Of a stretch of DNA of 64,000 nt, positions 1 through 64,000 are shown one piece after another. The notes beneath the pieces are model-generated. The model was not told where the DNA came from. It ran no database searches and was given only the letters and a program-made list of their open reading frames with translations. Source of the DNA: an uncultured Cytophagales bacterium (GTDB taxonomy: Bacteria > Bacteroidota > Bacteroidia > Cytophagales > Thermonemataceae); NCBI GenBank assembly GCA_937911505.1, contig CALEMF010000015.1, positions 172,869-236,868 of the forward strand, read 5' to 3'. The translations under genes were made by a program, and so were the position numbers. Positions within the stretch are counted from its first letter, which is position 1; each line of letters begins with the position of its first letter.

Positions 1-801
1 ATATTAATTCTGCTGGACAAAAATATTATTGAAAAGGCCAAAAAGATGAAAACCGCCTCTAAGTTTAAGCGCATCGTTTCTAATATCATCAATAATCCTA
101 TTACCAATTTTGTAGTATCGAGTGTTCCCGCGGTAAGTTCTATTTCTTCTGTAATCAACCTAACCAACAGCGTGGCCGTTACAGAAGGTAATATAGAACC
201 AGAGGACTTAGAGAGCTTTCAAAAAGAACTCAAGAAGTATATTAATCATTATGAAGCACTTGCCAAAGCCAATAATACCCTAAACGATAATATCTCCAAC
301 CTAGATATTAAGGCGGATGCCTTGAAAAAACTTTTACAAGATTTCATCATTACCACTTCAGTTTATCTATACAAGATGGACAGAAGTCAAATGAGTGATC
401 TCTCTCAAAATGAACTGATTGCGCAGCATTATAATTACGTAAAAGTACAAGAGCATATTGCTGCTATCGAAAGGAAGTATCAAAAAGGTGGAAAGCTTTC
501 TTATACAGGGCTTATAAGAGACGGTCGTCTTTCTTACTCTGTAGTAGGGCGTCAGAAGATAGATTTTATGGCAGAGCAATTAGAGCAACTCGTAAACGAA
601 TACCTCACCGCGCTCGATCAGTTTCATCAAAATATTACTACTACCTTAGAAAAGGCACGCGAACTAAGCAAGGATAAAAATAAAATAGATAACAAAATTA
701 AAACCCTTGACAAGCAATACGAGCAGGTGAGGTCTACTTTCCTTAATAATGTAGACTTAAAAACAATGAAACAGCGCCTCGACGCGATCCCTCGCTACTA
801 G
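1..801 (+). CDS. Coiled-coil protein of unknown function, 5' end outside window
   Basis: The frame is open from base 1, so the gene probably starts upstream; the first internal ATG is at 46, giving 251 residues. I do not recognise a family. A weakly hydrophobic stretch follows the N-terminus (about residues 18-45 from that ATG). The rest is rich in Lys, Glu, Asn and Leu with heptad-like spacing (about 50-110 and 185-240), which suggests a long helical coiled coil. There is no clear signal peptide at the internal ATG. It ends in TAG, followed by a possible terminator hairpin. A structural or scaffold role is conceivable, but nothing in the sequence decides it. Confidence 0.6.
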   Translation: MLILLDKNIIEKAKKMKTASKFKRIVSNIINNPITNFVVSSVPAVSSISSVINLTNSVAVTEGNIEPEDLESFQKELKKYINHYEALAKANNTLNDNISNLDIKADALKKLLQDFIITTSVYLYKMDRSQMSDLSQNELIAQHYNYVKVQEHIAAIERKYQKGGKLSYTGLIRDGRLSYSVVGRQKIDFMAEQLEQLVNEYLTALDQFHQNITTTLEKARELSKDKNKIDNKIKTLDKQYEQVRSTFLNNVDLKTMKQRLDAIPRY

Positions 802-816
802 AAGGTAGCCGCCTTC

Positions 817-846
817 AACAAAAAAGATGCCTGTTTTGTTTTTTTT
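817..846 (+). terminator. Possible Rho-independent terminator
   Basis: A stem AACAAAA/TTTTGTT is followed directly by six T residues, 16 bases after the stop of the coiled-coil gene. The stem is AT-rich, so it is a weak candidate. A second small hairpin (GAAGG/CCTTC, 801-816) lies just before it. Confidence 0.4.
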
Positions 847-966
847 CAAAAATAACTAGATTTTTGTTTTTAAAAGTATCAACTTAGTTGTATCTTCAAC
901 GAGTTACTAGCACACCTTGACGATCAATTTTGTGCTATTGTTGATCCCTTGAAAACAAGAAACTAT

Positions 967-2433
967 ATGCAAAAGCTGTCTTTAAACCAAAGCTTACAAC
1001 AGAAGCTTTCACCACAGCAAATACAATTTATCAAGTTGCTACAGATCCCTACGGCTGAGCTGAGAGCACGTGTGCTAGAAGAATTAGAGATAAACCCTAC
1101 TTTAGAAGAAGGCAAAGATGAGCCTGAAAAGGACGACCTACTTGGGAACGAAGCAGAAGAAAACTACGACGACGACAAGGAACCCGAAGAAGTAAACATA
1201 GACGACTATCTACAGGACGACGAAATCAGTGGCTATAAAATGCAAGGGGATAGTGGAGGGCAAGAAGAAGACAAAGAAATGCCCATCCCTATGACAACTA
1301 CACTAATGGATGCGCTTGATAGACAACTGGGCTTCTTAAAGCTCGATGAGCGGCAAAAAATCATTGGACAGCAACTAATAGGCAGTATTGATGAAGATGG
1401 ATACATCCGAAGAGATTTGAAAGCCATTGTGAATGATATGGCTTTTGCCCAAAACATAGAAACCTCAGAAGAAGAAATAGAAGAAATTCTATTCCGAATT
1501 CAACGTTTCGATCCAGCCGGTATTGGCGCAAGGGATCTACAAGAGTGCTTGCTGCTACAGCTAGAGCGGCGCTTAGAAGGGGAAACGGACGCAGCAGAGC
1601 GCTATTATTTAGAAAAAGCTATGGAGGTGGTGGACAACCACTTTGAAGAGTTTACCAAAAAGCATTATCAAAAAATTAAAAAGCGCCTTGATGTAGACGA
1701 TGAAACCCTCAAAGAAATCATCCAGCAAGTAACCAAGCTCAACCCTAAGCCAGGCGATACCTTTAGTAATTTTGGTACAAGCCAGTACGTCATTCCAGAT
1801 TTTATACTGAACAACAATAACGGTAAGCTAGAGATTACACTCAACTCTAAAAATGCGCCTGAGCTGCGCATTAGCCGCTCTTATGCAGAAATGCTCGATA
1901 CGTACGATAAGAGCAACAAAAAAGACAAGGCTATTAAGGAGACGGTGACGTTTGTGAAGCAAAAGCTAGATGCAGCCAAGTGGTTTATTGACGCCATTAA
2001 GCAGCGCCAGCAGACCTTACTCAAAACAATGCAAGCTATTCTCGACTATCAATATGAGTTTTTTCTGGAAGGAGATGAAAGCAAATTTAAACCGATGATC
2101 TTAAAAGACATTGCCGAACGCATCGACATGGATATCTCTACTGTATCGCGGGTGGCCAATAGTAAGGCTATCCAAACAGATTTTGGCATCTATCCACTTA
2201 AATACTTTTTCTCAGAAGGTATCGCCACCGACTCAGGCGAAGACGTAAGTAGTCGAGAGGTAAAGGCGAAGTTGAAAGAACTAGTAGACAACGAAAATAA
2301 GAAGAAGCCGCTTTCTGACGATAAACTTGAAAAGCTACTCAATGAAGAAGGCTATAAAATAGCACGTCGTACCGTGGCCAAATACCGCGAACAACTCAAT
2401 ATTCCTGTCGCTAGACTTAGAAAAGAACTGTAA
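967..2433 (+). CDS. rpoN: RNA polymerase sigma-54 factor RpoN
   Basis: Sigma-54 directs RNA polymerase to -24/-12 promoters and needs an AAA+ activator to open them. The N-terminus is the Gln/Leu-rich activator-interaction region (QSLQQKLSPQQIQFIKLLQI), followed by an acidic linker at about residues 45-100. The core-binding region and a helix-turn-helix (DISTVSRVANSKAI) follow. The C-terminal RpoN box ARRTVAKYRE is at residues 466-475 of 488. I chose ATG 967 over the in-frame TTG at 949 because the conserved N-terminus begins there. A membrane-protein gene starts directly after the stop. No enhancer-binding activator is encoded in the window. Confidence 0.95.
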   Translation: MQKLSLNQSLQQKLSPQQIQFIKLLQIPTAELRARVLEELEINPTLEEGKDEPEKDDLLGNEAEENYDDDKEPEEVNIDDYLQDDEISGYKMQGDSGGQEEDKEMPIPMTTTLMDALDRQLGFLKLDERQKIIGQQLIGSIDEDGYIRRDLKAIVNDMAFAQNIETSEEEIEEILFRIQRFDPAGIGARDLQECLLLQLERRLEGETDAAERYYLEKAMEVVDNHFEEFTKKHYQKIKKRLDVDDETLKEIIQQVTKLNPKPGDTFSNFGTSQYVIPDFILNNNNGKLEITLNSKNAPELRISRSYAEMLDTYDKSNKKDKAIKETVTFVKQKLDAAKWFIDAIKQRQQTLLKTMQAILDYQYEFFLEGDESKFKPMILKDIAERIDMDISTVSRVANSKAIQTDFGIYPLKYFFSEGIATDSGEDVSSREVKAKLKELVDNENKKKPLSDDKLEKLLNEEGYKIARRTVAKYREQLNIPVARLRKEL

Positions 2434-3057
2434 GTGAACAAACAAATCGCCCAAGCCATATCGGTCGTTACGCATCCTTTGCTAATGCCCAGCCTACTCT
2501 TTTTAATACTACTCTATCAAGCACCTACTATGCTGCTAGGAATTCAAGAGAGTATCAGAGGCTCACTGATGCTAATTATTTTTATCTGTACTTTTGCAGT
2601 ACCTTTTCTTGCCTTATTTATGCTGTATAGCTTACGGGTGATTAAAAACTTCCATTTGCCCACTAAAGAAGAGCGGCTTGTCCCCTTTATGATGACTACG
2701 TTGCTGTATGCCATCCTTACTTTCTTTTTGAATAAAATACAGGCTAATATAGACTATAAGATTGTTTACATCTTTTTTGGGATTACCCTTTCAGGCTCCT
2801 TACTTACCGTAGTTACCTACTTCTGGAAGATAAGTGCCCATACCTTAGCACTCGGTGGCATTATCGGGACACTATTTGTGTTCGCTTTTAGAACAGGCGA
2901 TCGTGCCTTACTTTTACCTATCACTCTCCTAACGCTGCTGGCAGGTGTTACCGTAAGTGCGCGCTTGGCGCTCGATGCCCATAAGATAAATGAACTTTGG
3001 AGCGCTTTTCTGATGGGTAGCGTGGTGAATGCTGCTTGTCTATTGTGGTTTTACTAG
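2434..3057 (+). CDS. Multi-pass inner membrane protein, PAP2-like
   Basis: A 207-residue integral membrane protein with about six hydrophobic segments. The GTG start codon follows the rpoN TAA with no spacer, so the two genes are almost certainly co-transcribed and translationally coupled. The size and the conserved short loop 'FHLPTKEERLVPF' resemble Bacteroidota membrane proteins annotated as phosphatase PAP2-related. I do not see the full set of PAP2 catalytic motifs (KxxxxxxRP, PSGH, SRxxxxxH), so enzymatic activity is doubtful. It ends in TAG, about 70 bases before the tRNA-Arg gene. Confidence 0.75.
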   Translation: MNKQIAQAISVVTHPLLMPSLLFLILLYQAPTMLLGIQESIRGSLMLIIFICTFAVPFLALFMLYSLRVIKNFHLPTKEERLVPFMMTTLLYAILTFFLNKIQANIDYKIVYIFFGITLSGSLLTVVTYFWKISAHTLALGGIIGTLFVFAFRTGDRALLLPITLLTLLAGVTVSARLALDAHKINELWSAFLMGSVVNAACLLWFY

Positions 3058-3107
3058 ACTGCAACAAAAATTTGACTAAAACATTGGGGATATTAATAGG
3101 CAATTGC

Positions 3108-3115
3108 TATATTTG
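3108..3115 (+). promoter_or_regulatory. Bacteroidota -7 element for tRNA-Arg
   Basis: TATATTTG matches the Bacteroidota housekeeping -7 consensus TAnnTTTG and ends 14 bases before the mature tRNA 5' end. A TTGG upstream near 3084 could serve as the -33 element. Confidence 0.55.
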
Positions 3116-3129
3116 CCCTCCCAAATAAT

Positions 3130-3203
3130 GTTCTCGTAGCTCAACTGGATAGAGCACCTGACTACGGATCAGGAGGTTTGGGGTTCGACTCCCTACGAGA
3201 ACA
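3130..3203 (+). tRNA. tRNA-Arg (ACG)
   Basis: The cloverleaf is complete. The acceptor stem is GTTCTCG/CGAGAAC, the D-arm GCTC/GAGC, the anticodon stem CCTGA/TCAGG with loop CTACGGA (anticodon ACG), and the T-arm is canonical with TTCGACT. The discriminator is A and CCA is not encoded. ACG should be edited to ICG by TadA to read CGU/CGC/CGA. A second, quite different tRNA-Arg(ACG) lies in the array near 10.2 kb. Confidence 0.96.
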
Positions 3204-3574
3204 CTACGAAGCCCTTTTGCTAGCTGTAAAGGGGCTTTCCTGTTTTTAGGGACAAACGGAGGGACAAACATCTTCGGGGCGGATGTCTATCTTGTCTTCT
3301 TATGTGCATGACCATTGGCACAACATCAGCTTAGATATTTTCTAGGGGGCTTGCGAACCTATCATAGATTTTATAAACTGTCTGCCTTTCAAGAAGGATC
3401 AGAAGTCCTATCAAAAAGTACAATTCTTGAATATATTTCATCTTTTTTCTTAAAAATGAGCCCTTGAGGGATGATTATTGAGGTAATAAGTACAACAAAT
3501 TGAAAGGTTATCATTCAGCTTACCTGCTCATCTCATAAAAGACTGACCACAGCACTTTAAAAACATTAAATGAT
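3204..3574. other. Non-coding gap after tRNA-Arg
   Basis: This 371-base gap has no supportable gene. At 3249-3268 there is a short direct repeat (GGGACAAACGGAGGGACAAA), a sequence style sometimes found at tyrosine-integrase attachment sites next to tRNA genes. No integrase or second att copy is visible, so an ancient integration scar is only a guess. The remainder is AT-rich. Confidence 0.4.
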
Positions 3575-5455
3575 ATGATAAAAATTACTTTTTTTTGGCT
3601 TTGTATGCTACTACTTACTGATGTAGCCCTAGCCCAAAAACCTACTTGGGTATCCAATCGCCCTAATAGCGCTTCGCACTACATTGGTGTAGCGTCTGCT
3701 TCTAAAAACAACACCAATTATCAAACAATTGCGAAGAGAAATGCCCTTAACGACCTTCTAAGTGAAATTCGGGTAACTATTCAGAGTGTTTCTATCCTTA
3801 ATCAAATGGATAAAAATGGTACTTTTAAGGAAGAGTACCAATCGACCATCAAAGCAACTGTAGCTGATGAAATCGAAAACTTAGAACTTGTAGATACCTA
3901 CGAAGACCAAGAAAACTATTGGATTTATTACCGAATTCTAAAGTCAGAATATGCTAACCAAAAGCAACGCAACCGAGAAAAAGCCCAACGGATGGCGCTG
4001 CAATTCTATGAAAGAGCACAAAATGCCGAAAAATCAAAAAACTATGTCACCGCCATTGATTTTTATTTGCAATCCCTGCTAGCCATTAAAGCCTATTGGG
4101 GAGAAAACATAGAAGTGACTTACCAAGGTAAATCCATTTATTTGGCTGTAGATAGTTATGCCAACTTGCAAGAGCTTTTAGATAAAATCAACTTGGTACC
4201 TAATGTAAATGCCCTCAACTTTTCTTCGAACATTGAGAATAAACTATTGGTGATCAAAGTAGAAGACCAAGAGAATGTAGCCATTGCTAAGATACCTTTG
4301 TTGGTAACCTATTTACCTCAAAAAGCGAATCTGAATAATTATTACTCAAATGAGAAAGGAGAGGCGAACATCACCGTTACGCCCAGCAATAATGGTAATT
4401 TCAATCAAATAGAAGCACGTTTAAACCTACAGAATTTCTCGAAAGGCAGCTCTGACGATAGATACTATAAGTATTTAATGCAGAGTTTGCGAAGCCCCAC
4501 ACAAAAAGTAGATGTGACAATTCCTAACAACTTGGACGCTACTTCCAATCGGGTTGCGGGCGATCTATTTCCTTTTAATCTAGATTATTTGAATGTAGAC
4601 TTTAGTAATGCGGATAGTTATACGTTTAAAAACCTTCGACTGGTACCCATTAGAGCTAAGGGCAATTTTAAGCAAATTGTGGGTAACTTAGGTTACTATA
4701 TTGCCTTACAAGAAGCGATGGATACAGACAAGGTTGCTATTAGTGAAGTGAATAGAAGTGGGAGAGTCAATACTTTACTAGTAAGAAATTTATCAAGCGA
4801 TACGTTATTTGTGATGTCAGGAGAAATTTTGATAGGTGGTAAGCAAGACAGAGTAATTGCCAGTGATATGCTCATACCCCCCAACAGTGGGCAGGTAAAG
4901 CTACCCGTGTATTGTGTGGAGAAGGGGCGTTGGAAATATAAAAATAATGGTAACGACGCTAAGTTTACCGAATATTATGGGATGGCCAATGATCACCTGA
5001 GAGACATTATAGATCACCAAAAAGGGCAGCAAGCGGTCTGGAAGGAAGTTTCTAAAACCAATAAGAAAGATAATGTTGCCAGCAGGACGGATGCCTACAC
5101 CGCCCACGCCAATAACCGCAGGTTTCGACAAAGAGAGCAAGCGTATATTAGCTTTTTTAACAACCTCTTTAACGACCAAAATGATGTAATTGGGGTGATT
5201 GCAGTCACTGGCAATCAAATAGAGGGAGCAGATTTATTCATTTCTAATCGGCTTTTCAAACAAGAATACAGAAAACTCATCTACGCCTATTTGGATGATG
5301 CTATCACCTATGGCGCTCCGGTGAATGTACAAAAAAGCACCATCGATAACTATGTGAATCAACTACTCAACCCCCAGTTGCAACAAAACTTTGTTCAAGA
5401 GAAGGGGCAAGCTTTCCGAAGAGGTGATCAGGTGATTCATATAGCTGTTTATTAA
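3575..5455 (+). CDS. Secreted LPP20-like / ARPP-type protein
   Basis: 626 residues beginning with a signal peptide (cleavage expected after DVALA). The first ~130 mature residues resemble the LPP20/FlgP-like fold of bacterial surface proteins (PTWVSNRP...YIGVASAS...AKRNALNDLLSEI). A middle beta-rich region follows. From about residue 355 the protein matches the ARPP-1 type domain (ARG and rhodanese-phosphatase-associated protein), with the diagnostic run MSGEILIGGKQDRVIASD and VYCVEKGRW. Fusing LPP20 to ARPP-1 is known among Bacteroidota, but its function is not. It stands alone, with no operon partner. It is probably periplasmic or surface located. Confidence 0.75.
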   Translation: MIKITFFWLCMLLLTDVALAQKPTWVSNRPNSASHYIGVASASKNNTNYQTIAKRNALNDLLSEIRVTIQSVSILNQMDKNGTFKEEYQSTIKATVADEIENLELVDTYEDQENYWIYYRILKSEYANQKQRNREKAQRMALQFYERAQNAEKSKNYVTAIDFYLQSLLAIKAYWGENIEVTYQGKSIYLAVDSYANLQELLDKINLVPNVNALNFSSNIENKLLVIKVEDQENVAIAKIPLLVTYLPQKANLNNYYSNEKGEANITVTPSNNGNFNQIEARLNLQNFSKGSSDDRYYKYLMQSLRSPTQKVDVTIPNNLDATSNRVAGDLFPFNLDYLNVDFSNADSYTFKNLRLVPIRAKGNFKQIVGNLGYYIALQEAMDTDKVAISEVNRSGRVNTLLVRNLSSDTLFVMSGEILIGGKQDRVIASDMLIPPNSGQVKLPVYCVEKGRWKYKNNGNDAKFTEYYGMANDHLRDIIDHQKGQQAVWKEVSKTNKKDNVASRTDAYTAHANNRRFRQREQAYISFFNNLFNDQNDVIGVIAVTGNQIEGADLFISNRLFKQEYRKLIYAYLDDAITYGAPVNVQKSTIDNYVNQLLNPQLQQNFVQEKGQAFRRGDQVIHIAVY

Positions 5456-5713
5456 GCGTAAGTGATTTATACAACACAAAAAAACACGTTAATGAAGCAC
5501 TCCTATCCCCAAGTAGGAGAATGACTACGTTTGTATAGGACTAGGGCGCATTATTTTAGAAATAATAAATGCTGTAAAGTAAGTAACTACTTGTTGGCTC
5601 ATTTACTTTAAGTAAAAAGAGAGTATACCTTAGAGATATTGCGCCTGAGGAAAAATCTCGTACTAAGTAGGATAAGCTTCTTAAGGCTACATCGTTTACT
5701 TACGAAATGCCGT
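5456..5713. other. Non-coding gap
   Basis: No gene can be supported. A small hairpin CTCCTA/TAGGAG at 5500-5519 lacks a T-run, so it is not a convincing terminator. The sequence leads into the 3' end of the leucine-rich-repeat fragment on the opposite strand. Confidence 0.4.
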
Positions 5714-6072
5714 TTATTCCTTTTTCTTATACGTATAATGGAAATCAACCTTTGCATTTGGGACAAGGCTTTTCAGATAATCAGCAAATTGCTTATCAGA
5801 AGTACTTTCAAACATCTCCCACACCCTAATTTCCTTTAGAGAACGAAGGTTTTTAAGAAAATCATCCATACCAGGATAAGCTTGATGAGAATTGAGGTAA
5901 ATTACTTCAAGCTGAGTGAGCGTGCTACCAAAATCTTTTGGGAAATCAATCACTAAACCTCTTATGTCAAGCTTTTCCAGTTGCGTCAATTGTGCCATTG
6001 ATTCAGGGAAGGTAACGAATCCTACGGTTGTTTTTAAACTCAAACTTTTCAGATTGGACAAGTTCCCCAGCT
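5714..6072 (-). pseudogene. Leucine-rich-repeat gene fragment, 5' end lost
   Basis: About 118 residues of leucine-rich repeats can be read (LGNLSNLKSL, LTQLEKLDIRG, LRSLKEIRVWE), ending in a charged C-terminus KKKE. Reading upstream, the repeat ELGNLSNL starts at the edge of the palindromic repeat at 6073-6104, where an in-frame TAA occurs inside the repeat. The LRR gene therefore looks cut off by the transposase-associated element next to it. A start at TTG 6061 is possible but unlikely to give a folded protein. A separate intact LRR gene exists at 37361-38179. Confidence 0.6.
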
Positions 6073-6104
6073 CCCCTCTCTGGTCTTAGCGTCTCGCTGA
6101 GACC
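6073..6104 (-). repeat. REP-like imperfect palindrome, copy 1 (inverted)
   Basis: Read on the minus strand this is GGTCT-c-AGCG-aga-CGCT-a-AGACC plus a conserved tail AGAGAGGGG. The hairpin has two paired blocks (GGTCT/AGACC and AGCG/CGCT), one C·A mismatch and a 3-base loop. It lies 9 bases beyond the 3' end of the transposase gene and is inverted relative to the three copies on the other side. Confidence 0.85.
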
Positions 6105-6113
6105 TCATACCCA

Positions 6114-6665
6114 TTAGTACAAAAGGTATAAATCTATCATACCTTTTTCGCCACAATAATCCATAGCACTACTATATTTCCAGTGTTGCGCTTCCTCTAC
6201 GAAACCAGCTTCAACTGGGTTTTGGTGAATATAATCTACTCTTTGCTTTAGCTTTTCATTACTATTAAGTTCAATAGGATGGTTATGTTGTAACCAAAAC
6301 TGAAACCCTTTATTGTTAGATAGCTTTTGACCTGCTCTTTCCATCATCCACAACATCCAATCTTTTCTGCTCTCTTGAGGACTATGTTGTATATATTTTC
6401 TAATGTGTCGTGAGGTATAGCTTTTCAAGTCCCTGATAGTATCCGCTAATTGATGATCTTCCTCTATGCCAACTATCAAGTGTATGTGACTGGTCATGAT
6501 GACCCAGGCCCCTACTATAAGCCCTTTTTCTTTTTGGCAATAGCGTATCGACTCCAAAAATATATCCTTATATTCATTTCTGATGAATACATCTATCCAA
6601 TGTACAACGGTGAAAGTGACGAAATAAAAGTGATTTTGACTGCGAATAGCGTATTTTCTGCTCAT
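6114..6665 (-). CDS. REP-associated tyrosine transposase (RAYT, Y1_Tnp family)
   Basis: 183 residues, usual for the family. These enzymes are HUH single-strand nucleases related to IS200/IS605 TnpA that recognise palindromic REP sequences. The HUH metal motif is H60-I-H62 in MTSHIHLIVG. The conserved block RVDYIHQNPVEAG is at about residues 142-154, and FYFVTFTVVHWID near the N-terminus is typical. The gene sits between oppositely oriented copies of a 23-base imperfect palindrome, as expected for a RAYT and its cognate repeats. No terminal inverted repeats or target duplication of a classical IS are seen. It ends in TAA. Confidence 0.93.
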   Translation of the reverse strand: MSRKYAIRSQNHFYFVTFTVVHWIDVFIRNEYKDIFLESIRYCQKEKGLIVGAWVIMTSHIHLIVGIEEDHQLADTIRDLKSYTSRHIRKYIQHSPQESRKDWMLWMMERAGQKLSNNKGFQFWLQHNHPIELNSNEKLKQRVDYIHQNPVEAGFVEEAQHWKYSSAMDYCGEKGMIDLYLLY

Positions 6666-6735
6666 AAAATGAAGCTTAGGGTTTTAAAATAGCTATTTTA
6701 ATGATTAGGTGCAAGGTGAGCGAGTTTTTGATCTT

Positions 6736-6768
6736 GGTCTCAGCGAGACGCTAAGACCAGAGAGAGTG
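6736..6768 (+). repeat. REP-like imperfect palindrome, copy 2
   Basis: GGTCT-c-AGCG-aga-CGCT-a-AGACC at 6736-6758, followed by AGAGAGAG. It is identical in its 23-base core to copies 1 and 4. Confidence 0.85.
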
Positions 6769-6787
6769 TTTGATCTGGGTCGTTTTT

Positions 6788-6820
6788 GGTCTCAGCGAGA
6801 TGCTAAGACCAGAGAGGGGG
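6788..6820 (+). repeat. REP-like imperfect palindrome, copy 3
   Basis: Same core as copy 2 at 6788-6810, except one C-to-T change in the second inner arm (TGCT instead of CGCT), so one stem pair becomes G·T. The AGAGAGGGGG tail follows. Confidence 0.85.
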
Positions 6821-6885
6821 ATAAGATAAGTGAAAGAAAGGGGACTGGAGGTACTAGATTTGAGTAGTTCCTTTTTTCTGGTTTT

Positions 6886-6918
6886 GGTCTCAGCGAGACG
6901 CTAAGACCAGAGAGGGAG
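6886..6918 (+). repeat. REP-like imperfect palindrome, copy 4
   Basis: Core identical to copy 2 at 6886-6908, followed by AGAGAGGGAG. Each of the three right-hand copies is preceded by a T-rich stretch ending in TTGG, so the repeated unit extends slightly beyond the hairpin. Confidence 0.85.
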
Positions 6919-6996
6919 GGGATTCGAAATGGCATATCTCACACAATGTCACGCTAATCCTTCATCTCTAAAGCTAACCACTCAATAAAGAAATCA

Positions 6997-7287
6997 ATGA
7001 ATAAAAAAATAGTAGTAGCTGAAAGGCGATTTGAAATTGTGCCAAAAGATGGCAATGAAAATGTGAACAGGGTAACGATTCGGTTTTTCATCCCCTCTGA
7101 AAACCAAGAAAATGAATGGGTATGCCCATTTGAAATTGAAGCGCCTGGATATAAGAAGACGAAAGAAATATACGGTGTAGACAGCTTCCAAGCACTGTCT
7201 TTGTCCATTGAAGTAGGGAAAGCCTCTATAGAAGCACTGAAAAACCAATACCAGTTTAGTTTCAAAGAGGAAAACCTATGGATATAG
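6997..7287 (+). CDS. Small DUF6968-like protein
   Basis: 96 residues with no signal peptide, predicted mixed alpha/beta. The pattern AERRFEIV...VTIRFFIP...WVCPFEIEAPG...IYGVDSFQALSLSIE resembles the DUF6968 family. That family has a 'CP-x-I' strand and a 'YGVDSxQAL' helix, and its function is unknown. I match it by pattern memory only. It stands alone between the RAYT repeat cluster and a strong bidirectional terminator. Small proteins of this type are sometimes near mobile elements or toxin/immunity genes, but nothing here shows that. Confidence 0.6.
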   Translation: MNKKIVVAERRFEIVPKDGNENVNRVTIRFFIPSENQENEWVCPFEIEAPGYKKTKEIYGVDSFQALSLSIEVGKASIEALKNQYQFSFKEENLWI

Positions 7288-7444
7288 GTATAAATGGAGA
7301 AGTTTACTGCTTGAGGTTTGTAGTCACGAACTTTCTATTGTAAAGTTTTAAGTACTTAAATGCTACAGGAACGTGAGCGTTGTTGATTGGTTCCATACGA
7401 ACACAAATAGGTTATGTATTATTTAAATAGGTTGCTTACGTTTT

Positions 7445-7497
7445 AAAAAGTATGAAAGCCTTCCCTCTTAATTGAGAGAAAGGCTTTCATACTTTTT
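7445..7497. terminator. Strong bidirectional terminator
   Basis: A perfect 18-bp stem (AAAAAGTATGAAAGCCTT at 7445-7462 pairs with 7480-7497) has A residues on one flank and T residues on the other. It separates the convergent genes at 6997-7287 and 7509-8522 and should work in both directions. Confidence 0.9.
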
Positions 7498-7508
7498 AGA
7501 TTGTATAT

Positions 7509-8522
7509 CTACAGCGGTCTATTTACAATTACCGTAAGGATATCATTCGCTTCGTCATAGTGTTGGTCTACCATATCAGAACGCAGCTCATAAGGCGCTA
7601 CACCTAATAGGCTAGCTAACTCACTAGAAAGTTCAGTATCTTCGAGCGTTACTGCCTCTATGCCCATTTGTACAAACTGCACATATAGGCTTGATTGATT
7701 ACTAGAAAAAGCATAGATACCTTCTATAAAAGGATGAGGGGTTGGACGTACTTCTACTACAGACCCAACATAGAAAACATCTTGATTAATTTCGTGCGCT
7801 TTAAACGCTTCGGATAGATCAAAGCTTGTCTCCAACAAACTGTTCAGACTGCCATCGAAAGCGTCAGTAGTCAAAGTTGCAACAGGCACTTCATAAGTAA
7901 CGGGGTAACTTTGTACTGCCACCACTGCATTGTAGGTTTGGTTCTCTTCATTGAAGATAACAGGATATTTTCCAGCAGGAATAACGTTACCACTCAAGCC
8001 ATAATTTTCGACTACGGCTGGATCAAGCATCACACTACCAGCTACCTCGTAAACCTCTTGATTAATTACACCCTCAATCCCTTCATAAAACTGCTCAAAA
8101 ACGATGCGCTCGTTCCCAGGAACTAGTATTTTTCCGCGAAAACCTTCCACATCTAGTTGATCAGCGTAACGATCAAATATACTTGAATTCACTGATTCAA
8201 GTATTTCAAGAGGGTCAAAAAGGTCATCTAAGGCAGGTATGTTACAGAAGCCTTCAAATTCTACACATATCTTTCTTCCTGTTTTTGCCCTACATTCACC
8301 TCGTCCTGCTGAACGACATACTTTAGAGCCGAAGTTATTAAACCCTACGGTGATTTCTTCAGTATAACAAATCGTTTGCGGTCCGCATAAGTTAGTACTT
8401 CTGGCTTGGGTACTTTGTGAATTTTGAGGAGAAGTAATGATTTCCTCATTTTCACAGGCAGTAAAAGTAACAGCTATCAATAACCCGATTGAGAGCAGTA
8501 ATTTACGTTGTTTTTGTAACAT
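7509..8522 (-). CDS. Secreted lipoprotein of unknown function
   Basis: 337 residues starting with a lipoprotein signal peptide. The lipobox is AVTFTAC, with Cys23 as the lipid-anchored residue. A short acidic and Ser/Thr/Gln-rich linker follows. A cysteine-rich segment at about residues 46-95 (LCGPQTICY, VCRSAGRGECRAKTG, ICVEFEGFC) probably forms disulfides. The remaining 240 residues look beta-rich. I do not recognise the family. It is monocistronic, shares the terminator at 7445-7497 with the convergent gene, and is probably on the outer membrane. Confidence 0.75.
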   Translation of the reverse strand: MLQKQRKLLLSIGLLIAVTFTACENEEIITSPQNSQSTQARSTNLCGPQTICYTEEITVGFNNFGSKVCRSAGRGECRAKTGRKICVEFEGFCNIPALDDLFDPLEILESVNSSIFDRYADQLDVEGFRGKILVPGNERIVFEQFYEGIEGVINQEVYEVAGSVMLDPAVVENYGLSGNVIPAGKYPVIFNEENQTYNAVVAVQSYPVTYEVPVATLTTDAFDGSLNSLLETSFDLSEAFKAHEINQDVFYVGSVVEVRPTPHPFIEGIYAFSSNQSSLYVQFVQMGIEAVTLEDTELSSELASLLGVAPYELRSDMVDQHYDEANDILTVIVNRPL

Positions 8523-9110
8523 TTTTGGTTTGGTTTTAAATGTTTAAATAGTTGAAAATTTACTGTTTAGTAAATGGGTAGGTATATTATCATAAGCCTG
8601 AGTTGTTTGTTCGTCTTTGTTATGTAGTACAAAAGAGTCAAATGGATTGGCTCAAAAGAATTGAAAAAAGTGATAAGTGTTTTACCACTTAAGAGAATGT
8701 TTAGGAAGTAAACTCTGCATAGTTAACATTTCACGAAATTTTCATCACTTATCCTTCTATTTACCTTTCGTTCATTTTTTGACTGCGTCGAGCTCGCAGG
8801 CTCGGTTAGTTTCGCTGAACTCCACTTCGTTCTGGTTCTTGATGAACCGAGACTCTAGCGAGCTCGGTATAGCCAACCGACGCGGGAGCTCGACGAAGTC
8901 AACCGACCAACGGGAGCTCAGTGCAACTAAATCCAAAGCTTCTGCCCACAAATCCGCCCGCCTCCTCGCTGGATTTTCAGGTCAACACACTTTTTTTAGT
9001 CTTAAAAACAGGCAGCTAGAAAAAAATTAAACATAAATAGGTGGGCAAAGAAAATGACTTCGCTTCTAAATAATCGTGCGTCGAAAAAAATATCTCAAAA
9101 AAACACCCTC
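8523..9110. other. Long non-coding stretch with a degenerate inverted-repeat cluster
   Basis: I see no supportable gene here. The open frame at 8677-9030 has no family features and runs across repeats. The local rise in GC at about 8780-8960 is due to repeated GAGCTC/AACCGA motifs, listed separately. The rest is AT-rich. Confidence 0.5.
8781..8929. repeat. Imperfect inverted and direct repeat cluster
   Basis: The arm at 8781-8806 (begins GACTGCGTCGAGCTC, ends TCGGTT) is an imperfect inverse of 8875-8900 (AACCGA...GAGCTCGACGAAGTC). Partial direct copies of the second arm follow (8901-8929, AACCGA...GGGAGCTC) and also lie inside the loop (8845-8869, AACCGA...GCGAGCTCGG). The pattern resembles short mobile palindromic repeats of Bacteroidota genomes. 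It is unrelated in sequence to the RAYT-linked palindrome near 6.1-6.9 kb. Confidence 0.7.
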
Positions 9111-9146
9111 TATATTTGCAAAGTACAAAAACGTATCTTACATTTG
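9111..9146 (+). promoter_or_regulatory. Two candidate Bacteroidota -7 elements
   Basis: TATATTTG (9111-9118) and TACATTTG (9139-9146) both match TAnnTTTG. Either could start a short transcript that ends at the terminator at 9324-9364. Confidence 0.5.
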
Positions 9147-9174
9147 TAGCGTTAGAAAAATAATAAACAGTTCC

Positions 9175-9297
9175 ATGTTGTATCTATATACATATCGCCT
9201 TAATGATCAGATGCCGTTTCTCCGGTTTGAGAAGCAGGACAATCATCTTGATTTTATGGCTCATTCGGGTATGAATAGATACTTTAAACGGAAATGA
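9175..9297 (+). CDS. Possible 40-residue small protein
   Basis: This ATG frame follows two promoter-like -7 elements by 29-57 bases and ends with TGA 27 bases before a strong terminator, so it lies inside what looks like a complete short transcription unit. The peptide is aromatic and basic (MLYLYTYRLNDQMPF at the start, MNRYFKRK at the end) with no signal peptide and no family I know. The unit could equally be a non-coding RNA. Confidence 0.35.
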   Translation: MLYLYTYRLNDQMPFLRFEKQDNHLDFMAHSGMNRYFKRK

Positions 9298-9323
9298 TAG
9301 AAGTTTAAGAGACTATACATAGA

Positions 9324-9364
9324 AGAAGCCCGAGCAGCCTGCAAAGATGTTCGGGCTTCTTTTA
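9324..9364 (+). terminator. Rho-independent terminator
   Basis: A 10-bp stem AGAAGCCCGA/TCGGGCTTCT with a 17-base loop is followed by TTTT. It closes the short unit starting near 9111 and separates it from the tRNA array. Confidence 0.85.
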
Positions 9365-9408
9365 TGCGCCTACCTGCATCCAGAAAAAGTATTTGATAAA
9401 AGTGTATA

Positions 9409-9434
9409 ATCTAAAAATAGTACAATTTTTAGAT
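9409..9434. other. AT-rich perfect inverted repeat before the tRNA array
   Basis: ATCTAAAAAT and ATTTTTAGAT are separated by AGTACA, about 30 bases upstream of the first tRNA. It could be a protein-binding site or a hairpin in the leader. A second hairpin (CCTTTTC/GAAAAGG, 9449-9467) overlaps the first two bases of tRNA-Tyr. Confidence 0.5.
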
Positions 9435-9465
9435 CGGGAGAAATACGCCCTTTTCAGAAGGAAAA

Positions 9466-9549
9466 GGAGGTACGCCAACGTGGGAGAGTTGGAGCAGTCT
9501 GTAAAACTGCTGCCTTCGGGCTGAGTAGGTTCGAATCCTACTACCTCCA
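9466..9549 (+). tRNA. tRNA-Tyr (GTA)
   Basis: A class II tRNA of 84 nt. The acceptor is GGAGGTA/TACCTCC, the anticodon stem GCAGT/ACTGC with loop CTGTAAA (anticodon GTA), the variable arm is long (TGCCTTCGGGCTGA) and the T-arm is GTAGG/CCTAC. CCA is not encoded; the discriminator is A. First member of the array. Confidence 0.95.
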
Positions 9550-9551
9550 CG

Positions 9552-9687
9552 AAAACAGTGCCGTAGAGAAGCGTTACTTCGACTTTTAATCCGTGGGTTG
9601 TGGGTTCGAGTCCCACCGCGCTCAAAAGGAGCGTGTAGCTCAATAGGTAGAGCAACGTACAGTCGCTTTTCGTTTGTTGCCTGTTTT
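9552..9687 (+). ncRNA. Structured RNA element 1: outer stem enclosing a permuted tRNA-Lys
   Basis: The outer ends pair as AAAACAG (9552-9558) with CTGTTTT (9681-9687). After a bulged T the pairing continues as GC (9560-9561) with GC (9679-9680). A second helix is GAGAAGCG (9566-9573) with CGCTTTTC (9664-9671). Between the helices lies an asymmetric internal loop (CGTA against GTTTGTT). Element 2 at 9981-10108 has the same helices and loop with three compensatory pair changes, so the fold is supported by covariation between the two copies. The enclosed core is the permuted tRNA-Lys listed next. Function is unknown; it may be a processing signal or a protein-binding stem. Confidence 0.75.
9581..9657 (+). 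tRNA. Circularly permuted tRNA-Lys (TTT): 3' half then 5' half
   Basis: Positions 9581-9624 read as tRNA nucleotides 30-73: anticodon loop CTTTTAA, stem TCCGT, T-arm GTGGG/CCCAC with TTCGAGT, acceptor CGCGCTC and discriminator A. A 4-base spacer AAAG follows. Positions 9629-9657 then read as nucleotides 1-29: acceptor GAGCGTG, TA, D-arm GCTC/GAGC with loop AATAGGTA, A26 and ACG. Joining G29 to G30 gives one complete canonical tRNA-Lys (29 + 44 = 73 nt), with no base missing or duplicated. The acceptor forms seven pairs, one of them T·G, and the anticodon stem is restored as ACGGA/TCCGT. Maturation would need cleavage at both junctions and ligation. It could instead be a non-functional fusion of two tandem genes. 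Confidence 0.8.
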
Positions 9688-9690
9688 TAT

Positions 9691-9762
9691 TCGCCCATAG
9701 CTCAGCGGTAGAGCTCCTCACTTTTAATGAGGAAGTCGTAGGTTCGAATCCTACTGGGCGAA
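9691..9762 (+). tRNA. tRNA-Lys (TTT)
   Basis: A normal-order cloverleaf of 72 nt: acceptor TCGCCCA/TGGGCGA, D-arm GCTC/GAGC, anticodon stem CCTCA/TGAGG with loop CTTTTAA, and T-arm GTAGG/CCTAC. Its body differs from the permuted tRNA-Lys just upstream, so the two are not simple duplicates. It starts with T1-A72, which is uncommon. Confidence 0.93.
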
Positions 9763-9766
9763 CAAA

Positions 9767-9824
9767 GGAGTAAAGGAAAAAGGCGCCTAAAACCGTACAC
9801 TATGCACCTTTTACGCTTTACTCC
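9767..9824 (+). ncRNA. Structured hairpin between tRNA-Lys and tRNA-Phe
   Basis: GGAGTAAAG (9767-9775) pairs perfectly with CTTTACTCC (9816-9824). Inside it, AAGGCGC (9780-9786) pairs with GCACCTT (9804-9810) with one mismatch, leaving a 17-base loop. No T-run follows, so it is not an obvious terminator. It has no sequence match to elements 1 and 2, but fills the same kind of position between tRNAs. Confidence 0.5.
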
Positions 9825-9829
9825 ACACT

Positions 9830-9902
9830 GTGGAGGTTGCCAATGTGGTCAAGGCACTGGGCTGAAGCCCCAGCAATGTAGGTTCGATTCCTACCCTTCA
9901 CA
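9830..9902 (+). tRNA. tRNA-Phe (GAA)
   Basis: Acceptor GTGGAGG/CCTTCAC (one G·T), short D-stem GCC/GGC with an 11-base loop containing GG, anticodon stem CTGGG/CCCAG with loop CTGAAGC (anticodon GAA), and T-arm GTAGG/CCTAC with TTCGATT. The discriminator is A. The anticodon is clear, but the D-arm is somewhat irregular. Confidence 0.85.
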
Positions 9903-9907
9903 CACAC

Positions 9908-9979
9908 GGTCGGTTGGTCTAATGGCTACGATACTTGACTGTCTATCAAGTGATACGGGTTCGATTCCCGTACCGACCG
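9908..9979 (+). tRNA. tRNA-Asp (GTC)
   Basis: Acceptor GGTCGGT/ACCGACC, anticodon stem CTTGA/TCAAG with loop CTGTCTA (anticodon GTC), and T-arm ACGGG/CCCGT. The discriminator is G, as expected for Asp. Confidence 0.93.
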
Positions 9980-9980
9980 C

Positions 9981-10108
9981 AAAAAGAGTGTCGTAAAGAA
10001 GTGTTACTTCGTAATTCGTCAGGTTAGAATGTCTGCATTGGGTGCAGGAAGCAGTGGGTGAAAGCCCACAGAAATATGTCATTCACTTTTCGTTTATTAC
10101 CTCTTTTT
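9981..10108 (+). ncRNA. Structured RNA element 2: same outer stem, cloverleaf-like core
   Basis: The outer helix AAAAAGAG/CTCTTTTT (9981-9988 with 10101-10108) continues past a bulged T with GT/AC. The second helix AGAAGTG/CACTTTT joins 9997-10003 to 10084-10090. The internal loop keeps the size and most bases of element 1. The core has three hairpins: ATTC/GAAT with loop GTCAGGTTA (D-arm-like), TCTGC/GCAGG with loop ATTGGGT (like the anticodon arm of tRNA-Pro TGG, with T33 and G37), and GTGGGT/GCCCAC closed by a GAAA tetraloop instead of a T-arm. There is no canonical T-loop, so it is tRNA-like rather than a standard tRNA. A permuted reading (acceptor-like TCTGCAT/GTGCAGG) also exists but is less canonical. 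Confidence 0.7.
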
Positions 10109-10112
10109 ATAC

Positions 10113-10185
10113 GAGGAAGTTCGTCTAAGGGTAAAGATGTCTGATTGTGATTCAGAAGATACGGGTTCGACTCTCGTACTTCCTC
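10113..10185 (+). tRNA. tRNA-His (GTG)
   Basis: The extra G at position -1 (10113) pairs with C73 (10185), the tRNA-His identity pair. Acceptor AGGAAGT/ACTTCCT, anticodon stem TCTGA/TCAGA with loop TTGTGAT (anticodon GTG), and T-arm ACGGG/CTCGT with one G·T. It begins only 4 bases after element 2. Confidence 0.93.
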
Positions 10186-10191
10186 CTAATT

Positions 10192-10263
10192 TGCTCCATC
10201 GTTCAATCGGAAGGATACTTGGCTACGAACCAAGAGATGGGCGTTCGAATCGCTCTGGAGCAA
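10192..10263 (+). tRNA. tRNA-Arg (ACG), second type
   Basis: Acceptor TGCTCCA/TGGAGCA, anticodon stem CTTGG/CCAAG with loop CTACGAA (anticodon ACG), and T-arm GGGCG/CGCTC with TTCGAAT. The discriminator is A. The body is clearly different from tRNA-Arg(ACG) at 3130-3203 although the anticodon is the same, which suggests separate origins. Confidence 0.9.
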
Positions 10264-10268
10264 CGCAT

Positions 10269-10339
10269 TGCCTTCTCGTCTAGCGGCAGGACGCCTCCCT
10301 TTGAAGGAGAAGAGGGTGGTTCGAATCCACCGAAGGCAA
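10269..10339 (+). tRNA. tRNA-Gln (TTG)
   Basis: Acceptor TGCCTTC/GAAGGCA (T1-A72 is usual for Gln), anticodon loop CTTTGAA (anticodon TTG) with stem CCTCC/GGAGA, and T-arm GGTGG/CCACC with TTCGAAT. The discriminator is A. Confidence 0.9.
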
Positions 10340-10347
10340 CTCAATTT

Positions 10348-10430
10348 TGCGGAATGTCAGAAGTGGTTATCTGGGTGGTCTCATAAGCCATTGCCTTTGT
10401 GCTTCGTGGGTTCGATTCCCACTTCCGCAA
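10348..10430 (+). tRNA. Class II tRNA with anticodon CAT (Leu-like body)
   Basis: 83 nt with acceptor TGCGGAA/TTCCGCA, D-stem CAGA/TCTG, anticodon stem GTGGT/GCCAT with loop CTCATAA (anticodon CAT), a 14-base variable region (TGCCTTTGTGCTTC) and T-arm GTGGG/CCCAC with TTCGATT. CAT normally belongs to short-variable-arm tRNAs (Met, or Ile after lysidine modification). The long variable region and its TGCCTTTG sequence are typical of Leu tRNAs. Three bases instead of two lie between the acceptor and D-stem. Amino-acid identity cannot be told from sequence. Confidence 0.7.
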
Positions 10431-10447
10431 CAGAATAATGAACGTAA

Positions 10448-11020
10448 ATGATGGAAGTGTATTACAATGGTTGTTTGGTGATTTTTCGTACTTTTTATGA
10501 CGCGCTCTTTTGTGAGCACGCTTTTGAGACCTTACAAAATGAGGTGAAGTGGTTAAGTAAGCACTATCACAATGCTGATGGAAGCACGGTATACTTACCA
10601 AGGTTAACGGCCAACTATGGAGAGGAGTCCTATGATTACTCAGGGCTTACCTTCCAGCCCGTGCCTTGGACGCCTTTCTTAACCCGTCTAAAAGCAGATG
10701 CCGATGCGCTAGCAAAAGAAAACTTTAATGCACTAGTGCTTCAGTTATACAGAGATGGGAAAGACCGCGTCGGTTGGCACGCTGATGAGGACGCTTGTGT
10801 GGGGCAGAATCCTAGCATCGTTTCCATCTCGTTTGGTGAGACGCGTAGCTTCTGGCTTAAAGAGAAAACAAGGGCAAGCGAGGTACTAAAACTGACCCTA
10901 CAAGCAGGCGATGTGGTACTGATGCAAGGAACCTTACAACACGCGTATTTGCATAAAGTCCCTTCAGAAGAAGAGAAAAGCGCAAGGATTAATCTCACTT
11001 TTAGGAAAGTGATTACTTAA
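10448..11020 (+). CDS. AlkB-family Fe(II)/2-oxoglutarate dioxygenase
   Basis: 190 residues. AlkB-type enzymes oxidatively remove alkyl groups from nucleobases in DNA or RNA. The metal-binding set is visible: H111-A-D113 in GWHADED and a distal His in TLQHAYLHKV (H165 or H169). The 2-oxoglutarate-binding Arg lies in RINLTFR near the C-terminus. NALVLQLYRDGKDRVGWH and PSIVSISFGETRSFWL are typical of the short bacterial AlkB homologues like human ALKBH2/3. The gene starts 18 bases after the last tRNA of the array and lies 126 bases before rtcB, so it fits an RNA-repair island. A role in tRNA repair is inference; it may be a DNA repair enzyme. Confidence 0.9.
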   Translation: MMEVYYNGCLVIFRTFYDALFCEHAFETLQNEVKWLSKHYHNADGSTVYLPRLTANYGEESYDYSGLTFQPVPWTPFLTRLKADADALAKENFNALVLQLYRDGKDRVGWHADEDACVGQNPSIVSISFGETRSFWLKEKTRASEVLKLTLQAGDVVLMQGTLQHAYLHKVPSEEEKSARINLTFRKVIT

Positions 11021-11118
11021 TAGTAAATTAAAATACTTTGAAAAATAGAGTTTAAAGGTAAATAATATGAAAGTAAGCTACAATATGCATAATCATTATC
11101 AGAAAAAATTTAAAGAGC

Positions 11119-11130
11119 GGGCAAAAGCCC
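11119..11130 (+). other. Small GC hairpin before rtcB
   Basis: GGGC-AAAA-GCCC lies 16 bases upstream of the chosen rtcB start, in an otherwise AT-rich leader. It might influence translation; there is no T-run. Confidence 0.3.
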
Positions 11131-11146
11131 CTACAAACACGTGAAT

Positions 11147-12598
11147 ATGAAATTAAGAATTAATAATAGTGAATTAAAACCCTACTTTCAGCACAAGGAG
11201 CTGCTTAAAAAAGCAGGCCGCTTGGCGAAAAAATTGCTGAAAAGCCGTCAATATACCAAAAAAGAGGTACTTGCGGTCTATGAGCAACTGGTACAGACAC
11301 CAGAGGACTACGTAAAGGACGAGGTTTTTGGAGAAATTGCTGAACTGACCTTAGCATTGCAACCCATTGTACCTGAAAAAGATATGCCTTTTTATTCCTT
11401 ACGAGACGAGGCGCTGCCTTATCAAGTATTTGGAGAGGCAGGGATTGGAAAAAATGCGTTGGATCAAATGGAAGTTGCCATGAAACTACCCGTTACGGTA
11501 GCGGGTGCGTTGATGCCCGATGCCCATCAAGGCTATGGCTTACCGATTGGCGGTGTGTTAGCCACGGAAGCAGATAAAATCATTCCCTATGCCGTGGGGG
11601 TAGACATTGCGTGTAGAATGAGCTTGAGTGTGTTTGATATAGAAAGCACCTATTTGGAGCAACGCAAACCCACCTTCAAGAACTATTTAGGCGAGCATAC
11701 TTACTTTGGTATTGCGGCTAAGAATGATCAACCGTTAGAAGATGCGATCTGGGAGCATCCTGGCTGGAATACCATTCCTTTTGTAAAGAGCTTGCTAGCC
11801 AAGGCACAAAAGCAAATTGGGACGTCTGGTACAGGTAATCACTTTGTAGAGTGGGGTTTTTTAGAAGTGCTAGAGAACAGTGCCGATTTGGCGTACTTAC
11901 CAAAAGGAAAATACGTGGCTTTGCTTTCTCACTCAGGCTCAAGAGGGTTTGGAGCCAATATCGCCAACCATTACACCCAACTTGCCCGCGAGATGACAGG
12001 GTTACCGAGAGAGGCGCAACATTTAGCCTGGCTCGATCTAGCTACTGCTGAAGGGCAGGAGTATTGGATCGCTATGAATCTAGCAGGCGCATATGCACAG
12101 GCTTGTCATCAGCAAATTCATCGGCGGCTTGCCAAGGCATTAGGAAAGAAGCCTTTACTCACGATAGAAAACCATCATAATTTTGCTTGGAAAGAGCAAC
12201 TTCCTAATGGACAAGAGGTGATGGTACACAGAAAAGGTGCTACGCCTGCACATAAAGGTGAGTTAGGGATTATTCCCGCCTCTATGCTAGAGCCAGGCTT
12301 TATCGTAAGAGGAAGAGGGGAAAAAGCGGCCTTGCAATCTGCTTCACACGGAGCAGGTAGGGCGATGAGTCGGCGGAAAGCACGCAATACCTTCACGATG
12401 CACGAGATTAAGAAGCAGTTGCAGCAGAAAGGTATTAAGCTGATGGGCGGCGATGTAGACGAATCACCAGGTGCTTACAAAAATATCAACGAGGTAATGA
12501 ATGCGCAGCAAGATTTAGTGGATATTCTCGCAAGGTTTATTCCTCGAGTTGTACGAATGGCCGAAGCTGAGCAAAACAAGAAAGGTTGGGAGGGGTAA
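11147..12598 (+). CDS. rtcB: RNA ligase RtcB
   Basis: 483 residues. RtcB uses GTP and Mn2+ to join RNA 2',3'-cyclic-phosphate or 3'-phosphate ends to 5'-OH ends, and is the tRNA-splicing ligase of archaea and animals. The active-site set is complete: C156 in GVDIACRMS, H232 in GTGNHFVEW, H262 in LLSHSGSRGFG, the His pair 343-344 in ENHHNF, and the guanylated H401 in SASHGAGR. I preferred ATG 11147 over GTG 11141. The gene follows the tRNA array and alkB on the same strand and precedes a PcfJ-like gene. No RtcA, archease or RtcR is encoded nearby. The neighbouring permuted tRNA is an obvious candidate substrate, but this is inference. Confidence 0.97.
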   Translation: MKLRINNSELKPYFQHKELLKKAGRLAKKLLKSRQYTKKEVLAVYEQLVQTPEDYVKDEVFGEIAELTLALQPIVPEKDMPFYSLRDEALPYQVFGEAGIGKNALDQMEVAMKLPVTVAGALMPDAHQGYGLPIGGVLATEADKIIPYAVGVDIACRMSLSVFDIESTYLEQRKPTFKNYLGEHTYFGIAAKNDQPLEDAIWEHPGWNTIPFVKSLLAKAQKQIGTSGTGNHFVEWGFLEVLENSADLAYLPKGKYVALLSHSGSRGFGANIANHYTQLAREMTGLPREAQHLAWLDLATAEGQEYWIAMNLAGAYAQACHQQIHRRLAKALGKKPLLTIENHHNFAWKEQLPNGQEVMVHRKGATPAHKGELGIIPASMLEPGFIVRGRGEKAALQSASHGAGRAMSRRKARNTFTMHEIKKQLQQKGIKLMGGDVDESPGAYKNINEVMNAQQDLVDILARFIPRVVRMAEAEQNKKGWEG

Positions 12599-12797
12599 GC
12601 CTCCATTCTAATTTAATTTCTCACATATAAAATTTTCAAACATGCGACTATTAACCATACAACTTATTGTCAAACGATGTCTGCTAGCCAGACCCTACAG
12701 TTTATGTGTAAACGAGCGCTAATAGCTACCTAAAATAAAGCAGGCCACTTTTAATAGATAGCAGCCTCGTGGAATAGACTGTACAGACTCCTGCCTG

Positions 12798-14153
12798 ATG
12801 TTAGCACATACACTTCATAAGCTACAAGGGAGTCATTTATCTATTAATCAAGTTTTAAATAAATGCTTTATGGGAAATTTACATAAAACAAAAAAAGTCC
12901 CACTATATATTAAAAAAGAGAAAAGTCTCAGTATTCGTAGAGAAAAAGAGCAAGCGTACATACAAACCTTAAAAATTCCGAAGCGTGTTGAAAAAGTCTT
13001 TCTGAAAAATATCGAACTCATTTTTGCAGGAAAAGCTTATCAAGCCTCGCCTGTTTTTGAGCAAATCGAGAAAGATTATAAAGCACTCAAAAAACTCACA
13101 AATTGTAAGGAACAGTATGTATTACTGCTTAAAACATTGTATAAAAAGAGATGTACCGCTTTGTTGGAGAGCAAGCCCTACGTGGCTGCTTTAAAACACT
13201 TAGCTGAACACAGCGCCGTATTTGTACGATCTGTAAACACTTGGCAGCGTAAAAGTCATAACGTAGAGAAGCAGTTTACCTCTTTGGTAGAACACTTGTT
13301 CGCACGTTACAAGACGCCCAAGTTTTTAGTTACCGCTTGGCTAGGTGATCAAGCGCACTACAGAGCATGGTACATCAATATTGCCCAAGGTATGTCGGTA
13401 AGGAAGCAACCTTCCCTACCTTTTGTGATGACGAAAAAGATGGCGAAGTATTTCTTGCAAACGCCCGATTACTACACCATTCCTGAAGCACTTCGCTATG
13501 CGCAAGTACTGGGCTTGGGAGGAAACAAGCGGTTGGTGAAATACATTAATGGCTCTTATCTAGGAAGAAATAACTTTGAGGAAGAATACTTCTGGAGCCA
13601 GATGATTCAGTTTTTTGTGAAAGCAGGGATGTTTGATTACGAGCGTGTTGAAGAAATCGTCGATTATGTTCGTGAAGAACGAAGAACGAACCAAAACTAC
13701 TCCCTAAAGGGACGTACGATTAACGCCTTGTTGCGTCAGACACAAGCTTGGCATGAGGAAATGAACCGCCGCTGGAATCGTGGAGGAACTTATATCTGGA
13801 AAACCTGTGGTATTGAGGGCTTTGGTTTGGAAGAGGGTACACTACAACCTCCAAAAACTTACTGGATTCGTGAGTTGCTTTCTTCTAAGGAACTACAAAT
13901 GGAAGGGAAAAAGCATAACCACTGTGTGGCTAGTTATGCACTTGGTTGTTACCAAAAACGTTGTGCTATCTATTCTCTTTATGTAGAAGAGTTTGCTTGT
14001 GAAACGTCGCTCATTACCATCGAGGTAAGCTTGGTAGATAAAACGATTGTACAAGCCAGAGGAAAGTACAATCGCTCTATGAAGCCCAACGAGCGACGTA
14101 TTGTCGCTTTGTGGGCAGCACAAGAAGCGTTGACTATTTCTAAGTGGGTATAA
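12798..14153 (+). CDS. PcfJ-like protein
   Basis: Up to 451 residues; an internal ATG at 12870 is an alternative start. The N-terminal two thirds are helical and basic. The C-terminal part carries the pattern of PcfJ-domain proteins (ELLSSKELQMEGKKHNHCV, CYQKRCAIYSLYV, VQARGKYNRSMKP). PcfJ was first noted on conjugative plasmids and its molecular function is unknown. Conserved His and Cys residues in KKHNHCVASYALGCYQKRC could form a metal or catalytic site. It follows rtcB on the same strand after 199 bases. A partnership with RtcB or the structured RNAs is only suggested by position. Confidence 0.75.
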   Translation: MLAHTLHKLQGSHLSINQVLNKCFMGNLHKTKKVPLYIKKEKSLSIRREKEQAYIQTLKIPKRVEKVFLKNIELIFAGKAYQASPVFEQIEKDYKALKKLTNCKEQYVLLLKTLYKKRCTALLESKPYVAALKHLAEHSAVFVRSVNTWQRKSHNVEKQFTSLVEHLFARYKTPKFLVTAWLGDQAHYRAWYINIAQGMSVRKQPSLPFVMTKKMAKYFLQTPDYYTIPEALRYAQVLGLGGNKRLVKYINGSYLGRNNFEEEYFWSQMIQFFVKAGMFDYERVEEIVDYVREERRTNQNYSLKGRTINALLRQTQAWHEEMNRRWNRGGTYIWKTCGIEGFGLEEGTLQPPKTYWIRELLSSKELQMEGKKHNHCVASYALGCYQKRCAIYSLYVEEFACETSLITIEVSLVDKTIVQARGKYNRSMKPNERRIVALWAAQEALTISKWV

Positions 14154-14159
14154 GGATAG

Positions 14160-14196
14160 AGAGATGTAGGTGAATAGTTGTTTATCATACATCTCT
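14160..14196 (+). terminator. Possible terminator after the PcfJ-like gene
   Basis: AGAGATGTA pairs with TACATCTCT around a 19-base loop, 7 bases after the stop, followed by a short T-rich stretch (TCTATATTTTA). Confidence 0.5.
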
Positions 14197-14218
14197 TCTA
14201 TATTTTACATAAAAATTA

Positions 14219-15103
14219 ATGCATATGAAAACTTTTCTCTTTTACTATTTCAGTATAGGTTTCATGGCCTTAGCTTGCCAAAAAACGGCAGAAAAGGAAC
14301 AAGAATCAGTAGTGACAAGAACATCAGAGGAGGTAAGTAAAGATGTACTGGAAAAATATTATGCAAAAGATTTATCCGTTGATGGGCACTACATTTGTAA
14401 AAATGATGATGGTACAGTTGAGGAGCTATTTATACAGAATGATGGAAGTGAGATAAAGTATACCTCTAATAAACTAGTGGAGAAAATTCCCTTAAAAATA
14501 GTAGATTTCTCACGTGAGAGTAATCCTTATCAAAAAGAGGTGGCTTTCCTGAACGTTCCTAAAGAATCTTATTACCTAAGATTAGTTAAATATGCTCAAA
14601 TTGTAGAGTGCAATAACCCTTCTGGAACTATCCAAATATTTGAAAAAGAAGTAAATACTTCCCCAGAACTATTTTGGAAACTCATTTTTAGGGGGCAAAG
14701 GCTAGAGTCTTGGTACCATTACATCAATCCAAAAGCGTTACAAGGAGAACTTGTGAAAGTAGATGAGGAGGGGCGCATTATCGTAAAACCTACTTTAGAT
14801 AGTCGAGCGAAAATTAGAGAACACTTGAGGAGAACCTATACCCAAGAAGCCACTGAAAAAGTAATAAAATTATTAAAGTTAAAGGTAAAAGAAAGAAAGC
14901 TTACTATACCTGCTGGGATGGGTAAAAATAAGGCAGTGTATGAAGAGGCCTATTTAAACCTACTTCGTATTTCTCCGACAGAAAGGCAATACGAACTGTG
15001 TGTACCTAATATTTATGGAAGGTGGAGCTATCATACTATTAACTTCCAGAAAGAAAAGAGCTTATGGAAACTTGCTTCTATTACTGGAATGGGTTATCAC
15101 TAA
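14219..15103 (+). CDS. Lipoprotein, paralogue of the protein at 16432-17322
   Basis: 294 residues with a lipoprotein signal peptide (lipobox MALAC, anchored Cys21 from ATG 14219; a second ATG at 14225 is equally good). A Ser/Glu-rich linker is followed by a conserved domain starting KYYAKDLSVDGHYICKN. Shared blocks with the downstream paralogue are YYAKDL, ICKN, FEKE, LIFRGQRLES-x-YHY and a C-terminal GMGYH. The family is unknown to me. The two lipoproteins flank a secreted protein and probably arose by local duplication. It is expected on the outer membrane. Confidence 0.75.
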   Translation: MHMKTFLFYYFSIGFMALACQKTAEKEQESVVTRTSEEVSKDVLEKYYAKDLSVDGHYICKNDDGTVEELFIQNDGSEIKYTSNKLVEKIPLKIVDFSRESNPYQKEVAFLNVPKESYYLRLVKYAQIVECNNPSGTIQIFEKEVNTSPELFWKLIFRGQRLESWYHYINPKALQGELVKVDEEGRIIVKPTLDSRAKIREHLRRTYTQEATEKVIKLLKLKVKERKLTIPAGMGKNKAVYEEAYLNLLRISPTERQYELCVPNIYGRWSYHTINFQKEKSLWKLASITGMGYH

Positions 15104-15424
15104 GTGTGTAAGTGTTGCGCTATTTGAAGACTTTCAAAATAGTGTTTCAATCACCTTTTGAATAAAAGTGTTTTCTAATTTTCTACTACTCTTGCTAAAT
15201 GGCATAAACAGGTTAGTTACAACATATTTTACTTTGCCTCCTGGAAAGCATTCACTATTAAGCTAATTTTATGTGCCTACCATTACTAGCTATTTGCGCC
15301 GTTTCTGATGCTTTATCTAAGAGGAGAGTTCAAAAAATACCTTCACTACCCCTCTACTTTATTCAGTAAACTTTACTAACTTACACAAAGCGCTTATATC
15401 TTCAAAAATAAGAAGATAACTACT
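15104..15424. other. Non-coding gap
   Basis: 321 AT-rich bases with no supportable gene. A TACTTTG near 15231 is close to the -7 consensus with one base missing, so a promoter for the next gene is possible but unproven. Confidence 0.4.
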
Positions 15425-16318
15425 ATGAAATACTTTTTATTTATTCTAACCTTCGTTATTTCTTATGCACAGATGTACGGGCAAGACTTAGACTCGTTAA
15501 GTAAAGTGTTTTTAAAAGACTTTAAAGAGACTTTTGAAACAGAAAATCTTGAAGTAGGTGAGGTGACCATTCGGCAAGAGGAATATGCCGTTCACTTCGA
15601 TATAGAGGTGATTCCCAAAAAGGAGGGCCTTCATTTTATGAAGCAAGTCTTTACCTTTGAGCAAGGCTATGGCTACAGAAACAATAGTATTCTGAGCATT
15701 ATAAGAGCAGGTAAAAAAGGAGCTAACAGATACTTCGATAGTATAGAGCCTAACCTTTATAGAGGGTACACTTGTGTGGTAGGAGATACCATCCTTGTAC
15801 CTGTTTATTGGAACAAACATGTAGTACAAAGTAGCTTCTACAAGGCAGATGAGCAGGGCAGAGAGTGGGTAAAACCGCTCTCTGAGCAGCAAGCAGTAGA
15901 ACCAAGAGGTGAGCAACTGGACTGGGAAGTCACCAATCAGGTGGAAGAGCTGCAAGTAAATCAGGTTACTTCGGGTTACGCCACTCATCGAAGCCTTAAA
16001 ACACAATCGGTTTACCACACGATGCAGCTAAAAGCCATAAAGCCTGGAGCGTTTACCTTACGGATTAAAGACCGCACCTTGCCAGTTGTTATTTATCCAT
16101 CAGAAGCCAATATTAGAAAGCTCCTAACTTTAGCAATCGGCAAGCAATGGAGCGAGCGAGCTACCTCCCATTCCTCACCTCCCGGCTATAAAAAAGAAGC
16201 ACAAAGTATGTTATTGAGGGTAGGAGATATCATCAATGTTACCTTTATGATGTATGAAGAGCAAACAGATCGTCCCGTAGAGATTGACTTGGAGGTTGCG
16301 GTTAATAAAGTTAACTAG
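15425..16318 (+). CDS. Secreted protein of unknown function
   Basis: 297 residues beginning with a clear signal peptide (MKYFLFILTFVISYAQMYGQ). The mature part looks beta-rich, and no cysteine cluster or catalytic motif stands out. I do not recognise a family. It lies between two paralogous lipoprotein genes on the same strand with gaps of 321 and 113 bases. It could be a periplasmic or exported partner of those lipoproteins. Confidence 0.7.
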   Translation: MKYFLFILTFVISYAQMYGQDLDSLSKVFLKDFKETFETENLEVGEVTIRQEEYAVHFDIEVIPKKEGLHFMKQVFTFEQGYGYRNNSILSIIRAGKKGANRYFDSIEPNLYRGYTCVVGDTILVPVYWNKHVVQSSFYKADEQGREWVKPLSEQQAVEPRGEQLDWEVTNQVEELQVNQVTSGYATHRSLKTQSVYHTMQLKAIKPGAFTLRIKDRTLPVVIYPSEANIRKLLTLAIGKQWSERATSHSSPPGYKKEAQSMLLRVGDIINVTFMMYEEQTDRPVEIDLEVAVNKVN

Positions 16319-16431
16319 GTGCTTTACGTACTAAGCAGTTCTTTATGGTCTATTTCAATATTTGAAACAATGGCTTTAAAAGCTATAAATTACCCCATCC
16401 TTTATTTTTTCAATGCTAAAATGATTGTAGG

Positions 16432-17322
16432 ATGATAAAAATAACCTATCTATTAGCGATACTAGCCATTTTAAGCGCTTGCCAACAAGTAAAAGAGAAA
16501 GAGCCCTCTAATGAGAAGACTAGCAGTACAGATACCCTACAAAGTGGAAAGGATGAAAAAGTAAAAAGATACTATGCAAAGGACTTAGCTATAGATGGAG
16601 TGTATGTTTGTAAAAATCCAAATGGGGTAGTGGAGCGATTATTTGTGACAGAACAAGGCAAAGAGATCCGCTATCAATCGGATAAATTACAAGAACCCAT
16701 TCTGTTACTATCAAAAAGAATAATGTGGCGTCATAATGAGCGATCTGTTTATGAAGTAACCTTTCCTCAGGCACCGCAAGAAAAATACGAACTGACATTC
16801 ACCATATACGCGCAACACATCACTTGTGTAAATCCAGATGGTAGTACACAACTCTTTGAAAAAGAGACCCAAGAAAAGCCTAGTGTACTTTGGTGTTTGA
16901 TATTTAAAGGGCAAAGGCTAGAGTCTGCTTATCACTACCGAAGTGAACGAGCCCAGGAAGAACCTCCTTCAGAAAATGGTGAAATTTACGATAGGGTAAA
17001 AGAACCCTATAATACCTACGGTAAGCTAGCGCGTTACTTACGAAATACCTACACAGAAGAAGGTGTCACACAAGTTATCAGAGCACTGAGGGTGAGGGAA
17101 AGAGAGGGTAAACTCATCATTCCTACCTGGATGGGAGGAGATATATCAGATTATTCATCAGCCTACTTAGAGTTGCTCAACGAAACAAACAATTACAGTA
17201 CTTATAAACTGTACGTTCCTTCGGCACCTGAAGGAGAAATGACTTTTGATCACAAGATTTCTTTCAAAAAAGAAGGCGGGCGCTATAAACTGGCTACTAA
17301 AACAGGACTAGGGTATAACTAA
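16432..17322 (+). CDS. Lipoprotein, paralogue of the protein at 14219-15103
   Basis: 296 residues with a lipobox ILSAC (Cys17) and a Glu/Ser/Lys-rich linker. The domain starting RYYAKDLAIDGVYVCKN repeats the layout of the upstream paralogue: FEKE, LIFKGQRLES-AYHY and a C-terminal GLGYN. The function is unknown. Its stop overlaps by 4 bases the stop of the convergent arginase-like gene, so no terminator lies between them. Confidence 0.75.
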   Translation: MIKITYLLAILAILSACQQVKEKEPSNEKTSSTDTLQSGKDEKVKRYYAKDLAIDGVYVCKNPNGVVERLFVTEQGKEIRYQSDKLQEPILLLSKRIMWRHNERSVYEVTFPQAPQEKYELTFTIYAQHITCVNPDGSTQLFEKETQEKPSVLWCLIFKGQRLESAYHYRSERAQEEPPSENGEIYDRVKEPYNTYGKLARYLRNTYTEEGVTQVIRALRVREREGKLIIPTWMGGDISDYSSAYLELLNETNNYSTYKLYVPSAPEGEMTFDHKISFKKEGGRYKLATKTGLGYN

Positions 17323-18482
17323 ATCAACTTCGCGTGTGTATTGAGCCACCGATTAGGTATTTCACCATTGACTGCATTTTGATAGTCGCGATAGCTACAA
17401 GGAACAATACAAGGAAATGCTTGCATATTTGATTCTGGGTAAGGCACTTCCATCCACCATTTATCGGTAGCGGTTTGCTTATAAAAAACAATGTCGTAGG
17501 CTTGGTGATCGGTAGCGCTTACATTCGCAACGTACTTGGTAAAAGCCTCACTTTTAAAATCTTGTTGGTGTAAGCGATGGTAGTAGCCTTCTATAAAGTA
17601 CCACAGTGCAATCGCAATTACCTTGGCTGTTTTATAGCCTACATCTAAGCGAGGGTTGTACTCATAAATACCTACTGAAGAGTTGGTATCGCTTAGTCCT
17701 GCATACCAGCAAATCTGGCAAAGTTCTTCTCCTGTAAGCCCAAAAGGCTCAGCATAAATATTAGCAGGTGCATCTGTCATTTTAAGCGCTGTCAAATCAA
17801 TGGCCAGTAAATCTGCTTCTCGTACAGCAGGTTCTATTTCATTGAAGTCTTCTCGAATTTCTCCTACAGTATATACATTAAAGTAAAGCTTTTCTAGTAC
17901 CTCGAGTGAGGGTTTGCTATTAAGATAGGTTTGTAGCCCAATTTGACTAAGATTAAAGAGGTAGTTAGGGTAGTGGGTAAGGATTTTAAGGAGGTGATGT
18001 TGATTCATCCCCCCTTGATCGTGATCGGTTAAATTCAGGTAAGCGTCTACATTGGCAATAGAGATAATACGATCAAGGTGTTGATATGCCCAAAACTGCC
18101 CTAACATCAAATCGTGAGAACCCCCAACAATAACCGGAATCACCTGATGATCGAGCAGGTGCTCACACACTTCTTTCAGGCGTAAATAAGTCTCTTCCAA
18201 AGTAACTCCATTCCGTAAGTCGCCCAGATCAGCGATTTTATAAGTACCTGTTCCTTTCTTAAGACGATATAGTTGCTTTCTGATTGCCAGTGCGGCTTCT
18301 TCTACACCCTTGTTGGTGAGGGTGCCTCTATGTTCTAGTAGTCCTATGAACGCGATGTCAGCTTCTTGCCACTCAGGAAAGCCATTGTAGTGTACTTTTA
18401 TATTTTGAAAAACACTTTGAGGGTCCTCTAAAGTAGCCCATAAAGATTCCTCTAAAGAATTAAAAAAGAGGCTTAAATCCAT
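17319..18482 (-). CDS. Arginase/formimidoylglutamase-fold protein with degraded metal site
   Basis: 387 residues of the ureohydrolase fold (arginase, agmatinase, formimidoylglutamase). The GGSHD motif (IVGGSHDLMLG) is intact. The usual DAHxD motif reads DAYLN, and the usual SxDxDxxDP reads AIDLTALKM, so several manganese ligands are missing. Bacteroidota often carry such a protein next to gldB, as here: gldB is directly upstream with only 6 bases between. Catalysis on arginine-like substrates seems unlikely, and a structural or different enzymatic role is possible. Confidence 0.8.
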   Translation of the reverse strand: MDLSLFFNSLEESLWATLEDPQSVFQNIKVHYNGFPEWQEADIAFIGLLEHRGTLTNKGVEEAALAIRKQLYRLKKGTGTYKIADLGDLRNGVTLEETYLRLKEVCEHLLDHQVIPVIVGGSHDLMLGQFWAYQHLDRIISIANVDAYLNLTDHDQGGMNQHHLLKILTHYPNYLFNLSQIGLQTYLNSKPSLEVLEKLYFNVYTVGEIREDFNEIEPAVREADLLAIDLTALKMTDAPANIYAEPFGLTGEELCQICWYAGLSDTNSSVGIYEYNPRLDVGYKTAKVIAIALWYFIEGYYHRLHQQDFKSEAFTKYVANVSATDHQAYDIVFYKQTATDKWWMEVPYPESNMQAFPCIVPCSYRDYQNAVNGEIPNRWLNTHAKLI

Positions 18483-18488
18483 AGGTGG

Positions 18489-19526
18489 TTAGTCTCCCTT
18501 GTATTTGGATGTTTCCAAAATATCCAGCGCGTTGGTATTTTTCATAAGCGCAGGCAAGGAAGTATCCTCATTGCGTTGCATATACTTTTTTACGATGCGG
18601 AGTCCTGTCCAGCGCCCAATGGCACCTGGACACCAAGTCTGGCTAATCGGTAAAGTAAAAGGGGCATCATCGATGTAGTCTTTTTTAATCAGATGACTTG
18701 TTTCGTAGAAGACGTTCCTATCTATATAATGCGCCCAAATCACCTCTTTGTACTTCTGAATACTATCCATTTGTGCACTGGTATAACCGAGCACAACCGA
18801 GTCGGGTAAACAAGGAATGACGGATTGCATAAAGTAGTAACTCTTTCCATAGAAGATCATATCTGCGAGTGCTGTACGGTTGGTCTCGTCGAATTGGTTG
18901 TACCGGGCACTAAGTATCTGTACTACAAAAGGAACGATGGTTTCAGGTCGGTAGCGGCGCGCAATGTATTCTGGCTCCTCTGGTTGGAAACGGTAGTCAG
19001 GGCCCATAAAAAACTCTAATCCAATAACAATCAAATCTTCTGAAACATACAAATCAGAGCCTTTTCCGTAGCCTGTGACGATAGTTTGTATTTTAGGTAC
19101 TCGAAAATCAGGATAGTGGTATTTTATTCGTTTAAATGCTGCTTCAAAATCTTCTTCTACCTTTTTCATGTCACCAAAAGCTTGGCTTACTTCTTTTTGT
19201 AGTACTTGCAGCGAAGAGTCAGCAACCATTTGATACAAGGCATTAATCAAAACAGTGTCTGAAGGGTATCGACTTTGCTGTAAAAACTGCTCGGCAAAGC
19301 CAGCATACTGCTTCAGAAATGCTTGTATTCCTTCTTCTCCCTCAAGTGCAAAAAGCCGTTCATCAAGTCGTTCAATCCTTACCTCTACCTTAATATTAGC
19401 TACCTCTACATCGGGTAGGCAAGCTTGCTCTTCTTTGGTTGCGTCATTTTGGCAAGCACTTATCATTACGATAAAAAACCAATAAATACTGCCTTTTAAC
19501 AGTAGATTTTTAAGTATTTTCCTCAT
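18489..19526 (-). CDS. gldB: Gliding motility lipoprotein GldB
   Basis: 345 residues with a lipoprotein signal peptide (lipobox MISAC). GldB is required for gliding in Flavobacterium johnsoniae, and its exact role is unknown. Family features include DVEVANIKVEVRIERLDERLF after the lipid anchor, a predicted peptidase-like helical core, YGKGSDLYVSEDLIVIGLEFFMG and the conserved end PALM-x-NT-NALDILETSKYK. The gene overlaps the small upstream gene by 17 bases and is followed by the arginase-like gene, so the three probably form one operon with tpiA. Confidence 0.93.
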   Translation of the reverse strand: MRKILKNLLLKGSIYWFFIVMISACQNDATKEEQACLPDVEVANIKVEVRIERLDERLFALEGEEGIQAFLKQYAGFAEQFLQQSRYPSDTVLINALYQMVADSSLQVLQKEVSQAFGDMKKVEEDFEAAFKRIKYHYPDFRVPKIQTIVTGYGKGSDLYVSEDLIVIGLEFFMGPDYRFQPEEPEYIARRYRPETIVPFVVQILSARYNQFDETNRTALADMIFYGKSYYFMQSVIPCLPDSVVLGYTSAQMDSIQKYKEVIWAHYIDRNVFYETSHLIKKDYIDDAPFTLPISQTWCPGAIGRWTGLRIVKKYMQRNEDTSLPALMKNTNALDILETSKYKGD

Positions 19527-19743
19527 CTTTCTTGTTTAAAATTTGCAGTAGCTTTAAGCCATTGATCACCTCTTCTTCTACTTCTTTCATGCCAATTATG
19601 CCAGCCATAGCAGACATATCCATCACGTATTGCTTGCAGAGCGCCTTCAAGCCATCTTCCAAAATACCAATGGCTTTACTATTACTATCTTCCTCTTTGA
19701 GGATTTTAAGGGCTGCGATCATAGTGGTAAGGGTATCTCTCAT
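19510..19743 (-). CDS. Small helical protein of unknown function
   Basis: 77 residues, entirely helical by composition, with no signal peptide or cysteine motif. It lies between tpiA and gldB: 10 bases after tpiA and overlapping the gldB start by 17 bases, which supports it being a real translated gene. I do not recognise a family. It is probably cytoplasmic. Confidence 0.65.
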   Translation of the reverse strand: MRDTLTTMIAALKILKEEDSNSKAIGILEDGLKALCKQYVMDMSAMAGIIGMKEVEEEVINGLKLLQILNKKDEENT

Positions 19744-19753
19744 GAGTTTACTT

Positions 19754-20518
19754 TTAAAACGATTTAACGATCTCTACGAAATCTCTGGCCTGTAAAGCTG
19801 CCCCTCCAATCAACCCACCGTCTACATCTTTGCAGGCAAAAAGCGCTTTTGCGTTAATAGGCTTACAACTTCCACCATATAAAATAGTGAGGTCTTCAGC
19901 AATGGCTTCTCCATATTTTTCTTTCACTAGTTGGCGTATAAAAGCGTGTATTTCTTGTGCTTGTTCGGTGGTGGCGGTTTGGCCTGTACCAATGGCCCAG
20001 ATAGGCTCATAGGCAATCACCACTTGCTTGAATTGTTCACTACTAAGAAAAAAGAGACTTTCCTCTAGTTGTTGTTTGATAAAATCGAAATGCGTATTGC
20101 TTTCTCTTTGTGTAAGTGACTCTCCACAGCAAAAAATGGGTTTCATACGATGTGCTAAAACGTGTGTTACCTTCTTCGCCAAGAGGGCGTTTGTTTCCTG
20201 AAAAAGCGTACGGCGTTCACTATGACCTACAATTACGTAAGATACATTAACAGAAGAGAGCATCTCAGCGGAGACCTCACCTGTATAGGCGCCTTGGTCG
20301 AAAGAGGCACAGTTTTGAGCGCCTAAAAAAATAGGCTGAAAACTTTCGATTTGTTGACAAGTCGGATATAAGTGTGTGTAGGGAGGCGCAATGATAATCT
20401 TTACTTCCTTATCTAGCACCTCATCCTTTACAATATGTACTATCTCAGAAACTAAACTTTTACCCTGCTGAATACTCTTATTCATTTTCCAGTTTCCTGC
20501 TACAATTTTTTGTCTCAT
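19754..20518 (-). CDS. tpiA: Triose-phosphate isomerase
   Basis: Interconverts dihydroxyacetone phosphate and glyceraldehyde 3-phosphate in glycolysis and gluconeogenesis. The start is placed at MRQKIVAGNWKMNK, leaving out three extra upstream codons. The catalytic Lys is in NWKMNK, His in VGHSERR, and Glu in AYEPIWAIGTG. The phosphate-binding GGS is in ILYGGSCKP and the GG pair in GLIGGAAL. The 254-residue length is normal. It appears to lead the operon tpiA - small gene - gldB - arginase-like. Confidence 0.97.
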   Translation of the reverse strand: MRQKIVAGNWKMNKSIQQGKSLVSEIVHIVKDEVLDKEVKIIIAPPYTHLYPTCQQIESFQPIFLGAQNCASFDQGAYTGEVSAEMLSSVNVSYVIVGHSERRTLFQETNALLAKKVTHVLAHRMKPIFCCGESLTQRESNTHFDFIKQQLEESLFFLSSEQFKQVVIAYEPIWAIGTGQTATTEQAQEIHAFIRQLVKEKYGEAIAEDLTILYGGSCKPINAKALFACKDVDGGLIGGAALQARDFVEIVKSF

Positions 20519-20703
20519 ACAACTCACTTAAAATTTAAAAGCTCAAATTTAAGAAAATAAAGTAAGCACCAAAACGAAATTGACGCTAGGAGACACTTAC
20601 AGATAAAGAACTATTCATAAAAATAGTGGTGCTATTTTTAGAATTTGGTTTATTTATTGCCGATCTTCTCTACAACGCGAAAACCCTCAAAGTACTTACC
20701 TAT

Positions 20704-23700
20704 ATGTTGATACTACGCAGAAGATTTCCCTTATTTTTTTTATTGTTCCTATTCACACACCTTTTACAAGCACAAAACCCTATGAGTAAAGATTTTTATC
20801 CCAAGGCTTGGAAAGAGATAGACAAGTTTATAGCAGAAGGCTTACCAGCATCTGCCTTGGAGAAAGTAGAAGAAGTATACCAACGCGCCGAGAAAGAAAA
20901 AGTAGCAGATCAGCTAGTAAAAGCTGTCATCTACAAACTGAAACTTACTGACTACAAAGAAGAAAATGCGTTTGTTAAAAACTTAATTCAACTTAGAAAA
21001 GAAGCCGAAAAAGCCCAGCACCCTGTAAAGCCATTGCTCCATTCTATGCTAGCAGAAATGTATTGGCAGTACTATACGAATAATCGCTGGCGTTTTAACC
21101 AACGTACACAGGTAGTAGGCTTTGAGCAAGACGACATAGAAACGTGGAGCCTGGAAGATATCGTGGCGCAAACTGTAAAACATTATGAACTTTCTTTAGA
21201 AGAGGCAGAGCAGTCGAAAGCCATAAAAATTGATGTATATGATGACCTCCTACAGGGAGGTAACGCAAAAGGAAGAAGCCTAAGACCCACCCTATACGAC
21301 TTCTTAGCCCACCGTGCCGTAGACTTTTACGCAAGTGAAGAACCCACGCTTTCAAAACCAGTGTATCAATTTTATATTAATGAAGAAAAATACTTACAGC
21401 CTATAGCTGACTTTATACAGTTAGATATTACCAGTAAAGACTCCCTTTCTTTCAAGCTACATGCCTTACAAATACTACAAGAGCTAGCCGAGTTGCATAT
21501 AAAAGATACCCTACCAGATGCATTAGTACATATAGACCTAAAACGCTTAGACTTTGTATATAGACACCTTACACTTTCTAACAAGGACGACTTATACTTA
21601 GCAGCCCTAAAAGCCTTAGAGCAGCGTACCTCAGTCTTTCCTATTTCTACTACTGTAATATACCGAATGGCGCTTGTATGGAGAGCTAAAGAGCAACAGT
21701 ATAATCCCTTACAGAGCGATGACCACAAGTGGGATTTAAAGAAAGCCTATGAACTATGTGAAAGAGCGAAAGTACTTTTTCCGAAGTCTGAAGGCGCTAT
21801 AAATGCAACAAGCTTACAGGCCTCCATTCAATTCAAGCGAATAGCTGTTAAAATAGAGGAAGAAACAGTTCCTGAACAGCCTTTTAAAGCTTATATTCAG
21901 TATAAAAATACTGATAAAGTTTACTGGCGTATCATTAAAACCTCTCGTAAAGAAGTACAAGCTGAGCGTATTAAGTGGGATCGTAGTTACGATGTGGATA
22001 GAGAACAAAAGTTTTTAGAGCACTTTCTAGTAAAAACACCTGTAAAAACAGGCGAAGTAAGCCTACCACTTGATGGAGACTACCAACTACATGCTACTGA
22101 AATAAAACTAGACGCCTTACCAGTAGGTGAGTATATGGTATTGGTAAGCGATAGGGCAGACTTCAAACTTAGCGAAAATTCCCTCAGCTATGGTTTTACA
22201 ACTGTTTCTAGCTTGAGTTATATACATCGAAGCAATACAGCAGGCCAAGCAGAAGTATATGTATTAAACCGAAAAACAGGCGCGCCTATGGCAGGTGTTA
22301 GCGTGCAAATGTATTTCACTGAATATAGTTCCAGACGAAGAAGATATGTACGTGTTAACGGTCCTACCTTAGCCACCAATAAGGAGGGGTATGTTATTTT
22401 TCCACACCAAGCAGTTCCTCAAAGAAGGAATTTCCTTTTAGAATTTAAACAAGGAGAAGACTTCAATAGTACCTCAGAAATAGACACTTATCAAGATTAT
22501 GGAAATGTATACCAAAACAAGAGAGGTGTGCCTAGTTCCTATACACAAGTCTATTTCTTTACTGATCGCGCTATTTACCGCCCTAACCAAACACTTTATT
22601 ATAAAGGGTTGGTGGTTACGACTAACGGAAAAGATAATGAGATTCTTAAAAACTACACGACAACAGTATACTTTTATGATGTAAACCATCAGGTAGTTGC
22701 CCAACAGGAAGTCACTACCAACGAGTATGGTACGTTTGAAGGAACGTTTAATACGCCAGCGGGCGGTCTTATGGGGCAAATGTACCTAAAGGCTGTCAAC
22801 TCAACGCACAATTTCTCTGTAGAAGAATACAAACGCCCTCAGTTTGAAGTAACCTTCCAACCGATTGAAGGGAGCCCGCGACTGAATGAAGAAGTGGTAG
22901 CTGTAGGGAAGGCCAAAGCATACTCGGGTGCTAATATAGACGGCGCACAGGTGCAATATCGTGTGGTAAGAGAAGCCAAGTTTCCCTACTGGTGGTACTA
23001 CTGGCGTGGTTACTACCCAAACTCTCCTGCCATGGAAATTACCAAAGGGGTAACCCAAACCGATGAGCAAGGACAGTTTGAAGTAAAATTCAGCGCACTG
23101 CCAGATCAAAACATCACCAAAGAGGCTGAACCTACCTTTACGTATACTGTCTATGCAGATGTAACTGATATTAATGGTGAGACACACAGCCAGCGTACTT
23201 TTATCAATGTAGGATACAAAACGCTGAATGTACGCATTGATTTACCTGGAAAAATCAATCAGACAGAAGCGGGCGTGGCAGAAAAAACGTATGAAATTAG
23301 TACCACCAATCTAATGGGTACTTTCCAAGCGGCTAAAGGAGAGATTAAGATTTATCGTCTTAAAGCGCCAGATCGCCTCTATCGCCAACGTTTACTTCCA
23401 CAGCCCGATCTTCATATCATTCCTGAAAAAACGTACAGAGAACTCTTTCCGTACGACCTCTACAAAGACGAGAACAATCACTACAATTGGGCGCGTGAAA
23501 CAGAAGTATTCTCACAAACTTTCAATACGGCTGAAGAGAAAAACCTCCTGCTCAATAACCTTCCTACTTGGAAGCAGGGGGAATATGTATTAGAGATTAC
23601 CTCACAAGATCAATATGGACAAGCCGTAAAAGGAAATACCTATTTTACGGTATTTTCTACTAAAAGTAATCAAATGCCTTTCCCTACCTATGAATGGGTG

Positions 23701-26700
23701 GCGGCTGTTGATATTTCTGTAGAGCCTAATGAAACCGCTAAAATTCTTTATGGCACTAGCGCAAGCGCCAAAATACTCTATGAAGTAGAGCATCAGGGGG
23801 AAATTATTGAAAGAAAATGGCTCAACCTAAAAGACGAACAATCTCTTTATACCATCCCCATTAAAGAAGCGTACCGCGGGAATATTGCTACCTACTTTAC
23901 TTTTATTAAAGAAAATCGACTTTATCGGTACGTAGAAGTAATTAATGTGCCTTATACCAATAAAGAGTTGGATATTGAGTTCCAAACTTTCAGAGATAAA
24001 CTGCAACCTGGTGAAGAAGAAGAATGGCGTTTGACTGTGAAAGGCAAGAAAGGTGACCAAGTAGCTGCAGAAATGGTAGCAACCCTTTATGATGCCTCTC
24101 TAGATGTTTTCAGACCTCACCAGTGGTATTTGAATCTTTACCGTAGCTTTATTGCTACCCTCCGTTGGGATAGCCGTAATGAATTCAGTATAAATAATTT
24201 CAAGGTTTATGAACGGAGCTGGAACAAGGGTGTTTCTGGTCAAAACACCATCTACTACGATGCGCTTAGCTGGTTCGACTACAGTTTTTATAGCTACTAC
24301 TACCGTTCTTATGAATTTGGAGGAGAACTAGAAGAGGTAGCCGTAGTTGGTAAGAACAAACGTATGAAGGGGAAAGATAAAAAGACTGCCCAACAACCTA
24401 TGGAAGATCGGATAGCCGCAGATGAAGCAAATGAGGAAGATGGCGTAGCAGCGCCTGCAACGCTTCTTACAGATGAGGAAAAGGAACCTGAAGATTTAGA
24501 AAATGTAAAGGTACGTACTAATTTCAATGAGACGGCCTTCTTCTATCCAGCCATTCGTACCAATGAGCAAGGTGAGCTAGTCATTGCCTTTACTATACCC
24601 GAAGCGCTTACTCGTTGGAAGATGATGGGATTCGCACATACACAAGACTTACGATATGGGCTCATCAACAACGAACTAGTAACCCAAAAAGAGCTTATGG
24701 TAGTGCCTAATCGGCCTCGTTTTTTCCGTGAGAACGATCGTATGCAATTTTCGGTGAAAATAAGTAGCTTGGTAGAGAAAGCGCTAGCAGGCGAAGCAGA
24801 GTTACAGTTTTTCGATGCCTTGACGATGGAATCCATCGACACTAAAATGAGTAATCAAAAACGTAGGCAAAAGTTCTCTCTTGAACCTGAGCAAAGTACC
24901 TCACTCAGTTGGTCAATAGAAATTCCAGAGGGAATACAGGCCATTACCTACCGGGTAGTAGCCAAGGCGGGCAACTTTTCAGATGGGGAAGAGCGTTTAC
25001 TGCCTGTTATTACCAATCGTATGCTAGTAACCGAGACACTCCCACTGCCTATTCGCGGCAATCAAACCAAGCAATTCAAGTTTGAGAAACTAGCCAACAA
25101 TACTTCCGAGACGATACGTCACCAGCGTTTTACATTAGAGTTCACTTCCAATCCTGCTTGGTACGCCGTACAGGCGCTACCCTACTTGATGGAGTACCCT
25201 TATGAGTGTGTAGAGCAAACATTCAGTCGCTTCTATGCCAATAGTATTGCCTCTCACATTGCCAATGCTCATCCGAAAATCAAGCAAGTATTTAATACTT
25301 GGAAAAATATACAACCTGATGCCTTACTTTCTAACTTGGAGAAAAACCAAGAGCTTAAGACAGCCCTACTAGAAGAAACCCCTTGGGTGCTAGATGCCAA
25401 AGATGAAAGCGAGCGTAAGCGTAGGGTAGGAGTACTATTTGACTTAAATCGGATGGCCAATGAACAAGAAAGAGCCATCCGTAAAGTACTCGAAGCGCAA
25501 GTAGCCAGTGGCGGATTTGTATGGTTCAAGGGTTTCCCAGAAGATCGCTACATGACGCAACACATTATAGCAGTTGTAGGGCATTTGGATGTACTGGGTG
25601 TAAAAAAGATTCGTGAGGATAGCCGCCTGGTAAATATGACCAACAAGGCACTGGGCTATATGGATAGAGAACTTAAGGAAGACTACGACCGCTTGAAAGG
25701 GCTTGCCAAACGAGGAAAAATCAAACTAGAAGACGATCACTTAGGCTACATTCAGGTACATTACCTATACACAAGAAGCTACTTTACAGACAAACCCATC
25801 CCCCAAAACACCAAAGAGGCCTTTGACTACTTTATGGGGCAGGCCAAGAAGTACTGGGTAAGACGTAGCATTTATATGCAGGGAATGATAGCACTTAGTA
25901 TGCATCGTTATAAAGAAACAGAGACACCCAAGGCCATCGTGAAATCACTCGATGAACGCGCCTTACATTCTGAAGAAATGGGTATGTACTGGAAAGCCAA
26001 TAGAGGCTATTGGTGGTACCAAGCACCTATAGAAAGACAAGCCTTGCTTATAGAGATGTACGACGAGGTAACACAAGATCAAGAGGCAGTAGAAGCTATG
26101 AAGGTATGGTTACTCAAGCAGAAACAGACCCAGAACTGGAAAACGACCAAGGCAACAGTGGAGGCTTGCTATGCGCTACTACGACGAGGAACAGACTTAC
26201 TCGCAAACGATAAACTTGTAAAAGTAAAAGTAGGAGATAAAACAGTAGACCCTCGTAACGATCCTAATATTTCAGTAGAAGCAGGAACAGGGTATTATAA
26301 AACAGCTTGGACGGCCAGTGAGATAAACGCACAAATGGGTAACATCACTGTTACCAAAGAGAATGAAGGGGTCGCTTGGGGTGCTGTCTATTGGCAGTAC
26401 TTTGAGCAGCTCGATAAAATTACCTCTGCTGAAACCCCTTTGAAGTTGAAAAAGCAGCTCTTCATTCAAAAAAACTCAGATACAGGGCCAGTACTTACGC
26501 CTATTAGCAAAGAAAACAGCCTTAAAGTAGGCGGCTTGGTGAAAGTAAGAATTGAACTACGTGTAGACCGAGATATGGAATACGTACACTTAAAAGATAT
26601 GCGTGCCTCAGCCTTTGAGCCCGTAAGTACACTCTCTACTTACAAATACCAAGATGGACTGTATTATTACGAAAGCCCGCGTGACTTAGCTACCAATTTC

Positions 26701-26856
26701 TTTATGGGTAGGCTTAATAAAGGTACCTATGTATTTGAGTACGCGTTGAGGGTCTCACAAAAAGGTGATTTTTCCAATGGTATTACTACGATACAATGTA
26801 TGTACGCGCCTGAATTTAGTAGCCATTCAGCAGGCATCAGAGTAACGGTAGAGTAG
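20704..26856 (+). CDS. Alpha-2-macroglobulin family protein
   Basis: About 2050 residues with a signal peptide (RRFPLFFLLFLFTHLLQAQ). I start at ATG 20704 because the longer frame adds 26 residues before the signal peptide. The MG2-type domain near residue 617 (YFFTDRAIYRPNQTLYYKG) and the A2M region are clear. The thioester motif is C1502-V-E-Q1505 in EYPYECVEQTF, so covalent trapping of proteases is possible. A Lys/Glu/Ala-rich segment at about 1200-1260 (GKDKKTAQQ..., EEDGVAAPATL) may be the bait or linker. The partner PBP1C, common in proteobacteria, is not present. It ends before a strong terminator and is probably periplasmic. Confidence 0.92.
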   Translation: MLILRRRFPLFFLLFLFTHLLQAQNPMSKDFYPKAWKEIDKFIAEGLPASALEKVEEVYQRAEKEKVADQLVKAVIYKLKLTDYKEENAFVKNLIQLRKEAEKAQHPVKPLLHSMLAEMYWQYYTNNRWRFNQRTQVVGFEQDDIETWSLEDIVAQTVKHYELSLEEAEQSKAIKIDVYDDLLQGGNAKGRSLRPTLYDFLAHRAVDFYASEEPTLSKPVYQFYINEEKYLQPIADFIQLDITSKDSLSFKLHALQILQELAELHIKDTLPDALVHIDLKRLDFVYRHLTLSNKDDLYLAALKALEQRTSVFPISTTVIYRMALVWRAKEQQYNPLQSDDHKWDLKKAYELCERAKVLFPKSEGAINATSLQASIQFKRIAVKIEEETVPEQPFKAYIQYKNTDKVYWRIIKTSRKEVQAERIKWDRSYDVDREQKFLEHFLVKTPVKTGEVSLPLDGDYQLHATEIKLDALPVGEYMVLVSDRADFKLSENSLSYGFTTVSSLSYIHRSNTAGQAEVYVLNRKTGAPMAGVSVQMYFTEYSSRRRRYVRVNGPTLATNKEGYVIFPHQAVPQRRNFLLEFKQGEDFNSTSEIDTYQDYGNVYQNKRGVPSSYTQVYFFTDRAIYRPNQTLYYKGLVVTTNGKDNEILKNYTTTVYFYDVNHQVVAQQEVTTNEYGTFEGTFNTPAGGLMGQMYLKAVNSTHNFSVEEYKRPQFEVTFQPIEGSPRLNEEVVAVGKAKAYSGANIDGAQVQYRVVREAKFPYWWYYWRGYYPNSPAMEITKGVTQTDEQGQFEVKFSALPDQNITKEAEPTFTYTVYADVTDINGETHSQRTFINVGYKTLNVRIDLPGKINQTEAGVAEKTYEISTTNLMGTFQAAKGEIKIYRLKAPDRLYRQRLLPQPDLHIIPEKTYRELFPYDLYKDENNHYNWARETEVFSQTFNTAEEKNLLLNNLPTWKQGEYVLEITSQDQYGQAVKGNTYFTVFSTKSNQMPFPTYEWVAAVDISVEPNETAKILYGTSASAKILYEVEHQGEIIERKWLNLKDEQSLYTIPIKEAYRGNIATYFTFIKENRLYRYVEVINVPYTNKELDIEFQTFRDKLQPGEEEEWRLTVKGKKGDQVAAEMVATLYDASLDVFRPHQWYLNLYRSFIATLRWDSRNEFSINNFKVYERSWNKGVSGQNTIYYDALSWFDYSFYSYYYRSYEFGGELEEVAVVGKNKRMKGKDKKTAQQPMEDRIAADEANEEDGVAAPATLLTDEEKEPEDLENVKVRTNFNETAFFYPAIRTNEQGELVIAFTIPEALTRWKMMGFAHTQDLRYGLINNELVTQKELMVVPNRPRFFRENDRMQFSVKISSLVEKALAGEAELQFFDALTMESIDTKMSNQKRRQKFSLEPEQSTSLSWSIEIPEGIQAITYRVVAKAGNFSDGEERLLPVITNRMLVTETLPLPIRGNQTKQFKFEKLANNTSETIRHQRFTLEFTSNPAWYAVQALPYLMEYPYECVEQTFSRFYANSIASHIANAHPKIKQVFNTWKNIQPDALLSNLEKNQELKTALLEETPWVLDAKDESERKRRVGVLFDLNRMANEQERAIRKVLEAQVASGGFVWFKGFPEDRYMTQHIIAVVGHLDVLGVKKIREDSRLVNMTNKALGYMDRELKEDYDRLKGLAKRGKIKLEDDHLGYIQVHYLYTRSYFTDKPIPQNTKEAFDYFMGQAKKYWVRRSIYMQGMIALSMHRYKETETPKAIVKSLDERALHSEEMGMYWKANRGYWWYQAPIERQALLIEMYDEVTQDQEAVEAMKVWLLKQKQTQNWKTTKATVEACYALLRRGTDLLANDKLVKVKVGDKTVDPRNDPNISVEAGTGYYKTAWTASEINAQMGNITVTKENEGVAWGAVYWQYFEQLDKITSAETPLKLKKQLFIQKNSDTGPVLTPISKENSLKVGGLVKVRIELRVDRDMEYVHLKDMRASAFEPVSTLSTYKYQDGLYYYESPRDLATNFFMGRLNKGTYVFEYALRVSQKGDFSNGITTIQCMYAPEFSSHSAGIRVTVE

Positions 26857-26885
26857 CCTTTTCGAGCACAAAGAATTACAAAAAT

Positions 26886-26921
26886 AAACATCAGCAAAGG
26901 ATTCGTCCTTTGCTGATGTTT
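26886..26921. terminator. Strong bidirectional terminator
   Basis: A perfect 16-bp stem (AAACATCAGCAAAGGA with TCCTTTGCTGATGTTT) is closed by the stable tetraloop TTCG, between the convergent alpha-2-macroglobulin and thioredoxin genes. Confidence 0.92.
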
Positions 26922-26944
26922 TACTTTCAATAGGCTTCTAGTAC

Positions 26945-27253
26945 TTAAGAGGAAGCTTGTTGATGAATCACGCTAAGTAAGGCCTCCTTTGATAAAGCGC
27001 CTGCTTGGCGCCAAACATTTTTTCCACTTTTAAATAACATAAAAGTAGGAACGCTCTTTACCTGATATTGATTGGCGAGGGCAGGGTTCTTGTCTATGTC
27101 AATCTTTATTATGCGGGCTTTCCCTTCTGTAGCTTGGGCTACTTCCTGTAGAATAGGAGCCATAGTCTTACATGGGCCACACCAGTCAGCATAAAAATCA
27201 ATAAGAATCGGTTGCTCGCTCTGTATAAGTTGATTGAAATTTCCTTTGGCCAT
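26945..27253 (-). CDS. trxA: Thioredoxin
   Basis: 102 residues, the standard cytoplasmic thioredoxin length. The active site is WCGPC in FYADWCGPCKTMAP, the cis-proline motif is VKSVPTFML, and the buried Asp is in IDFYADW. There is no signal peptide. It reduces protein disulfides, using thioredoxin reductase from elsewhere in the genome. It is monocistronic and shares a terminator with the convergent alpha-2-macroglobulin gene. Confidence 0.96.
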   Translation of the reverse strand: MAKGNFNQLIQSEQPILIDFYADWCGPCKTMAPILQEVAQATEGKARIIKIDIDKNPALANQYQVKSVPTFMLFKSGKNVWRQAGALSKEALLSVIHQQASS

Positions 27254-27340
27254 GAATTTTGAGGGTTAGATAGTGCAAAAAATAAATATGAATAAAAATA
27301 TGTACTACGAAGTTATCTAAAGATAAACCTTGGATAAGCT

Positions 27341-27742
27341 CTATAACTCGATCCACGCATAGGCGGGTTCAGTTTCTCTAAAAATAGCAATCTCGGGCTC
27401 CTTATGATGTTGATCTATTTGAGCGCTAAACTGCTCAAATACTTCCTGCGAAACGACATAAGCTTGTCTCTGTGCTTTTCCTAGTAGCTCATAAGAGCGA
27501 GGAACCCATACCTTCTCAGCCCACTGTAAATCTACTGGATGTACATTCATTTCTCGCTGGTCAAAAAGCCACTGCGTGATCTCATAACCTTTTGCGAGCT
27601 TCAGCGCCACATCTAGCGCTACACGATACTCTTGACTATGGGTAATACCTTGGAAAACTACCTCTATATAAGCCGCTTCTTCATGGAAGATAATGCTGAT
27701 AGTCTCTCCCTGTAGGATTACTCTATCCTTCTCGATCGTCAT
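27341..27742 (-). CDS. Hypothetical cytoplasmic protein
   Basis: 133 residues without a signal peptide. Alternating beta and helix segments with WLFDQREMNVHPVDLQWAE in the middle recall small STAS/SpoIIAA-like proteins of Bacteroidota, but the match is weak and I make no assignment. It lies 87 bases upstream of trxA on the same strand and may be co-transcribed. Confidence 0.6.
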   Translation of the reverse strand: MTIEKDRVILQGETISIIFHEEAAYIEVVFQGITHSQEYRVALDVALKLAKGYEITQWLFDQREMNVHPVDLQWAEKVWVPRSYELLGKAQRQAYVVSQEVFEQFSAQIDQHHKEPEIAIFRETEPAYAWIEL

Positions 27743-27949
27743 AAGTGTTAGGTCTTGTTTAACTTCTCTAGTAAAGTTAAGTACTTTCTATGAAAAAAGA
27801 ACGCCCCGTTAAGAAAAATACAACAAAGGCTTAGAATACCTAAACCTTTATTACACAACGTTCAAAACTTATCTGTATGTTTATCCAAAAACAACTATTT
27901 AGGTACAACAAAAAATAGTACACAATGTTAGACATATAAATTTCTTTAA

Positions 27950-27957
27950 TATATTTG
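27950..27957 (+). promoter_or_regulatory. Bacteroidota -7 element for nqrF
   Basis: TATATTTG matches TAnnTTTG, 57 bases before the nqrF ATG. Confidence 0.55.
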
Positions 27958-28014
27958 TATATATTCCAAAAGAAGACAGTTCAAGAATAAATCAAATAAA
28001 ACTTATTTCGAATA

Positions 28015-29325
28015 ATGACAGGAATTGTTATCGCTTCAGCTATCGCATTCACCGTAGTCATACTGTTTTTGGTAGGGCTGTTGCTCTTCGCTCAATCTCA
28101 GTTAGTATCTAGTGGTGATGTAAGAATCGTGATCAATGGAGACACGGAAAACCCTTTGGTAGTGCCTGTGGGTTCTACACTTTTAACTACTCTAGCTACC
28201 TCAAACAAAGAAATTTTCTTACCCTCTGCTTGTGGAGGAGGAGGTACTTGTGCGATGTGTAAATGCCAGATTATGGAAGGTGGAGGTGATGTACTCCCCA
28301 CAGAGACAGTACACTTAAGCCGTAAAGAGAAAGAAGAGAAAGTAAGACTCGCTTGCCAAGTAAAGGTAAAGCAAGATATGGAGATAGAGATACCAGAAGA
28401 GATATTTGGTATCAAGAAGTGGGAGTGTGAGGTAGTTTCTAATTATAATGTGGCGACTTTCATTAAAGAGTTTGTCGTGAAGCTACCAGAAGGTGAAATC
28501 TTGGACTTTGAGTCAGGTGGCTACATTCAAATTGACGTACCTACGCTAGAAGTTGATTTTGAGAAATTCGATATTAAGCCTCATCCAGATGATCCTATGG
28601 GACCAGATAAGTTTAAACCCGACTGGGACAAATTTAATCTCTGGACGTTGAAAATGAAAAATGATGAAGAGCAGTTTAGAGCATACTCTATGGCCAATCA
28701 TCCTGCAGAAGGAAACATTATTATGCTCAACATTCGTATTGCCACGCCCCCTTGGGACAAGGCTAATAACCGATGGATGGACGTAAATCCTGGTATTTGC
28801 TCTTCTTATGTGTTCTCAAGAAAACCTGGTGACAAGGTTACCATCTCTGGTCCTTACGGAGAGTTCCACATCAACCCTACGCAGCGAGAAATGGTGTACA
28901 TTGGAGGAGGAGCAGGAATGGCTCCACTACGCTCACACATCTTCCACTTGTTCCACACAGAGAAAACAGATCGAAAAGTGTCTTATTGGTATGGTGGACG
29001 CTCAAGAAGAGAGCTCTTTTACACTGAACACTTTAGAAAAATAGAAGAGGAGTTTCCTAACTTTAGTTATCATATTGCTCTTTCTGAGCCACTAGAAGAA
29101 GATGGGTGGAAGGTGAAAGAAGACATGGAAGACAAAAACGGAGAGGGATACACAGGTTTTATACACAAAGTATTATACGATAACTATCTTAGCAAACACG
29201 CCGAACCAGATGAGGTAGAGTACTATCTGTGTGGACCGCCTATGATGAACGCGGCCGTCCTAAAAATGCTAGAGGAACTAGGTGTTCCAGAAGAAAATAT
29301 TCGTTTTGATGACTTTGGTGGTTAA
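28015..29325 (+). CDS. nqrF: Na+-translocating NADH:quinone reductase subunit F
   Basis: 436 residues. NqrF is the NADH-oxidising, electron-input subunit of the sodium pump Na+-NQR. An N-terminal membrane helix (residues 3-26) is followed by a 2Fe-2S ferredoxin domain with C73, C79, C82 and C114. An FAD-binding domain ([10 protein letters not shown]) and an NADH-binding domain ([26 protein letters not shown]) complete it. The other five nqr genes are not next to it: it is flanked by an unrelated minus-strand gene and a peptidase pair. A terminator follows directly. Either the nqr operon is split or this copy is separate. Confidence 0.95.
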
Positions 29326-29352
29326 TTATAGACCTTCGTCTACAAATTGAGG

Positions 29353-29384
29353 ATAGGGAGCTGTATAGCTCCCTATTGTTTTTA
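29353..29384 (+). terminator. Rho-independent terminator after nqrF
   Basis: ATAGGGAGCT/AGCTCCCTAT with a 4-base loop, followed by TGTTTTTA. Confidence 0.9.
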
Positions 29385-29538
29385 TAACAGTAGACACAAC
29401 CTTCCTTACCATAAAACCTAAACGACTGGTCACTTTTGTAATAAATTGACCTCTAGGAATACTTATGTGATGTAGGGGTTCGTTCTAAACAATACGACAC
29501 ACTTATTTGCAATATTCAATTACATAAATATTACTTTA

Positions 29539-30855
29539 ATGAACAAAAGAATTATCCTTTGGGCAATAGCCTGTTTGATCTGCTTGCAGATGAACGCCCA
29601 GAACAAGATCGAGTTTATCGAATATGACTTACCAAACGGTTTACACGTAATTTTACATGAAGATAAAAGTGTGCCCACAGTGATGGTAAGTGTTCTCTAT
29701 CATGTAGGTTCCAAAAATGAGGATCCAAACCGTACAGGCTTTGCTCATTTTTTTGAACACCTTATGTTTGAGGGTTCAGCCAACATAGATCGAGGAGAGT
29801 TTGATAAGTACTTAGATGAGGCTGGTGGGGTTAATAATGCTAACACTTCACAAGACCGTACTTTTTACTTTGAGGTATTGCCTGCTAATCAGCTAGAGCT
29901 AGCGCTCTGGATGGAGTCAGAGCGAATGCTCCACGCCAAAGTTGACAAAAAAGGCATTGAAACACAAAGAGAGGTGGTAAAAGAGGAAAAACGCCAGCGG
30001 ATAGACAACCAACCTTATGGCTCTATCTTAGAAGAGGTAATGAAGCGTGCCTACACCAAACATCCTTACCGATGGACACCCATTGGTTCCATGGAGCATA
30101 TTGATGCAGCAAAAGAAGTAGATTTTAAGAATTTCTATGCCACTTATTATGTTCCTAACAATGCTACGTTGTCAATTGCAGGGAATATCGACATCAAACA
30201 AACTAAAAAGTGGATTGATTTATACTTCGGAGGCATTCCCAAAGGAAAAGACGTTCCACGTCCGAATGTAGAAGAAACAGCTCAAATTGTCGAAATAAGA
30301 GATGTAGTGTATGATAATATTCAACTACCTGCGGTGATTCATGCCTTCAAAATTCCTAATCATAATAATGAAGACTACTACGCAATATCGATGTTGATGC
30401 AGCTTCTTTCACAAGGAGAGAGCTCACGCTTTAACAAATCCATTAAAACAGAGCAAGAGAAGGCACTCTTTGTGGGGGCTTTCCCTTTCGATTTGGAAGA
30501 CGAACCTAACATAACGATCACTTTCGGTATTGTAAACGCAGGCGTAAAACCTGAAGATTTAGAAAAAGCGATGGAGGCAGAGTATGTAAAAGTGAAGAAT
30601 GAATTGATTTCTGAGAATGAATTTCAAAAATTAAGAAACCAGATAGAAAATGATTTTTACACTTCTAACGCGACCGTTCAGGGTATTGCAGAGAGCCTAG
30701 CCAACTACCATGTTTATTATGGAGATGCTAACCTTATTAATACAGAAATTGACAGGTACATGAAGGTAAAGCGCGAGGATATTCAAAGAGTAGCTAAAAA
30801 GTACCTAAAGAGAAATAATAGAGTTACGCTTTACTACTTACCTAAACAAAATTAA
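29539..30855 (+). CDS. M16 zinc peptidase, active subunit
   Basis: 438 residues with a signal peptide (cleavage near QMNAQ). The inverted zinc motif HxxEH is H70-F-F-E73-H74, and the third zinc ligand is the Glu of the conserved block about 75 residues on (TQREVVKEEKR). The C-terminal half is the non-catalytic M16 repeat. It is followed after 23 bases by a second M16 protein lacking the zinc motif, so the two likely form an active/inactive heterodimer like the processing peptidases. Periplasmic or outer-membrane peptide degradation is the probable role. Confidence 0.94.
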   Translation: MNKRIILWAIACLICLQMNAQNKIEFIEYDLPNGLHVILHEDKSVPTVMVSVLYHVGSKNEDPNRTGFAHFFEHLMFEGSANIDRGEFDKYLDEAGGVNNANTSQDRTFYFEVLPANQLELALWMESERMLHAKVDKKGIETQREVVKEEKRQRIDNQPYGSILEEVMKRAYTKHPYRWTPIGSMEHIDAAKEVDFKNFYATYYVPNNATLSIAGNIDIKQTKKWIDLYFGGIPKGKDVPRPNVEETAQIVEIRDVVYDNIQLPAVIHAFKIPNHNNEDYYAISMLMQLLSQGESSRFNKSIKTEQEKALFVGAFPFDLEDEPNITITFGIVNAGVKPEDLEKAMEAEYVKVKNELISENEFQKLRNQIENDFYTSNATVQGIAESLANYHVYYGDANLINTEIDRYMKVKREDIQRVAKKYLKRNNRVTLYYLPKQN

Positions 30856-30878
30856 TCGCTTACACTAAACGCTAAGTC

Positions 30879-32921
30879 ATGAAAAAAAGTATTATATATA
30901 TAGGACTCATATGTTTGAGTATCTCTACTGTTTTTGCACAAAAAAAATTAGATAGAAGTAAAGCGCCAAAACCTGGTGCAGCTCCTCAGATAGAAATAGG
31001 AAAGTATGAAAGCTTTACGCTAGAAAATGGACTGAAAGTATACGTCATTGAGAATCGCAAGGTGCCTAGGGTAGCTTACTCACTTATTTTAGATAGAGAC
31101 CCTCTACTAGAAAGGGAAAAAGTAGGCTACATTAATATTGCTGGTCAAATGCTGAAAACAGGTACCACCAATAAAACAAAAGCACAGATTGATGAGGAGG
31201 TTGATTTTATAGGGGCTACCCTCAACACATCAGCCAATAGTGTGTTTGCTAGCTCACTAAAGAAGCATACTGATCAGATTCTGACTCTTATGGCAGAGGT
31301 AATACGCAATCCTACCTTTCCACAAGAGGAACTGGATAGAATAAAGAAACAAACGATTTCTGGAATCAAGTCAAATCAAGATGATCCCAACGCCATTTCT
31401 GATAATGTAGAAGCGGTACTCTGTTATGGAAAAAACCATCCATACGGTGAGATTGCCACAGAAGAGACTATCCAAAATATAACGGTAGAAGACTGTAAAG
31501 CCTATTATCAAAGTTATTTTAAGCCTAACATTGCTTACTTGGCGATTGTAGGAGACATTACCTTAAAAGAGGCCAAGCCACTTGTAGAGAAATACTTGGG
31601 AAGTTGGGCTAAGGGAACAGTTAAAACACATACTTATCCTCAACCAGAGCGACCAGCCAAGCGGCAGGTTGCCTTGGTAGAAAAAGCCGCGGCAGTACAG
31701 ACGATTCTTACCGTTACTTATCCTGTTCCTTATCAGTTGAATGAACCTGATTTTTTGAAGGGACAGCTCATGAACCAAATTTTAGGCAAAGCAGGCTCTA
31801 GGTTGTATCGTAACCTACGTGAAGACAAAGGCTTTACCTACGGGGCGTATTCGACCTTAAGTCAAGATGAGCTGATTGGTGTATTTGGTGCTTCGGCAAG
31901 TGTAAGAACCGCCGTGACAGATAGTGCTACTCAGGAGTTCCTGTACGAACTAGAGCGCATCAGAAAAGAGGAAGTAAGCGCTGATGAGCTTCGCAGAGCG
32001 AAAGCAGTAATGTCTGGTAACTTCGCAAGGTCTATGGAAAGTCCTAATACCATCGCTAGCTTTGCTATTAATACGGCTCGCTACAACTTACCCAACGATT
32101 TCTATGCGACTTACTTGGAGCGCCTAGATAAAATTACCGCCAAAGAGATACAAGCAGTAGCGCAAAAGTATATTCATCCTGATAATGCTTACATCGTAGC
32201 CGTGGGAGATGTCAAGGCCATAGAAGCCAAGATGAAACGCTTTGGTGAAATAACACAATATGACATATACGGCAATGTAGATACAGGCGTAGATGCCAGT
32301 TTGTTAAAAAATACAAGCGTAGAGAAGATCCTAAATAAATACATTGCTGCACTAGGAGGAAGAGAAAAACTCCAAAAAGTAAAAACTGTACAACTCAATA
32401 TGACCTTGGCAGTACAAGGGATAGAAATGAACTTTATCACTTACCAAAAAGAAGATAAAAAGTACTTGATGGTACAGCAAACACCTTTTGGAGAAATGAA
32501 ACAAGTCTACGATGGAGAGAAGGCAGTAATGAAAACGCCTCAAGGTAATAAACCACTTGAGGGTGAAGCGCTAGCAGCCATGAAGCAACAAGCGGTGATC
32601 TTCCCAGAATTAAACTATAAAAAGAATGCAGATAAGTACGCACTGACAGATGTAAAAACGATCAAAGGAAATCCTGCTTATGAAGTAACCTTTACAGATG
32701 CTGCGGGTAAAAAAATACTGCATTACTTTGACATAGACTCGGGCTTAAAAGTAAAAACTGTTGCTCCAGATAATGATGTTACTTGGGGAGACTATCAAGA
32801 AGTAGAAGGGGTCAAGTTTCCAGCTACGGCACAACTGCGCATGCAAGGGCAAGAGATTGATGCCAAGATTCAGGCAGAAGTGAATCCTACGCTAAAAGAT
32901 GAGTTGTTCAGTACCGAGTAA
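30879..32921 (+). CDS. M16 peptidase-like partner with C-terminal LolA-like domain
   Basis: 680 residues with a signal peptide. Residues ~40-460 form two M16 repeats, but the position of HxxEH reads INIAGQML, so the zinc site is lost. The Arg/Tyr substrate-binding motif typical of the inactive subunit is kept (LYRNLREDKGFTYGAYS). Residues ~480-680 form a beta-rich domain (INKYIAALGGREKLQKVKTV...) resembling the LolA-like fold found on many Bacteroidota M16 proteins. It is coupled to the active subunit upstream and ends before a bidirectional terminator. Confidence 0.92.
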   Translation: MKKSIIYIGLICLSISTVFAQKKLDRSKAPKPGAAPQIEIGKYESFTLENGLKVYVIENRKVPRVAYSLILDRDPLLEREKVGYINIAGQMLKTGTTNKTKAQIDEEVDFIGATLNTSANSVFASSLKKHTDQILTLMAEVIRNPTFPQEELDRIKKQTISGIKSNQDDPNAISDNVEAVLCYGKNHPYGEIATEETIQNITVEDCKAYYQSYFKPNIAYLAIVGDITLKEAKPLVEKYLGSWAKGTVKTHTYPQPERPAKRQVALVEKAAAVQTILTVTYPVPYQLNEPDFLKGQLMNQILGKAGSRLYRNLREDKGFTYGAYSTLSQDELIGVFGASASVRTAVTDSATQEFLYELERIRKEEVSADELRRAKAVMSGNFARSMESPNTIASFAINTARYNLPNDFYATYLERLDKITAKEIQAVAQKYIHPDNAYIVAVGDVKAIEAKMKRFGEITQYDIYGNVDTGVDASLLKNTSVEKILNKYIAALGGREKLQKVKTVQLNMTLAVQGIEMNFITYQKEDKKYLMVQQTPFGEMKQVYDGEKAVMKTPQGNKPLEGEALAAMKQQAVIFPELNYKKNADKYALTDVKTIKGNPAYEVTFTDAAGKKILHYFDIDSGLKVKTVAPDNDVTWGDYQEVEGVKFPATAQLRMQGQEIDAKIQAEVNPTLKDELFSTE

Positions 32922-32946
32922 GTATATCTTGTTTCTTACTTGAAAT

Positions 32947-32976
32947 AAGGCCAAAGGTATTTATACCTTTGGCCTT
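32947..32976. terminator. Strong bidirectional terminator
   Basis: A perfect 13-bp stem (AAGGCCAAAGGTA with TACCTTTGGCCTT, loop TTTA) lies between the convergent M16 operon and the AsmA-like gene. Its last base coincides with the AsmA-like stop codon. Confidence 0.92.
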
Positions 32977-33671
32977 TATTTTCTATTTCGTATAATCTTA
33001 GGAACTAAAGTATCTTCTAAGCCACTTGCAACACTTTGCCATAAGATACGAATAAACCCATCTGTACTTTTTTTGTAGTAAGCAATTTTACCTCGTTGCT
33101 TCTTATTGGTCTGGTTAAGCAGTAGGTTAACGATGGAAGAAAGAAAGCCTCTTCGCTTGTGTGTGTTCCGCTCCAGCACTTCTACCTTAAAACCTCTATA
33201 AACGGCCAGCATGGTACCTTCAACGATGTTATGTTCCATCGTAGTATTAAACTGAATACGCTTCACTTGGCCCTTACGCAATGCAATGTGTGCAGTAGGA
33301 GCAATCATTTTGTTAATATAAACAGCGGACATACTTCCTAGTTCTCCCGCCATGTTCATCTTGAATTGAGGCGCTAAAAGTGGCATAAAAATATTAACCG
33401 TAAGGATTCCCTCATTCATAAACAAGGTGCTAACAGAAAGTAAAGCAGGTTTTTCTTCTGTCATCAGTGCAGTATCGTTGGTGATACGTGTTAAGTAGGC
33501 AGTCATTTGGTTAAAACTAATGGCACCTTCTCCTCTACCTCTCAGGACGTTTTCAGTGTAAAAAATATTCATGCTACGTAGTCCAATCGTATCTATCTTT
33601 ACATAAAAAGGAATGGCTTGGAGGAGCTCGTTAGGGAGCGGTGGACGACGGTTAGGGTTGGGGGATACGCG
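32976..33671 (-). pseudogene. C-terminal part of the interrupted AsmA/DUF748-like gene
   Basis: Open in the same frame as the large gene upstream, starting just after the second of two TGA codons (33672-33674). It reads PNELLQAIPFYVKIDTIGL and then FYTENVLRGRGEGAISF, the usual C-terminal module of AsmA/DUF748-like proteins. It continues to a basic tail (KIIRNRK) and stops at TAG. The first ATG is at 33572, in the middle of the domain, so independent translation would give a partial domain. It is best read as the tail of one protein of about 1430 residues. Confidence 0.75.
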
Positions 33672-33692
33672 TCAGTCGTCAGAGACGCTCAG

Positions 33693-36600
33693 TCAGAATG
33701 CATGTAGGAAAAGTGTATTGATAAAGAGTTTTTGTTGTTGAACGAGTTTTAGAAAATCAATTTTGTTGGCAGTAAGTTGTGCTATAAAAATATTAAAACG
33801 CGACTTTTGAAAATTCTTAGAGCGCACCACTTGCTCTTCAGACTGAAGCGGCCGATAACGTATTTGATTGATAGCGAGAGAAGCAGTACGAGAATCGAGC
33901 GAAAGGTCTCGGGTAGTAAGCGTATACATACTATCGGGTTGAATGAGCTGATAGCGTTGCGCTGTGAGTTGTATTTCGTCAGCAAGCCCTAGTTTCTTAT
34001 TCTTCGCTCGTAAGTTGGTATCTATTTCAACATTTGTTAATGTAAGTGCTAAGCCCTCTATATGTTGATAGGTAACTCCTTTATAACCTTGATGCTCATA
34101 GGAGATAGTGGCTTCTTGAAGATAGAGCTGATCCAACTTGATAGCCTCAATTGTGCTAGAAGCAGCAAATCGTTCTAGTGTTTCAAGAAGTGTACGCTTT
34201 ATAGACGCTGTTGGTTTCTCGGTAATTCTCACTTTTGTAACATCTGTAGAAAGCTGTAAAGTAGGCTTACTGAGGAGTACCTCTTTTATATGAAGGACGC
34301 CCTGCCGTACATAGCGACGTGCCTCTAACTGCTTGATAGCAAGAGAAGGGAGCTGTAAGTCAAGCCGATTAGGAAGGGAGTAAGCAATTTCAGAAGCCTC
34401 TAAAGTGGAGTCACGTGAGTTAAAGGAAAAGCGCCCTATACTTAAATCAAAGTCCTCATAGGGATGTAAAAGCCTGTAATTAAGAAGTTCTAGGGAGAGC
34501 GCCTCAGTAAAGAAAAGATGATCACTACTTTGCAGCATAGTAGGCTGAATATGCATCTGCTCAAGTAAAAGTGTGATGTTGTCTGCCTCGTGGGCAATAA
34601 ATCTTCCTGTAGGAGTTTCGGTAAGTAATAATAAGCTGGCTTCTTGTACAAAAAGACTATCTATACTCAACTGATCGGTGAGGCCACTTACTTGATTGTA
34701 AAGAGACTGTTCGGCTTGTTGAATTTTTTGGTACAAGCGATCAACGGAAAAAGTACGGTCAGGTTGATAGCGTGTTTCCATATAAATCATGGGCTTATTC
34801 AACAGTATTTTTCCAACTTGTATTTGCTCTTCCTGCCAAATCTTTTGCCAATCTATGCGTAGGCTATGCGCAGTAGGCATCTGGATAGCCATTTGCTCCC
34901 CTTGTGAAAAATATACCTCCTGAAAAGTAACAGAAGAATCTAAGTTGCTAATTTGGAAATCTTTAAAACGAAAGAAAAAGCTACTATCTGCCGGATATAG
35001 TTGGTACTGTTGTACTTGTAGTTGTATAGTATCCGTGAAAAAGGCTTTAGAAGGGCCTATAGCGGCAGGGTCGATGTCGATGTTGGTCATACGTAGATCT
35101 ACCTTCTGCGCCTCTTGGAAAATTATTTTTTTGCGGGTATAGGCTTTATGTGTAAACTGCCCCTCCTGTAAATAGATATTCTGGATGGTCAGTTTCTTCC
35201 CTATTTTTCTCACTGCCTCTAAAAGCATTTCTCTTATAGGTTGTTCAACAAGTACTTCATCTGTTATTGAGGTAGTATCCAGTGCGGCCTTTTGCGCACC
35301 ATTATAATGTGTTTGTAAACGAGCAGTGGGCCGATCGATCAGTAGATCACCTGCTAAAATGGCATTGTCAAACAAAAGTGCTCTCCAATTTAAAGAAGAA
35401 AGTTGTATAGTAGCAGCAGCAAGGTTGATTCTTTCTTTCTGTGCAAAGCGTACCTCATAAAAATCAAGAAAAGGGGACTTACGAGGGCGTAATGCGACTT
35501 GGCGAGCTGTAAAAGAAAGGGCATCGTCGTTTAAAGATAACTGATATTGCTGCGCCTGCACCTCAGTAAGTTGAGCAAGGACTGCTGTAAGGGTAGTGGT
35601 TTGCCTAGTAGTAGTTTGAATATAAATGGGATCAAAAGTAACTTGAATGGCTTGTGCTTGCTGTAGCCAAGTCCCTTGTTTACTTGCAATACTTTGTTGA
35701 AAAGCACCCTGAACTATTTGTAATTTTTCCACTGCCAATACATCAGTAAATTTCTTGATAGTCTTGGCTAAGTCAAGGGGTGTAGTATCGCGGCGAGCAG
35801 GTGTATGCAGCTTTACGATAGGTGCTGTGAGCTTTATCCGTTGAATAGGAAGTCTACGGAAGTTCCAATAGTTTTGCCAGTCGATTTCATTAATGGTGAG
35901 TTTTTTGAAGTCCAAACTTAATTGACCTGCCTTCCAAAACGATACATTTTGTATTGTAAAATGGTCATTACGCCAGTGTAGTCGTTCAATACTACCCGCT
36001 AGCGTCTGATGTGAGTGTTTCAAGGTATACTTTTGAACAGTGGCTTCTACGGCCTTGGCGAACAAGAAGTCTTTAGAAGTGCTATCGAGCTTAACACTAT
36101 CGAGCTGTATAGCTAACTGTCGAATATGATGAGAAAGACGTTGTCTATCTTGGGTGTAGTTATGAAGTGTCAAGCGTCCCCTTTGAAGTTGTATCCGACG
36201 AATTTGTAGCGATTTGAGTTGTGTGCGAAGGACTTGGGCTGCTTTTTTTCGTAAGCTATATCCTACGTCGATTGGCGAGAAAGATCGTTTAGCTGCTACT
36301 TGATGCTGCGATTGCCATCGAGGCCGAAGCACTTCTAGCTGGTCGATAGTGAGTTGTCTAGCAAAAAGTAGTTGGCGCACGCTCATCTTCCTGAGGGCGA
36401 CGTGAGCAATCGTTAACTGTTGGTTAGTATCTTGGCGATATTGTACATTAGCGACCCGAAAGGTAGAATCTTTGATCAGGAACTGTGCTTGTTTGGCAAC
36501 CAGCGAGGTATTGTTTGGCAACAACAGCCTGTAACGTTGGATGTAAAGTTGGAAGTCCTCAGAAAATAACCACTTTTCTGTATCGAGCAAACGCTCAGCA

Positions 36601-37277
36601 CTGATACAAGTATGTTTCGTTTGTAAAGAGACAGCGTTAAAAAAATGCTGCAAGGTATCTTGCTGCTTTAGTATAGTCCAGTGAAGATTAGCCCTTTCTA
36701 GATGAAAGTCTTCTATGTGTAAAGCAGGTGTTACTTTTTGTGTTTGCGTTACTATTTTATTGAAAATCTCTTGAGTAGTAGCTTGTTGCGAAGAGGTTTT
36801 TTTGTAGCGCTGATCTGTTTGTAAAGTGACAGTGGGGTTGAGTAGGTGAAAACGTCCTATAGCTAGTGTATCTTCCTGAAGGAAACGAATCCATTGAATA
36901 TTCAAAAGTTTAAGGGCAGGAATATGCGCTTTAATGCGAAATTGCTGTAAGCTACTGTCCCGATGAGCAAAGTTACGCCAACGTGTTAAATCTTGTTTTA
37001 ATTTGATGTCTTCTAAAAGAATGGAGGCTTGTAAAGGATTAATGTCAAGGTGATCAATTTGAAGGCGGTACAAACCTTTTGTTTGCGCATAAACGGTTTC
37101 AGTGATACGATCTTTTATATAAGGGTTGATAATAAAGTGAATACTTAGCCAACCTATAAGGAGGCCTCCAAATAAGCTAAATCCTACCGCTAAAAGTAAA
37201 CGCCGTACAAAAACTTGAAAAGAAAAAGTGTTCTTCTCTTCTTGGTTATGTGTAGCGTTGCTCTCTCCCTTTGACAT
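33693..37277 (-). CDS. AsmA/DUF748-like giant periplasmic protein, interrupted near C-terminus
   Basis: 1194 residues up to a TGA at 33693-33695. An N-terminal cytoplasmic stretch is followed by one membrane helix (LLLAVGFSLFGGLLIGWLSI, about residues 28-47). Long repetitive beta-strand segments of the AsmA-like / TamB-type lipid-bridge superfamily follow (repeated 'L-x-L-x-x-L-x-I-x-x-L-x-L-x-x-A-x-L' patterns). Such proteins are thought to carry lipids between membranes. After the TGA the same frame continues for seven codons, a second TGA, and then a convincing C-terminal domain. So either the gene is inactivated, the stops are read through, or the sequence holds errors. Confidence 0.85.
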   Translation of the reverse strand: MSKGESNATHNQEEKNTFSFQVFVRRLLLAVGFSLFGGLLIGWLSIHFIINPYIKDRITETVYAQTKGLYRLQIDHLDINPLQASILLEDIKLKQDLTRWRNFAHRDSSLQQFRIKAHIPALKLLNIQWIRFLQEDTLAIGRFHLLNPTVTLQTDQRYKKTSSQQATTQEIFNKIVTQTQKVTPALHIEDFHLERANLHWTILKQQDTLQHFFNAVSLQTKHTCISAERLLDTEKWLFSEDFQLYIQRYRLLLPNNTSLVAKQAQFLIKDSTFRVANVQYRQDTNQQLTIAHVALRKMSVRQLLFARQLTIDQLEVLRPRWQSQHQVAAKRSFSPIDVGYSLRKKAAQVLRTQLKSLQIRRIQLQRGRLTLHNYTQDRQRLSHHIRQLAIQLDSVKLDSTSKDFLFAKAVEATVQKYTLKHSHQTLAGSIERLHWRNDHFTIQNVSFWKAGQLSLDFKKLTINEIDWQNYWNFRRLPIQRIKLTAPIVKLHTPARRDTTPLDLAKTIKKFTDVLAVEKLQIVQGAFQQSIASKQGTWLQQAQAIQVTFDPIYIQTTTRQTTTLTAVLAQLTEVQAQQYQLSLNDDALSFTARQVALRPRKSPFLDFYEVRFAQKERINLAAATIQLSSLNWRALLFDNAILAGDLLIDRPTARLQTHYNGAQKAALDTTSITDEVLVEQPIREMLLEAVRKIGKKLTIQNIYLQEGQFTHKAYTRKKIIFQEAQKVDLRMTNIDIDPAAIGPSKAFFTDTIQLQVQQYQLYPADSSFFFRFKDFQISNLDSSVTFQEVYFSQGEQMAIQMPTAHSLRIDWQKIWQEEQIQVGKILLNKPMIYMETRYQPDRTFSVDRLYQKIQQAEQSLYNQVSGLTDQLSIDSLFVQEASLLLLTETPTGRFIAHEADNITLLLEQMHIQPTMLQSSDHLFFTEALSLELLNYRLLHPYEDFDLSIGRFSFNSRDSTLEASEIAYSLPNRLDLQLPSLAIKQLEARRYVRQGVLHIKEVLLSKPTLQLSTDVTKVRITEKPTASIKRTLLETLERFAASSTIEAIKLDQLYLQEATISYEHQGYKGVTYQHIEGLALTLTNVEIDTNLRAKNKKLGLADEIQLTAQRYQLIQPDSMYTLTTRDLSLDSRTASLAINQIRYRPLQSEEQVVRSKNFQKSRFNIFIAQLTANKIDFLKLVQQQKLFINTLFLHAF

Positions 37278-37360
37278 AAAACAAAAAATGCTACAAGTAA
37301 ATATAAAAAATATGCTTGAAATAGGTAATAAAGAGAGCCTATGATTTTCTCAAAAGTACT

Positions 37361-38179
37361 TTACATGAAAACCCGACATTTTGGAAAGGTATGTTCTATG
37401 GCTCTTAGCTCTTCAAGGGAGATGGCATTTTCATTGATGGATAAGACGCGTAAGGCCTTTAATTGCTTTATCTGGTTGATAATAGTAGTGAGGTTATTTT
37501 TAGCTAGATTAAGGTTAGACAAACTTTGAAGGGGTGTGAGGTCTGGGAGACGCGTAAGCATATTCCCGTGCATATCTAGGTTTTCCAAGTGAATCATTTT
37601 GGGGATCATCCCTGGAAATTCCTGAAATAAATTTCTCGCTAATGTAAGGCTTTTTAGCTTACGAAGTTGCTTTATTTCTTTGGGTAGAGAAGATAACTCG
37701 TTATTAAGTAAAAACAAGAACTCAAGTGATCGAAGCTCACTAATTTCTTCAGGTAAGGTTGAAATTTGATTTTCAGATAAGTAAAATTGCCTCAATCGAG
37801 ATAAATAACGAACAGAAGTGGGTAGAAAAGTAAGGTTACATCCGCCTACAGCTAAAAACTCCAACGACTGGAGCTGCATAATAAAAGGAGGGAGTCGTTG
37901 AAGAGGATTATTACTAAGGTTTAAGTACGTTAAACCTCTAAAATCTTTTATCTGTGAGGGTACGTACCGACAATTCTTATTAATGTAAATTAACTTTTCT
38001 TCTCGAATAACCTCTGCTAAGTCTTGATCGGGGAAGTCTTGTGAAAAACGCTCAAATAAGTATTTTCGTAATTGCCGCAATGAAGGGTGTGCTTCGCTCA
38101 TCGTTAAAGCAAGCTTGTAGGTATCGGCCTGATAAAAGAGCCGTTTGAAGTTATCAACAATGGACGCCTCTGTAGACAT
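37361..38179 (-). CDS. Leucine-rich-repeat protein
   Basis: 272 residues with no signal peptide, so probably cytoplasmic. An N-terminal helical region of ~70 residues is followed by about eight 23-residue LRRs of the bacterial type (LTYLNLSNNPLQRLPPFI, LRSLEFLFLLNNELSSLP, LRKLKSLTLARN). These repeats are protein-interaction modules, and no catalytic domain is attached. It lies 83 bases downstream of the AsmA-like gene's start region and 55 bases after the AlbA_2 gene, all on the minus strand. An LRR fragment with related repeats exists at 5714-6072. Confidence 0.85.
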   Translation of the reverse strand: MSTEASIVDNFKRLFYQADTYKLALTMSEAHPSLRQLRKYLFERFSQDFPDQDLAEVIREEKLIYINKNCRYVPSQIKDFRGLTYLNLSNNPLQRLPPFIMQLQSLEFLAVGGCNLTFLPTSVRYLSRLRQFYLSENQISTLPEEISELRSLEFLFLLNNELSSLPKEIKQLRKLKSLTLARNLFQEFPGMIPKMIHLENLDMHGNMLTRLPDLTPLQSLSNLNLAKNNLTTIINQIKQLKALRVLSINENAISLEELRAIEHTFPKCRVFM

Positions 38180-38234
38180 GTAATAATCAATAGATAGATG
38201 TATTCTACAAAAAAAGTAAGCCTCCTATGTAGGC

Positions 38235-38906
38235 TTAGCTGGCCAAAATATCTATGGTAGGGTTCATCATAAAGTAATCTTGCTTTTCTTCAGGCATAAT
38301 TTTCAGTACGTTGGCTAGTACTAATAAAACTAAAGTCCTGGAAGCAATTTTACGAGATATTTGCGCCAAATCAGCAAATTGATCGAGGGTAATCTGTGCG
38401 TGACTCGCTAGGTAAGCCATAAGGAGTTGTTCTTTCTCACCATAGCTGAAGCAAAAGTTTTTATCCTTTTTTGTTTGCTTTAGTACCTCACGCATCTCTT
38501 TACTCGCCTGAATACTTCTATCTTCAACCCGTACGTATACCTTACGTGCTTGTACATCTTCCGAGCGCAAGACATAGTGGGGGGCGCTAATACTTTTAGG
38601 GATGTGAAAGGCAAGGACCTCGCGCTCATAGTTTTCATCTACAGCGATATGCTCTAGTGTGTAATTGATGGTAGGAAAGCAATATTGGTGAATGGCCTTA
38701 GTAAGTAAATACTCATCTTCTTCAGGAAACTTTAAGCCCTTTACCTCCTTATCATCACTTACTCCGATAAGGAGGATACCGCCTTCTGTATTGGCAAAGG
38801 CCACTACTTCTCTGATGATTTTTTCGGGATGGTTCGATTTCAGTTTAAACTCTAAGTGCCGCCCTTCGCCCTGTCTCACAAGTTTTTGTAGTTCTTGCAC
38901 ATCCAT
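38235..38906 (-). CDS. AlbA_2 (Schlafen-type) domain protein
   Basis: 223 residues. Residues ~12-135 form the AlbA_2 putative nucleic-acid-binding domain: E-x-x-x-x-EFK, REVVAFANTEGGILLIGVSDD, and VRVEDRSIQASKEMR. The C-terminal ~80 residues look like a winged helix (ITLDQFADLAQISRKIASRTLVLLVLANVLKI). This layout suggests a transcription factor or nucleic-acid-binding regulator. Related Schlafen-type proteins occur in defence contexts, but no defence partner is seen here. It lies upstream of the LRR gene on the same strand. Confidence 0.85.
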   Translation of the reverse strand: MDVQELQKLVRQGEGRHLEFKLKSNHPEKIIREVVAFANTEGGILLIGVSDDKEVKGLKFPEEDEYLLTKAIHQYCFPTINYTLEHIAVDENYEREVLAFHIPKSISAPHYVLRSEDVQARKVYVRVEDRSIQASKEMREVLKQTKKDKNFCFSYGEKEQLLMAYLASHAQITLDQFADLAQISRKIASRTLVLLVLANVLKIMPEEKQDYFMMNPTIDILAS

Positions 38907-39005
38907 ATCGCTATTACGTTTTAAAGAGAAGATTACACTCTAATATAATCAACTGAATCTAAATAAAATAATTCACTCTCTCCTTAATTTTTATATTAAC
39001 GAATT

Positions 39006-39743
39006 TTAAATTTGCTTATTAAGTAATGGCAGCGCAGCGAGGTTTTTGAGCAAGGAAGGTTTTTTAATTTTCTGTAAAGCAACTAGATGGCGCTCGTGGT
39101 GGCAATCAGTACCTACAAAACCTATCCGCTGTTGTGTAAGTAATTGCTCAGCTAGCTTCTTGGCCTCTTTATCGTAATAGCCTACTAAAGAGTTGAGGTT
39201 GATCTGCAGGTGAACGCCCTGTGTGTATAACTGCTCAAGTAGGGTAGCATCTTCCCACAAATATACATAACGCTCAGGGTGAGCAAAAACAGGTTGATAG
39301 CCTTGAGATTTCATCAAAAAGATAGCTTCCTCCAAAAAAGGCGGACGATTCAAGAAAGCCGTTTCAAAGAGAAGATAACGCTCACCAAATGTAAGAAGTG
39401 GACTACCCGCTTGCAATTGCCGTAGCATCCATTCATCAAGATAATACTCTGCTGCTGCCTCCAGTGTAATGGAAATTGGTAAGGAGGCAACCGCTTCCTT
39501 CACCAAGGTGAGCTTCTCCAGAATAATTTCTGGGGTGTTTTTGTAGTAGTCTTGCATAATGTGTGGTGTAGCAATAAGTTTCCTGTATCCCATTTGGTGC
39601 AGTGAAGTAATTAATTGAAGGGCTTCTTCTAACGTTTTAGCACCATCGTCTATGCTTGGGAGCCAATGGGCGTGCATATCCGTATGGATTGTTTGAAAGA
39701 GCTTGGAGGGAGTAAATTGAGAAGATTTAAATAGACCAAACAT
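39006..39743 (-). CDS. CpsB/Wzb-type PHP tyrosine-protein phosphatase
   Basis: 245 residues of the PHP metal-dependent phosphatase family (YwqE/CpsB). These enzymes dephosphorylate the tyrosine autokinase of polysaccharide export. Metal motifs: HTDMHAHWLPSIDDGA near the N-terminus, ATPHIMQDYY, FAHPERYVYL and GTDCHHERHLV. Its ATG overlaps the wzc stop as TAATG, so the two are translationally coupled, as expected for a kinase/phosphatase pair controlling polysaccharide assembly. Confidence 0.93.
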   Translation of the reverse strand: MFGLFKSSQFTPSKLFQTIHTDMHAHWLPSIDDGAKTLEEALQLITSLHQMGYRKLIATPHIMQDYYKNTPEIILEKLTLVKEAVASLPISITLEAAAEYYLDEWMLRQLQAGSPLLTFGERYLLFETAFLNRPPFLEEAIFLMKSQGYQPVFAHPERYVYLWEDATLLEQLYTQGVHLQINLNSLVGYYDKEAKKLAEQLLTQQRIGFVGTDCHHERHLVALQKIKKPSLLKNLAALPLLNKQI

Positions 39744-42160
39744 TATTTCTTAAATCGCTTCGTGAGTCGTTGCCACCAGGGCTGTTGGCTAGTTTCTTCA
39801 TAGTAGCCCCCATAGCCATAGCGGTAGCCACCATACTTATTACGTCCTTCTGTAGCATTCAATACTAAACCTACATTTTGTAGTTCATTACTTCGAACAA
39901 GCTTTGCGATGTTCTTTGCAAATTCTTTTTTAGAATACTCTGCTCTAAGTACAAAGATGCGTAAAGTGGTGCTTTGCATAATGAGGACACCATCTGTTAC
40001 TAAGCCTACAGGTGGTGTGTCTAGGATTACAATATCGTATAAGGTTTGTAAGGTATCTATGAGTGCGTTGAATTCTTCTCTGAGAATGAGCTCAGAAGGG
40101 TTAGGAGGAATAGGTCCTGCCGTAATGTAATCGAGATTCTCTACGGTAGACGATTGAATACACTCCTGATAACTATGGCGTCCAATTAATATTGTACTTG
40201 TCCCTTTTACATTCCCTGCATCGAAGGCCATATGCAATTTGGGTTTTCGCATATCTAGGTCTACAATGACGACTTTTAGATTAGACATAGCGATGATACC
40301 CCCTAAGTTGGTAGCCACGAATGTTTTCCCCTCTCCGCTGATGGTAGAGGTAATGGAGATTACCTTTTTCCCTGCTTGTCCCACTTGACCGTGAGAAAGC
40401 ATAAAATCTAAGTTGGTACGAATACTTCTGAACGCTTCACTGATAAAAGACTTGGGCTTATTATGAACCACTAATTTTGAGAAATCCATCTTAGCTTGGG
40501 CGTACTTAGGCACAGCGCCTAAAATGGGGAGAGATACGAGGCGTTCTAGCTCTCTTTGGTTAGATATCTTGTTGTGAAGTAAGTATTGCAGTACAATAAG
40601 TGAGAGGCTTAGAAAAATCCCCAAGCCAGTAGCTCCTGCGTATATCCCCAACTTATTAGGAGAAATAGGTTCACGTGGTAAACTGGCGGGAGCAAGTACC
40701 TCAAAACCAGGCACTACGCCCGCGGCTGCTAAACCTAGTTGTATTTTTTGCTTAGCCAACTCAAAGTAATAATTTTCTATAAACTCGTAGTTTTTTTTGA
40801 TTTTGCTGAGCTCAGTAGCTTTCGATGGTAACCCAATGAAGTCACGTTCCATCTTTTGCATTTTCAGTTCTATATCTATGATATCATCACTGATTTGTTC
40901 TTTAGAACGGCGAAGCAGTTTGTCAATATCTCTTTTAAGAAAATCAAACTGTTGTTTCTTCTTGGTAAAGTTATAAGTAGTTTTATATTCAGAAAGCGCC
41001 AATTGTTCTTTCTCAAGCTTGAGTGCGTTGAGTCTAGTAATATAGTCATTAAGAGCAGCAGGGGTGCTTTCAGGTAAGATAAAGGTAAGGTCTTCTATTC
41101 CTTTTGGTTGGTTGACGATAGCGCGTAGTTCAATAATATCACGAAGCTGATTGTTAAAGGCTACTCTTTGCTCAATGAGTCCTTCAAACTTATCGAAGTA
41201 AGCACCAATCTTCTTATCCACATTATCAGTCTTATTTTCAAGAATGAATCCTTCCAGCCTCCCTTCTACAATATCAAGTTGCTGTTCTGCTCTTTCTATC
41301 TCTTGTTCTAGGTACTTTCTTTTTTGAACATTCTCTCTGTTTTTGTTTTCAACGGTTTTGATAGTATATACACTGTCAACCGTATTGACGATATCTTGCG
41401 CTTTATTAAGATTATAATCTTTGAAAGAAACACCAATTACACCTGCTTTGGCATTAAGAATTTCTACTTCTAAGTTATCATTCAGGTAACTCATTAAGTA
41501 GAGCTTGTCGTAAATCAAAAAATAATAAGGGGTGTTATCACGTTGAAAATCTCTATTCTTTGTAATTACAAACCGGAAAGAGGGTGTGCTGATTACCTTC
41601 CCAAAAAAACCCTTGTAATTTATCTCGTTTCCTTGAAGTTCGTATGTCAATTCATATTGGTTATTCTTAAGATGCTTCACATAGAAGCGGGTTCCATAGG
41701 CTGTTTCATCGATAACTTCATAAATAACGGAGAAAGGTGTACTTTTATATACCTCTTGCTCTAGAATACGCCCTTCTGCAAAATAGCTAATGGATAGATT
41801 CAATGTACTAATAACCTCTTCATAGATCAGAGGTGACTTAATAATTTCTAGTTCTCCAGCAAGATCGTCAGTAGGGTTGTTCTGTAACGCTTTCGCTAAT
41901 CCAAATTGAGGAACTTTCCTTTCTTCCATTTTTAAACTTGCAGATGATTGATAAACTGGTTTAATATAACGCAGCGCCGTGTAGGCTCCCAATACACATA
42001 TTGCGGGTAGTAAAATAAGCCAAAGCCAATTCTTACGGACAATACTCTTTACTTTCTCTGGGTCGAAATCGCTGAGAAAGTCATCCTCATTGTTTTCTAG
42101 CGAAGGGTTCGCCATAAGTTGCCTGTATTTTCGGTCTTCTGTTTTAAAATGGTCAATCAA
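39743..42160 (-). CDS. wzc: Wzc-type tyrosine autokinase and polysaccharide co-polymerase
   Basis: 805 residues; a second possible start is ATG 42115. A transmembrane helix (WLWLILLPAICVLGAYTAL), a periplasmic Wzz domain with coiled coil (~270-430) and a second helix (~505-530) precede the cytoplasmic BY-kinase. Walker A is STISGEGKT (~605), Walker A' is VIVDLDMRKP and Walker B is VILDTPPVG. The C-terminal tyrosine cluster KYGGYRYGYGGYYEE is the autophosphorylation tail. It controls polymer length and export with the Wza-like lipoprotein upstream and the phosphatase downstream. Confidence 0.96.
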   Translation of the reverse strand: MIDHFKTEDRKYRQLMANPSLENNEDDFLSDFDPEKVKSIVRKNWLWLILLPAICVLGAYTALRYIKPVYQSSASLKMEERKVPQFGLAKALQNNPTDDLAGELEIIKSPLIYEEVISTLNLSISYFAEGRILEQEVYKSTPFSVIYEVIDETAYGTRFYVKHLKNNQYELTYELQGNEINYKGFFGKVISTPSFRFVITKNRDFQRDNTPYYFLIYDKLYLMSYLNDNLEVEILNAKAGVIGVSFKDYNLNKAQDIVNTVDSVYTIKTVENKNRENVQKRKYLEQEIERAEQQLDIVEGRLEGFILENKTDNVDKKIGAYFDKFEGLIEQRVAFNNQLRDIIELRAIVNQPKGIEDLTFILPESTPAALNDYITRLNALKLEKEQLALSEYKTTYNFTKKKQQFDFLKRDIDKLLRRSKEQISDDIIDIELKMQKMERDFIGLPSKATELSKIKKNYEFIENYYFELAKQKIQLGLAAAGVVPGFEVLAPASLPREPISPNKLGIYAGATGLGIFLSLSLIVLQYLLHNKISNQRELERLVSLPILGAVPKYAQAKMDFSKLVVHNKPKSFISEAFRSIRTNLDFMLSHGQVGQAGKKVISITSTISGEGKTFVATNLGGIIAMSNLKVVIVDLDMRKPKLHMAFDAGNVKGTSTILIGRHSYQECIQSSTVENLDYITAGPIPPNPSELILREEFNALIDTLQTLYDIVILDTPPVGLVTDGVLIMQSTTLRIFVLRAEYSKKEFAKNIAKLVRSNELQNVGLVLNATEGRNKYGGYRYGYGGYYEETSQQPWWQRLTKRFKK

Positions 42161-42172
42161 ATGAAATAGCGT

Positions 42173-42994
42173 TTATCTATCTAATACTAGAAAAGTCAAC
42201 GTTAAAGTAGTCACTATAAAACTTAAGAACGGAGAAATGTCATTGATAGATTCCAAAAATGTTCTTCTTATAGGTTCCAAGTAAACGATATCACCTGGTC
42301 TGAGGCGTAAATTGACCCTTCTTACCCCTTCTATACTTGTCAAATTAATTACATATATATTAGGATTTTGTAAGTCACCTCTGATCAGTCTTATGTTGGT
42401 AGTACGTACATTATTAGGAACCCCACCAGTTTGTGCAATAGCTTCTATAAGGGTCATGTTTTCATTGAGTAAAGGTATTACTTGACCTGTTTGGCCCTTG
42501 AAGAGGATGATGCGATGATTATTACAGACAGTTCTAACAAATGACTCTTTAAAGTATTGTCCAAAATATTCTTCTCCCGTAAGTAAACTGTCTACTTGCT
42601 GGATAGTGAGCCCCTCTACTGCCACTGCACCTAGCATAGGAAGATAGACTTGGCCATTTTGTTGTACAGTAAATTCATTAAAGCTATTGCCTGTTTGCTG
42701 CGCCATATTGGGGTTAGCAATAGCAGGATTTGGGTTGTTTGGATTATTAGGGTCTATCATTCCTCCCGTAAATGCTGGAACCCACTTAATCTCTTGCCCA
42801 TCGTTAGAGTATACTCGAAAGGTGAGCCGGTCATTAGGGTTAATACGATAATTACCCTCTACGTTCATTTTAGCGGCTAGGAGTTCATCATAAATGATAT
42901 CTCCGTTACTTTTAAAAAGAATATTCTCTTTATAAAGCTTGCAAGAACTCAAGCTAATACATCCTAATACAAAAACATAAATGAGATAACGCAT
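42173..42994 (-). CDS. wza: Wza-type polysaccharide export outer-membrane lipoprotein
   Basis: 273 residues with a lipobox LSSC (Cys19). The Poly_export domain (NYRINPNDRLTFRVYS...VQQNGQVYLPMLGAVAVEGLTIQQVDSLL) and an SLBB-type domain (NENMTLIEAIAQTGGVPN, RLRPGDIVYLEP) are clear. A Pro/Asn-rich insertion (MIDPNNPNNPNPAIANPN) interrupts the export domain. It ends in a hydrophobic segment near the C-terminus. It starts the wza-wzc-phosphatase order, with 12 bases before wzc. Confidence 0.92.
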   Translation of the reverse strand: MRYLIYVFVLGCISLSSCKLYKENILFKSNGDIIYDELLAAKMNVEGNYRINPNDRLTFRVYSNDGQEIKWVPAFTGGMIDPNNPNNPNPAIANPNMAQQTGNSFNEFTVQQNGQVYLPMLGAVAVEGLTIQQVDSLLTGEEYFGQYFKESFVRTVCNNHRIILFKGQTGQVIPLLNENMTLIEAIAQTGGVPNNVRTTNIRLIRGDLQNPNIYVINLTSIEGVRRVNLRLRPGDIVYLEPIRRTFLESINDISPFLSFIVTTLTLTFLVLDR

Positions 42995-43020
42995 ATCAGC
43001 CTATTTGGTAGTAAGGCTAC

Positions 43021-43563
43021 TTACAAGTGAGTAGCCATATATTGTTTTAAGGTTGGAAGTAATTGATCTTTTTCAGAGACAATAGGTGCTGGCTGTTGCC
43101 AGTCAATTGCGAGTGTTGGATCGTTCCAAATAATACCAGATTCTGCCGCTTTATGATAAAAGTTCGTACACTTATAAGTTAAAATACAGTCCTCCAAGGC
43201 AAGAAAGCCGTGTGCAAATCCTTCAGGAACAAACACTCGGTTATGACGTTGCGTATCGAGATGAAATGTATCGTATTTTCCAAAAGTGGGAGAATTTTTT
43301 CTTAAATCCACTACTACATCTAGTACACTTCCTTGTGCTACACTAACTAGTTTTGCTTGAGCGTGAGGAGGCAATTGTAAGTGTAATCCTCTTAAAACAC
43401 CCTTATGAGAAAAAGACTGATTATCCTGTACAAAATTGGCAAAAATACCGTTAGCCTCGAAGCGTGCTTGGTGGTAGGATTCGAAGAAGCAGCCACGTTC
43501 ATCTTGTAGAATATTAGGAAGAATCTCGAAAACACCATCAAGGTAAGAGGCTATAAACTGCAT
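43021..43563 (-). CDS. rfbC: dTDP-4-dehydrorhamnose 3,5-epimerase
   Basis: 180 residues, standard length. It converts dTDP-4-keto-6-deoxyglucose to dTDP-4-keto-rhamnose in dTDP-L-rhamnose synthesis. Visible motifs: DERGCFFESYH, VQDNQSFSHKGVLRGLHLQ (catalytic His), VVVDLRKNSPTFGKY, FVPEGFAHGFLAL, YKCTNFY and GIIWNDPTLAIDW. rfbA, rfbB and rfbD are not in the window. It sits between the glycosyltransferase and wza genes on the same strand, consistent with a rhamnose-containing polymer. Confidence 0.95.
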   Translation of the reverse strand: MQFIASYLDGVFEILPNILQDERGCFFESYHQARFEANGIFANFVQDNQSFSHKGVLRGLHLQLPPHAQAKLVSVAQGSVLDVVVDLRKNSPTFGKYDTFHLDTQRHNRVFVPEGFAHGFLALEDCILTYKCTNFYHKAAESGIIWNDPTLAIDWQQPAPIVSEKDQLLPTLKQYMATHL

Positions 43564-43632
43564 GGAACAACACTTAATAAATCCGTTGAAACTCCCACAA
43601 ATATACCATTTCGGCTGGCTTTGACCAGTTTT

Positions 43633-44784
43633 TCAAGGAGAAATATTTGGGAGCGCATAAGCAGTGACTGATTTTCTCGTAATCTGGTAAATAGCTTCGG
43701 CGTAAGCGTTAATAACAATTTTTTCATCAAAATGTGCCTCCATCTTTTTTCTACCCCGTTTTCCCATCGCTAAGCGTCCTTCGGTAGACATGAGGTAAAT
43801 GGCCTTCATCTTACTTGCTAAATCTCCAGCGTCTTTTGCCTCACACAAGAGGCCATTCACCCCATCCTCTACCACTTCTATACAACCCGCCACGTTGGTA
43901 GCTACTAAGGGGCGTCCTATGCTGGCAGCCTCCAAAAGAGAGCGAGGTGTACCTTCACGATAAGAAGGAAGCACTACACAGTCAGCCGCTTCGATAAAAG
44001 GCTGTATTTGCTTGGTAGTACCTAAATATTGAATGAGTCCTTCTTGCTGCCAAGCTTTTACCTGTTCAATGGTAATGTTTACCCCTTTCTTAGCAATCGA
44101 ATCTATTTGACCAATCAATTGAAACTGCGCTTGAATCCCCTCAGCACGTAACAGCCTGATCGCCTTGATATATTCTAAAATGCCTTTATCATAGATAAGA
44201 CGTGCAATGAGCAAAAAAGTGAAACGCTTACTTTGTATAATGGGCTTGAAAGAAAAAGTATTCAAGCAGATACCTGATCCAGGTAGTAAATCTGTAATTT
44301 CTTCATTGATGAGGTGTTTTTGAAGAAACAAGTCTCTATCTTGCCTGTTCTGAAAAAAAACTTTTTGAGGGTATCGAAAGGCTACCCTATATAGGCTTCT
44401 TGCTATACGTGCAGTGATGTTTTTACGAATAAAAGTAGTCCCTAGCCCGGAAACATTATTAATAACCGGAATAGAGAGTAAACGAGCGGCGAGTGTACCG
44501 TAAATATTTGGCTTGATGGTGTAGTGTAGCACTACATCTGGACGAACTTGCTTGTATATTTTATACAAAGCAAGTAAGTAACCTGTATCCTTAACGGGAT
44601 TAGTTCCTTTATTTTCTAGTGCTATTGGAATATAATCGCACCCCAAGTCTATCAGTTCTTGCGAGTACTCATCGCGTGGAGCAATGGTATATACCTTGTG
44701 TCCGTTCTTGATAAGGAACTGGATAAGTCCTTTACGAAAATTGTAAATATTCCAAGAGGTATTAATAGTAATCGCAATGCGCAT
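43633..44784 (-). CDS. GT4-type glycosyltransferase
   Basis: 383 residues with the GT-B fold. The N-terminal acceptor domain carries HYTIKPNIYGTLAARLLSIPVINNVSGLGTTF, typical of the PglA/WbpH-like glycosyltransferases acting on undecaprenyl-linked sugars. The C-terminal donor-binding domain includes FLLIARLIYDKGILEYIKA and the EX7E motif region PSYREGTPRSLLEAAS. Sugar specificity cannot be told. It ends in TGA, one of very few TGA stops in this window. It heads the polysaccharide gene series and is divergent from hflX. Confidence 0.9.
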   Translation of the reverse strand: MRIAITINTSWNIYNFRKGLIQFLIKNGHKVYTIAPRDEYSQELIDLGCDYIPIALENKGTNPVKDTGYLLALYKIYKQVRPDVVLHYTIKPNIYGTLAARLLSIPVINNVSGLGTTFIRKNITARIARSLYRVAFRYPQKVFFQNRQDRDLFLQKHLINEEITDLLPGSGICLNTFSFKPIIQSKRFTFLLIARLIYDKGILEYIKAIRLLRAEGIQAQFQLIGQIDSIAKKGVNITIEQVKAWQQEGLIQYLGTTKQIQPFIEAADCVVLPSYREGTPRSLLEAASIGRPLVATNVAGCIEVVEDGVNGLLCEAKDAGDLASKMKAIYLMSTEGRLAMGKRGRKKMEAHFDEKIVINAYAEAIYQITRKSVTAYALPNISP

Positions 44785-44891
44785 AGACTAGTAAGAACGA
44801 AAAAGTTTTATAAAATAGTTTGCTAAATCGAACTTCCCTCTCATTTCGGAAGTTTTCTAAAACCAGGATTTCCATTACTTGCTCAAAAATT

Positions 44892-46088
44892 ATGCGTGAA
44901 CTGATTCCTACCATAGAAAAACAAGATACCGCCGTGTTAGTAGCTGTACAAACACCTACACAAACCAATGAGCAGACAAAAGAATACTTAGACGAATTAA
45001 CATTTCTCGCAAGTACTTATGGTATTGCTACAAAGCACACTTTTATACAACGCTTAGAGACGCCCCACCCTAAAACTTTTTTGCGGAAGGGTAAGCTAAA
45101 GGAGGTGTTAGAGTATGTAAGAGCGCATCAAGTTGATTGTATTATTTTCGATGATGATTTGACCGCTTCGCAAGTGCGTAATTTGGAGAAAGAAATTAAG
45201 TGTAAAATCCTTGATCGAAGCTTGCTGATCATCTATATCTTTGCCTTAAGGGCTAAGACTGCCCAAGCGATGACACAAGTAGAACTGGCGCAATGGCAAT
45301 ATTTACTACCTCGCCTAACCCGTATGTGGACGCACTTAGAGCGCCAGAGAGGAGGAACAGGTACAAGAAGTGGTGCGGGAGAGAAGGAAATAGAAACTGA
45401 CCGCCGTATCATTAAGGATAAGATTACACTGCTAAAACAAAAACTTGCTAAGATCGATAAACAGAGTGTTACTCGACGTAAGTCTCGTAGTAATATGGTA
45501 AGGGTAGCTTTAGTAGGCTACACAAATGTAGGGAAATCTACCCTGATGAATTTACTTTCTAAAAGTAAAGTGTTTGCAGAAGATAAACTCTTTGCTACGG
45601 TAGATTCCACCGTTAGAAAAGTCACCATTAATCAGATTCCGTTCTTACTTACCGATACAGTAGGGTTTATACGTAAGTTACCTACTACCTTGATAGAATG
45701 CTTTAAATCTACTTTAGACGAGATTCGTGAGGCAGATATTCTACTGCACGTCGTAGATATTTCCTCTGCAACCTTCGATGAGCAAATTACGGTAGTCAAC
45801 CAGACCTTGAGCGAGATAGAAGCTACTGATAAGGAAGTGATTTTAGTATTTAACAAGGTGGATTTATACCGAGAGAAGTTTAAGGACACAGAGACACAAG
45901 TAGCGCCCTTGTTAGAGGATTTAAAAAAGAGCTATTTAGGGAATCAAGTGAAAGAAGTTGTCTTTGTTTCTGCCGCAGAAAAAGAAAATATAGAGCAGCT
46001 AAAAGAGACATTAGGGGAACTGGCAGCCGCTAGGTACTACGAAATATACCCTAATCATCTTCAGAAACCTCATTTTCTTGGTGAGTAG
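44892..46088 (+). CDS. hflX: Ribosome-associated GTPase HflX
   Basis: 398 residues from ATG 44892; the upstream in-frame codons are not conserved-looking. HflX splits stalled 70S ribosomes and binds the 50S subunit. The N-terminal HflX domain carries ETPHPKTFLRKGKLKE, the linker SLLIIYIFALRAKTAQAMTQVELAQ and the Gly-rich GERQRGGTGTRSGAGEKE-like loop. G-domain: GYTNVGKST (G1), DTVGFIRKLP (G3), NKVDLY (G4) and VSAAEKENI (G5). Confidence 0.95.
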   Translation: MRELIPTIEKQDTAVLVAVQTPTQTNEQTKEYLDELTFLASTYGIATKHTFIQRLETPHPKTFLRKGKLKEVLEYVRAHQVDCIIFDDDLTASQVRNLEKEIKCKILDRSLLIIYIFALRAKTAQAMTQVELAQWQYLLPRLTRMWTHLERQRGGTGTRSGAGEKEIETDRRIIKDKITLLKQKLAKIDKQSVTRRKSRSNMVRVALVGYTNVGKSTLMNLLSKSKVFAEDKLFATVDSTVRKVTINQIPFLLTDTVGFIRKLPTTLIECFKSTLDEIREADILLHVVDISSATFDEQITVVNQTLSEIEATDKEVILVFNKVDLYREKFKDTETQVAPLLEDLKKSYLGNQVKEVVFVSAAEKENIEQLKETLGELAAARYYEIYPNHLQKPHFLGE

Positions 46089-46098
46089 GTATTTGAAG

Positions 46099-46476
46099 CT
46101 AGTCGAGTCGCCAAGGTGGAAAACGCCGATCTTCGCCAGCAAAAAAGAGAATCAATTGGTTGCCATCAGGGTCTTTTAGGCGTGCTTCTCTCCAGCGCCA
46201 ACTTTTATCGTTGGGCATTTCATCAAACACAATTTCTTTTTCAATGAGATCCTGCACTTGCTGGTCCAGTTGCTCACACTCAAAATATACGTAAACACCT
46301 TCTCCTTTGGGGCGTTTATCTACCTGATGAATCGAAAAAGTGGCTGCACCTTTTGGGCACTCAAAGCGTGCATATCGGGGGAGTGACGCAACGATCAGTT
46401 GTAGGCCCAGTTTTTTGTAGAAGCTGATCGCAGTAGCCACATCCACAGAAGGAACTGTCACTTGGTTGAGGTTCAT
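46099..46476 (-). CDS. VOC (glyoxalase/bleomycin-resistance fold) protein
   Basis: 125 residues, one pair of VOC modules: VPSVDVATAISFYKKLGLQ at the N-terminus and RWREARLKDPDGNQLILFFAGE near the C-terminus. The usual metal-ligand Glu/His set is incomplete, so the substrate and activity are unknown. It starts 9 bases after the acyltransferase stop on the same strand and ends 11 bases from the convergent hflX stop. Confidence 0.85.
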   Translation of the reverse strand: MNLNQVTVPSVDVATAISFYKKLGLQLIVASLPRYARFECPKGAATFSIHQVDKRPKGEGVYVYFECEQLDQQVQDLIEKEIVFDEMPNDKSWRWREARLKDPDGNQLILFFAGEDRRFPPWRLD

Positions 46477-46485
46477 GGAAAATTA

Positions 46486-47049
46486 TTAATTTTCTTGTGC
46501 GGTATATAAAGCAGATCGTTCTGGATGTCTACCCTTAATGTCTTTGTAAAAAGATTGAATGACGGGTAAATCTGCCTCGTAGTCGCCAGTAGGATAGAAA
46601 GTAGGAAGAAAACCTGCCGTTTTACGATGATAATCTAAAAAACCTAACGCAATAGGCACTTTTGCTTGTTTGGCGATGTAGTAAAATCCCGATCGCCAGC
46701 TTTTGGTAGCGCTTCGTGTCCCCTCTACAGGAATAAGTAGAATCATCTTTTCACTTTTTTGCAGTAAGTTGGCAGCGTCTTCTACTAAATTATTTTTTCT
46801 ACTTCTGTCTACTGGTATCCCTCCAAAAGCGCGCATAATGATACCCGTGGGAAACTTAAACAACTGCTTTTTCGCTAAGAAACGGATTGATATTCCCAGT
46901 TTAAGAAAAACAGCCATCGTAATGGGAAAGTCCCAATTACTTGTATGAGGCGCCGCAATCATTACCATCTTTGGTACTTCTGAGGGAAAGTCACCTTCCA
47001 AGCGCCAACCTATCATTTTTAGATAAGTGCTTCCTAACCATTTCTTCAT
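46486..47049 (-). CDS. PlsC-type acyltransferase
   Basis: 187 residues. The acyltransferase motif HX4D is HTSNWD, the glycerophosphate-binding motif is PVEGTRSATKSWRSGFYYIAK, and FGGIPVDRSRKNNL is also typical. The protein is short and lacks long membrane segments, like the 1-acyl-glycerol-3-phosphate acyltransferase-related proteins of Bacteroidota. It acts at the inner membrane on lipid precursors. It lies between serS (5 bases upstream) and the VOC gene, forming a likely operon. Confidence 0.9.
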   Translation of the reverse strand: MKKWLGSTYLKMIGWRLEGDFPSEVPKMVMIAAPHTSNWDFPITMAVFLKLGISIRFLAKKQLFKFPTGIIMRAFGGIPVDRSRKNNLVEDAANLLQKSEKMILLIPVEGTRSATKSWRSGFYYIAKQAKVPIALGFLDYHRKTAGFLPTFYPTGDYEADLPVIQSFYKDIKGRHPERSALYTAQEN

Positions 47050-47054
47050 ACGAT

Positions 47055-48329
47055 TTAATCTATCCGTGTAAAACCTGTATATGCGTGTAGCACTTCGGGT
47101 ATCTCAATGCCGTTGGGTGTTTGGTTATTCTCTAACAAGGCAGCCAAAATACGGGGCAGTGCTAAGGCACTGCCATTGAGGGTATGAAGTAAGTGCGTTT
47201 TTTTCTTTTCGTCTCTGTAGCGTAGCTTTAGGCGGTTGGCCTGGTAGCTCTCAAAGTTACTCACCGAACTTACTTCTAGCCAGCGCTGCTGCGCCGCAGA
47301 ATACACCTCTAGGTCGTAGGTAAGCGCAGAGGTAAAACTCAAGTCACCCCCACAAAGTTTAAGAACTCGGTAAGGAAGGGCCAACTTTTCTAGGAGCTGC
47401 TGTACATGTTGGCGCATTTCTTCCAGCGTGTCATAAGATTTATCAGGATGCTGAATTTGCACAATTTCTACCTTATCAAACTGATGTAGGCGATTCAAGC
47501 CTCTTACATCTGCTCCCCAGTTACCAGCTTCTCTTCTAAAGCAAGGCGTATACCCCACACATTTGATAGGCAGCTCGCTAGTTTCAATAATGGCATCCCG
47601 GTACATATTTGTAATAGGTACTTCTGCGGTAGGAATCAGAAAGAAATTCTCTTCTGTCACTACGTACATTTGCCCATCTTTATCAGGTAATTGACCTGTA
47701 CCAAAGCCAGAGTCTTTATTAATCAGAATAGGCGGTTGCACTTCCGTATACTGCGCTCTTGCTGCTTCATCTAGAAAGAAATTAATAAGCGCTCTTTGTA
47801 ACTTAGCTCCCTTCCCTTTGTAGATAGGAAAGCCTGTTCCCGTTACTTTACTACCTGTTTCAAAATCTATAATATCGTATTTGGTAATGAGCTCCCAATG
47901 CGGAAGGGCTTCAGCAGACAAACTTGGAAGTGTTCCTACTTCTTCGATTAACTCATTGTCAGTGGCATCACTGCCGACAGGCACAGTTTCGTGAGGAAGA
48001 TTAGGTAAGGTGATAATTAACTGAAACAAGTCTTTTTCAATGTTTGCTACCTTTTCTTGTAAGTGCTTTGCCTCGTCACTGAGGGCTTTGGCATCCACTT
48101 TTGCTTGCTGTGCTTGGGCTTTTTCGCCTTGTTTCATCAAGAGCCCAATTTGCTTGGCTAGTGCGTTGGCCTCTGCTTGTTTATCATCTCTTTGCTTCTG
48201 CGTTTGTCTACGAAGTTCATCAACTTCGATAATTTTTGCTACAATGGTCTCGGCATCAGGGAAATGTTTCTTTTGAAGACCAGCTACTACTACCGCTTGA
48301 TGTTCTCTAATGAAATGCGTTGATAGCAT
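47055..48329 (-). CDS. serS: Seryl-tRNA synthetase
   Basis: 424 residues, normal length. The N-terminal antiparallel coiled coil that contacts the tRNA variable arm spans ~30-105. Class II motifs: motif 2 in CVGYTPCFRREAGNWGADVRGLNRLHQFDKVE and motif 3 in NGSALALPRILAALLENNQ. It charges tRNA-Ser and is essential. The gene heads the serS - acyltransferase - VOC series and diverges from rho across a 374-base gap. Confidence 0.97.
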   Translation of the reverse strand: MLSTHFIREHQAVVVAGLQKKHFPDAETIVAKIIEVDELRRQTQKQRDDKQAEANALAKQIGLLMKQGEKAQAQQAKVDAKALSDEAKHLQEKVANIEKDLFQLIITLPNLPHETVPVGSDATDNELIEEVGTLPSLSAEALPHWELITKYDIIDFETGSKVTGTGFPIYKGKGAKLQRALINFFLDEAARAQYTEVQPPILINKDSGFGTGQLPDKDGQMYVVTEENFFLIPTAEVPITNMYRDAIIETSELPIKCVGYTPCFRREAGNWGADVRGLNRLHQFDKVEIVQIQHPDKSYDTLEEMRQHVQQLLEKLALPYRVLKLCGGDLSFTSALTYDLEVYSAAQQRWLEVSSVSNFESYQANRLKLRYRDEKKKTHLLHTLNGSALALPRILAALLENNQTPNGIEIPEVLHAYTGFTRID

Positions 48330-48703
48330 TATAATGCGTTTTAAAAGATGAAAGGATGGCTAATAAAGAAAACAAATGTAAATGAATTTTATGAAAATAG
48401 ACAAGGCTCTTGCTTAAACTTTTACACGTAAAAATGAGGTTAGTCTTGTATAAATAAATTTATTTTCTATTTTTGTAGAAATATTTTTAGATACTACTTG
48501 ACAAATTGCGATAGTTCATATATTATTGCAGCTCCTTTGAAAGCAACTGATTCCAATAATTTTTACCGACACCATTTATTTCTGATAAGCTTAAATGGAT
48601 GTGAATGTTAATTAATCCTCTGATTCCTACTAAATTATTATAAGTTGTTTCTTACATAAGCCATCTTTTTAACCCTTTATTACATTAACCTTAAGCATAA
48701 AGT
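48330..48703. other. Divergent intergenic region between serS and rho
   Basis: 374 AT-rich bases without a gene. TATTTTTG at 48468-48475 matches TAnnTTTG on the plus strand. If it is the rho promoter, the rho leader would be about 220 bases long. Long leaders are a common site of rho autoregulation in other bacteria, but no specific structure is evident here. Confidence 0.45.
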
Positions 48704-50398
48704 ATGTACAATATCGACGATCTAAATGTGAAACTCTTGTCTGAACTTCGCGAGATTGCAGAGACAATGCAGATCAAGAGTGTTAAAAAATTTACGAAAC
48801 AAGATCTCATTTACAAAATCCTTGACCAACAAGCCATCTTACCTGACGAAGAACTACCTGCAGAAGAAGTCGAGAAAAAAGAAAAGAAAAAAAAGGTAGA
48901 AGAAAAAAAAGAAGAAACTGCTAAAGCTGAACCTAAAAAACGTAAAAGAATTAAAAGACAGAACGTGAAACAGAACGAAAAAGAAACAGAGAAAGCAGAA
49001 GTAGAGACCAAAAGTACGGTAAAAGAAACGAAAACCACTAAAACTTCAGAGAATACACCTAAGGCAACAGAAGTGAAAGAGAAAACGAACGAAAAAGAAA
49101 AGGAGAAAAGTGAAAAAGCAGAGGATGAGTTTGAGATAGACCTCTCTGATGAAGATTTCGCCATAGAGCCAATCTCACTTGACGAAGAGATAGAAAAAAT
49201 TTTAGAAGAAGAAGAAACTCCTTACGGTAAAGATAAAAGTAAAACTGTAAGTACTAATAAGAAGAACGCTACTATCCGAGAGTTTGATGGTATCATTGTT
49301 AATTCTGGATTGCTTGAAATAAGAAGCGACGGTTATGGTTTCCTGCGCTCAGTAGATTATAACTATCTAGAAAGTCCAGATGATATCTACGTTTCTCCCT
49401 CTCAAATTAAGCTCTTTGGTCTTAAAACAGGCGATACTGTAAAAGGACAGATACGTCCACCTAAAGATGGAGAGAAATATTTTGCACTCTTGCGTGTAGA
49501 AAGCGTGAATGGAAAAACTACAGAAGAAATTCGTGATCGTATTCCATTTGAGTACCTCACACCCCTTTTTCCTGAAGAGCGCTTAGAGTTAAGCACAAAG
49601 CCAAGGCTTTACTCTACCCGTATGCTTGATCTATTCGCCCCCATTGGTAAAGGACAAAGAGGGATGATCGTAGCACAGCCTAAAACAGGTAAAACCACTT
49701 TGCTAAAAGATATTGCTAATGCCATTGCCAAAAATCATCCAGAGGTATACCTCATTGTGCTTCTTATTGATGAACGTCCTGAGGAGGTAACTGATATGCA
49801 GCGAAGTGTAAGGGCTGAAGTAGTTTCTTCTACCTTTGATGAGCAGGCTGAACGCCACGTAAAAGTAGCTTCGATGGTATTAGAAAAAGCCAAGAGAATG
49901 GTAGAGTGTGGGCATGATGTAGTGATTTTATTAGATTCTATCACACGTTTAGCGAGGGCATATAATACTGTACTACCTTCTTCAGGTAAAATCCTTACCG
50001 GTGGGGTAGATGCCAATGCCTTACATAAACCCAAGCGCTTCTTTGGAGCAGCACGTAATGTAGAAAATGGTGGTTCCCTTACCATTATTGCGACAGCACT
50101 CATTGATACAGGTTCTAAGATGGATGAGGTGATTTTTGAAGAATTTAAAGGAACAGGTAACATGGAGCTTCAATTGGATAGAAAACTCTCCAACAAGCGT
50201 ATTTATCCTTCTTTAGACCTCCCTGCTTCTGGTACGCGTAGAGAAGATCTCTTGATGGACAAAGACGAGATGAATCGTATATGGATATTACGCAAGTATA
50301 TGGATGATATGACTTCTGTAGAAGCGATGGAATTCCTTTTAGAGCGTATGAAAAATACTAGTACAAACGAAGAGTTCTTATTCTCTATGAATGGTTAA
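48704..50398 (+). CDS. rho: Transcription termination factor Rho with charged insertion
   Basis: 564 residues against about 420 in E. coli. The N-terminal Rho domain ([21 protein letters not shown]) is followed by an insertion of about 140 residues that is almost all Lys, Glu and Thr (residues ~45-185). The RNA-binding domain follows ([20 protein letters not shown]), then the ATPase with Walker [10 protein letters not shown] (~325), Walker [18 protein letters not shown] and the Q/R-loop region [20 protein letters not shown]. Such disordered insertions are typical of Bacteroidota Rho and are linked to condensate formation in gut Bacteroides. Confidence 0.97.
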
Positions 50399-50423
50399 AA
50401 AGAAAAAAGTACATACTTAAAAA

Positions 50424-50458
50424 AATGCCTCTTTACTTCTAGAAAGCAAAGAGGCATT
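50424..50458. terminator. Bidirectional terminator between rho and ung
   Basis: An 11-bp stem AATGCCTCTTT/AAAGAGGCATT with a 13-base loop. Five A residues on its left become T residues for the ung transcript. Confidence 0.88.
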
Positions 50459-50478
50459 ATACTTTGGGGATCACTATA

Positions 50479-51144
50479 CTACCACTCAATTTCTTCTAAA
50501 CCCTGATTTTTCAGGTATTCATTGGCTTGGCTAAAATGCTTAGAACCAAACCAACCTCCATACTTAGCCGCCATTGGAGAAGGGTGCTTGGCCTTTAGTA
50601 CGTGATGCTTATTTTCATCTATGATCGCCCCTTTTTTCTGAGCGTAAGCACCCCAAAGCATAAAAACAACGCCTTCTTTTTCGTCAGAGATTTTTTTAAT
50701 AACGGCATCTGTAAACTGCTCCCAACCCTTTTTTTGGTGTGAGCCCGCTTCTCTGGCACGTACTGTGAGGGTGGCGTTGAGAAGTAGTACCCCTTGTTCT
50801 GCCCAGCGCTCTAAATTGCCTGACTGCGGTACTTCTTTACCAATGTCATCTTTAATTTCTTTGAAGATGTTGACAAGGGAAGGAGGCTTTCGTACCCCAT
50901 CTGCCACCGAAAAGCATAGCCCATTGGCTTGTCCCGGACCGTGGTAAGGGTCTTGACCAATGATTACTACTTTTGTATCTTCAAAGCTAGACTTATCAAA
51001 AGCATTGAAAATCTTACTACCAGGTGGGTAAACTGTATGGTGCTGGTACTCTTCTTTTACAAAAGAGACTAAGTTTTTAAAATAATCTTTCTCAAATTCT
51101 TCCTCCAAATGCGACTTCCAAGAAGGGGCAATTTTTACATCCAT
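50479..51144 (-). CDS. ung: Uracil-DNA glycosylase
   Basis: 221 residues, standard family 1 length. It removes uracil from DNA as the first step of base-excision repair. Active-site motif GQDPYHGPGQANGLCFSV carries the catalytic Asp, the uracil-binding block is LLLNATLTVR, and the DNA-intercalation motif is HPSPMAAKYGGWFG with the catalytic His. It is monocistronic and convergent with rho. Confidence 0.97.
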   Translation of the reverse strand: MDVKIAPSWKSHLEEEFEKDYFKNLVSFVKEEYQHHTVYPPGSKIFNAFDKSSFEDTKVVIIGQDPYHGPGQANGLCFSVADGVRKPPSLVNIFKEIKDDIGKEVPQSGNLERWAEQGVLLLNATLTVRAREAGSHQKKGWEQFTDAVIKKISDEKEGVVFMLWGAYAQKKGAIIDENKHHVLKAKHPSPMAAKYGGWFGSKHFSQANEYLKNQGLEEIEW

Positions 51145-51349
51145 AATACGATGAGGTATTTAAGTTAAATAATTGTCGAATAATGCAATACTAACACTGC
51201 AGGAGCACTAAAGTTATGAGAAAGTTGACAAGCAGGCAACTTCTAGAAGCGTATTTAATACTCCTTATACTTACGATTTACTTTTGTATCAAAAGTATAT
51301 TGTTGGCAAGGCAACATCTGAATATTTTTGAGGCTATACATTTTTTACT

Positions 51350-51357
51350 ATATTTGA
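51350..51357 (+). promoter_or_regulatory. Bacteroidota -7 element for ruvA
   Basis: TATATTTG matches TAnnTTTG, 89 bases before the ruvA ATG. Confidence 0.5.
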
Positions 51358-51446
51358 AACGCTAAAAAGGAAAAGCCTATTGAAATACCTCTCTACTCAC
51401 TTTATTTTCTTGACTAAGTAAGTCAGTCAAACTTGAAATATTTTAT

Positions 51447-52046
51447 ATGTACGCATACATGGAAGGCAACTTAGTTGTACTTGAAGCAACACACGCCGTA
51501 GTGGATGTTGGGGGAGTAGGGTATTATATTCGTATCTCACTTTTTACCTACAGTAAGCTCACTAGGGAACAACGTAAAACTGCCAAGCTGTATACTTATT
51601 TGCAGGTACAAGAAAACGCCCACCATCTTTTTGGTTTTGCTGAGGAAGCAGAAAAAGAATTATTCTTAGCCTTGATTGGTGTTTCTGGGATCGGTGCTAA
51701 TACAGCTATTGTAATGCTCTCTTCGCTCTCTCCTGAAGAAATTCAGCAGGCTATTGTAGCTGAGGAGGTAAAAACGATACAAAGTATTAAGGGGATTGGT
51801 GCGAAAACGGCACAGCGAGTTATCCTAGAGCTCAAAGATAAGCTCAAGAAGATGGTAGTAGTGACAGAAAACACCAACGCTACTACCATCCCTCACTATC
51901 GAAGTGTAAAAGAGGAAGCCCTGCTTGCTCTCACTACCCTTGGTTTTCCAAAAAATGTGGCAGAAAAGAATATCGAAACTGTCTTTAAGAAACAAGGCAG
52001 TGACATCGACTTGGAGAATCTTATTAAACAAGCACTCAAATTATAA
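51447..52046 (+). CDS. ruvA: Holliday junction protein RuvA
   Basis: 199 residues, normal length. RuvA binds four-way junctions and loads the RuvB helicase. N-terminal OB-fold (MEGNLVVLEATHAVVDVGGVGYYIRIS), two helix-hairpin-helix motifs (LIGVSGIGANTAIVMLSS and IKGIGAKTAQRVILELKDK), and a C-terminal RuvB-interacting three-helix domain (VKEEALLALTTLGFPKNVAEK). sprA follows after about 105 bases on the same strand, a frequent order in Bacteroidota. Confidence 0.97.
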   Translation: MYAYMEGNLVVLEATHAVVDVGGVGYYIRISLFTYSKLTREQRKTAKLYTYLQVQENAHHLFGFAEEAEKELFLALIGVSGIGANTAIVMLSSLSPEEIQQAIVAEEVKTIQSIKGIGAKTAQRVILELKDKLKKMVVVTENTNATTIPHYRSVKEEALLALTTLGFPKNVAEKNIETVFKKQGSDIDLENLIKQALKL

Positions 52047-52151
52047 ATCATAAACGCTATTTGAGAAAGTTATCACCTGATATGTTCATTATTACTACAA
52101 TAAACTTCTTGTAATCAACCACTACAGTCACCTTTAAAACGCTGTTATACC

Positions 52152-55100
52152 TTGCTACGAGCAAATATATATCATCTATTTCTAGGGAGCTTTATCTTTT
52201 CGATGGGATCGTGGGTAGTATTCAAAAATGACTACCAGCACAACTATACACTACTTCACGACGATCCTATTGTAGCACTAAGAGATACTGGAGAAGAAGA
52301 TTCTATTAAGAAGCTTAAGTATAAGCCTAGTCGTTTTTCTACCTATCAGTTCGACGACCGTCGGGGAAATACCTTTAGCACACATCAGTCTAAGTCAGCA
52401 CTTGATTTGAAACCAAGTAACCTCGAGCGAAACGTCACTGTAGATTCTGGGCGTAATTTCTACACCGTAGAAGAAAAAGTAGGTGGACTAGACTACCGCC
52501 CTCCTTCTCTCTCAGATTATAACACCCTGAACCAACGACGTGACCAAAGTATTTTAAAAGATTACTGGCGTAATGAAGGCGCAGGATTAGGCGAAGAAAA
52601 TACTACCAGTGCTGGGAAGGGCATCACACCCCGTATACCCATTGGTAGCCAGCTCTTTGGGCGGATATTTGGTGGAGATTATGTGGAATTTAAACCCACA
52701 GGTTTTGTAAACCTCGATTTTGCCTACAGAAGGCAAAATGTAGCCAATCCTGCCGTGCCCGCAGCCCGACAAAGTAACGGTGTATTTGACTTCGACCCGC
52801 ACGCTAACGTCAATTTGATTGGACAAGTAGGAGAGAAGTTGCGTATTACGACCAGCTTCGATACCAAAGCTAGCTTCGACTTTGAGAATAACTTTCGGGT
52901 AGAATACACAGGGTATCCAGAGGAAATCATCCAGAAAATAGAATTCGGAAACATCAACTTCCCGTTACCTACTAGTCTCATTACAGGAAGCCAGAACTTA
53001 TTTGGTGTCAAGTCAGAGCTGAAATTTGGAAAGCTGCGCGTTAATTCTGTCTTTGCGAATCAGCGTGCTTCCCAAGACCAAATCGTGATACAAGGGGGAG
53101 GAGCACAGCTACGCAACTTTGAGATTCGCGCCAGTGACTATGAAGAAAACAAACACTTCTTCTTGAGTCAATTTTTCCGCGATAACTTTGAGAATGCCCT
53201 AGCAACCATGCCTGTCATCAATTCAGGTGTACTCATTACACGGGTGGAGGTATACGTTACGAACAGAACCAATAATACAGAAAACTTAAGGAATACGGCT
53301 GCTTTCTTGGATCTAGGAGAAGCTGACCCTTTTAGTGACAATACTTTCATAACACCAGGGTCGATGTCTGATACTATCACTAGAAATGAGGCAAATAGAC
53401 TTTACAATAGTCTCCTAAATAATGCTTCCTTTAGAGGTTCAGAAACAATAAGTAATGCTGCGCGCAGCCAGAATTTACAACAAGGAGAAGACTTCGAAAT
53501 ACTAAGAGGCGCTAGACAGCTACAGCCGAGTGAATTTACTTTTCATCAACAACTGGGGTATGTCTCTTTAAACACGCCGCTACGCAACGACGAAATTCTA
53601 GCGGTAGCCTACGAATATACCTTTAATGGACGGGTACTCAAAGTAGGGGAGCTTTCAGACGATTATCTTAACCGTCCCCAAGAAGATGTGATTTTCCTAA
53701 AGATGTTGCGCCCTTCTACCATTCGTACCGATTTACCTACTTGGGACTTGATGATGAAAAATATCTACTCCCTTAATGCCAATCAGATCAACCAAAGTAA
53801 TTTCCTACTACGTATCATCTACCGCGATGACATTACAGGGGTAGACAACCCTGCCTTGCAAGAAGGACAGAGAACTAGAAACGTCAACTTACTGCGTGTA
53901 TTTGGCTTAGACCAGCTTAACCCAAGGGGTGACCGCCAGCTTGATGGTCAAGGTCAACCCATTGGCGATGGCAACTTCGACTATGTAGAGGGCATTACTA
54001 TTGATGCAGCCGCAGGAAGAATTATTTTTCCTCGGCTAGAGCCTTTCGGTTCCGATTTGGAAGAGCAGTTTACAGATACAGAACAAGCCTTAAAAAATCG
54101 CTACGTTTTCCAAGAGCTCTACGATGGCACACGTAATGATGCCCAGAACAACTTCGCCAATAAGAACAAGTTTTTTATCAAAGGGCAGTACGAAGGTACC
54201 ACTGGCAATACCCAGTACCTACCCGGCATCAACATCGCTGAGAACTCGGTAGTAGTAAGAGCAGGGAATACCCTCCTAACCGAAGGGGTAGACTACACCG
54301 TAAACTACAGCACAGGGCAGGTAACCATTGTCAATGAAGCCATTCTTAACTCAGGCAATGAGATCACCATCGACTACGAAAAATCAGACTTTTTCAATGT
54401 ACAGCCTCGTACTTTTATTGGTACCCGATTCGACTATAGTTTGGGAGAAGATGTAAATCTAGGCGCTACTTATACAGCATTGCGCGAACGCCCTGTGCTG
54501 ACACGGGTGGCAGCAGGTACAGAGGCGCTTAACAATACCATGCTTGGGGCAGACATTAACCTAAAGAAGGAGTCGCGCTTTCTAACACGACTCACAGATG
54601 CCTTACCCTTGGTACAAACCAAAGAGGAGTCGAGTATTGCCTTCAGTGCAGAGGTGGCACAATTACGCCCGAGTGCGGCTCGTTTAAGTGGGGCAGTTTC
54701 TTACCTAGATGACTTTGAAGGCGCAGAAACTCCTTTCGATCTTACCAGAACCGCCAATTTACGATGGAAGCTGGGTGCCACGCCTGCGTTTATTGCTGAG
54801 GAGGATCCTAGTGATCCATTAGCAATCTCTTATCGAAGGGCGCAAATGGCGTGGTATAACATAGACAATACTTTCTATAGAGGAGATGGGGTGCAGGGCC
54901 GACCAGATAATATCAGCGATGAGGATATGGAAAATCACTACGTACGGGCTATTCCACCGCAGGAGATCTTCCGTAATCGTCAGAATGTGAACATCGCTAC
55001 CAATGAAACCACCTTCGATGTGGCCTTTTTTCCTAGTGAGCGAGGCCCTTTTAATTATAATCCCAACCTTACCCCTGAGGGTCTTCTCCCTAACCCTGAG

Positions 55101-58100
55101 CAAAGCTTTGGCGCCATTACACGCGCCATTACTACCGAAGTAGACTTCGACAATGCGAACGTAGAATACATAGAGTTTTGGCTACTAGATCCCTTTATTG
55201 AAGGAGAGCGAGGGCGTGTAATCACAGATCAGAACAACGGTGTAAATAATACCACTGGAGGACAGCTTGTATTTCATCTGGGAAGTATCTCAGAGGATGT
55301 AATGCGAGATAGCCGTCATTTCTTTGAAAACGGCTTACCCATTACCGAAGGAGGCGAAGTGGATCAAACTGCCTGGGGAAATGTACCCGCACAACAGTAC
55401 ATTAACGATGCCTTTGACAATACAGCAGGTGCAAGAGGCAACCAAGACGTAGGATTGGATGGGGTAAGAACCGAAGAAGAAGCTACTATCTTCGACGACT
55501 ATCTCAATAGCTTACCCGCAGGTGCACGAGCTGCCGTTGCAGAAGACCCTTCGGCTGATAACTTCCGTTTTTACCTAGGCGGAGAACTAGATGCACAAGA
55601 TGCACAGATTATAGAACGCTACAAATACTATAACAATACCGAAGGAAACTCACCCGAAAATTCAGGAGGGCAATTTACGGCTTCCAGTACTAACTTGCCT
55701 GACAATGAAGACCTTAACACTGATAATACGCTAAGTGAACTGGAAGAGTACTACGAATACCGTATTCAGCTTAACCCCGATCAACTCACAGTGGGTAGTC
55801 CGTACATTGTAGATCAAGTAACGGTACAAGACCAAAATGTTACCCAGGGAGATGAAGTGACTTGGTACCAGTTTAGAATTCCTATTCGGGAGTTCGACGG
55901 AAGAGTAGGGAATATAGATGGGTTCAAGTCTATTCGGTATATGCGGATGGTGCTTAATGGTTTCCAACAGCCTGTTGTACTGAGAATGGCGCAGTTCCAG
56001 CTAGTAGCCAATCAGTGGCGCCGCTTTTTGGGGAATCTAAACGACAAAAATTTACAGCTCCCTTCCGAACCGTACGATCCTTCTTTTGTTGCCTCTACCG
56101 TTAATATTGAAGAAAACTCAGTGATTACTTCTGATGGCGCCATTCCTTACGATCTACCACCCGGCTCCCAAAGAGATATAGATATTACCAGTATCAACAA
56201 CCGAGAACTAAACGAGCAAGCCGTACAGATTTGTGTAGAAGGGCTAGAAGACAGAGACGCCAGAGCCATTTATAAAAATGTAAACTTTGACTTCCGCTTC
56301 TACAAACGACTTAAGATGTTTATTCACGCCAGTAGTGAAGATGCCCAAGATGGTGAAGTAGCCGCTTTTATTCGGATTGGTACAGATTTTACAGAGAATT
56401 ACTATGAAGTAGAGATTCCATTACAAATCACCACCTTAGATCAGGTAAACGCTGCACCAGGGCGAGAGGCACGACAACGAACGATCTGGCCCTTAGAGAA
56501 CGAACTAGACATTGCCATCGAAGATATTATTGATACCAAAGTAGAACGTAACCGAAGCTTTAATAATCAAAATTTATTTGTGCCTTTTTCTAGGCAAGTA
56601 GGGCAATACCGCGTAACGGTCGTGGGTAATCCTGATTTAAGTACCGCCTTGGTAATGATGTTGGGGGTGCGTAATCCATCCATTGAGAATGACGACCTAC
56701 AACCCAAGTCGGCTTGTATTTGGTTTAATGAATTACGAACTGAAGAGTTCGACCAGACCAACGGTTGGGCAGGGGTAGCTACTTTAAATATGCAGCTCGC
56801 CGACTTTGCCAACATTACTGCTTCGGGAGGAATCAAAACCTTTGGCTTTGGTACGCTCAACCAACGAATTGCAGAGCGCGAAACAAAAACAACACGCGAG
56901 TATGAAGTACAAGGTACTTTTGCACTGGATAAATTCCTCCCTCAAGAGCTAGGGCTGCGTATTCCTATGTTTGTGAGTTACCAACGTAGAAATGCCTCGC
57001 CAGAGTTTGACCCACTCGACCCTGACGTCCGTTTGGATAGATCGGTGGAAAAATTTGGGAGCAATGAAGAACAGCGCGACTACAGGCAACTGGTAGAAGA
57101 GAATGAAACCCGCCGAAGTATCAACTTTACCAATGTACGAAAGGTAAAGACGAATCCAGAAGCAAAAAGTAGGCTTTGGGATATTTCGAACTTTTCCGCT
57201 ACTTGGTCATATAGTGACTTGGAGCGCTCCGACGTCAATACTGCCCAATACCTAGAGCAGAACTGGAGAACAGGCTTGGCCTATAACTACACCAATCAGC
57301 CCAAGAGCTGGGAACCTTTCAAAAAATCTAAGCTATTTAAATCGCCTTGGCTACGGCTTATTCGAGATTTTAACATTGCCTTTGGGCCTACGAGTATTAC
57401 AGTACGAGGTGATTTAGACCGTACTTTCAAGCGGACAGAGCTTCGGTCGGGAACCTTGGCCAGTGAATCCTTTGAACCTTTCTTTGAGAAGTATTTCTTA
57501 TTCAATCGCTTCTACGATGTACAGTGGTCTGTTACAAAGAGCTTGGCTATAGGCTATACGGCGACAGCCCAAGCGGTCATCGATGAGCCCGCAGGAGAGA
57601 TTGATACCCAAGCCAACCGAGACTCGGTTCGGCAGAATCTCCTCAATTTAGGGCGAATGCAAAACTTCCGACAAGACATCAATGCTACCTATAAAGTACC
57701 CCTCGATAAGTTTCCTCTCACTGACTGGGTATCGGCAGACTTAGGCTACCGTGCAGGCTACGAGTGGACAGCCGCTTCTGTTGGTTTACAGGATATTTTA
57801 GGAAATACGATCCGCAACAACAGAGAACGTAATCTGCGCGGACGTATCGACATGATTAAACTTTATAACAAGGTCAAAATACTGAAAGAGGTAAATAATA
57901 GTAAGCCTAAACCCAAAAAACCACCCGTAAAGCCCACCAACCCACAAGATACCACCCAGAAAAAGAAACCCTCCATCAGTGAGAATGCCATTGTGAAGGG
58001 TGTACTGAGAGCACTGATGTCTTTACGTACTGTTACTGTTACCTATGGGATACAAGAGACCACTACTTTACCCGGTTTTGGGCCTACACCACGCTACTTG

Positions 58101-59393
58101 GGCCTAAGTGATGGCTTTGAAGCGCCAGGCTGGAACTTTGTACTAGGTGACCAAGATCCTGACATTCGTTTTCAAGCGGCCGATAACGAGTGGCTGATCA
58201 GCGCAGACACCAATATTGTACAAAATGTACCTTTCTCACAATCACTTACCGAAAACCTCAACATACAGGCCTCTGTCATCCCCTTTAGGGACTTTAAAAT
58301 ACAACTGGATGCGAGGAGAACCCGAACGGTGGGCTTTCAGGAGCTTTTTAGAGATTTCAGAGATACTTTGGGCAATGGTGGATTTCAATCTCGTACACCC
58401 GTACGAACAGGTACCTATGGTATTTCCATCTTGAGTATACAAACGATGTTTCGGAGAAGCGATGAAACAATCAACTCAGAGACCTTCGAGCAGTTTGTAG
58501 CTAATAGAGATATTGTACGAGAACGCCTTACTCAGGTTAACGATAGAAGTTCTCCTACAAGGCGTTACACCAATAAATCCCAAGATGTACTGATTTCTTC
58601 TTTTATTGCCGCCTACACGGGGCAAGATGCCAGCAGTGCCAACCTATCGCCTTTTCCACGTATCCCTATTCCTAATTGGCGAATTGACTACGCAGGCCTT
58701 TCCAAGGTAGGCTTTTTAAAGGAGTACTTTAATACGATCAACATCAACCATAGCTATACGTCAGAGTATCGCGTAGCTAACTACACCTCTTCTTTAGAAT
58801 ACCAGAGTCCAGAGCAGACAAGCATTGATGTAGAAGAGACCAATTATCAAATCCCAACGGAGGTCAATGAGGTAGATAGCACCTTTATTCCAGTGTACGT
58901 GATTGGGCAGGTAATTATTTCGGAAAGGATGGCACCAGTGATTGGGGTAAACCTACGTACCAAAAGTAACTTAAACATTAAGCTAGATTATAACCGAAGC
59001 CGTGATTTGAGCCTTAATTTATCGAATGCACAGGTGACAGAAGTAAGAAGCAACGACATTGTCATAGGGCTAGGGTTTACCAAGAAAAATTTACGCCTAC
59101 CTTTCAAAGATTCTGACAGGAAAAACGTGGTCTTGAAAAATAACGTTGACTTCAGGGTTGACTTCTCTATACGCGATACCAAGACTTTCCAGCGCAGTGC
59201 TGAACAAGAAGATGTCGTAACTGGAGGGAATAGAAACTTCCAACTTAAGCCTAATGTAAGCTACAACGTAGACCAACGCCTCACGATGCAGGCCTACGTA
59301 GAACGCAGTATCAACACTCCTGCCATCTCCAACTCCTTCCCAAGAAGAAACACCACCGTAGGCGTCCAAATACGGTATAATTTGACGGAGTAA
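52152..59393 (+). CDS. sprA: SprA, type IX secretion outer-membrane translocon
   Basis: 2413 residues from a TTG start; an alternative ATG at 52203 would cut into the signal peptide, so I keep TTG. SprA forms the giant 36-strand barrel through which T9SS cargo, including gliding adhesins, crosses the outer membrane. Family features include the N-terminal region LDYRPPSLSDYNTLNQRRDQ, long alternating amphipathic strands throughout, and a C-terminal strand VGVQIRYNLTE. A low-complexity Lys/Pro stretch (PKPKKPPVKPTNPQDTTQKKK) lies near residue 1920. gldB elsewhere in the window supports an active gliding/T9SS system. Confidence 0.96.
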   Translation: MLRANIYHLFLGSFIFSMGSWVVFKNDYQHNYTLLHDDPIVALRDTGEEDSIKKLKYKPSRFSTYQFDDRRGNTFSTHQSKSALDLKPSNLERNVTVDSGRNFYTVEEKVGGLDYRPPSLSDYNTLNQRRDQSILKDYWRNEGAGLGEENTTSAGKGITPRIPIGSQLFGRIFGGDYVEFKPTGFVNLDFAYRRQNVANPAVPAARQSNGVFDFDPHANVNLIGQVGEKLRITTSFDTKASFDFENNFRVEYTGYPEEIIQKIEFGNINFPLPTSLITGSQNLFGVKSELKFGKLRVNSVFANQRASQDQIVIQGGGAQLRNFEIRASDYEENKHFFLSQFFRDNFENALATMPVINSGVLITRVEVYVTNRTNNTENLRNTAAFLDLGEADPFSDNTFITPGSMSDTITRNEANRLYNSLLNNASFRGSETISNAARSQNLQQGEDFEILRGARQLQPSEFTFHQQLGYVSLNTPLRNDEILAVAYEYTFNGRVLKVGELSDDYLNRPQEDVIFLKMLRPSTIRTDLPTWDLMMKNIYSLNANQINQSNFLLRIIYRDDITGVDNPALQEGQRTRNVNLLRVFGLDQLNPRGDRQLDGQGQPIGDGNFDYVEGITIDAAAGRIIFPRLEPFGSDLEEQFTDTEQALKNRYVFQELYDGTRNDAQNNFANKNKFFIKGQYEGTTGNTQYLPGINIAENSVVVRAGNTLLTEGVDYTVNYSTGQVTIVNEAILNSGNEITIDYEKSDFFNVQPRTFIGTRFDYSLGEDVNLGATYTALRERPVLTRVAAGTEALNNTMLGADINLKKESRFLTRLTDALPLVQTKEESSIAFSAEVAQLRPSAARLSGAVSYLDDFEGAETPFDLTRTANLRWKLGATPAFIAEEDPSDPLAISYRRAQMAWYNIDNTFYRGDGVQGRPDNISDEDMENHYVRAIPPQEIFRNRQNVNIATNETTFDVAFFPSERGPFNYNPNLTPEGLLPNPEQSFGAITRAITTEVDFDNANVEYIEFWLLDPFIEGERGRVITDQNNGVNNTTGGQLVFHLGSISEDVMRDSRHFFENGLPITEGGEVDQTAWGNVPAQQYINDAFDNTAGARGNQDVGLDGVRTEEEATIFDDYLNSLPAGARAAVAEDPSADNFRFYLGGELDAQDAQIIERYKYYNNTEGNSPENSGGQFTASSTNLPDNEDLNTDNTLSELEEYYEYRIQLNPDQLTVGSPYIVDQVTVQDQNVTQGDEVTWYQFRIPIREFDGRVGNIDGFKSIRYMRMVLNGFQQPVVLRMAQFQLVANQWRRFLGNLNDKNLQLPSEPYDPSFVASTVNIEENSVITSDGAIPYDLPPGSQRDIDITSINNRELNEQAVQICVEGLEDRDARAIYKNVNFDFRFYKRLKMFIHASSEDAQDGEVAAFIRIGTDFTENYYEVEIPLQITTLDQVNAAPGREARQRTIWPLENELDIAIEDIIDTKVERNRSFNNQNLFVPFSRQVGQYRVTVVGNPDLSTALVMMLGVRNPSIENDDLQPKSACIWFNELRTEEFDQTNGWAGVATLNMQLADFANITASGGIKTFGFGTLNQRIAERETKTTREYEVQGTFALDKFLPQELGLRIPMFVSYQRRNASPEFDPLDPDVRLDRSVEKFGSNEEQRDYRQLVEENETRRSINFTNVRKVKTNPEAKSRLWDISNFSATWSYSDLERSDVNTAQYLEQNWRTGLAYNYTNQPKSWEPFKKSKLFKSPWLRLIRDFNIAFGPTSITVRGDLDRTFKRTELRSGTLASESFEPFFEKYFLFNRFYDVQWSVTKSLAIGYTATAQAVIDEPAGEIDTQANRDSVRQNLLNLGRMQNFRQDINATYKVPLDKFPLTDWVSADLGYRAGYEWTAASVGLQDILGNTIRNNRERNLRGRIDMIKLYNKVKILKEVNNSKPKPKKPPVKPTNPQDTTQKKKPSISENAIVKGVLRALMSLRTVTVTYGIQETTTLPGFGPTPRYLGLSDGFEAPGWNFVLGDQDPDIRFQAADNEWLISADTNIVQNVPFSQSLTENLNIQASVIPFRDFKIQLDARRTRTVGFQELFRDFRDTLGNGGFQSRTPVRTGTYGISILSIQTMFRRSDETINSETFEQFVANRDIVRERLTQVNDRSSPTRRYTNKSQDVLISSFIAAYTGQDASSANLSPFPRIPIPNWRIDYAGLSKVGFLKEYFNTININHSYTSEYRVANYTSSLEYQSPEQTSIDVEETNYQIPTEVNEVDSTFIPVYVIGQVIISERMAPVIGVNLRTKSNLNIKLDYNRSRDLSLNLSNAQVTEVRSNDIVIGLGFTKKNLRLPFKDSDRKNVVLKNNVDFRVDFSIRDTKTFQRSAEQEDVVTGGNRNFQLKPNVSYNVDQRLTMQAYVERSINTPAISNSFPRRNTTVGVQIRYNLTE

Positions 59394-59819
59394 GCGAATG
59401 TATGAAGGATGGAATGGGTGAATAGAAGGAAGTGATTGGGGAAGTGACAATACATTAACTACAAGCTAATCATTTTTATTTTCATCAGAAACAACTTACA
59501 AATGAGGTAGGGAAAAGTGTTTTTGAGTACAAAATAACGCCGTAGCATTATTGTATGTTTGGTAAGCAAGTAACCTTTATATATTGGATAAGAGGCTTAC
59601 AAATAGAGCCATCGTATTTCTATACACTCTCAAAAAGAATTCATCAAAAATTAACATAAAAACTGGCAATCAATCCAAGAAATTTTTTACTTTGCCTACG
59701 ATTATGAAAGCGTTGTCCTTTATCTGAGAATCTATGTCCTCTCACTGGTGACAGCCTGTGTCTTGTATATCTTTATATACTTATTAAGTCTTAAACCAAA
59801 GAAAAACTATTTACGAAAT
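59394..59819. other. Non-coding gap after sprA
   Basis: 426 bases with no supportable gene and no clear terminator. TTTACTTTGC near 59687-59696 is a loose match to the -7 element for the following gene. Confidence 0.4.
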
Positions 59820-60230
59820 ATGAAGACATTTCTTTTGAGCGTAGGGCTCTTATTAACTAGTCTCTGTGTAAAAGCACAGAGCGAGGAACTCCTCCTGAAG
59901 GAGTGGTATGTTCCTTTTGACAGTGTATACACAAAAATGTCTCCCCTACAAAAAACCTATTACGATACACTCCAAACGTCTATCAAGGAAAGTATTACCG
60001 CTGACGTAGAGCGTGCTACTATCAACTTTAAAGAAGGAGGCACGCTGGTACGCACCTATTCAGACGGTAGCACAAAGACGAGCAACTGGACGCTCCACAA
60101 CCAAACCCTTACCGTACAAGAGGTAGGAGGCGACAGCTTCCAGTACCAAGTACAATCCCTCAGCCCTATAGCGCTCGTATTATCCTCTTCCGATCACAGC
60201 TATACTTTGTACTATGTAGCTAAACCTTAA
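59820..60230 (+). CDS. Small secreted protein, possibly lipocalin-like
   Basis: 136 residues from ATG 59820; the longer frame adds a stretch without a normal start signal. A signal peptide (MKTFLLSVGLLLTSLCVKAQ) is followed by a helical part and then a beta meander (INFKEGGTLVRTYSDGSTKTSNWTLHNQTLTV). That meander is the pattern of small Bacteroidota lipocalin-like proteins reporting on 'no. of x' chemical stress or unknown ligands. The match is structural only. It precedes the RHS-like gene by 18 bases and is likely co-transcribed. Confidence 0.65.
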   Translation: MKTFLLSVGLLLTSLCVKAQSEELLLKEWYVPFDSVYTKMSPLQKTYYDTLQTSIKESITADVERATINFKEGGTLVRTYSDGSTKTSNWTLHNQTLTVQEVGGDSFQYQVQSLSPIALVLSSSDHSYTLYYVAKP

Positions 60231-60248
60231 ACACCTACCCTAATTGTT

Positions 60249-63200
60249 ATGTATAAACTTATTCAATACTTTGTCCTCAAAAGCCTCTTCGTGGGTTTAT
60301 TGTTCGTCGGCCCTTATGTAGTGTGGGGCCAAGAGAGTCCCTCTTATGTTCCAACAGTTGTTCCACCCTCTCCAGATGCTGCTGCACTAGGTACATACGG
60401 AAATATAGATGTAGGCTTGCAAACAGGCAAACCTAACATTAACGTGCCACTCCATACCATTCAAGTAGGCGATATACAAGTACCTATACAGCTTAATTAC
60501 TTAGCAGATGGTTTTAAAATAGGAGAAATACCTGGTATTGTGGGGCATCACTGGTCTTTGCAAGCGGGCGGTGCCGTAAGCCGTACAGTGGTGTGCAAAC
60601 CTGACGAGTACAGTTACTTCTCCTCTTCTAATAAATTTGAAGAGTACCTCACGGAGGATAAGCTACAAGAAGCAGCCACTGTCACCGATCCCACTAATAA
60701 TGAACTAGCAGCCATTAAAACTTTCTTCAAGCAAGTTATTAGGGGAAGTGTAGACGTAGAGCCAGATATCTTTACTTACAACTTTCCAAGTAGTAGCGGT
60801 TCTTTTGTTTTTGATTTTAATATGAATTTAGTACAAGTCCCTTTTAATAATTTAGACATCTCCGTGATTAACGGCGATCAATTGGCTGGTTTTATGCAAT
60901 CAGGCTTTGAGATTGTTGATCCGCAAGGGATTACTTATCGGTTTACAGCACGAGAAGCAACCAATGTACGCCAGTTGGGCGTAACGGATAGTCCTGAGCC
61001 TTGGGACGATTACACGAGTAGCTGGTACTTAACAAAAATTACAGATACCAAGGGAAATACAGTAGAGTTTGTATACTCTGGTTTTCAATCGGCAGGGCGT
61101 ATCGCACAAAGTATTTCGCAGGGGCAATCAGAGATGTTATCGCTTACCTATCAAGATAATCATTGTAAAAATAAAACTATCTACCCTGAATCTAAAACAG
61201 AAGTAAGCCACTGGATTACGCTCTTGCAAGAAATCCGCTATAGAGGAGGTAAGGTAAAGTTTTCTTACAGTAGCGAACGACGTGATTTTCCTGCGAGTAC
61301 TCAACTAGATCGGGTAGAGGTGTTTACTACTGGGAAGGCGACTGCCCATAAAACTTTTGATTTATCTTATGGCTACTTTGAGAGCAATACAGATAATAGT
61401 GTTGCCTACCTCAAACTAGAAAGCGTAAAAGAAACAGGAGAGAATGGCGTAGCGAAACCCCCTTATCGCTTTGAGTATAATGAAACGAAGAGTTTTCCAA
61501 GTGTCGACTCCAAAGCGCAAGACTTCTGGGGTTACTGTAATGGGATTGGCAACCCTACTTTAATGCCTGAATTTGAGATTTATATAATGACTAGTGATGG
61601 TAGAGCCAATTTCAAAACTTTTGAGGGAGGTAACCGCTCTGTAGATGTCTCGTATGCACGCCTAGGCACATTAGAAAAAATGTACTACCCTACGGGTGGC
61701 CACACAAGCTTTGAATATGAGGGGAATGAATCCTTTACTGGAGAAAGGGAAAAAATATACCGTGAGGTGCAAACGCTATCAGCTACACTCGCTGCCAATG
61801 GCTGCGACTACACAGACCCTGAAAGTGAGCTTACCTATGATATCTATAATCTTATAGTAAGTTATTATGGTGATGTCTCTGCCATACCCAATTATACAAC
61901 TAGCACCTTTACTATTCCTGAAGACAAGAGAGTGGCTGCCACTGTCGAGTTGTCTTCCTTCTTTATACAAGGTACTAATATGGCACAGCTCCGCGCAGAG
62001 CTGCACAGAAATGGCGAATTGGAGTATACTTTTGGCCCAAGCGGTACACCCCCCAACTATTTTAAAAGTCATAGAGTATTACTAAGTGGAGGAGACTACG
62101 TGCTCAAGGTATGGTCGGGTGGTGAGTGCTCGGTCGTAAACTGCAAGGTAAGTTGGGAAGAGGAGACGAATAAGTTTGTGAACACCAAAGTAGGGGGCTT
62201 ACGTATTAAGCGTATTACAGACCATGATGGTCGGAGTATTGCCAACGACCAAGTGCGTTTTTATGACTTTACCCTGCATACGCTTGATAATGAGCGTTCT
62301 TCGGGTCGTTTATCTTCTATGGGAGAGCCGCGCTATTATTATAAGCACGATGAGGAATACCTTGTGCCTACGAATGATATTATAGATCAGGGACCCTTTG
62401 GAGGGTCAGAGTGTCTTACTTGTGTTTATTATGTACGTACCTCCAATAGTGTGGTACCCCAAAGTGCTACGATGGGAGGGCATCTTAATTACACCCAAGT
62501 AACCGAGTACTTTGGAGCAGACGGCGAAAACGGAAAGCGTGAGGTAGTTTTCACTCATTATCCTGATCGTCTTCTGCTTATTGGTAGTAGTGTTCTTGGT
62601 AATCATCATCAAGGGCGTAAAAGCAGCCCAAGGCCCTGGAAGCGCGGTTTGCTAGAGCGAGAAACGCTGTACGCCTATGAAGCAGAAGACTACCGCAAGC
62701 TTAAAGAAACCAACCATACCTACCGCTTTATTGAGATAAACGAGGACGACCAGACTTTTCCCCACGAGGAATACAATTGGCTACACGGCAAGGCCATTGG
62801 GATGACGGCAAGTATCGGTTCTCATTCTAACTGCGATGATAGTCGCACGATTTATCAGTATGGCCTCTATGACATAGAATCTGCTTGGTATCATCTAGAA
62901 AAAACAGTCACTACTACCTTTGATCCTACTGGACAAGAAACCCTCACAACCAAAGAAGAGCAAACTTTCTTTTACGACAATACCCAACACGTATTGCCTA
63001 CCCGTACGCACACGCTTACCTCAGAAGGCGATCAGTATATTCAACGTACCTCTTACGCTATGGACTATACAGGTAGTTTGGCTCAGACATTGGTAGAGGA
63101 GCATCGCTTGGCAACGCCCATAGAACAAGTCACTACCAAAATACCTGTAGGGCTTTCAGAAGAGCACTTAGTAGCAAGCACCCTCACAGAATACAAGGAA

Positions 63201-63881
63201 GAAGCGGGTAAAATACTCCCTAAGAAAGTTTACCAAACCAACACACAGCCAGGCACAGCCTTCGAGGCATTTCAAACTGCTCAGGGGAATGTAGATGCCT
63301 TAACCAAAGACCCTACCTATCACGAAAAAATACACTTTAAAGATTACGGAGACTACGGTAATCCTTTACATTACCAAACGTATAACCAGCCGAATGTACG
63401 CTATCAGTGGGGCTACGACGATCAGTACCCAGTAGTACAAATCGCTGATGCGGGTGATGCCCCCTTTTATTACAATAGTTTTGAAGAGGGAGGTACAGCA
63501 GATACCAAAGCTAAAACAGGGAATAAGGTACGTAATAGTGGTACCTTTACCATTCCGATTACCCTGCCCACAGGCCAAACCTATGTGCTTTCTTACTGGT
63601 ACTGGGCTGCGGGAAAGTGGCAACTACATACTGAAGAGGTGACCGCCGCTACACTCGCACCTATCAGCCAAGGAAGTAAACTCGATGAAGTACGCCTCTA
63701 CCCAAAAGGCGCTCAAATGAGTACCTTTACCTATTTGCCAGGTATTGGCAAACAAACAGAAACAGGTCCCGATAACCGCACTGTTTACTATGTGTACGAT
63801 GGCTTGCACCGACTCAAGTGGCTGAAAGACGAAGAGGGAAATATTCTTAAAACTTATCAATACTATTATTATGAAGACTAG
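60249..63881 (+). CDS. Secreted RHS-like protein
   Basis: 1210 residues with a signal peptide (cleavage near VVWGQ). The N-terminal domain (PPSPDAAALGTYGNIDVGLQTGKPNINVPLHTIQ...GIVGHHWSLQAGGAVSR) is the one found on Bacteroidota RHS/YD-repeat shell proteins. The C-terminus reads NRTVYYVYDGLHRLKWLKDEEGN, a single YD-like repeat, and then stops. There is no RHS core or toxin domain inside this protein. Its stop overlaps the start of the next secreted gene by 11 bases, so the two may act as parts of one surface or toxin-delivery structure. Confidence 0.8.
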   Translation: MYKLIQYFVLKSLFVGLLFVGPYVVWGQESPSYVPTVVPPSPDAAALGTYGNIDVGLQTGKPNINVPLHTIQVGDIQVPIQLNYLADGFKIGEIPGIVGHHWSLQAGGAVSRTVVCKPDEYSYFSSSNKFEEYLTEDKLQEAATVTDPTNNELAAIKTFFKQVIRGSVDVEPDIFTYNFPSSSGSFVFDFNMNLVQVPFNNLDISVINGDQLAGFMQSGFEIVDPQGITYRFTAREATNVRQLGVTDSPEPWDDYTSSWYLTKITDTKGNTVEFVYSGFQSAGRIAQSISQGQSEMLSLTYQDNHCKNKTIYPESKTEVSHWITLLQEIRYRGGKVKFSYSSERRDFPASTQLDRVEVFTTGKATAHKTFDLSYGYFESNTDNSVAYLKLESVKETGENGVAKPPYRFEYNETKSFPSVDSKAQDFWGYCNGIGNPTLMPEFEIYIMTSDGRANFKTFEGGNRSVDVSYARLGTLEKMYYPTGGHTSFEYEGNESFTGEREKIYREVQTLSATLAANGCDYTDPESELTYDIYNLIVSYYGDVSAIPNYTTSTFTIPEDKRVAATVELSSFFIQGTNMAQLRAELHRNGELEYTFGPSGTPPNYFKSHRVLLSGGDYVLKVWSGGECSVVNCKVSWEEETNKFVNTKVGGLRIKRITDHDGRSIANDQVRFYDFTLHTLDNERSSGRLSSMGEPRYYYKHDEEYLVPTNDIIDQGPFGGSECLTCVYYVRTSNSVVPQSATMGGHLNYTQVTEYFGADGENGKREVVFTHYPDRLLLIGSSVLGNHHQGRKSSPRPWKRGLLERETLYAYEAEDYRKLKETNHTYRFIEINEDDQTFPHEEYNWLHGKAIGMTASIGSHSNCDDSRTIYQYGLYDIESAWYHLEKTVTTTFDPTGQETLTTKEEQTFFYDNTQHVLPTRTHTLTSEGDQYIQRTSYAMDYTGSLAQTLVEEHRLATPIEQVTTKIPVGLSEEHLVASTLTEYKEEAGKILPKKVYQTNTQPGTAFEAFQTAQGNVDALTKDPTYHEKIHFKDYGDYGNPLHYQTYNQPNVRYQWGYDDQYPVVQIADAGDAPFYYNSFEEGGTADTKAKTGNKVRNSGTFTIPITLPTGQTYVLSYWYWAAGKWQLHTEEVTAATLAPISQGSKLDEVRLYPKGAQMSTFTYLPGIGKQTETGPDNRTVYYVYDGLHRLKWLKDEEGNILKTYQYYYYED

Positions 63882-64000
63882 CCTTGTATATTGCCTTAGC
63901 CTTGGGCTTTATTGGATCAGCCTTTTAGTGGGCAGCGCTGCTCATGCCCAAAACATCGTTGGCCCAAAGAGCGTCTCAGAACGCACGGTGGTAGAATACT
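63871..64000 (+). CDS. Secreted protein, cut by window edge
   Basis: 43 residues are visible, with a signal peptide (LGLYWISLLVGSAAHAQ). The mature start IVGPKSVSERTVVEY resembles the 'I-x-GP-x-x-V' entry of PKD-like or RHS-associated surface proteins of Bacteroidota. The ATG overlaps the end of the RHS-like gene by 11 bases in another frame, which suggests translational coupling. The rest lies outside the window. Confidence 0.65.
   Translation, partial: MKTSLVYCLSLGLYWISLLVGSAAHAQNIVGPKSVSERTVVEY

Follow-up and report, generated by a model that had tools for sequence, protein, structure and literature searches.

Y RNAs that mimic tRNAs are reportedly widespread, as Chen is said to have described in 2014. 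With regard to the closest described system, YrlA is an RNA of 90-150 nt whose basal stem holds Rsr; its tRNA-like domain looks like the D, T and acceptor arms, serves as a binding site for PNPase and is a substrate for modification by DusA and TruB (PMC8394870). The structure of Salmonella YrlA (PDB 6CU1) is available (PMC8394870, PMC11472068) and superposes on tRNAs in circular permutation (PMC11472068). In the Salmonella RNA repair operon rsr-yrlBA-rtcBA, Ro60, Y RNAs and RtcB are encoded together, and it was suggested that the tRNA-like domain of YrlA might competitively inhibit an anticodon nuclease (PMC7790460). Permuted tRNA genes, in which the 3' half comes first and a short linker follows, have been described in algae and archaea (PMC3978253, PMC3218864).

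Here, we analyzed a locus in a 64,000-nt stretch of DNA (the window) from an uncultured Cytophagales bacterium of the family Thermonemataceae, in which an earlier note had seen a circularly permuted tRNA-Lys gene next to an RNA ligase. Based on sequence comparisons, we read the locus as a permuted tRNA-Lys carried in a Y RNA frame, which would act as a Ro60-bound mimic offering an anticodon arm and would not be spliced (probability about 0.82 for this reading as a whole). Its identity as a Y RNA that mimics tRNA is very likely, and the more specific function of an anticodon decoy is put forward as a tentative hypothesis that we consider rather less likely than its opposite.

The permuted tRNA-Lys and its frame

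The arrangement described in the earlier note was confirmed by the coordinates: the 3' half of a tRNA-Lys (nt 30-73, 44 nt) occupies positions 9581-9624, the linker AAAG follows at 9625-9628, and the 5' half (nt 1-29, 29 nt) lies at 9629-9657. When the halves were swapped back and rejoined, a whole tRNA of 73 nt was obtained, which ARAGORN named tRNA-Lys(ttt) with anticodon UUU; the completeness of the tRNA and the break at 29/30 were thus read correctly. The acceptor end (G1-C72 and A73) fits a real tRNA-Lys. In native order, ARAGORN called no tRNA in 9551-9690.

The permuted tRNA lies within a larger unit (Table 1). The frame detector matched positions 9560-9681, where all eight S1 pairs are formed and the flanks are conserved in relatives, as is expected for the basal stem of a bacterial Y RNA. 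The family consensus of this frame is GYCGUA-stem-WUACUUCG...stem'-GYUURUURCC, and the S1 stem covaries, its letters differing among relatives while the pairs are kept (pairing being also a criterion of the detector). Positions 23-88 of the Rfam YrlA model (RF02553) align to 9592-9660 with 45.7 bits, and this alignment contains the D-, T- and acceptor arms in the permuted order of a YrlA-like module. The 3' frame also resembles the end of the Rfam YrlA consensus, 'cUuGucGcc'. Because the gathering score of 69 bits is reached neither by the window element nor by any of the eight family genomes, the window RNA was classed as a Y RNA variant outside RF02553. Scans for sigma-70-like promoters and for terminators gave results close to chance (1 versus 1.1 and 2 versus 1.0, respectively), and a DNA search of the family genomes with the whole element returned a mixture of frames and tRNA genes.

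Table 1. Features at and around the permuted tRNA-Lys, in window coordinates
Feature	Position	Strand	Basis
tRNA-Tyr(GTA), second copy	9466..9550	+	
Y RNA 1, whole unit as folded, from outer stem to U-rich 3' end (about 138 nt; transcript ends predicted)	9551..9688	+	Fold, frame detector
5' frame: GCCGTA, S1 strand 9566-9573 (GAGAAGCG), TTACTTC	9560..9580	+	Sequence, family consensus
Anticodon arm pieces: nt 30-31, loop CUUUUAA, nt 39-43	9581-9582, 9583-9589, 9590-9594	+	Sequence, family scoring
T-arm	9600..9616	+	RF02553 alignment, element parse
Acceptor hairpin: 3' strand 9617-9623, A73 9624, AAAG 9625-9628, 5' strand 9629-9635	9617..9635	+	Sequence, RF02553 alignment, parse
D-arm (9638-9653), nt 26, nt 27-29 (ACG, 9655-9657)	9638..9657	+	RF02553 alignment, parse, arm scoring
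3' frame: S1' strand 9664-9671 (CGCTTTTC), GTTTGTTGCC 9672-9681	9664..9681	+	Frame detector
tRNA-Lys(TTT), intact, second copy	9691..9763	+	
tRNA-Phe, second copy	9830-9903	+	
tRNA-Asp, second copy	9908-9980	+	
Y RNA 2: like frame, other insert without standard T-loop	9981..10108	+	Detector score 7; fold z -2.48
tRNA-His, -Arg(ACG), -Gln and -Met, second copies	10114..10431	+	
AlkB-like 2OG-Fe(II) oxygenase (PF13532)	10448..11020	+	
RtcB RNA ligase (PF01139)	11141..12598	+	
PcfJ-like protein (PF14284)	12798..14153	+	

The predicted fold of the whole unit (-45.0 kcal/mol, z -2.65) pairs CGACU with AGUCG and has no anticodon hairpin. When the full permuted tRNA was enforced, the energy was -39.5 kcal/mol, a gap of 5.5 kcal/mol in an energy model that omits tertiary contacts. 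This is what would be expected if the RNA were an ordinary YrlA-type Y RNA in which the anticodon-like loop is coincidental or a leftover without function, an explanation that we consider unlikely and that is weighed below against the relatives.

All eight tRNA genes at 9466-10431 duplicate isoacceptors encoded elsewhere in the genome, and some of this second set have altered loops, such as tRNA-Asp, which has CUGUCUA (as in the related genome G003) where the main copy has CUGUCAC. The genome contains two intact tRNA-Lys(UUU) genes, one in this array and one elsewhere. The RNA ligase mentioned in the earlier note is real, but it is not a direct neighbor: it is an RtcB gene about 1.5 kb downstream, separated from the permuted element by seven tRNA genes, the second frame-bearing RNA and the AlkB-like gene. 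The relatives of this RtcB place the host near Cytophagales. Y RNA frames lie between the genes of the divergent second tRNA set, and RNA-repair genes come after it; the locus looks like an island of RNA repair and back-up tRNAs. Similar arrays were observed in G003 (L228) and, in a shorter form, in a second relative, G004 (L230); that of G003 is accompanied by Ro60, an AlkB-like gene, an RNA ligase (PF09414), an ATP-grasp enzyme and PcfJ. PADLOC, run on eight proteins, matched only the oxygenase of the window (CARF_2OG) and, weakly, one protein of G003 (JetD). Other odd tRNAs were noticed elsewhere in the genome of the window (contigs C84, L224, and C54, L222), including Leu with short variable loops, Ser and Phe, the last of which resembles the second-set tRNA-Phe of the window.

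Location in a tRNA array is also what would be expected of debris from two tandem tRNA genes, a deletion having left the 3' half of the first beside the 5' half of the second, which the earlier note had named as the alternative. This source is contradicted by the relatives, in many of which the same architecture recurs inside the conserved frame with matching acceptor strands. We rejected it on account of the conservation and covariation of the flanking frame, and its probability appears negligible.

Association of the frame with Ro60

The genome of the window contains two TROVE (Ro60) genes, on contigs C17 and C45, and a Ro60 search of the contig of the window (C15) gave no match. Allowing at most one mismatch, the 5' motif of the frame occurs at seven sites in this genome, two in the window and five directly downstream of the Ro60 gene on C17. 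The association with Ro60 that is expected for a Y RNA was thus found at the level of the genome, the window copy itself having no adjacent Ro60. Among eight genomes of the family, three (that of the window, G003 and G004) have both Ro60 and the motif and the other five have neither. Since the one-mismatch pattern read backwards also matches four of the eight, this statement rests on matches with zero mismatches, which are found in the same three genomes.

A survey of 291 genomes of the order gave the same picture. Ro60 (E at most 1e-5) was detected in 70 genomes and the motif in 71; 65 had both, five Ro60 alone and six the motif alone, which means that the motif was found in 65 of 70 genomes with Ro60 versus 6 of 221 without it (Fisher p 2e-51). 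The backwards pattern matched 8 of the 291 genomes, so the six with the motif alone may be due to chance. In a wider sample of the phylum, 19 of 395 genomes contained the motif, comprising six of the same order, ten elsewhere in the class and three outside the class; the last are at chance level because the backwards pattern matched 12 of the 395.

We also measured the occurrence of complete frames near the genes concerned. In the 29 best-scoring Ro60 loci of the order (the genome of the window apart), 76 frames were found in 26 loci, versus six in reversed and two in shuffled sequences. Over 80 RtcB loci from titled records the detector was noisy when all scores were admitted (79 frames, compared with 36 in reversed and 18 in shuffled sequences), and later counts were therefore restricted to scores of at least 5, with one element of G004 admitted at score 4. 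At this threshold frames were present in 13 of the 15 RtcB loci with Ro60 (including Hymenobacter, Pedobacter, Mucilaginibacter and Dyadobacter) versus 3 of the 65 without it. Such a link between the 5' motif of the covarying frame and Ro60 would be expected for a Y RNA rather than for a permuted tRNA gene. Of the earlier proposal of a permuted tRNA gene in a bacterium, the geometry stands, and the gene reading appears very improbable.

Anticodon arms among the relatives

Among 208 distinct frames, 88 could be parsed into a T-arm followed by an acceptor hairpin and then a D-arm, and 120 could not be parsed as a permuted tRNA. An earlier classifier had counted 75 of the same frames as permuted; 29 had a T-arm and an acceptor hairpin without a D-arm, 29 were 'D before T', 11 had a T-arm only and 64 had no T-arm. 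It mislabels several permuted elements as 'D before T', and the permuted count is that of the later parse. Scoring of the anticodon arm requires 24-28 nt before the T-arm. Two of the 88 elements were left out as duplicates and 19 of the remaining 86 for segment length, leaving 67 distinct elements, the window element included.

A whole 5-bp anticodon stem was found in 48 of these 67 elements, among them that of the window, with the nick at 28/29 or 29/30. The frame side supplies two or three nucleotides of the stem (nt 30-31 or 29-31), the remainder being provided by those after the D-arm. Shuffling of the segments gave a mean of 4.2 complete arms (maximum 10, 400 rounds), and dealing the 5' halves anew gave 12.3 (maximum 21). 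The claim that the break points match better than by chance is thereby borne out. In a non-redundant set, complete arms numbered 47 of 65, versus 11.9 when dealt anew. The combination of U33 and R37, neither of which was used to choose the geometry, was present in 47 of the 67 elements versus 9.1 after shuffling, and the 28 distinct anticodon stems show four or five pair types at each of the five positions. Two complete arms with a parse score under 15 were set aside, leaving 46 elements. Once rejoined at the nick, all 46 were recognized by ARAGORN as tRNAs with the expected anticodon, compared with 10 to 18 when halves were dealt anew; the elements having been preselected for complete stems, this contrast weighs more than the 46 of 46.

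The complete elements span 11 families of the order, in addition to named Hymenobacter and one record of Cyclobacteriaceae. Their anticodons correspond to Lys, Gln, Pro, Arg, Asp, Phe, His, Met, Ile, Gly, Thr and others, and two are UUA, which stands for no amino acid. The loop is identical in every letter to a real tRNA loop in 18 of the 46 elements; of the 33 distinct loops 8 are identical, versus a mean of 1.84 and a maximum of 7 in 2000 null rounds. An element of G003 that likewise sits within a tRNA array (L036) has the same lower stem as the window element (ACG/CGU) with the loop UUG, and the lysine anticodon itself is therefore not kept there.

These data bear directly on the explanation that the window RNA is an ordinary YrlA-type Y RNA. 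In its favor, besides the lowest-energy fold, 19 of the 67 scored elements lack a complete arm, and a hold-out set gave a weaker result than the order: its 21 loci, taken from the class and phylum beyond the order, yielded 27 new frames, of which seven were parsed as permuted and five could be scored, and in this small set two of five had complete arms and four of five U33 with R37. It is opposed by the excess of complete arms far above both nulls, by the differing pair types at all five positions, and by frames with short inserts that bear an anticodon-like hairpin alone. Among 50 distinct frames with inserts of less than 60 nt, the loop lengths of hairpins that the conserved UUCG (plus 0-2 nt) closes show a peak at 7 nt, and 12 of the 50 have such a loop with at least four pairs versus 2.3 in shuffled sequences (maximum 6, 30 rounds); the loops include CUGUUAA, CUUUUAA and CUGUCAC. 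No such hairpin with three or more pairs was found in 34 of the 50. In 178 frames with long inserts, the 7-nt-loop hairpin was seen 37 times versus 13.9, and a 9-nt loop was also raised (30 versus 13.9).

A second alternative is that the locus is a true permuted tRNA gene, in which RNase P and RNase Z would trim the acceptor loop, a nuclease would remove the frame, and RtcB would join nt 29 to nt 30 to give tRNA-Lys. The perfect rejoined tRNA, its lysine-type acceptor end and the RtcB gene downstream are consistent with this. Against it stand the tie between frame motif and Ro60 and the two intact tRNA-Lys(UUU) genes of the same genome. In the family at large, the first pair and N73 match the isotype of the anticodon in only 4 of the 37 complete elements with a reference, and dealing anew gave 4.4. 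Acceptor loops of 2 nt occur in three of the 46 complete elements, and CCA follows N73 in just one. As acceptor identity is uncoupled from the anticodon, fitting it no better than when dealt anew, a functional permuted tRNA was rejected as the general reading of the family. Maturation by a ligase, as the earlier note had implied, is unsupported, although for the window element, whose acceptor end agrees with lysine, it keeps a small probability.

Some further insert types were observed. In one element of G004 (L230, 3383-3483, frame score 4), the insert is an unpermuted tRNA-Val(UAC)-like domain that ARAGORN calls a tRNA, and the CUUCG of the frame itself forms one acceptor strand. Another class, GGGGAGGA...T-arm...GCCCC, lies beside Ro60 in several genomes (L165, L174, L184, L191, L130 and L136). 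In one genome (G641, contig C22, 35028-35604; L257), the 5' motif occurs nine times, seven of them spaced by 68 bases, a pattern that points to short frame-bearing RNAs in tandem. ARAGORN also takes 11 distinct RNAs with the frame for tRNA genes (28 calls when repeats from overlapping loci are counted; L001, L106, L118, L170, L188, L194, L216, L217 and L218). Because of these 11, public genome annotations probably list some frame RNAs as odd tRNAs, a point to be heeded by annotators.

Proposed role and comparison with known systems

If the window RNA is a Ro60-bound mimic as proposed, its parts may work together as follows. It could be cut from the transcript of the tRNA array, as is suggested by its abutting tRNA-Tyr and tRNA-Lys. 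The two ends of the frame, S1 and S1', have the potential to pair as a stem, which Ro60 would hold. Between these ends the sequence runs from the upper part of the anticodon stem, with its loop, through the T-arm and the acceptor hairpin closed by a short loop to the D-arm and finally the lower part of the anticodon stem; given this order, the nick at 29/30 would be the point where S1 branches off. Proteins that read tRNAs might then be recruited or distracted by the tRNA body and its UUU loop; they could include those reported for YrlA, namely PNPase and tRNA-modifying enzymes, and here possibly also enzymes that cleave anticodons or repair tRNAs. In a broader and more speculative form, which we consider possible although doubtful, the Y RNAs of Bacteroidota would be a Ro60-tethered repertoire of anticodon decoys, with complete permuted tRNAs and short-insert forms displaying the loops of many isoacceptors, drawing off or capturing anticodon-cleaving enzymes and passing damaged tRNAs to RtcB-type repair, beside an array of back-up tRNAs. 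A complete anticodon arm that varies even within one genome turns the vague notion of a tRNA mimic into a testable question, namely, which protein reads the anticodon.

Compared with the permuted tRNA genes of algae and archaea, the window element likewise has its 3' half first and a short linker, but it sits in a Ro60-linked frame, and the acceptor ends of its family mismatch the anticodons. As in the Salmonella operon, Ro60, Y RNAs and RtcB occur together in several relatives, whereas in the genome of the window Ro60 and the RtcB of the window are on separate contigs, with frames accompanying both. The titles and abstract openings searched, a scope outside which the main papers lie (Chen 2014, Wang 2018, Sim and Wolin 2018), describe no anticodon arm in bacterial Y RNAs. 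The closest likeness is to YrlA: a basal stem joins both ends, T-arm, acceptor hairpin and D-arm are in permuted order, the 3' frame is similar (cUuGucGcc versus GYUURUURCC), and Ro60 (here by genome association) and an rtcB neighborhood are shared. On the other hand, the 5' frame of the window-type RNAs has a strongly conserved UACUUCG, several such RNAs with different anticodons occur in one genome, and the window copy lies in a tRNA array away from Ro60. Finally, in the Rfam consensus of YrlA only 'CUA' separates the basal stem from the lower anticodon-stem strand, whereas in the window RNA the whole loop and the upper stem are inserted at this place; what is new here relative to described YrlA is that the whole anticodon arm is also present.
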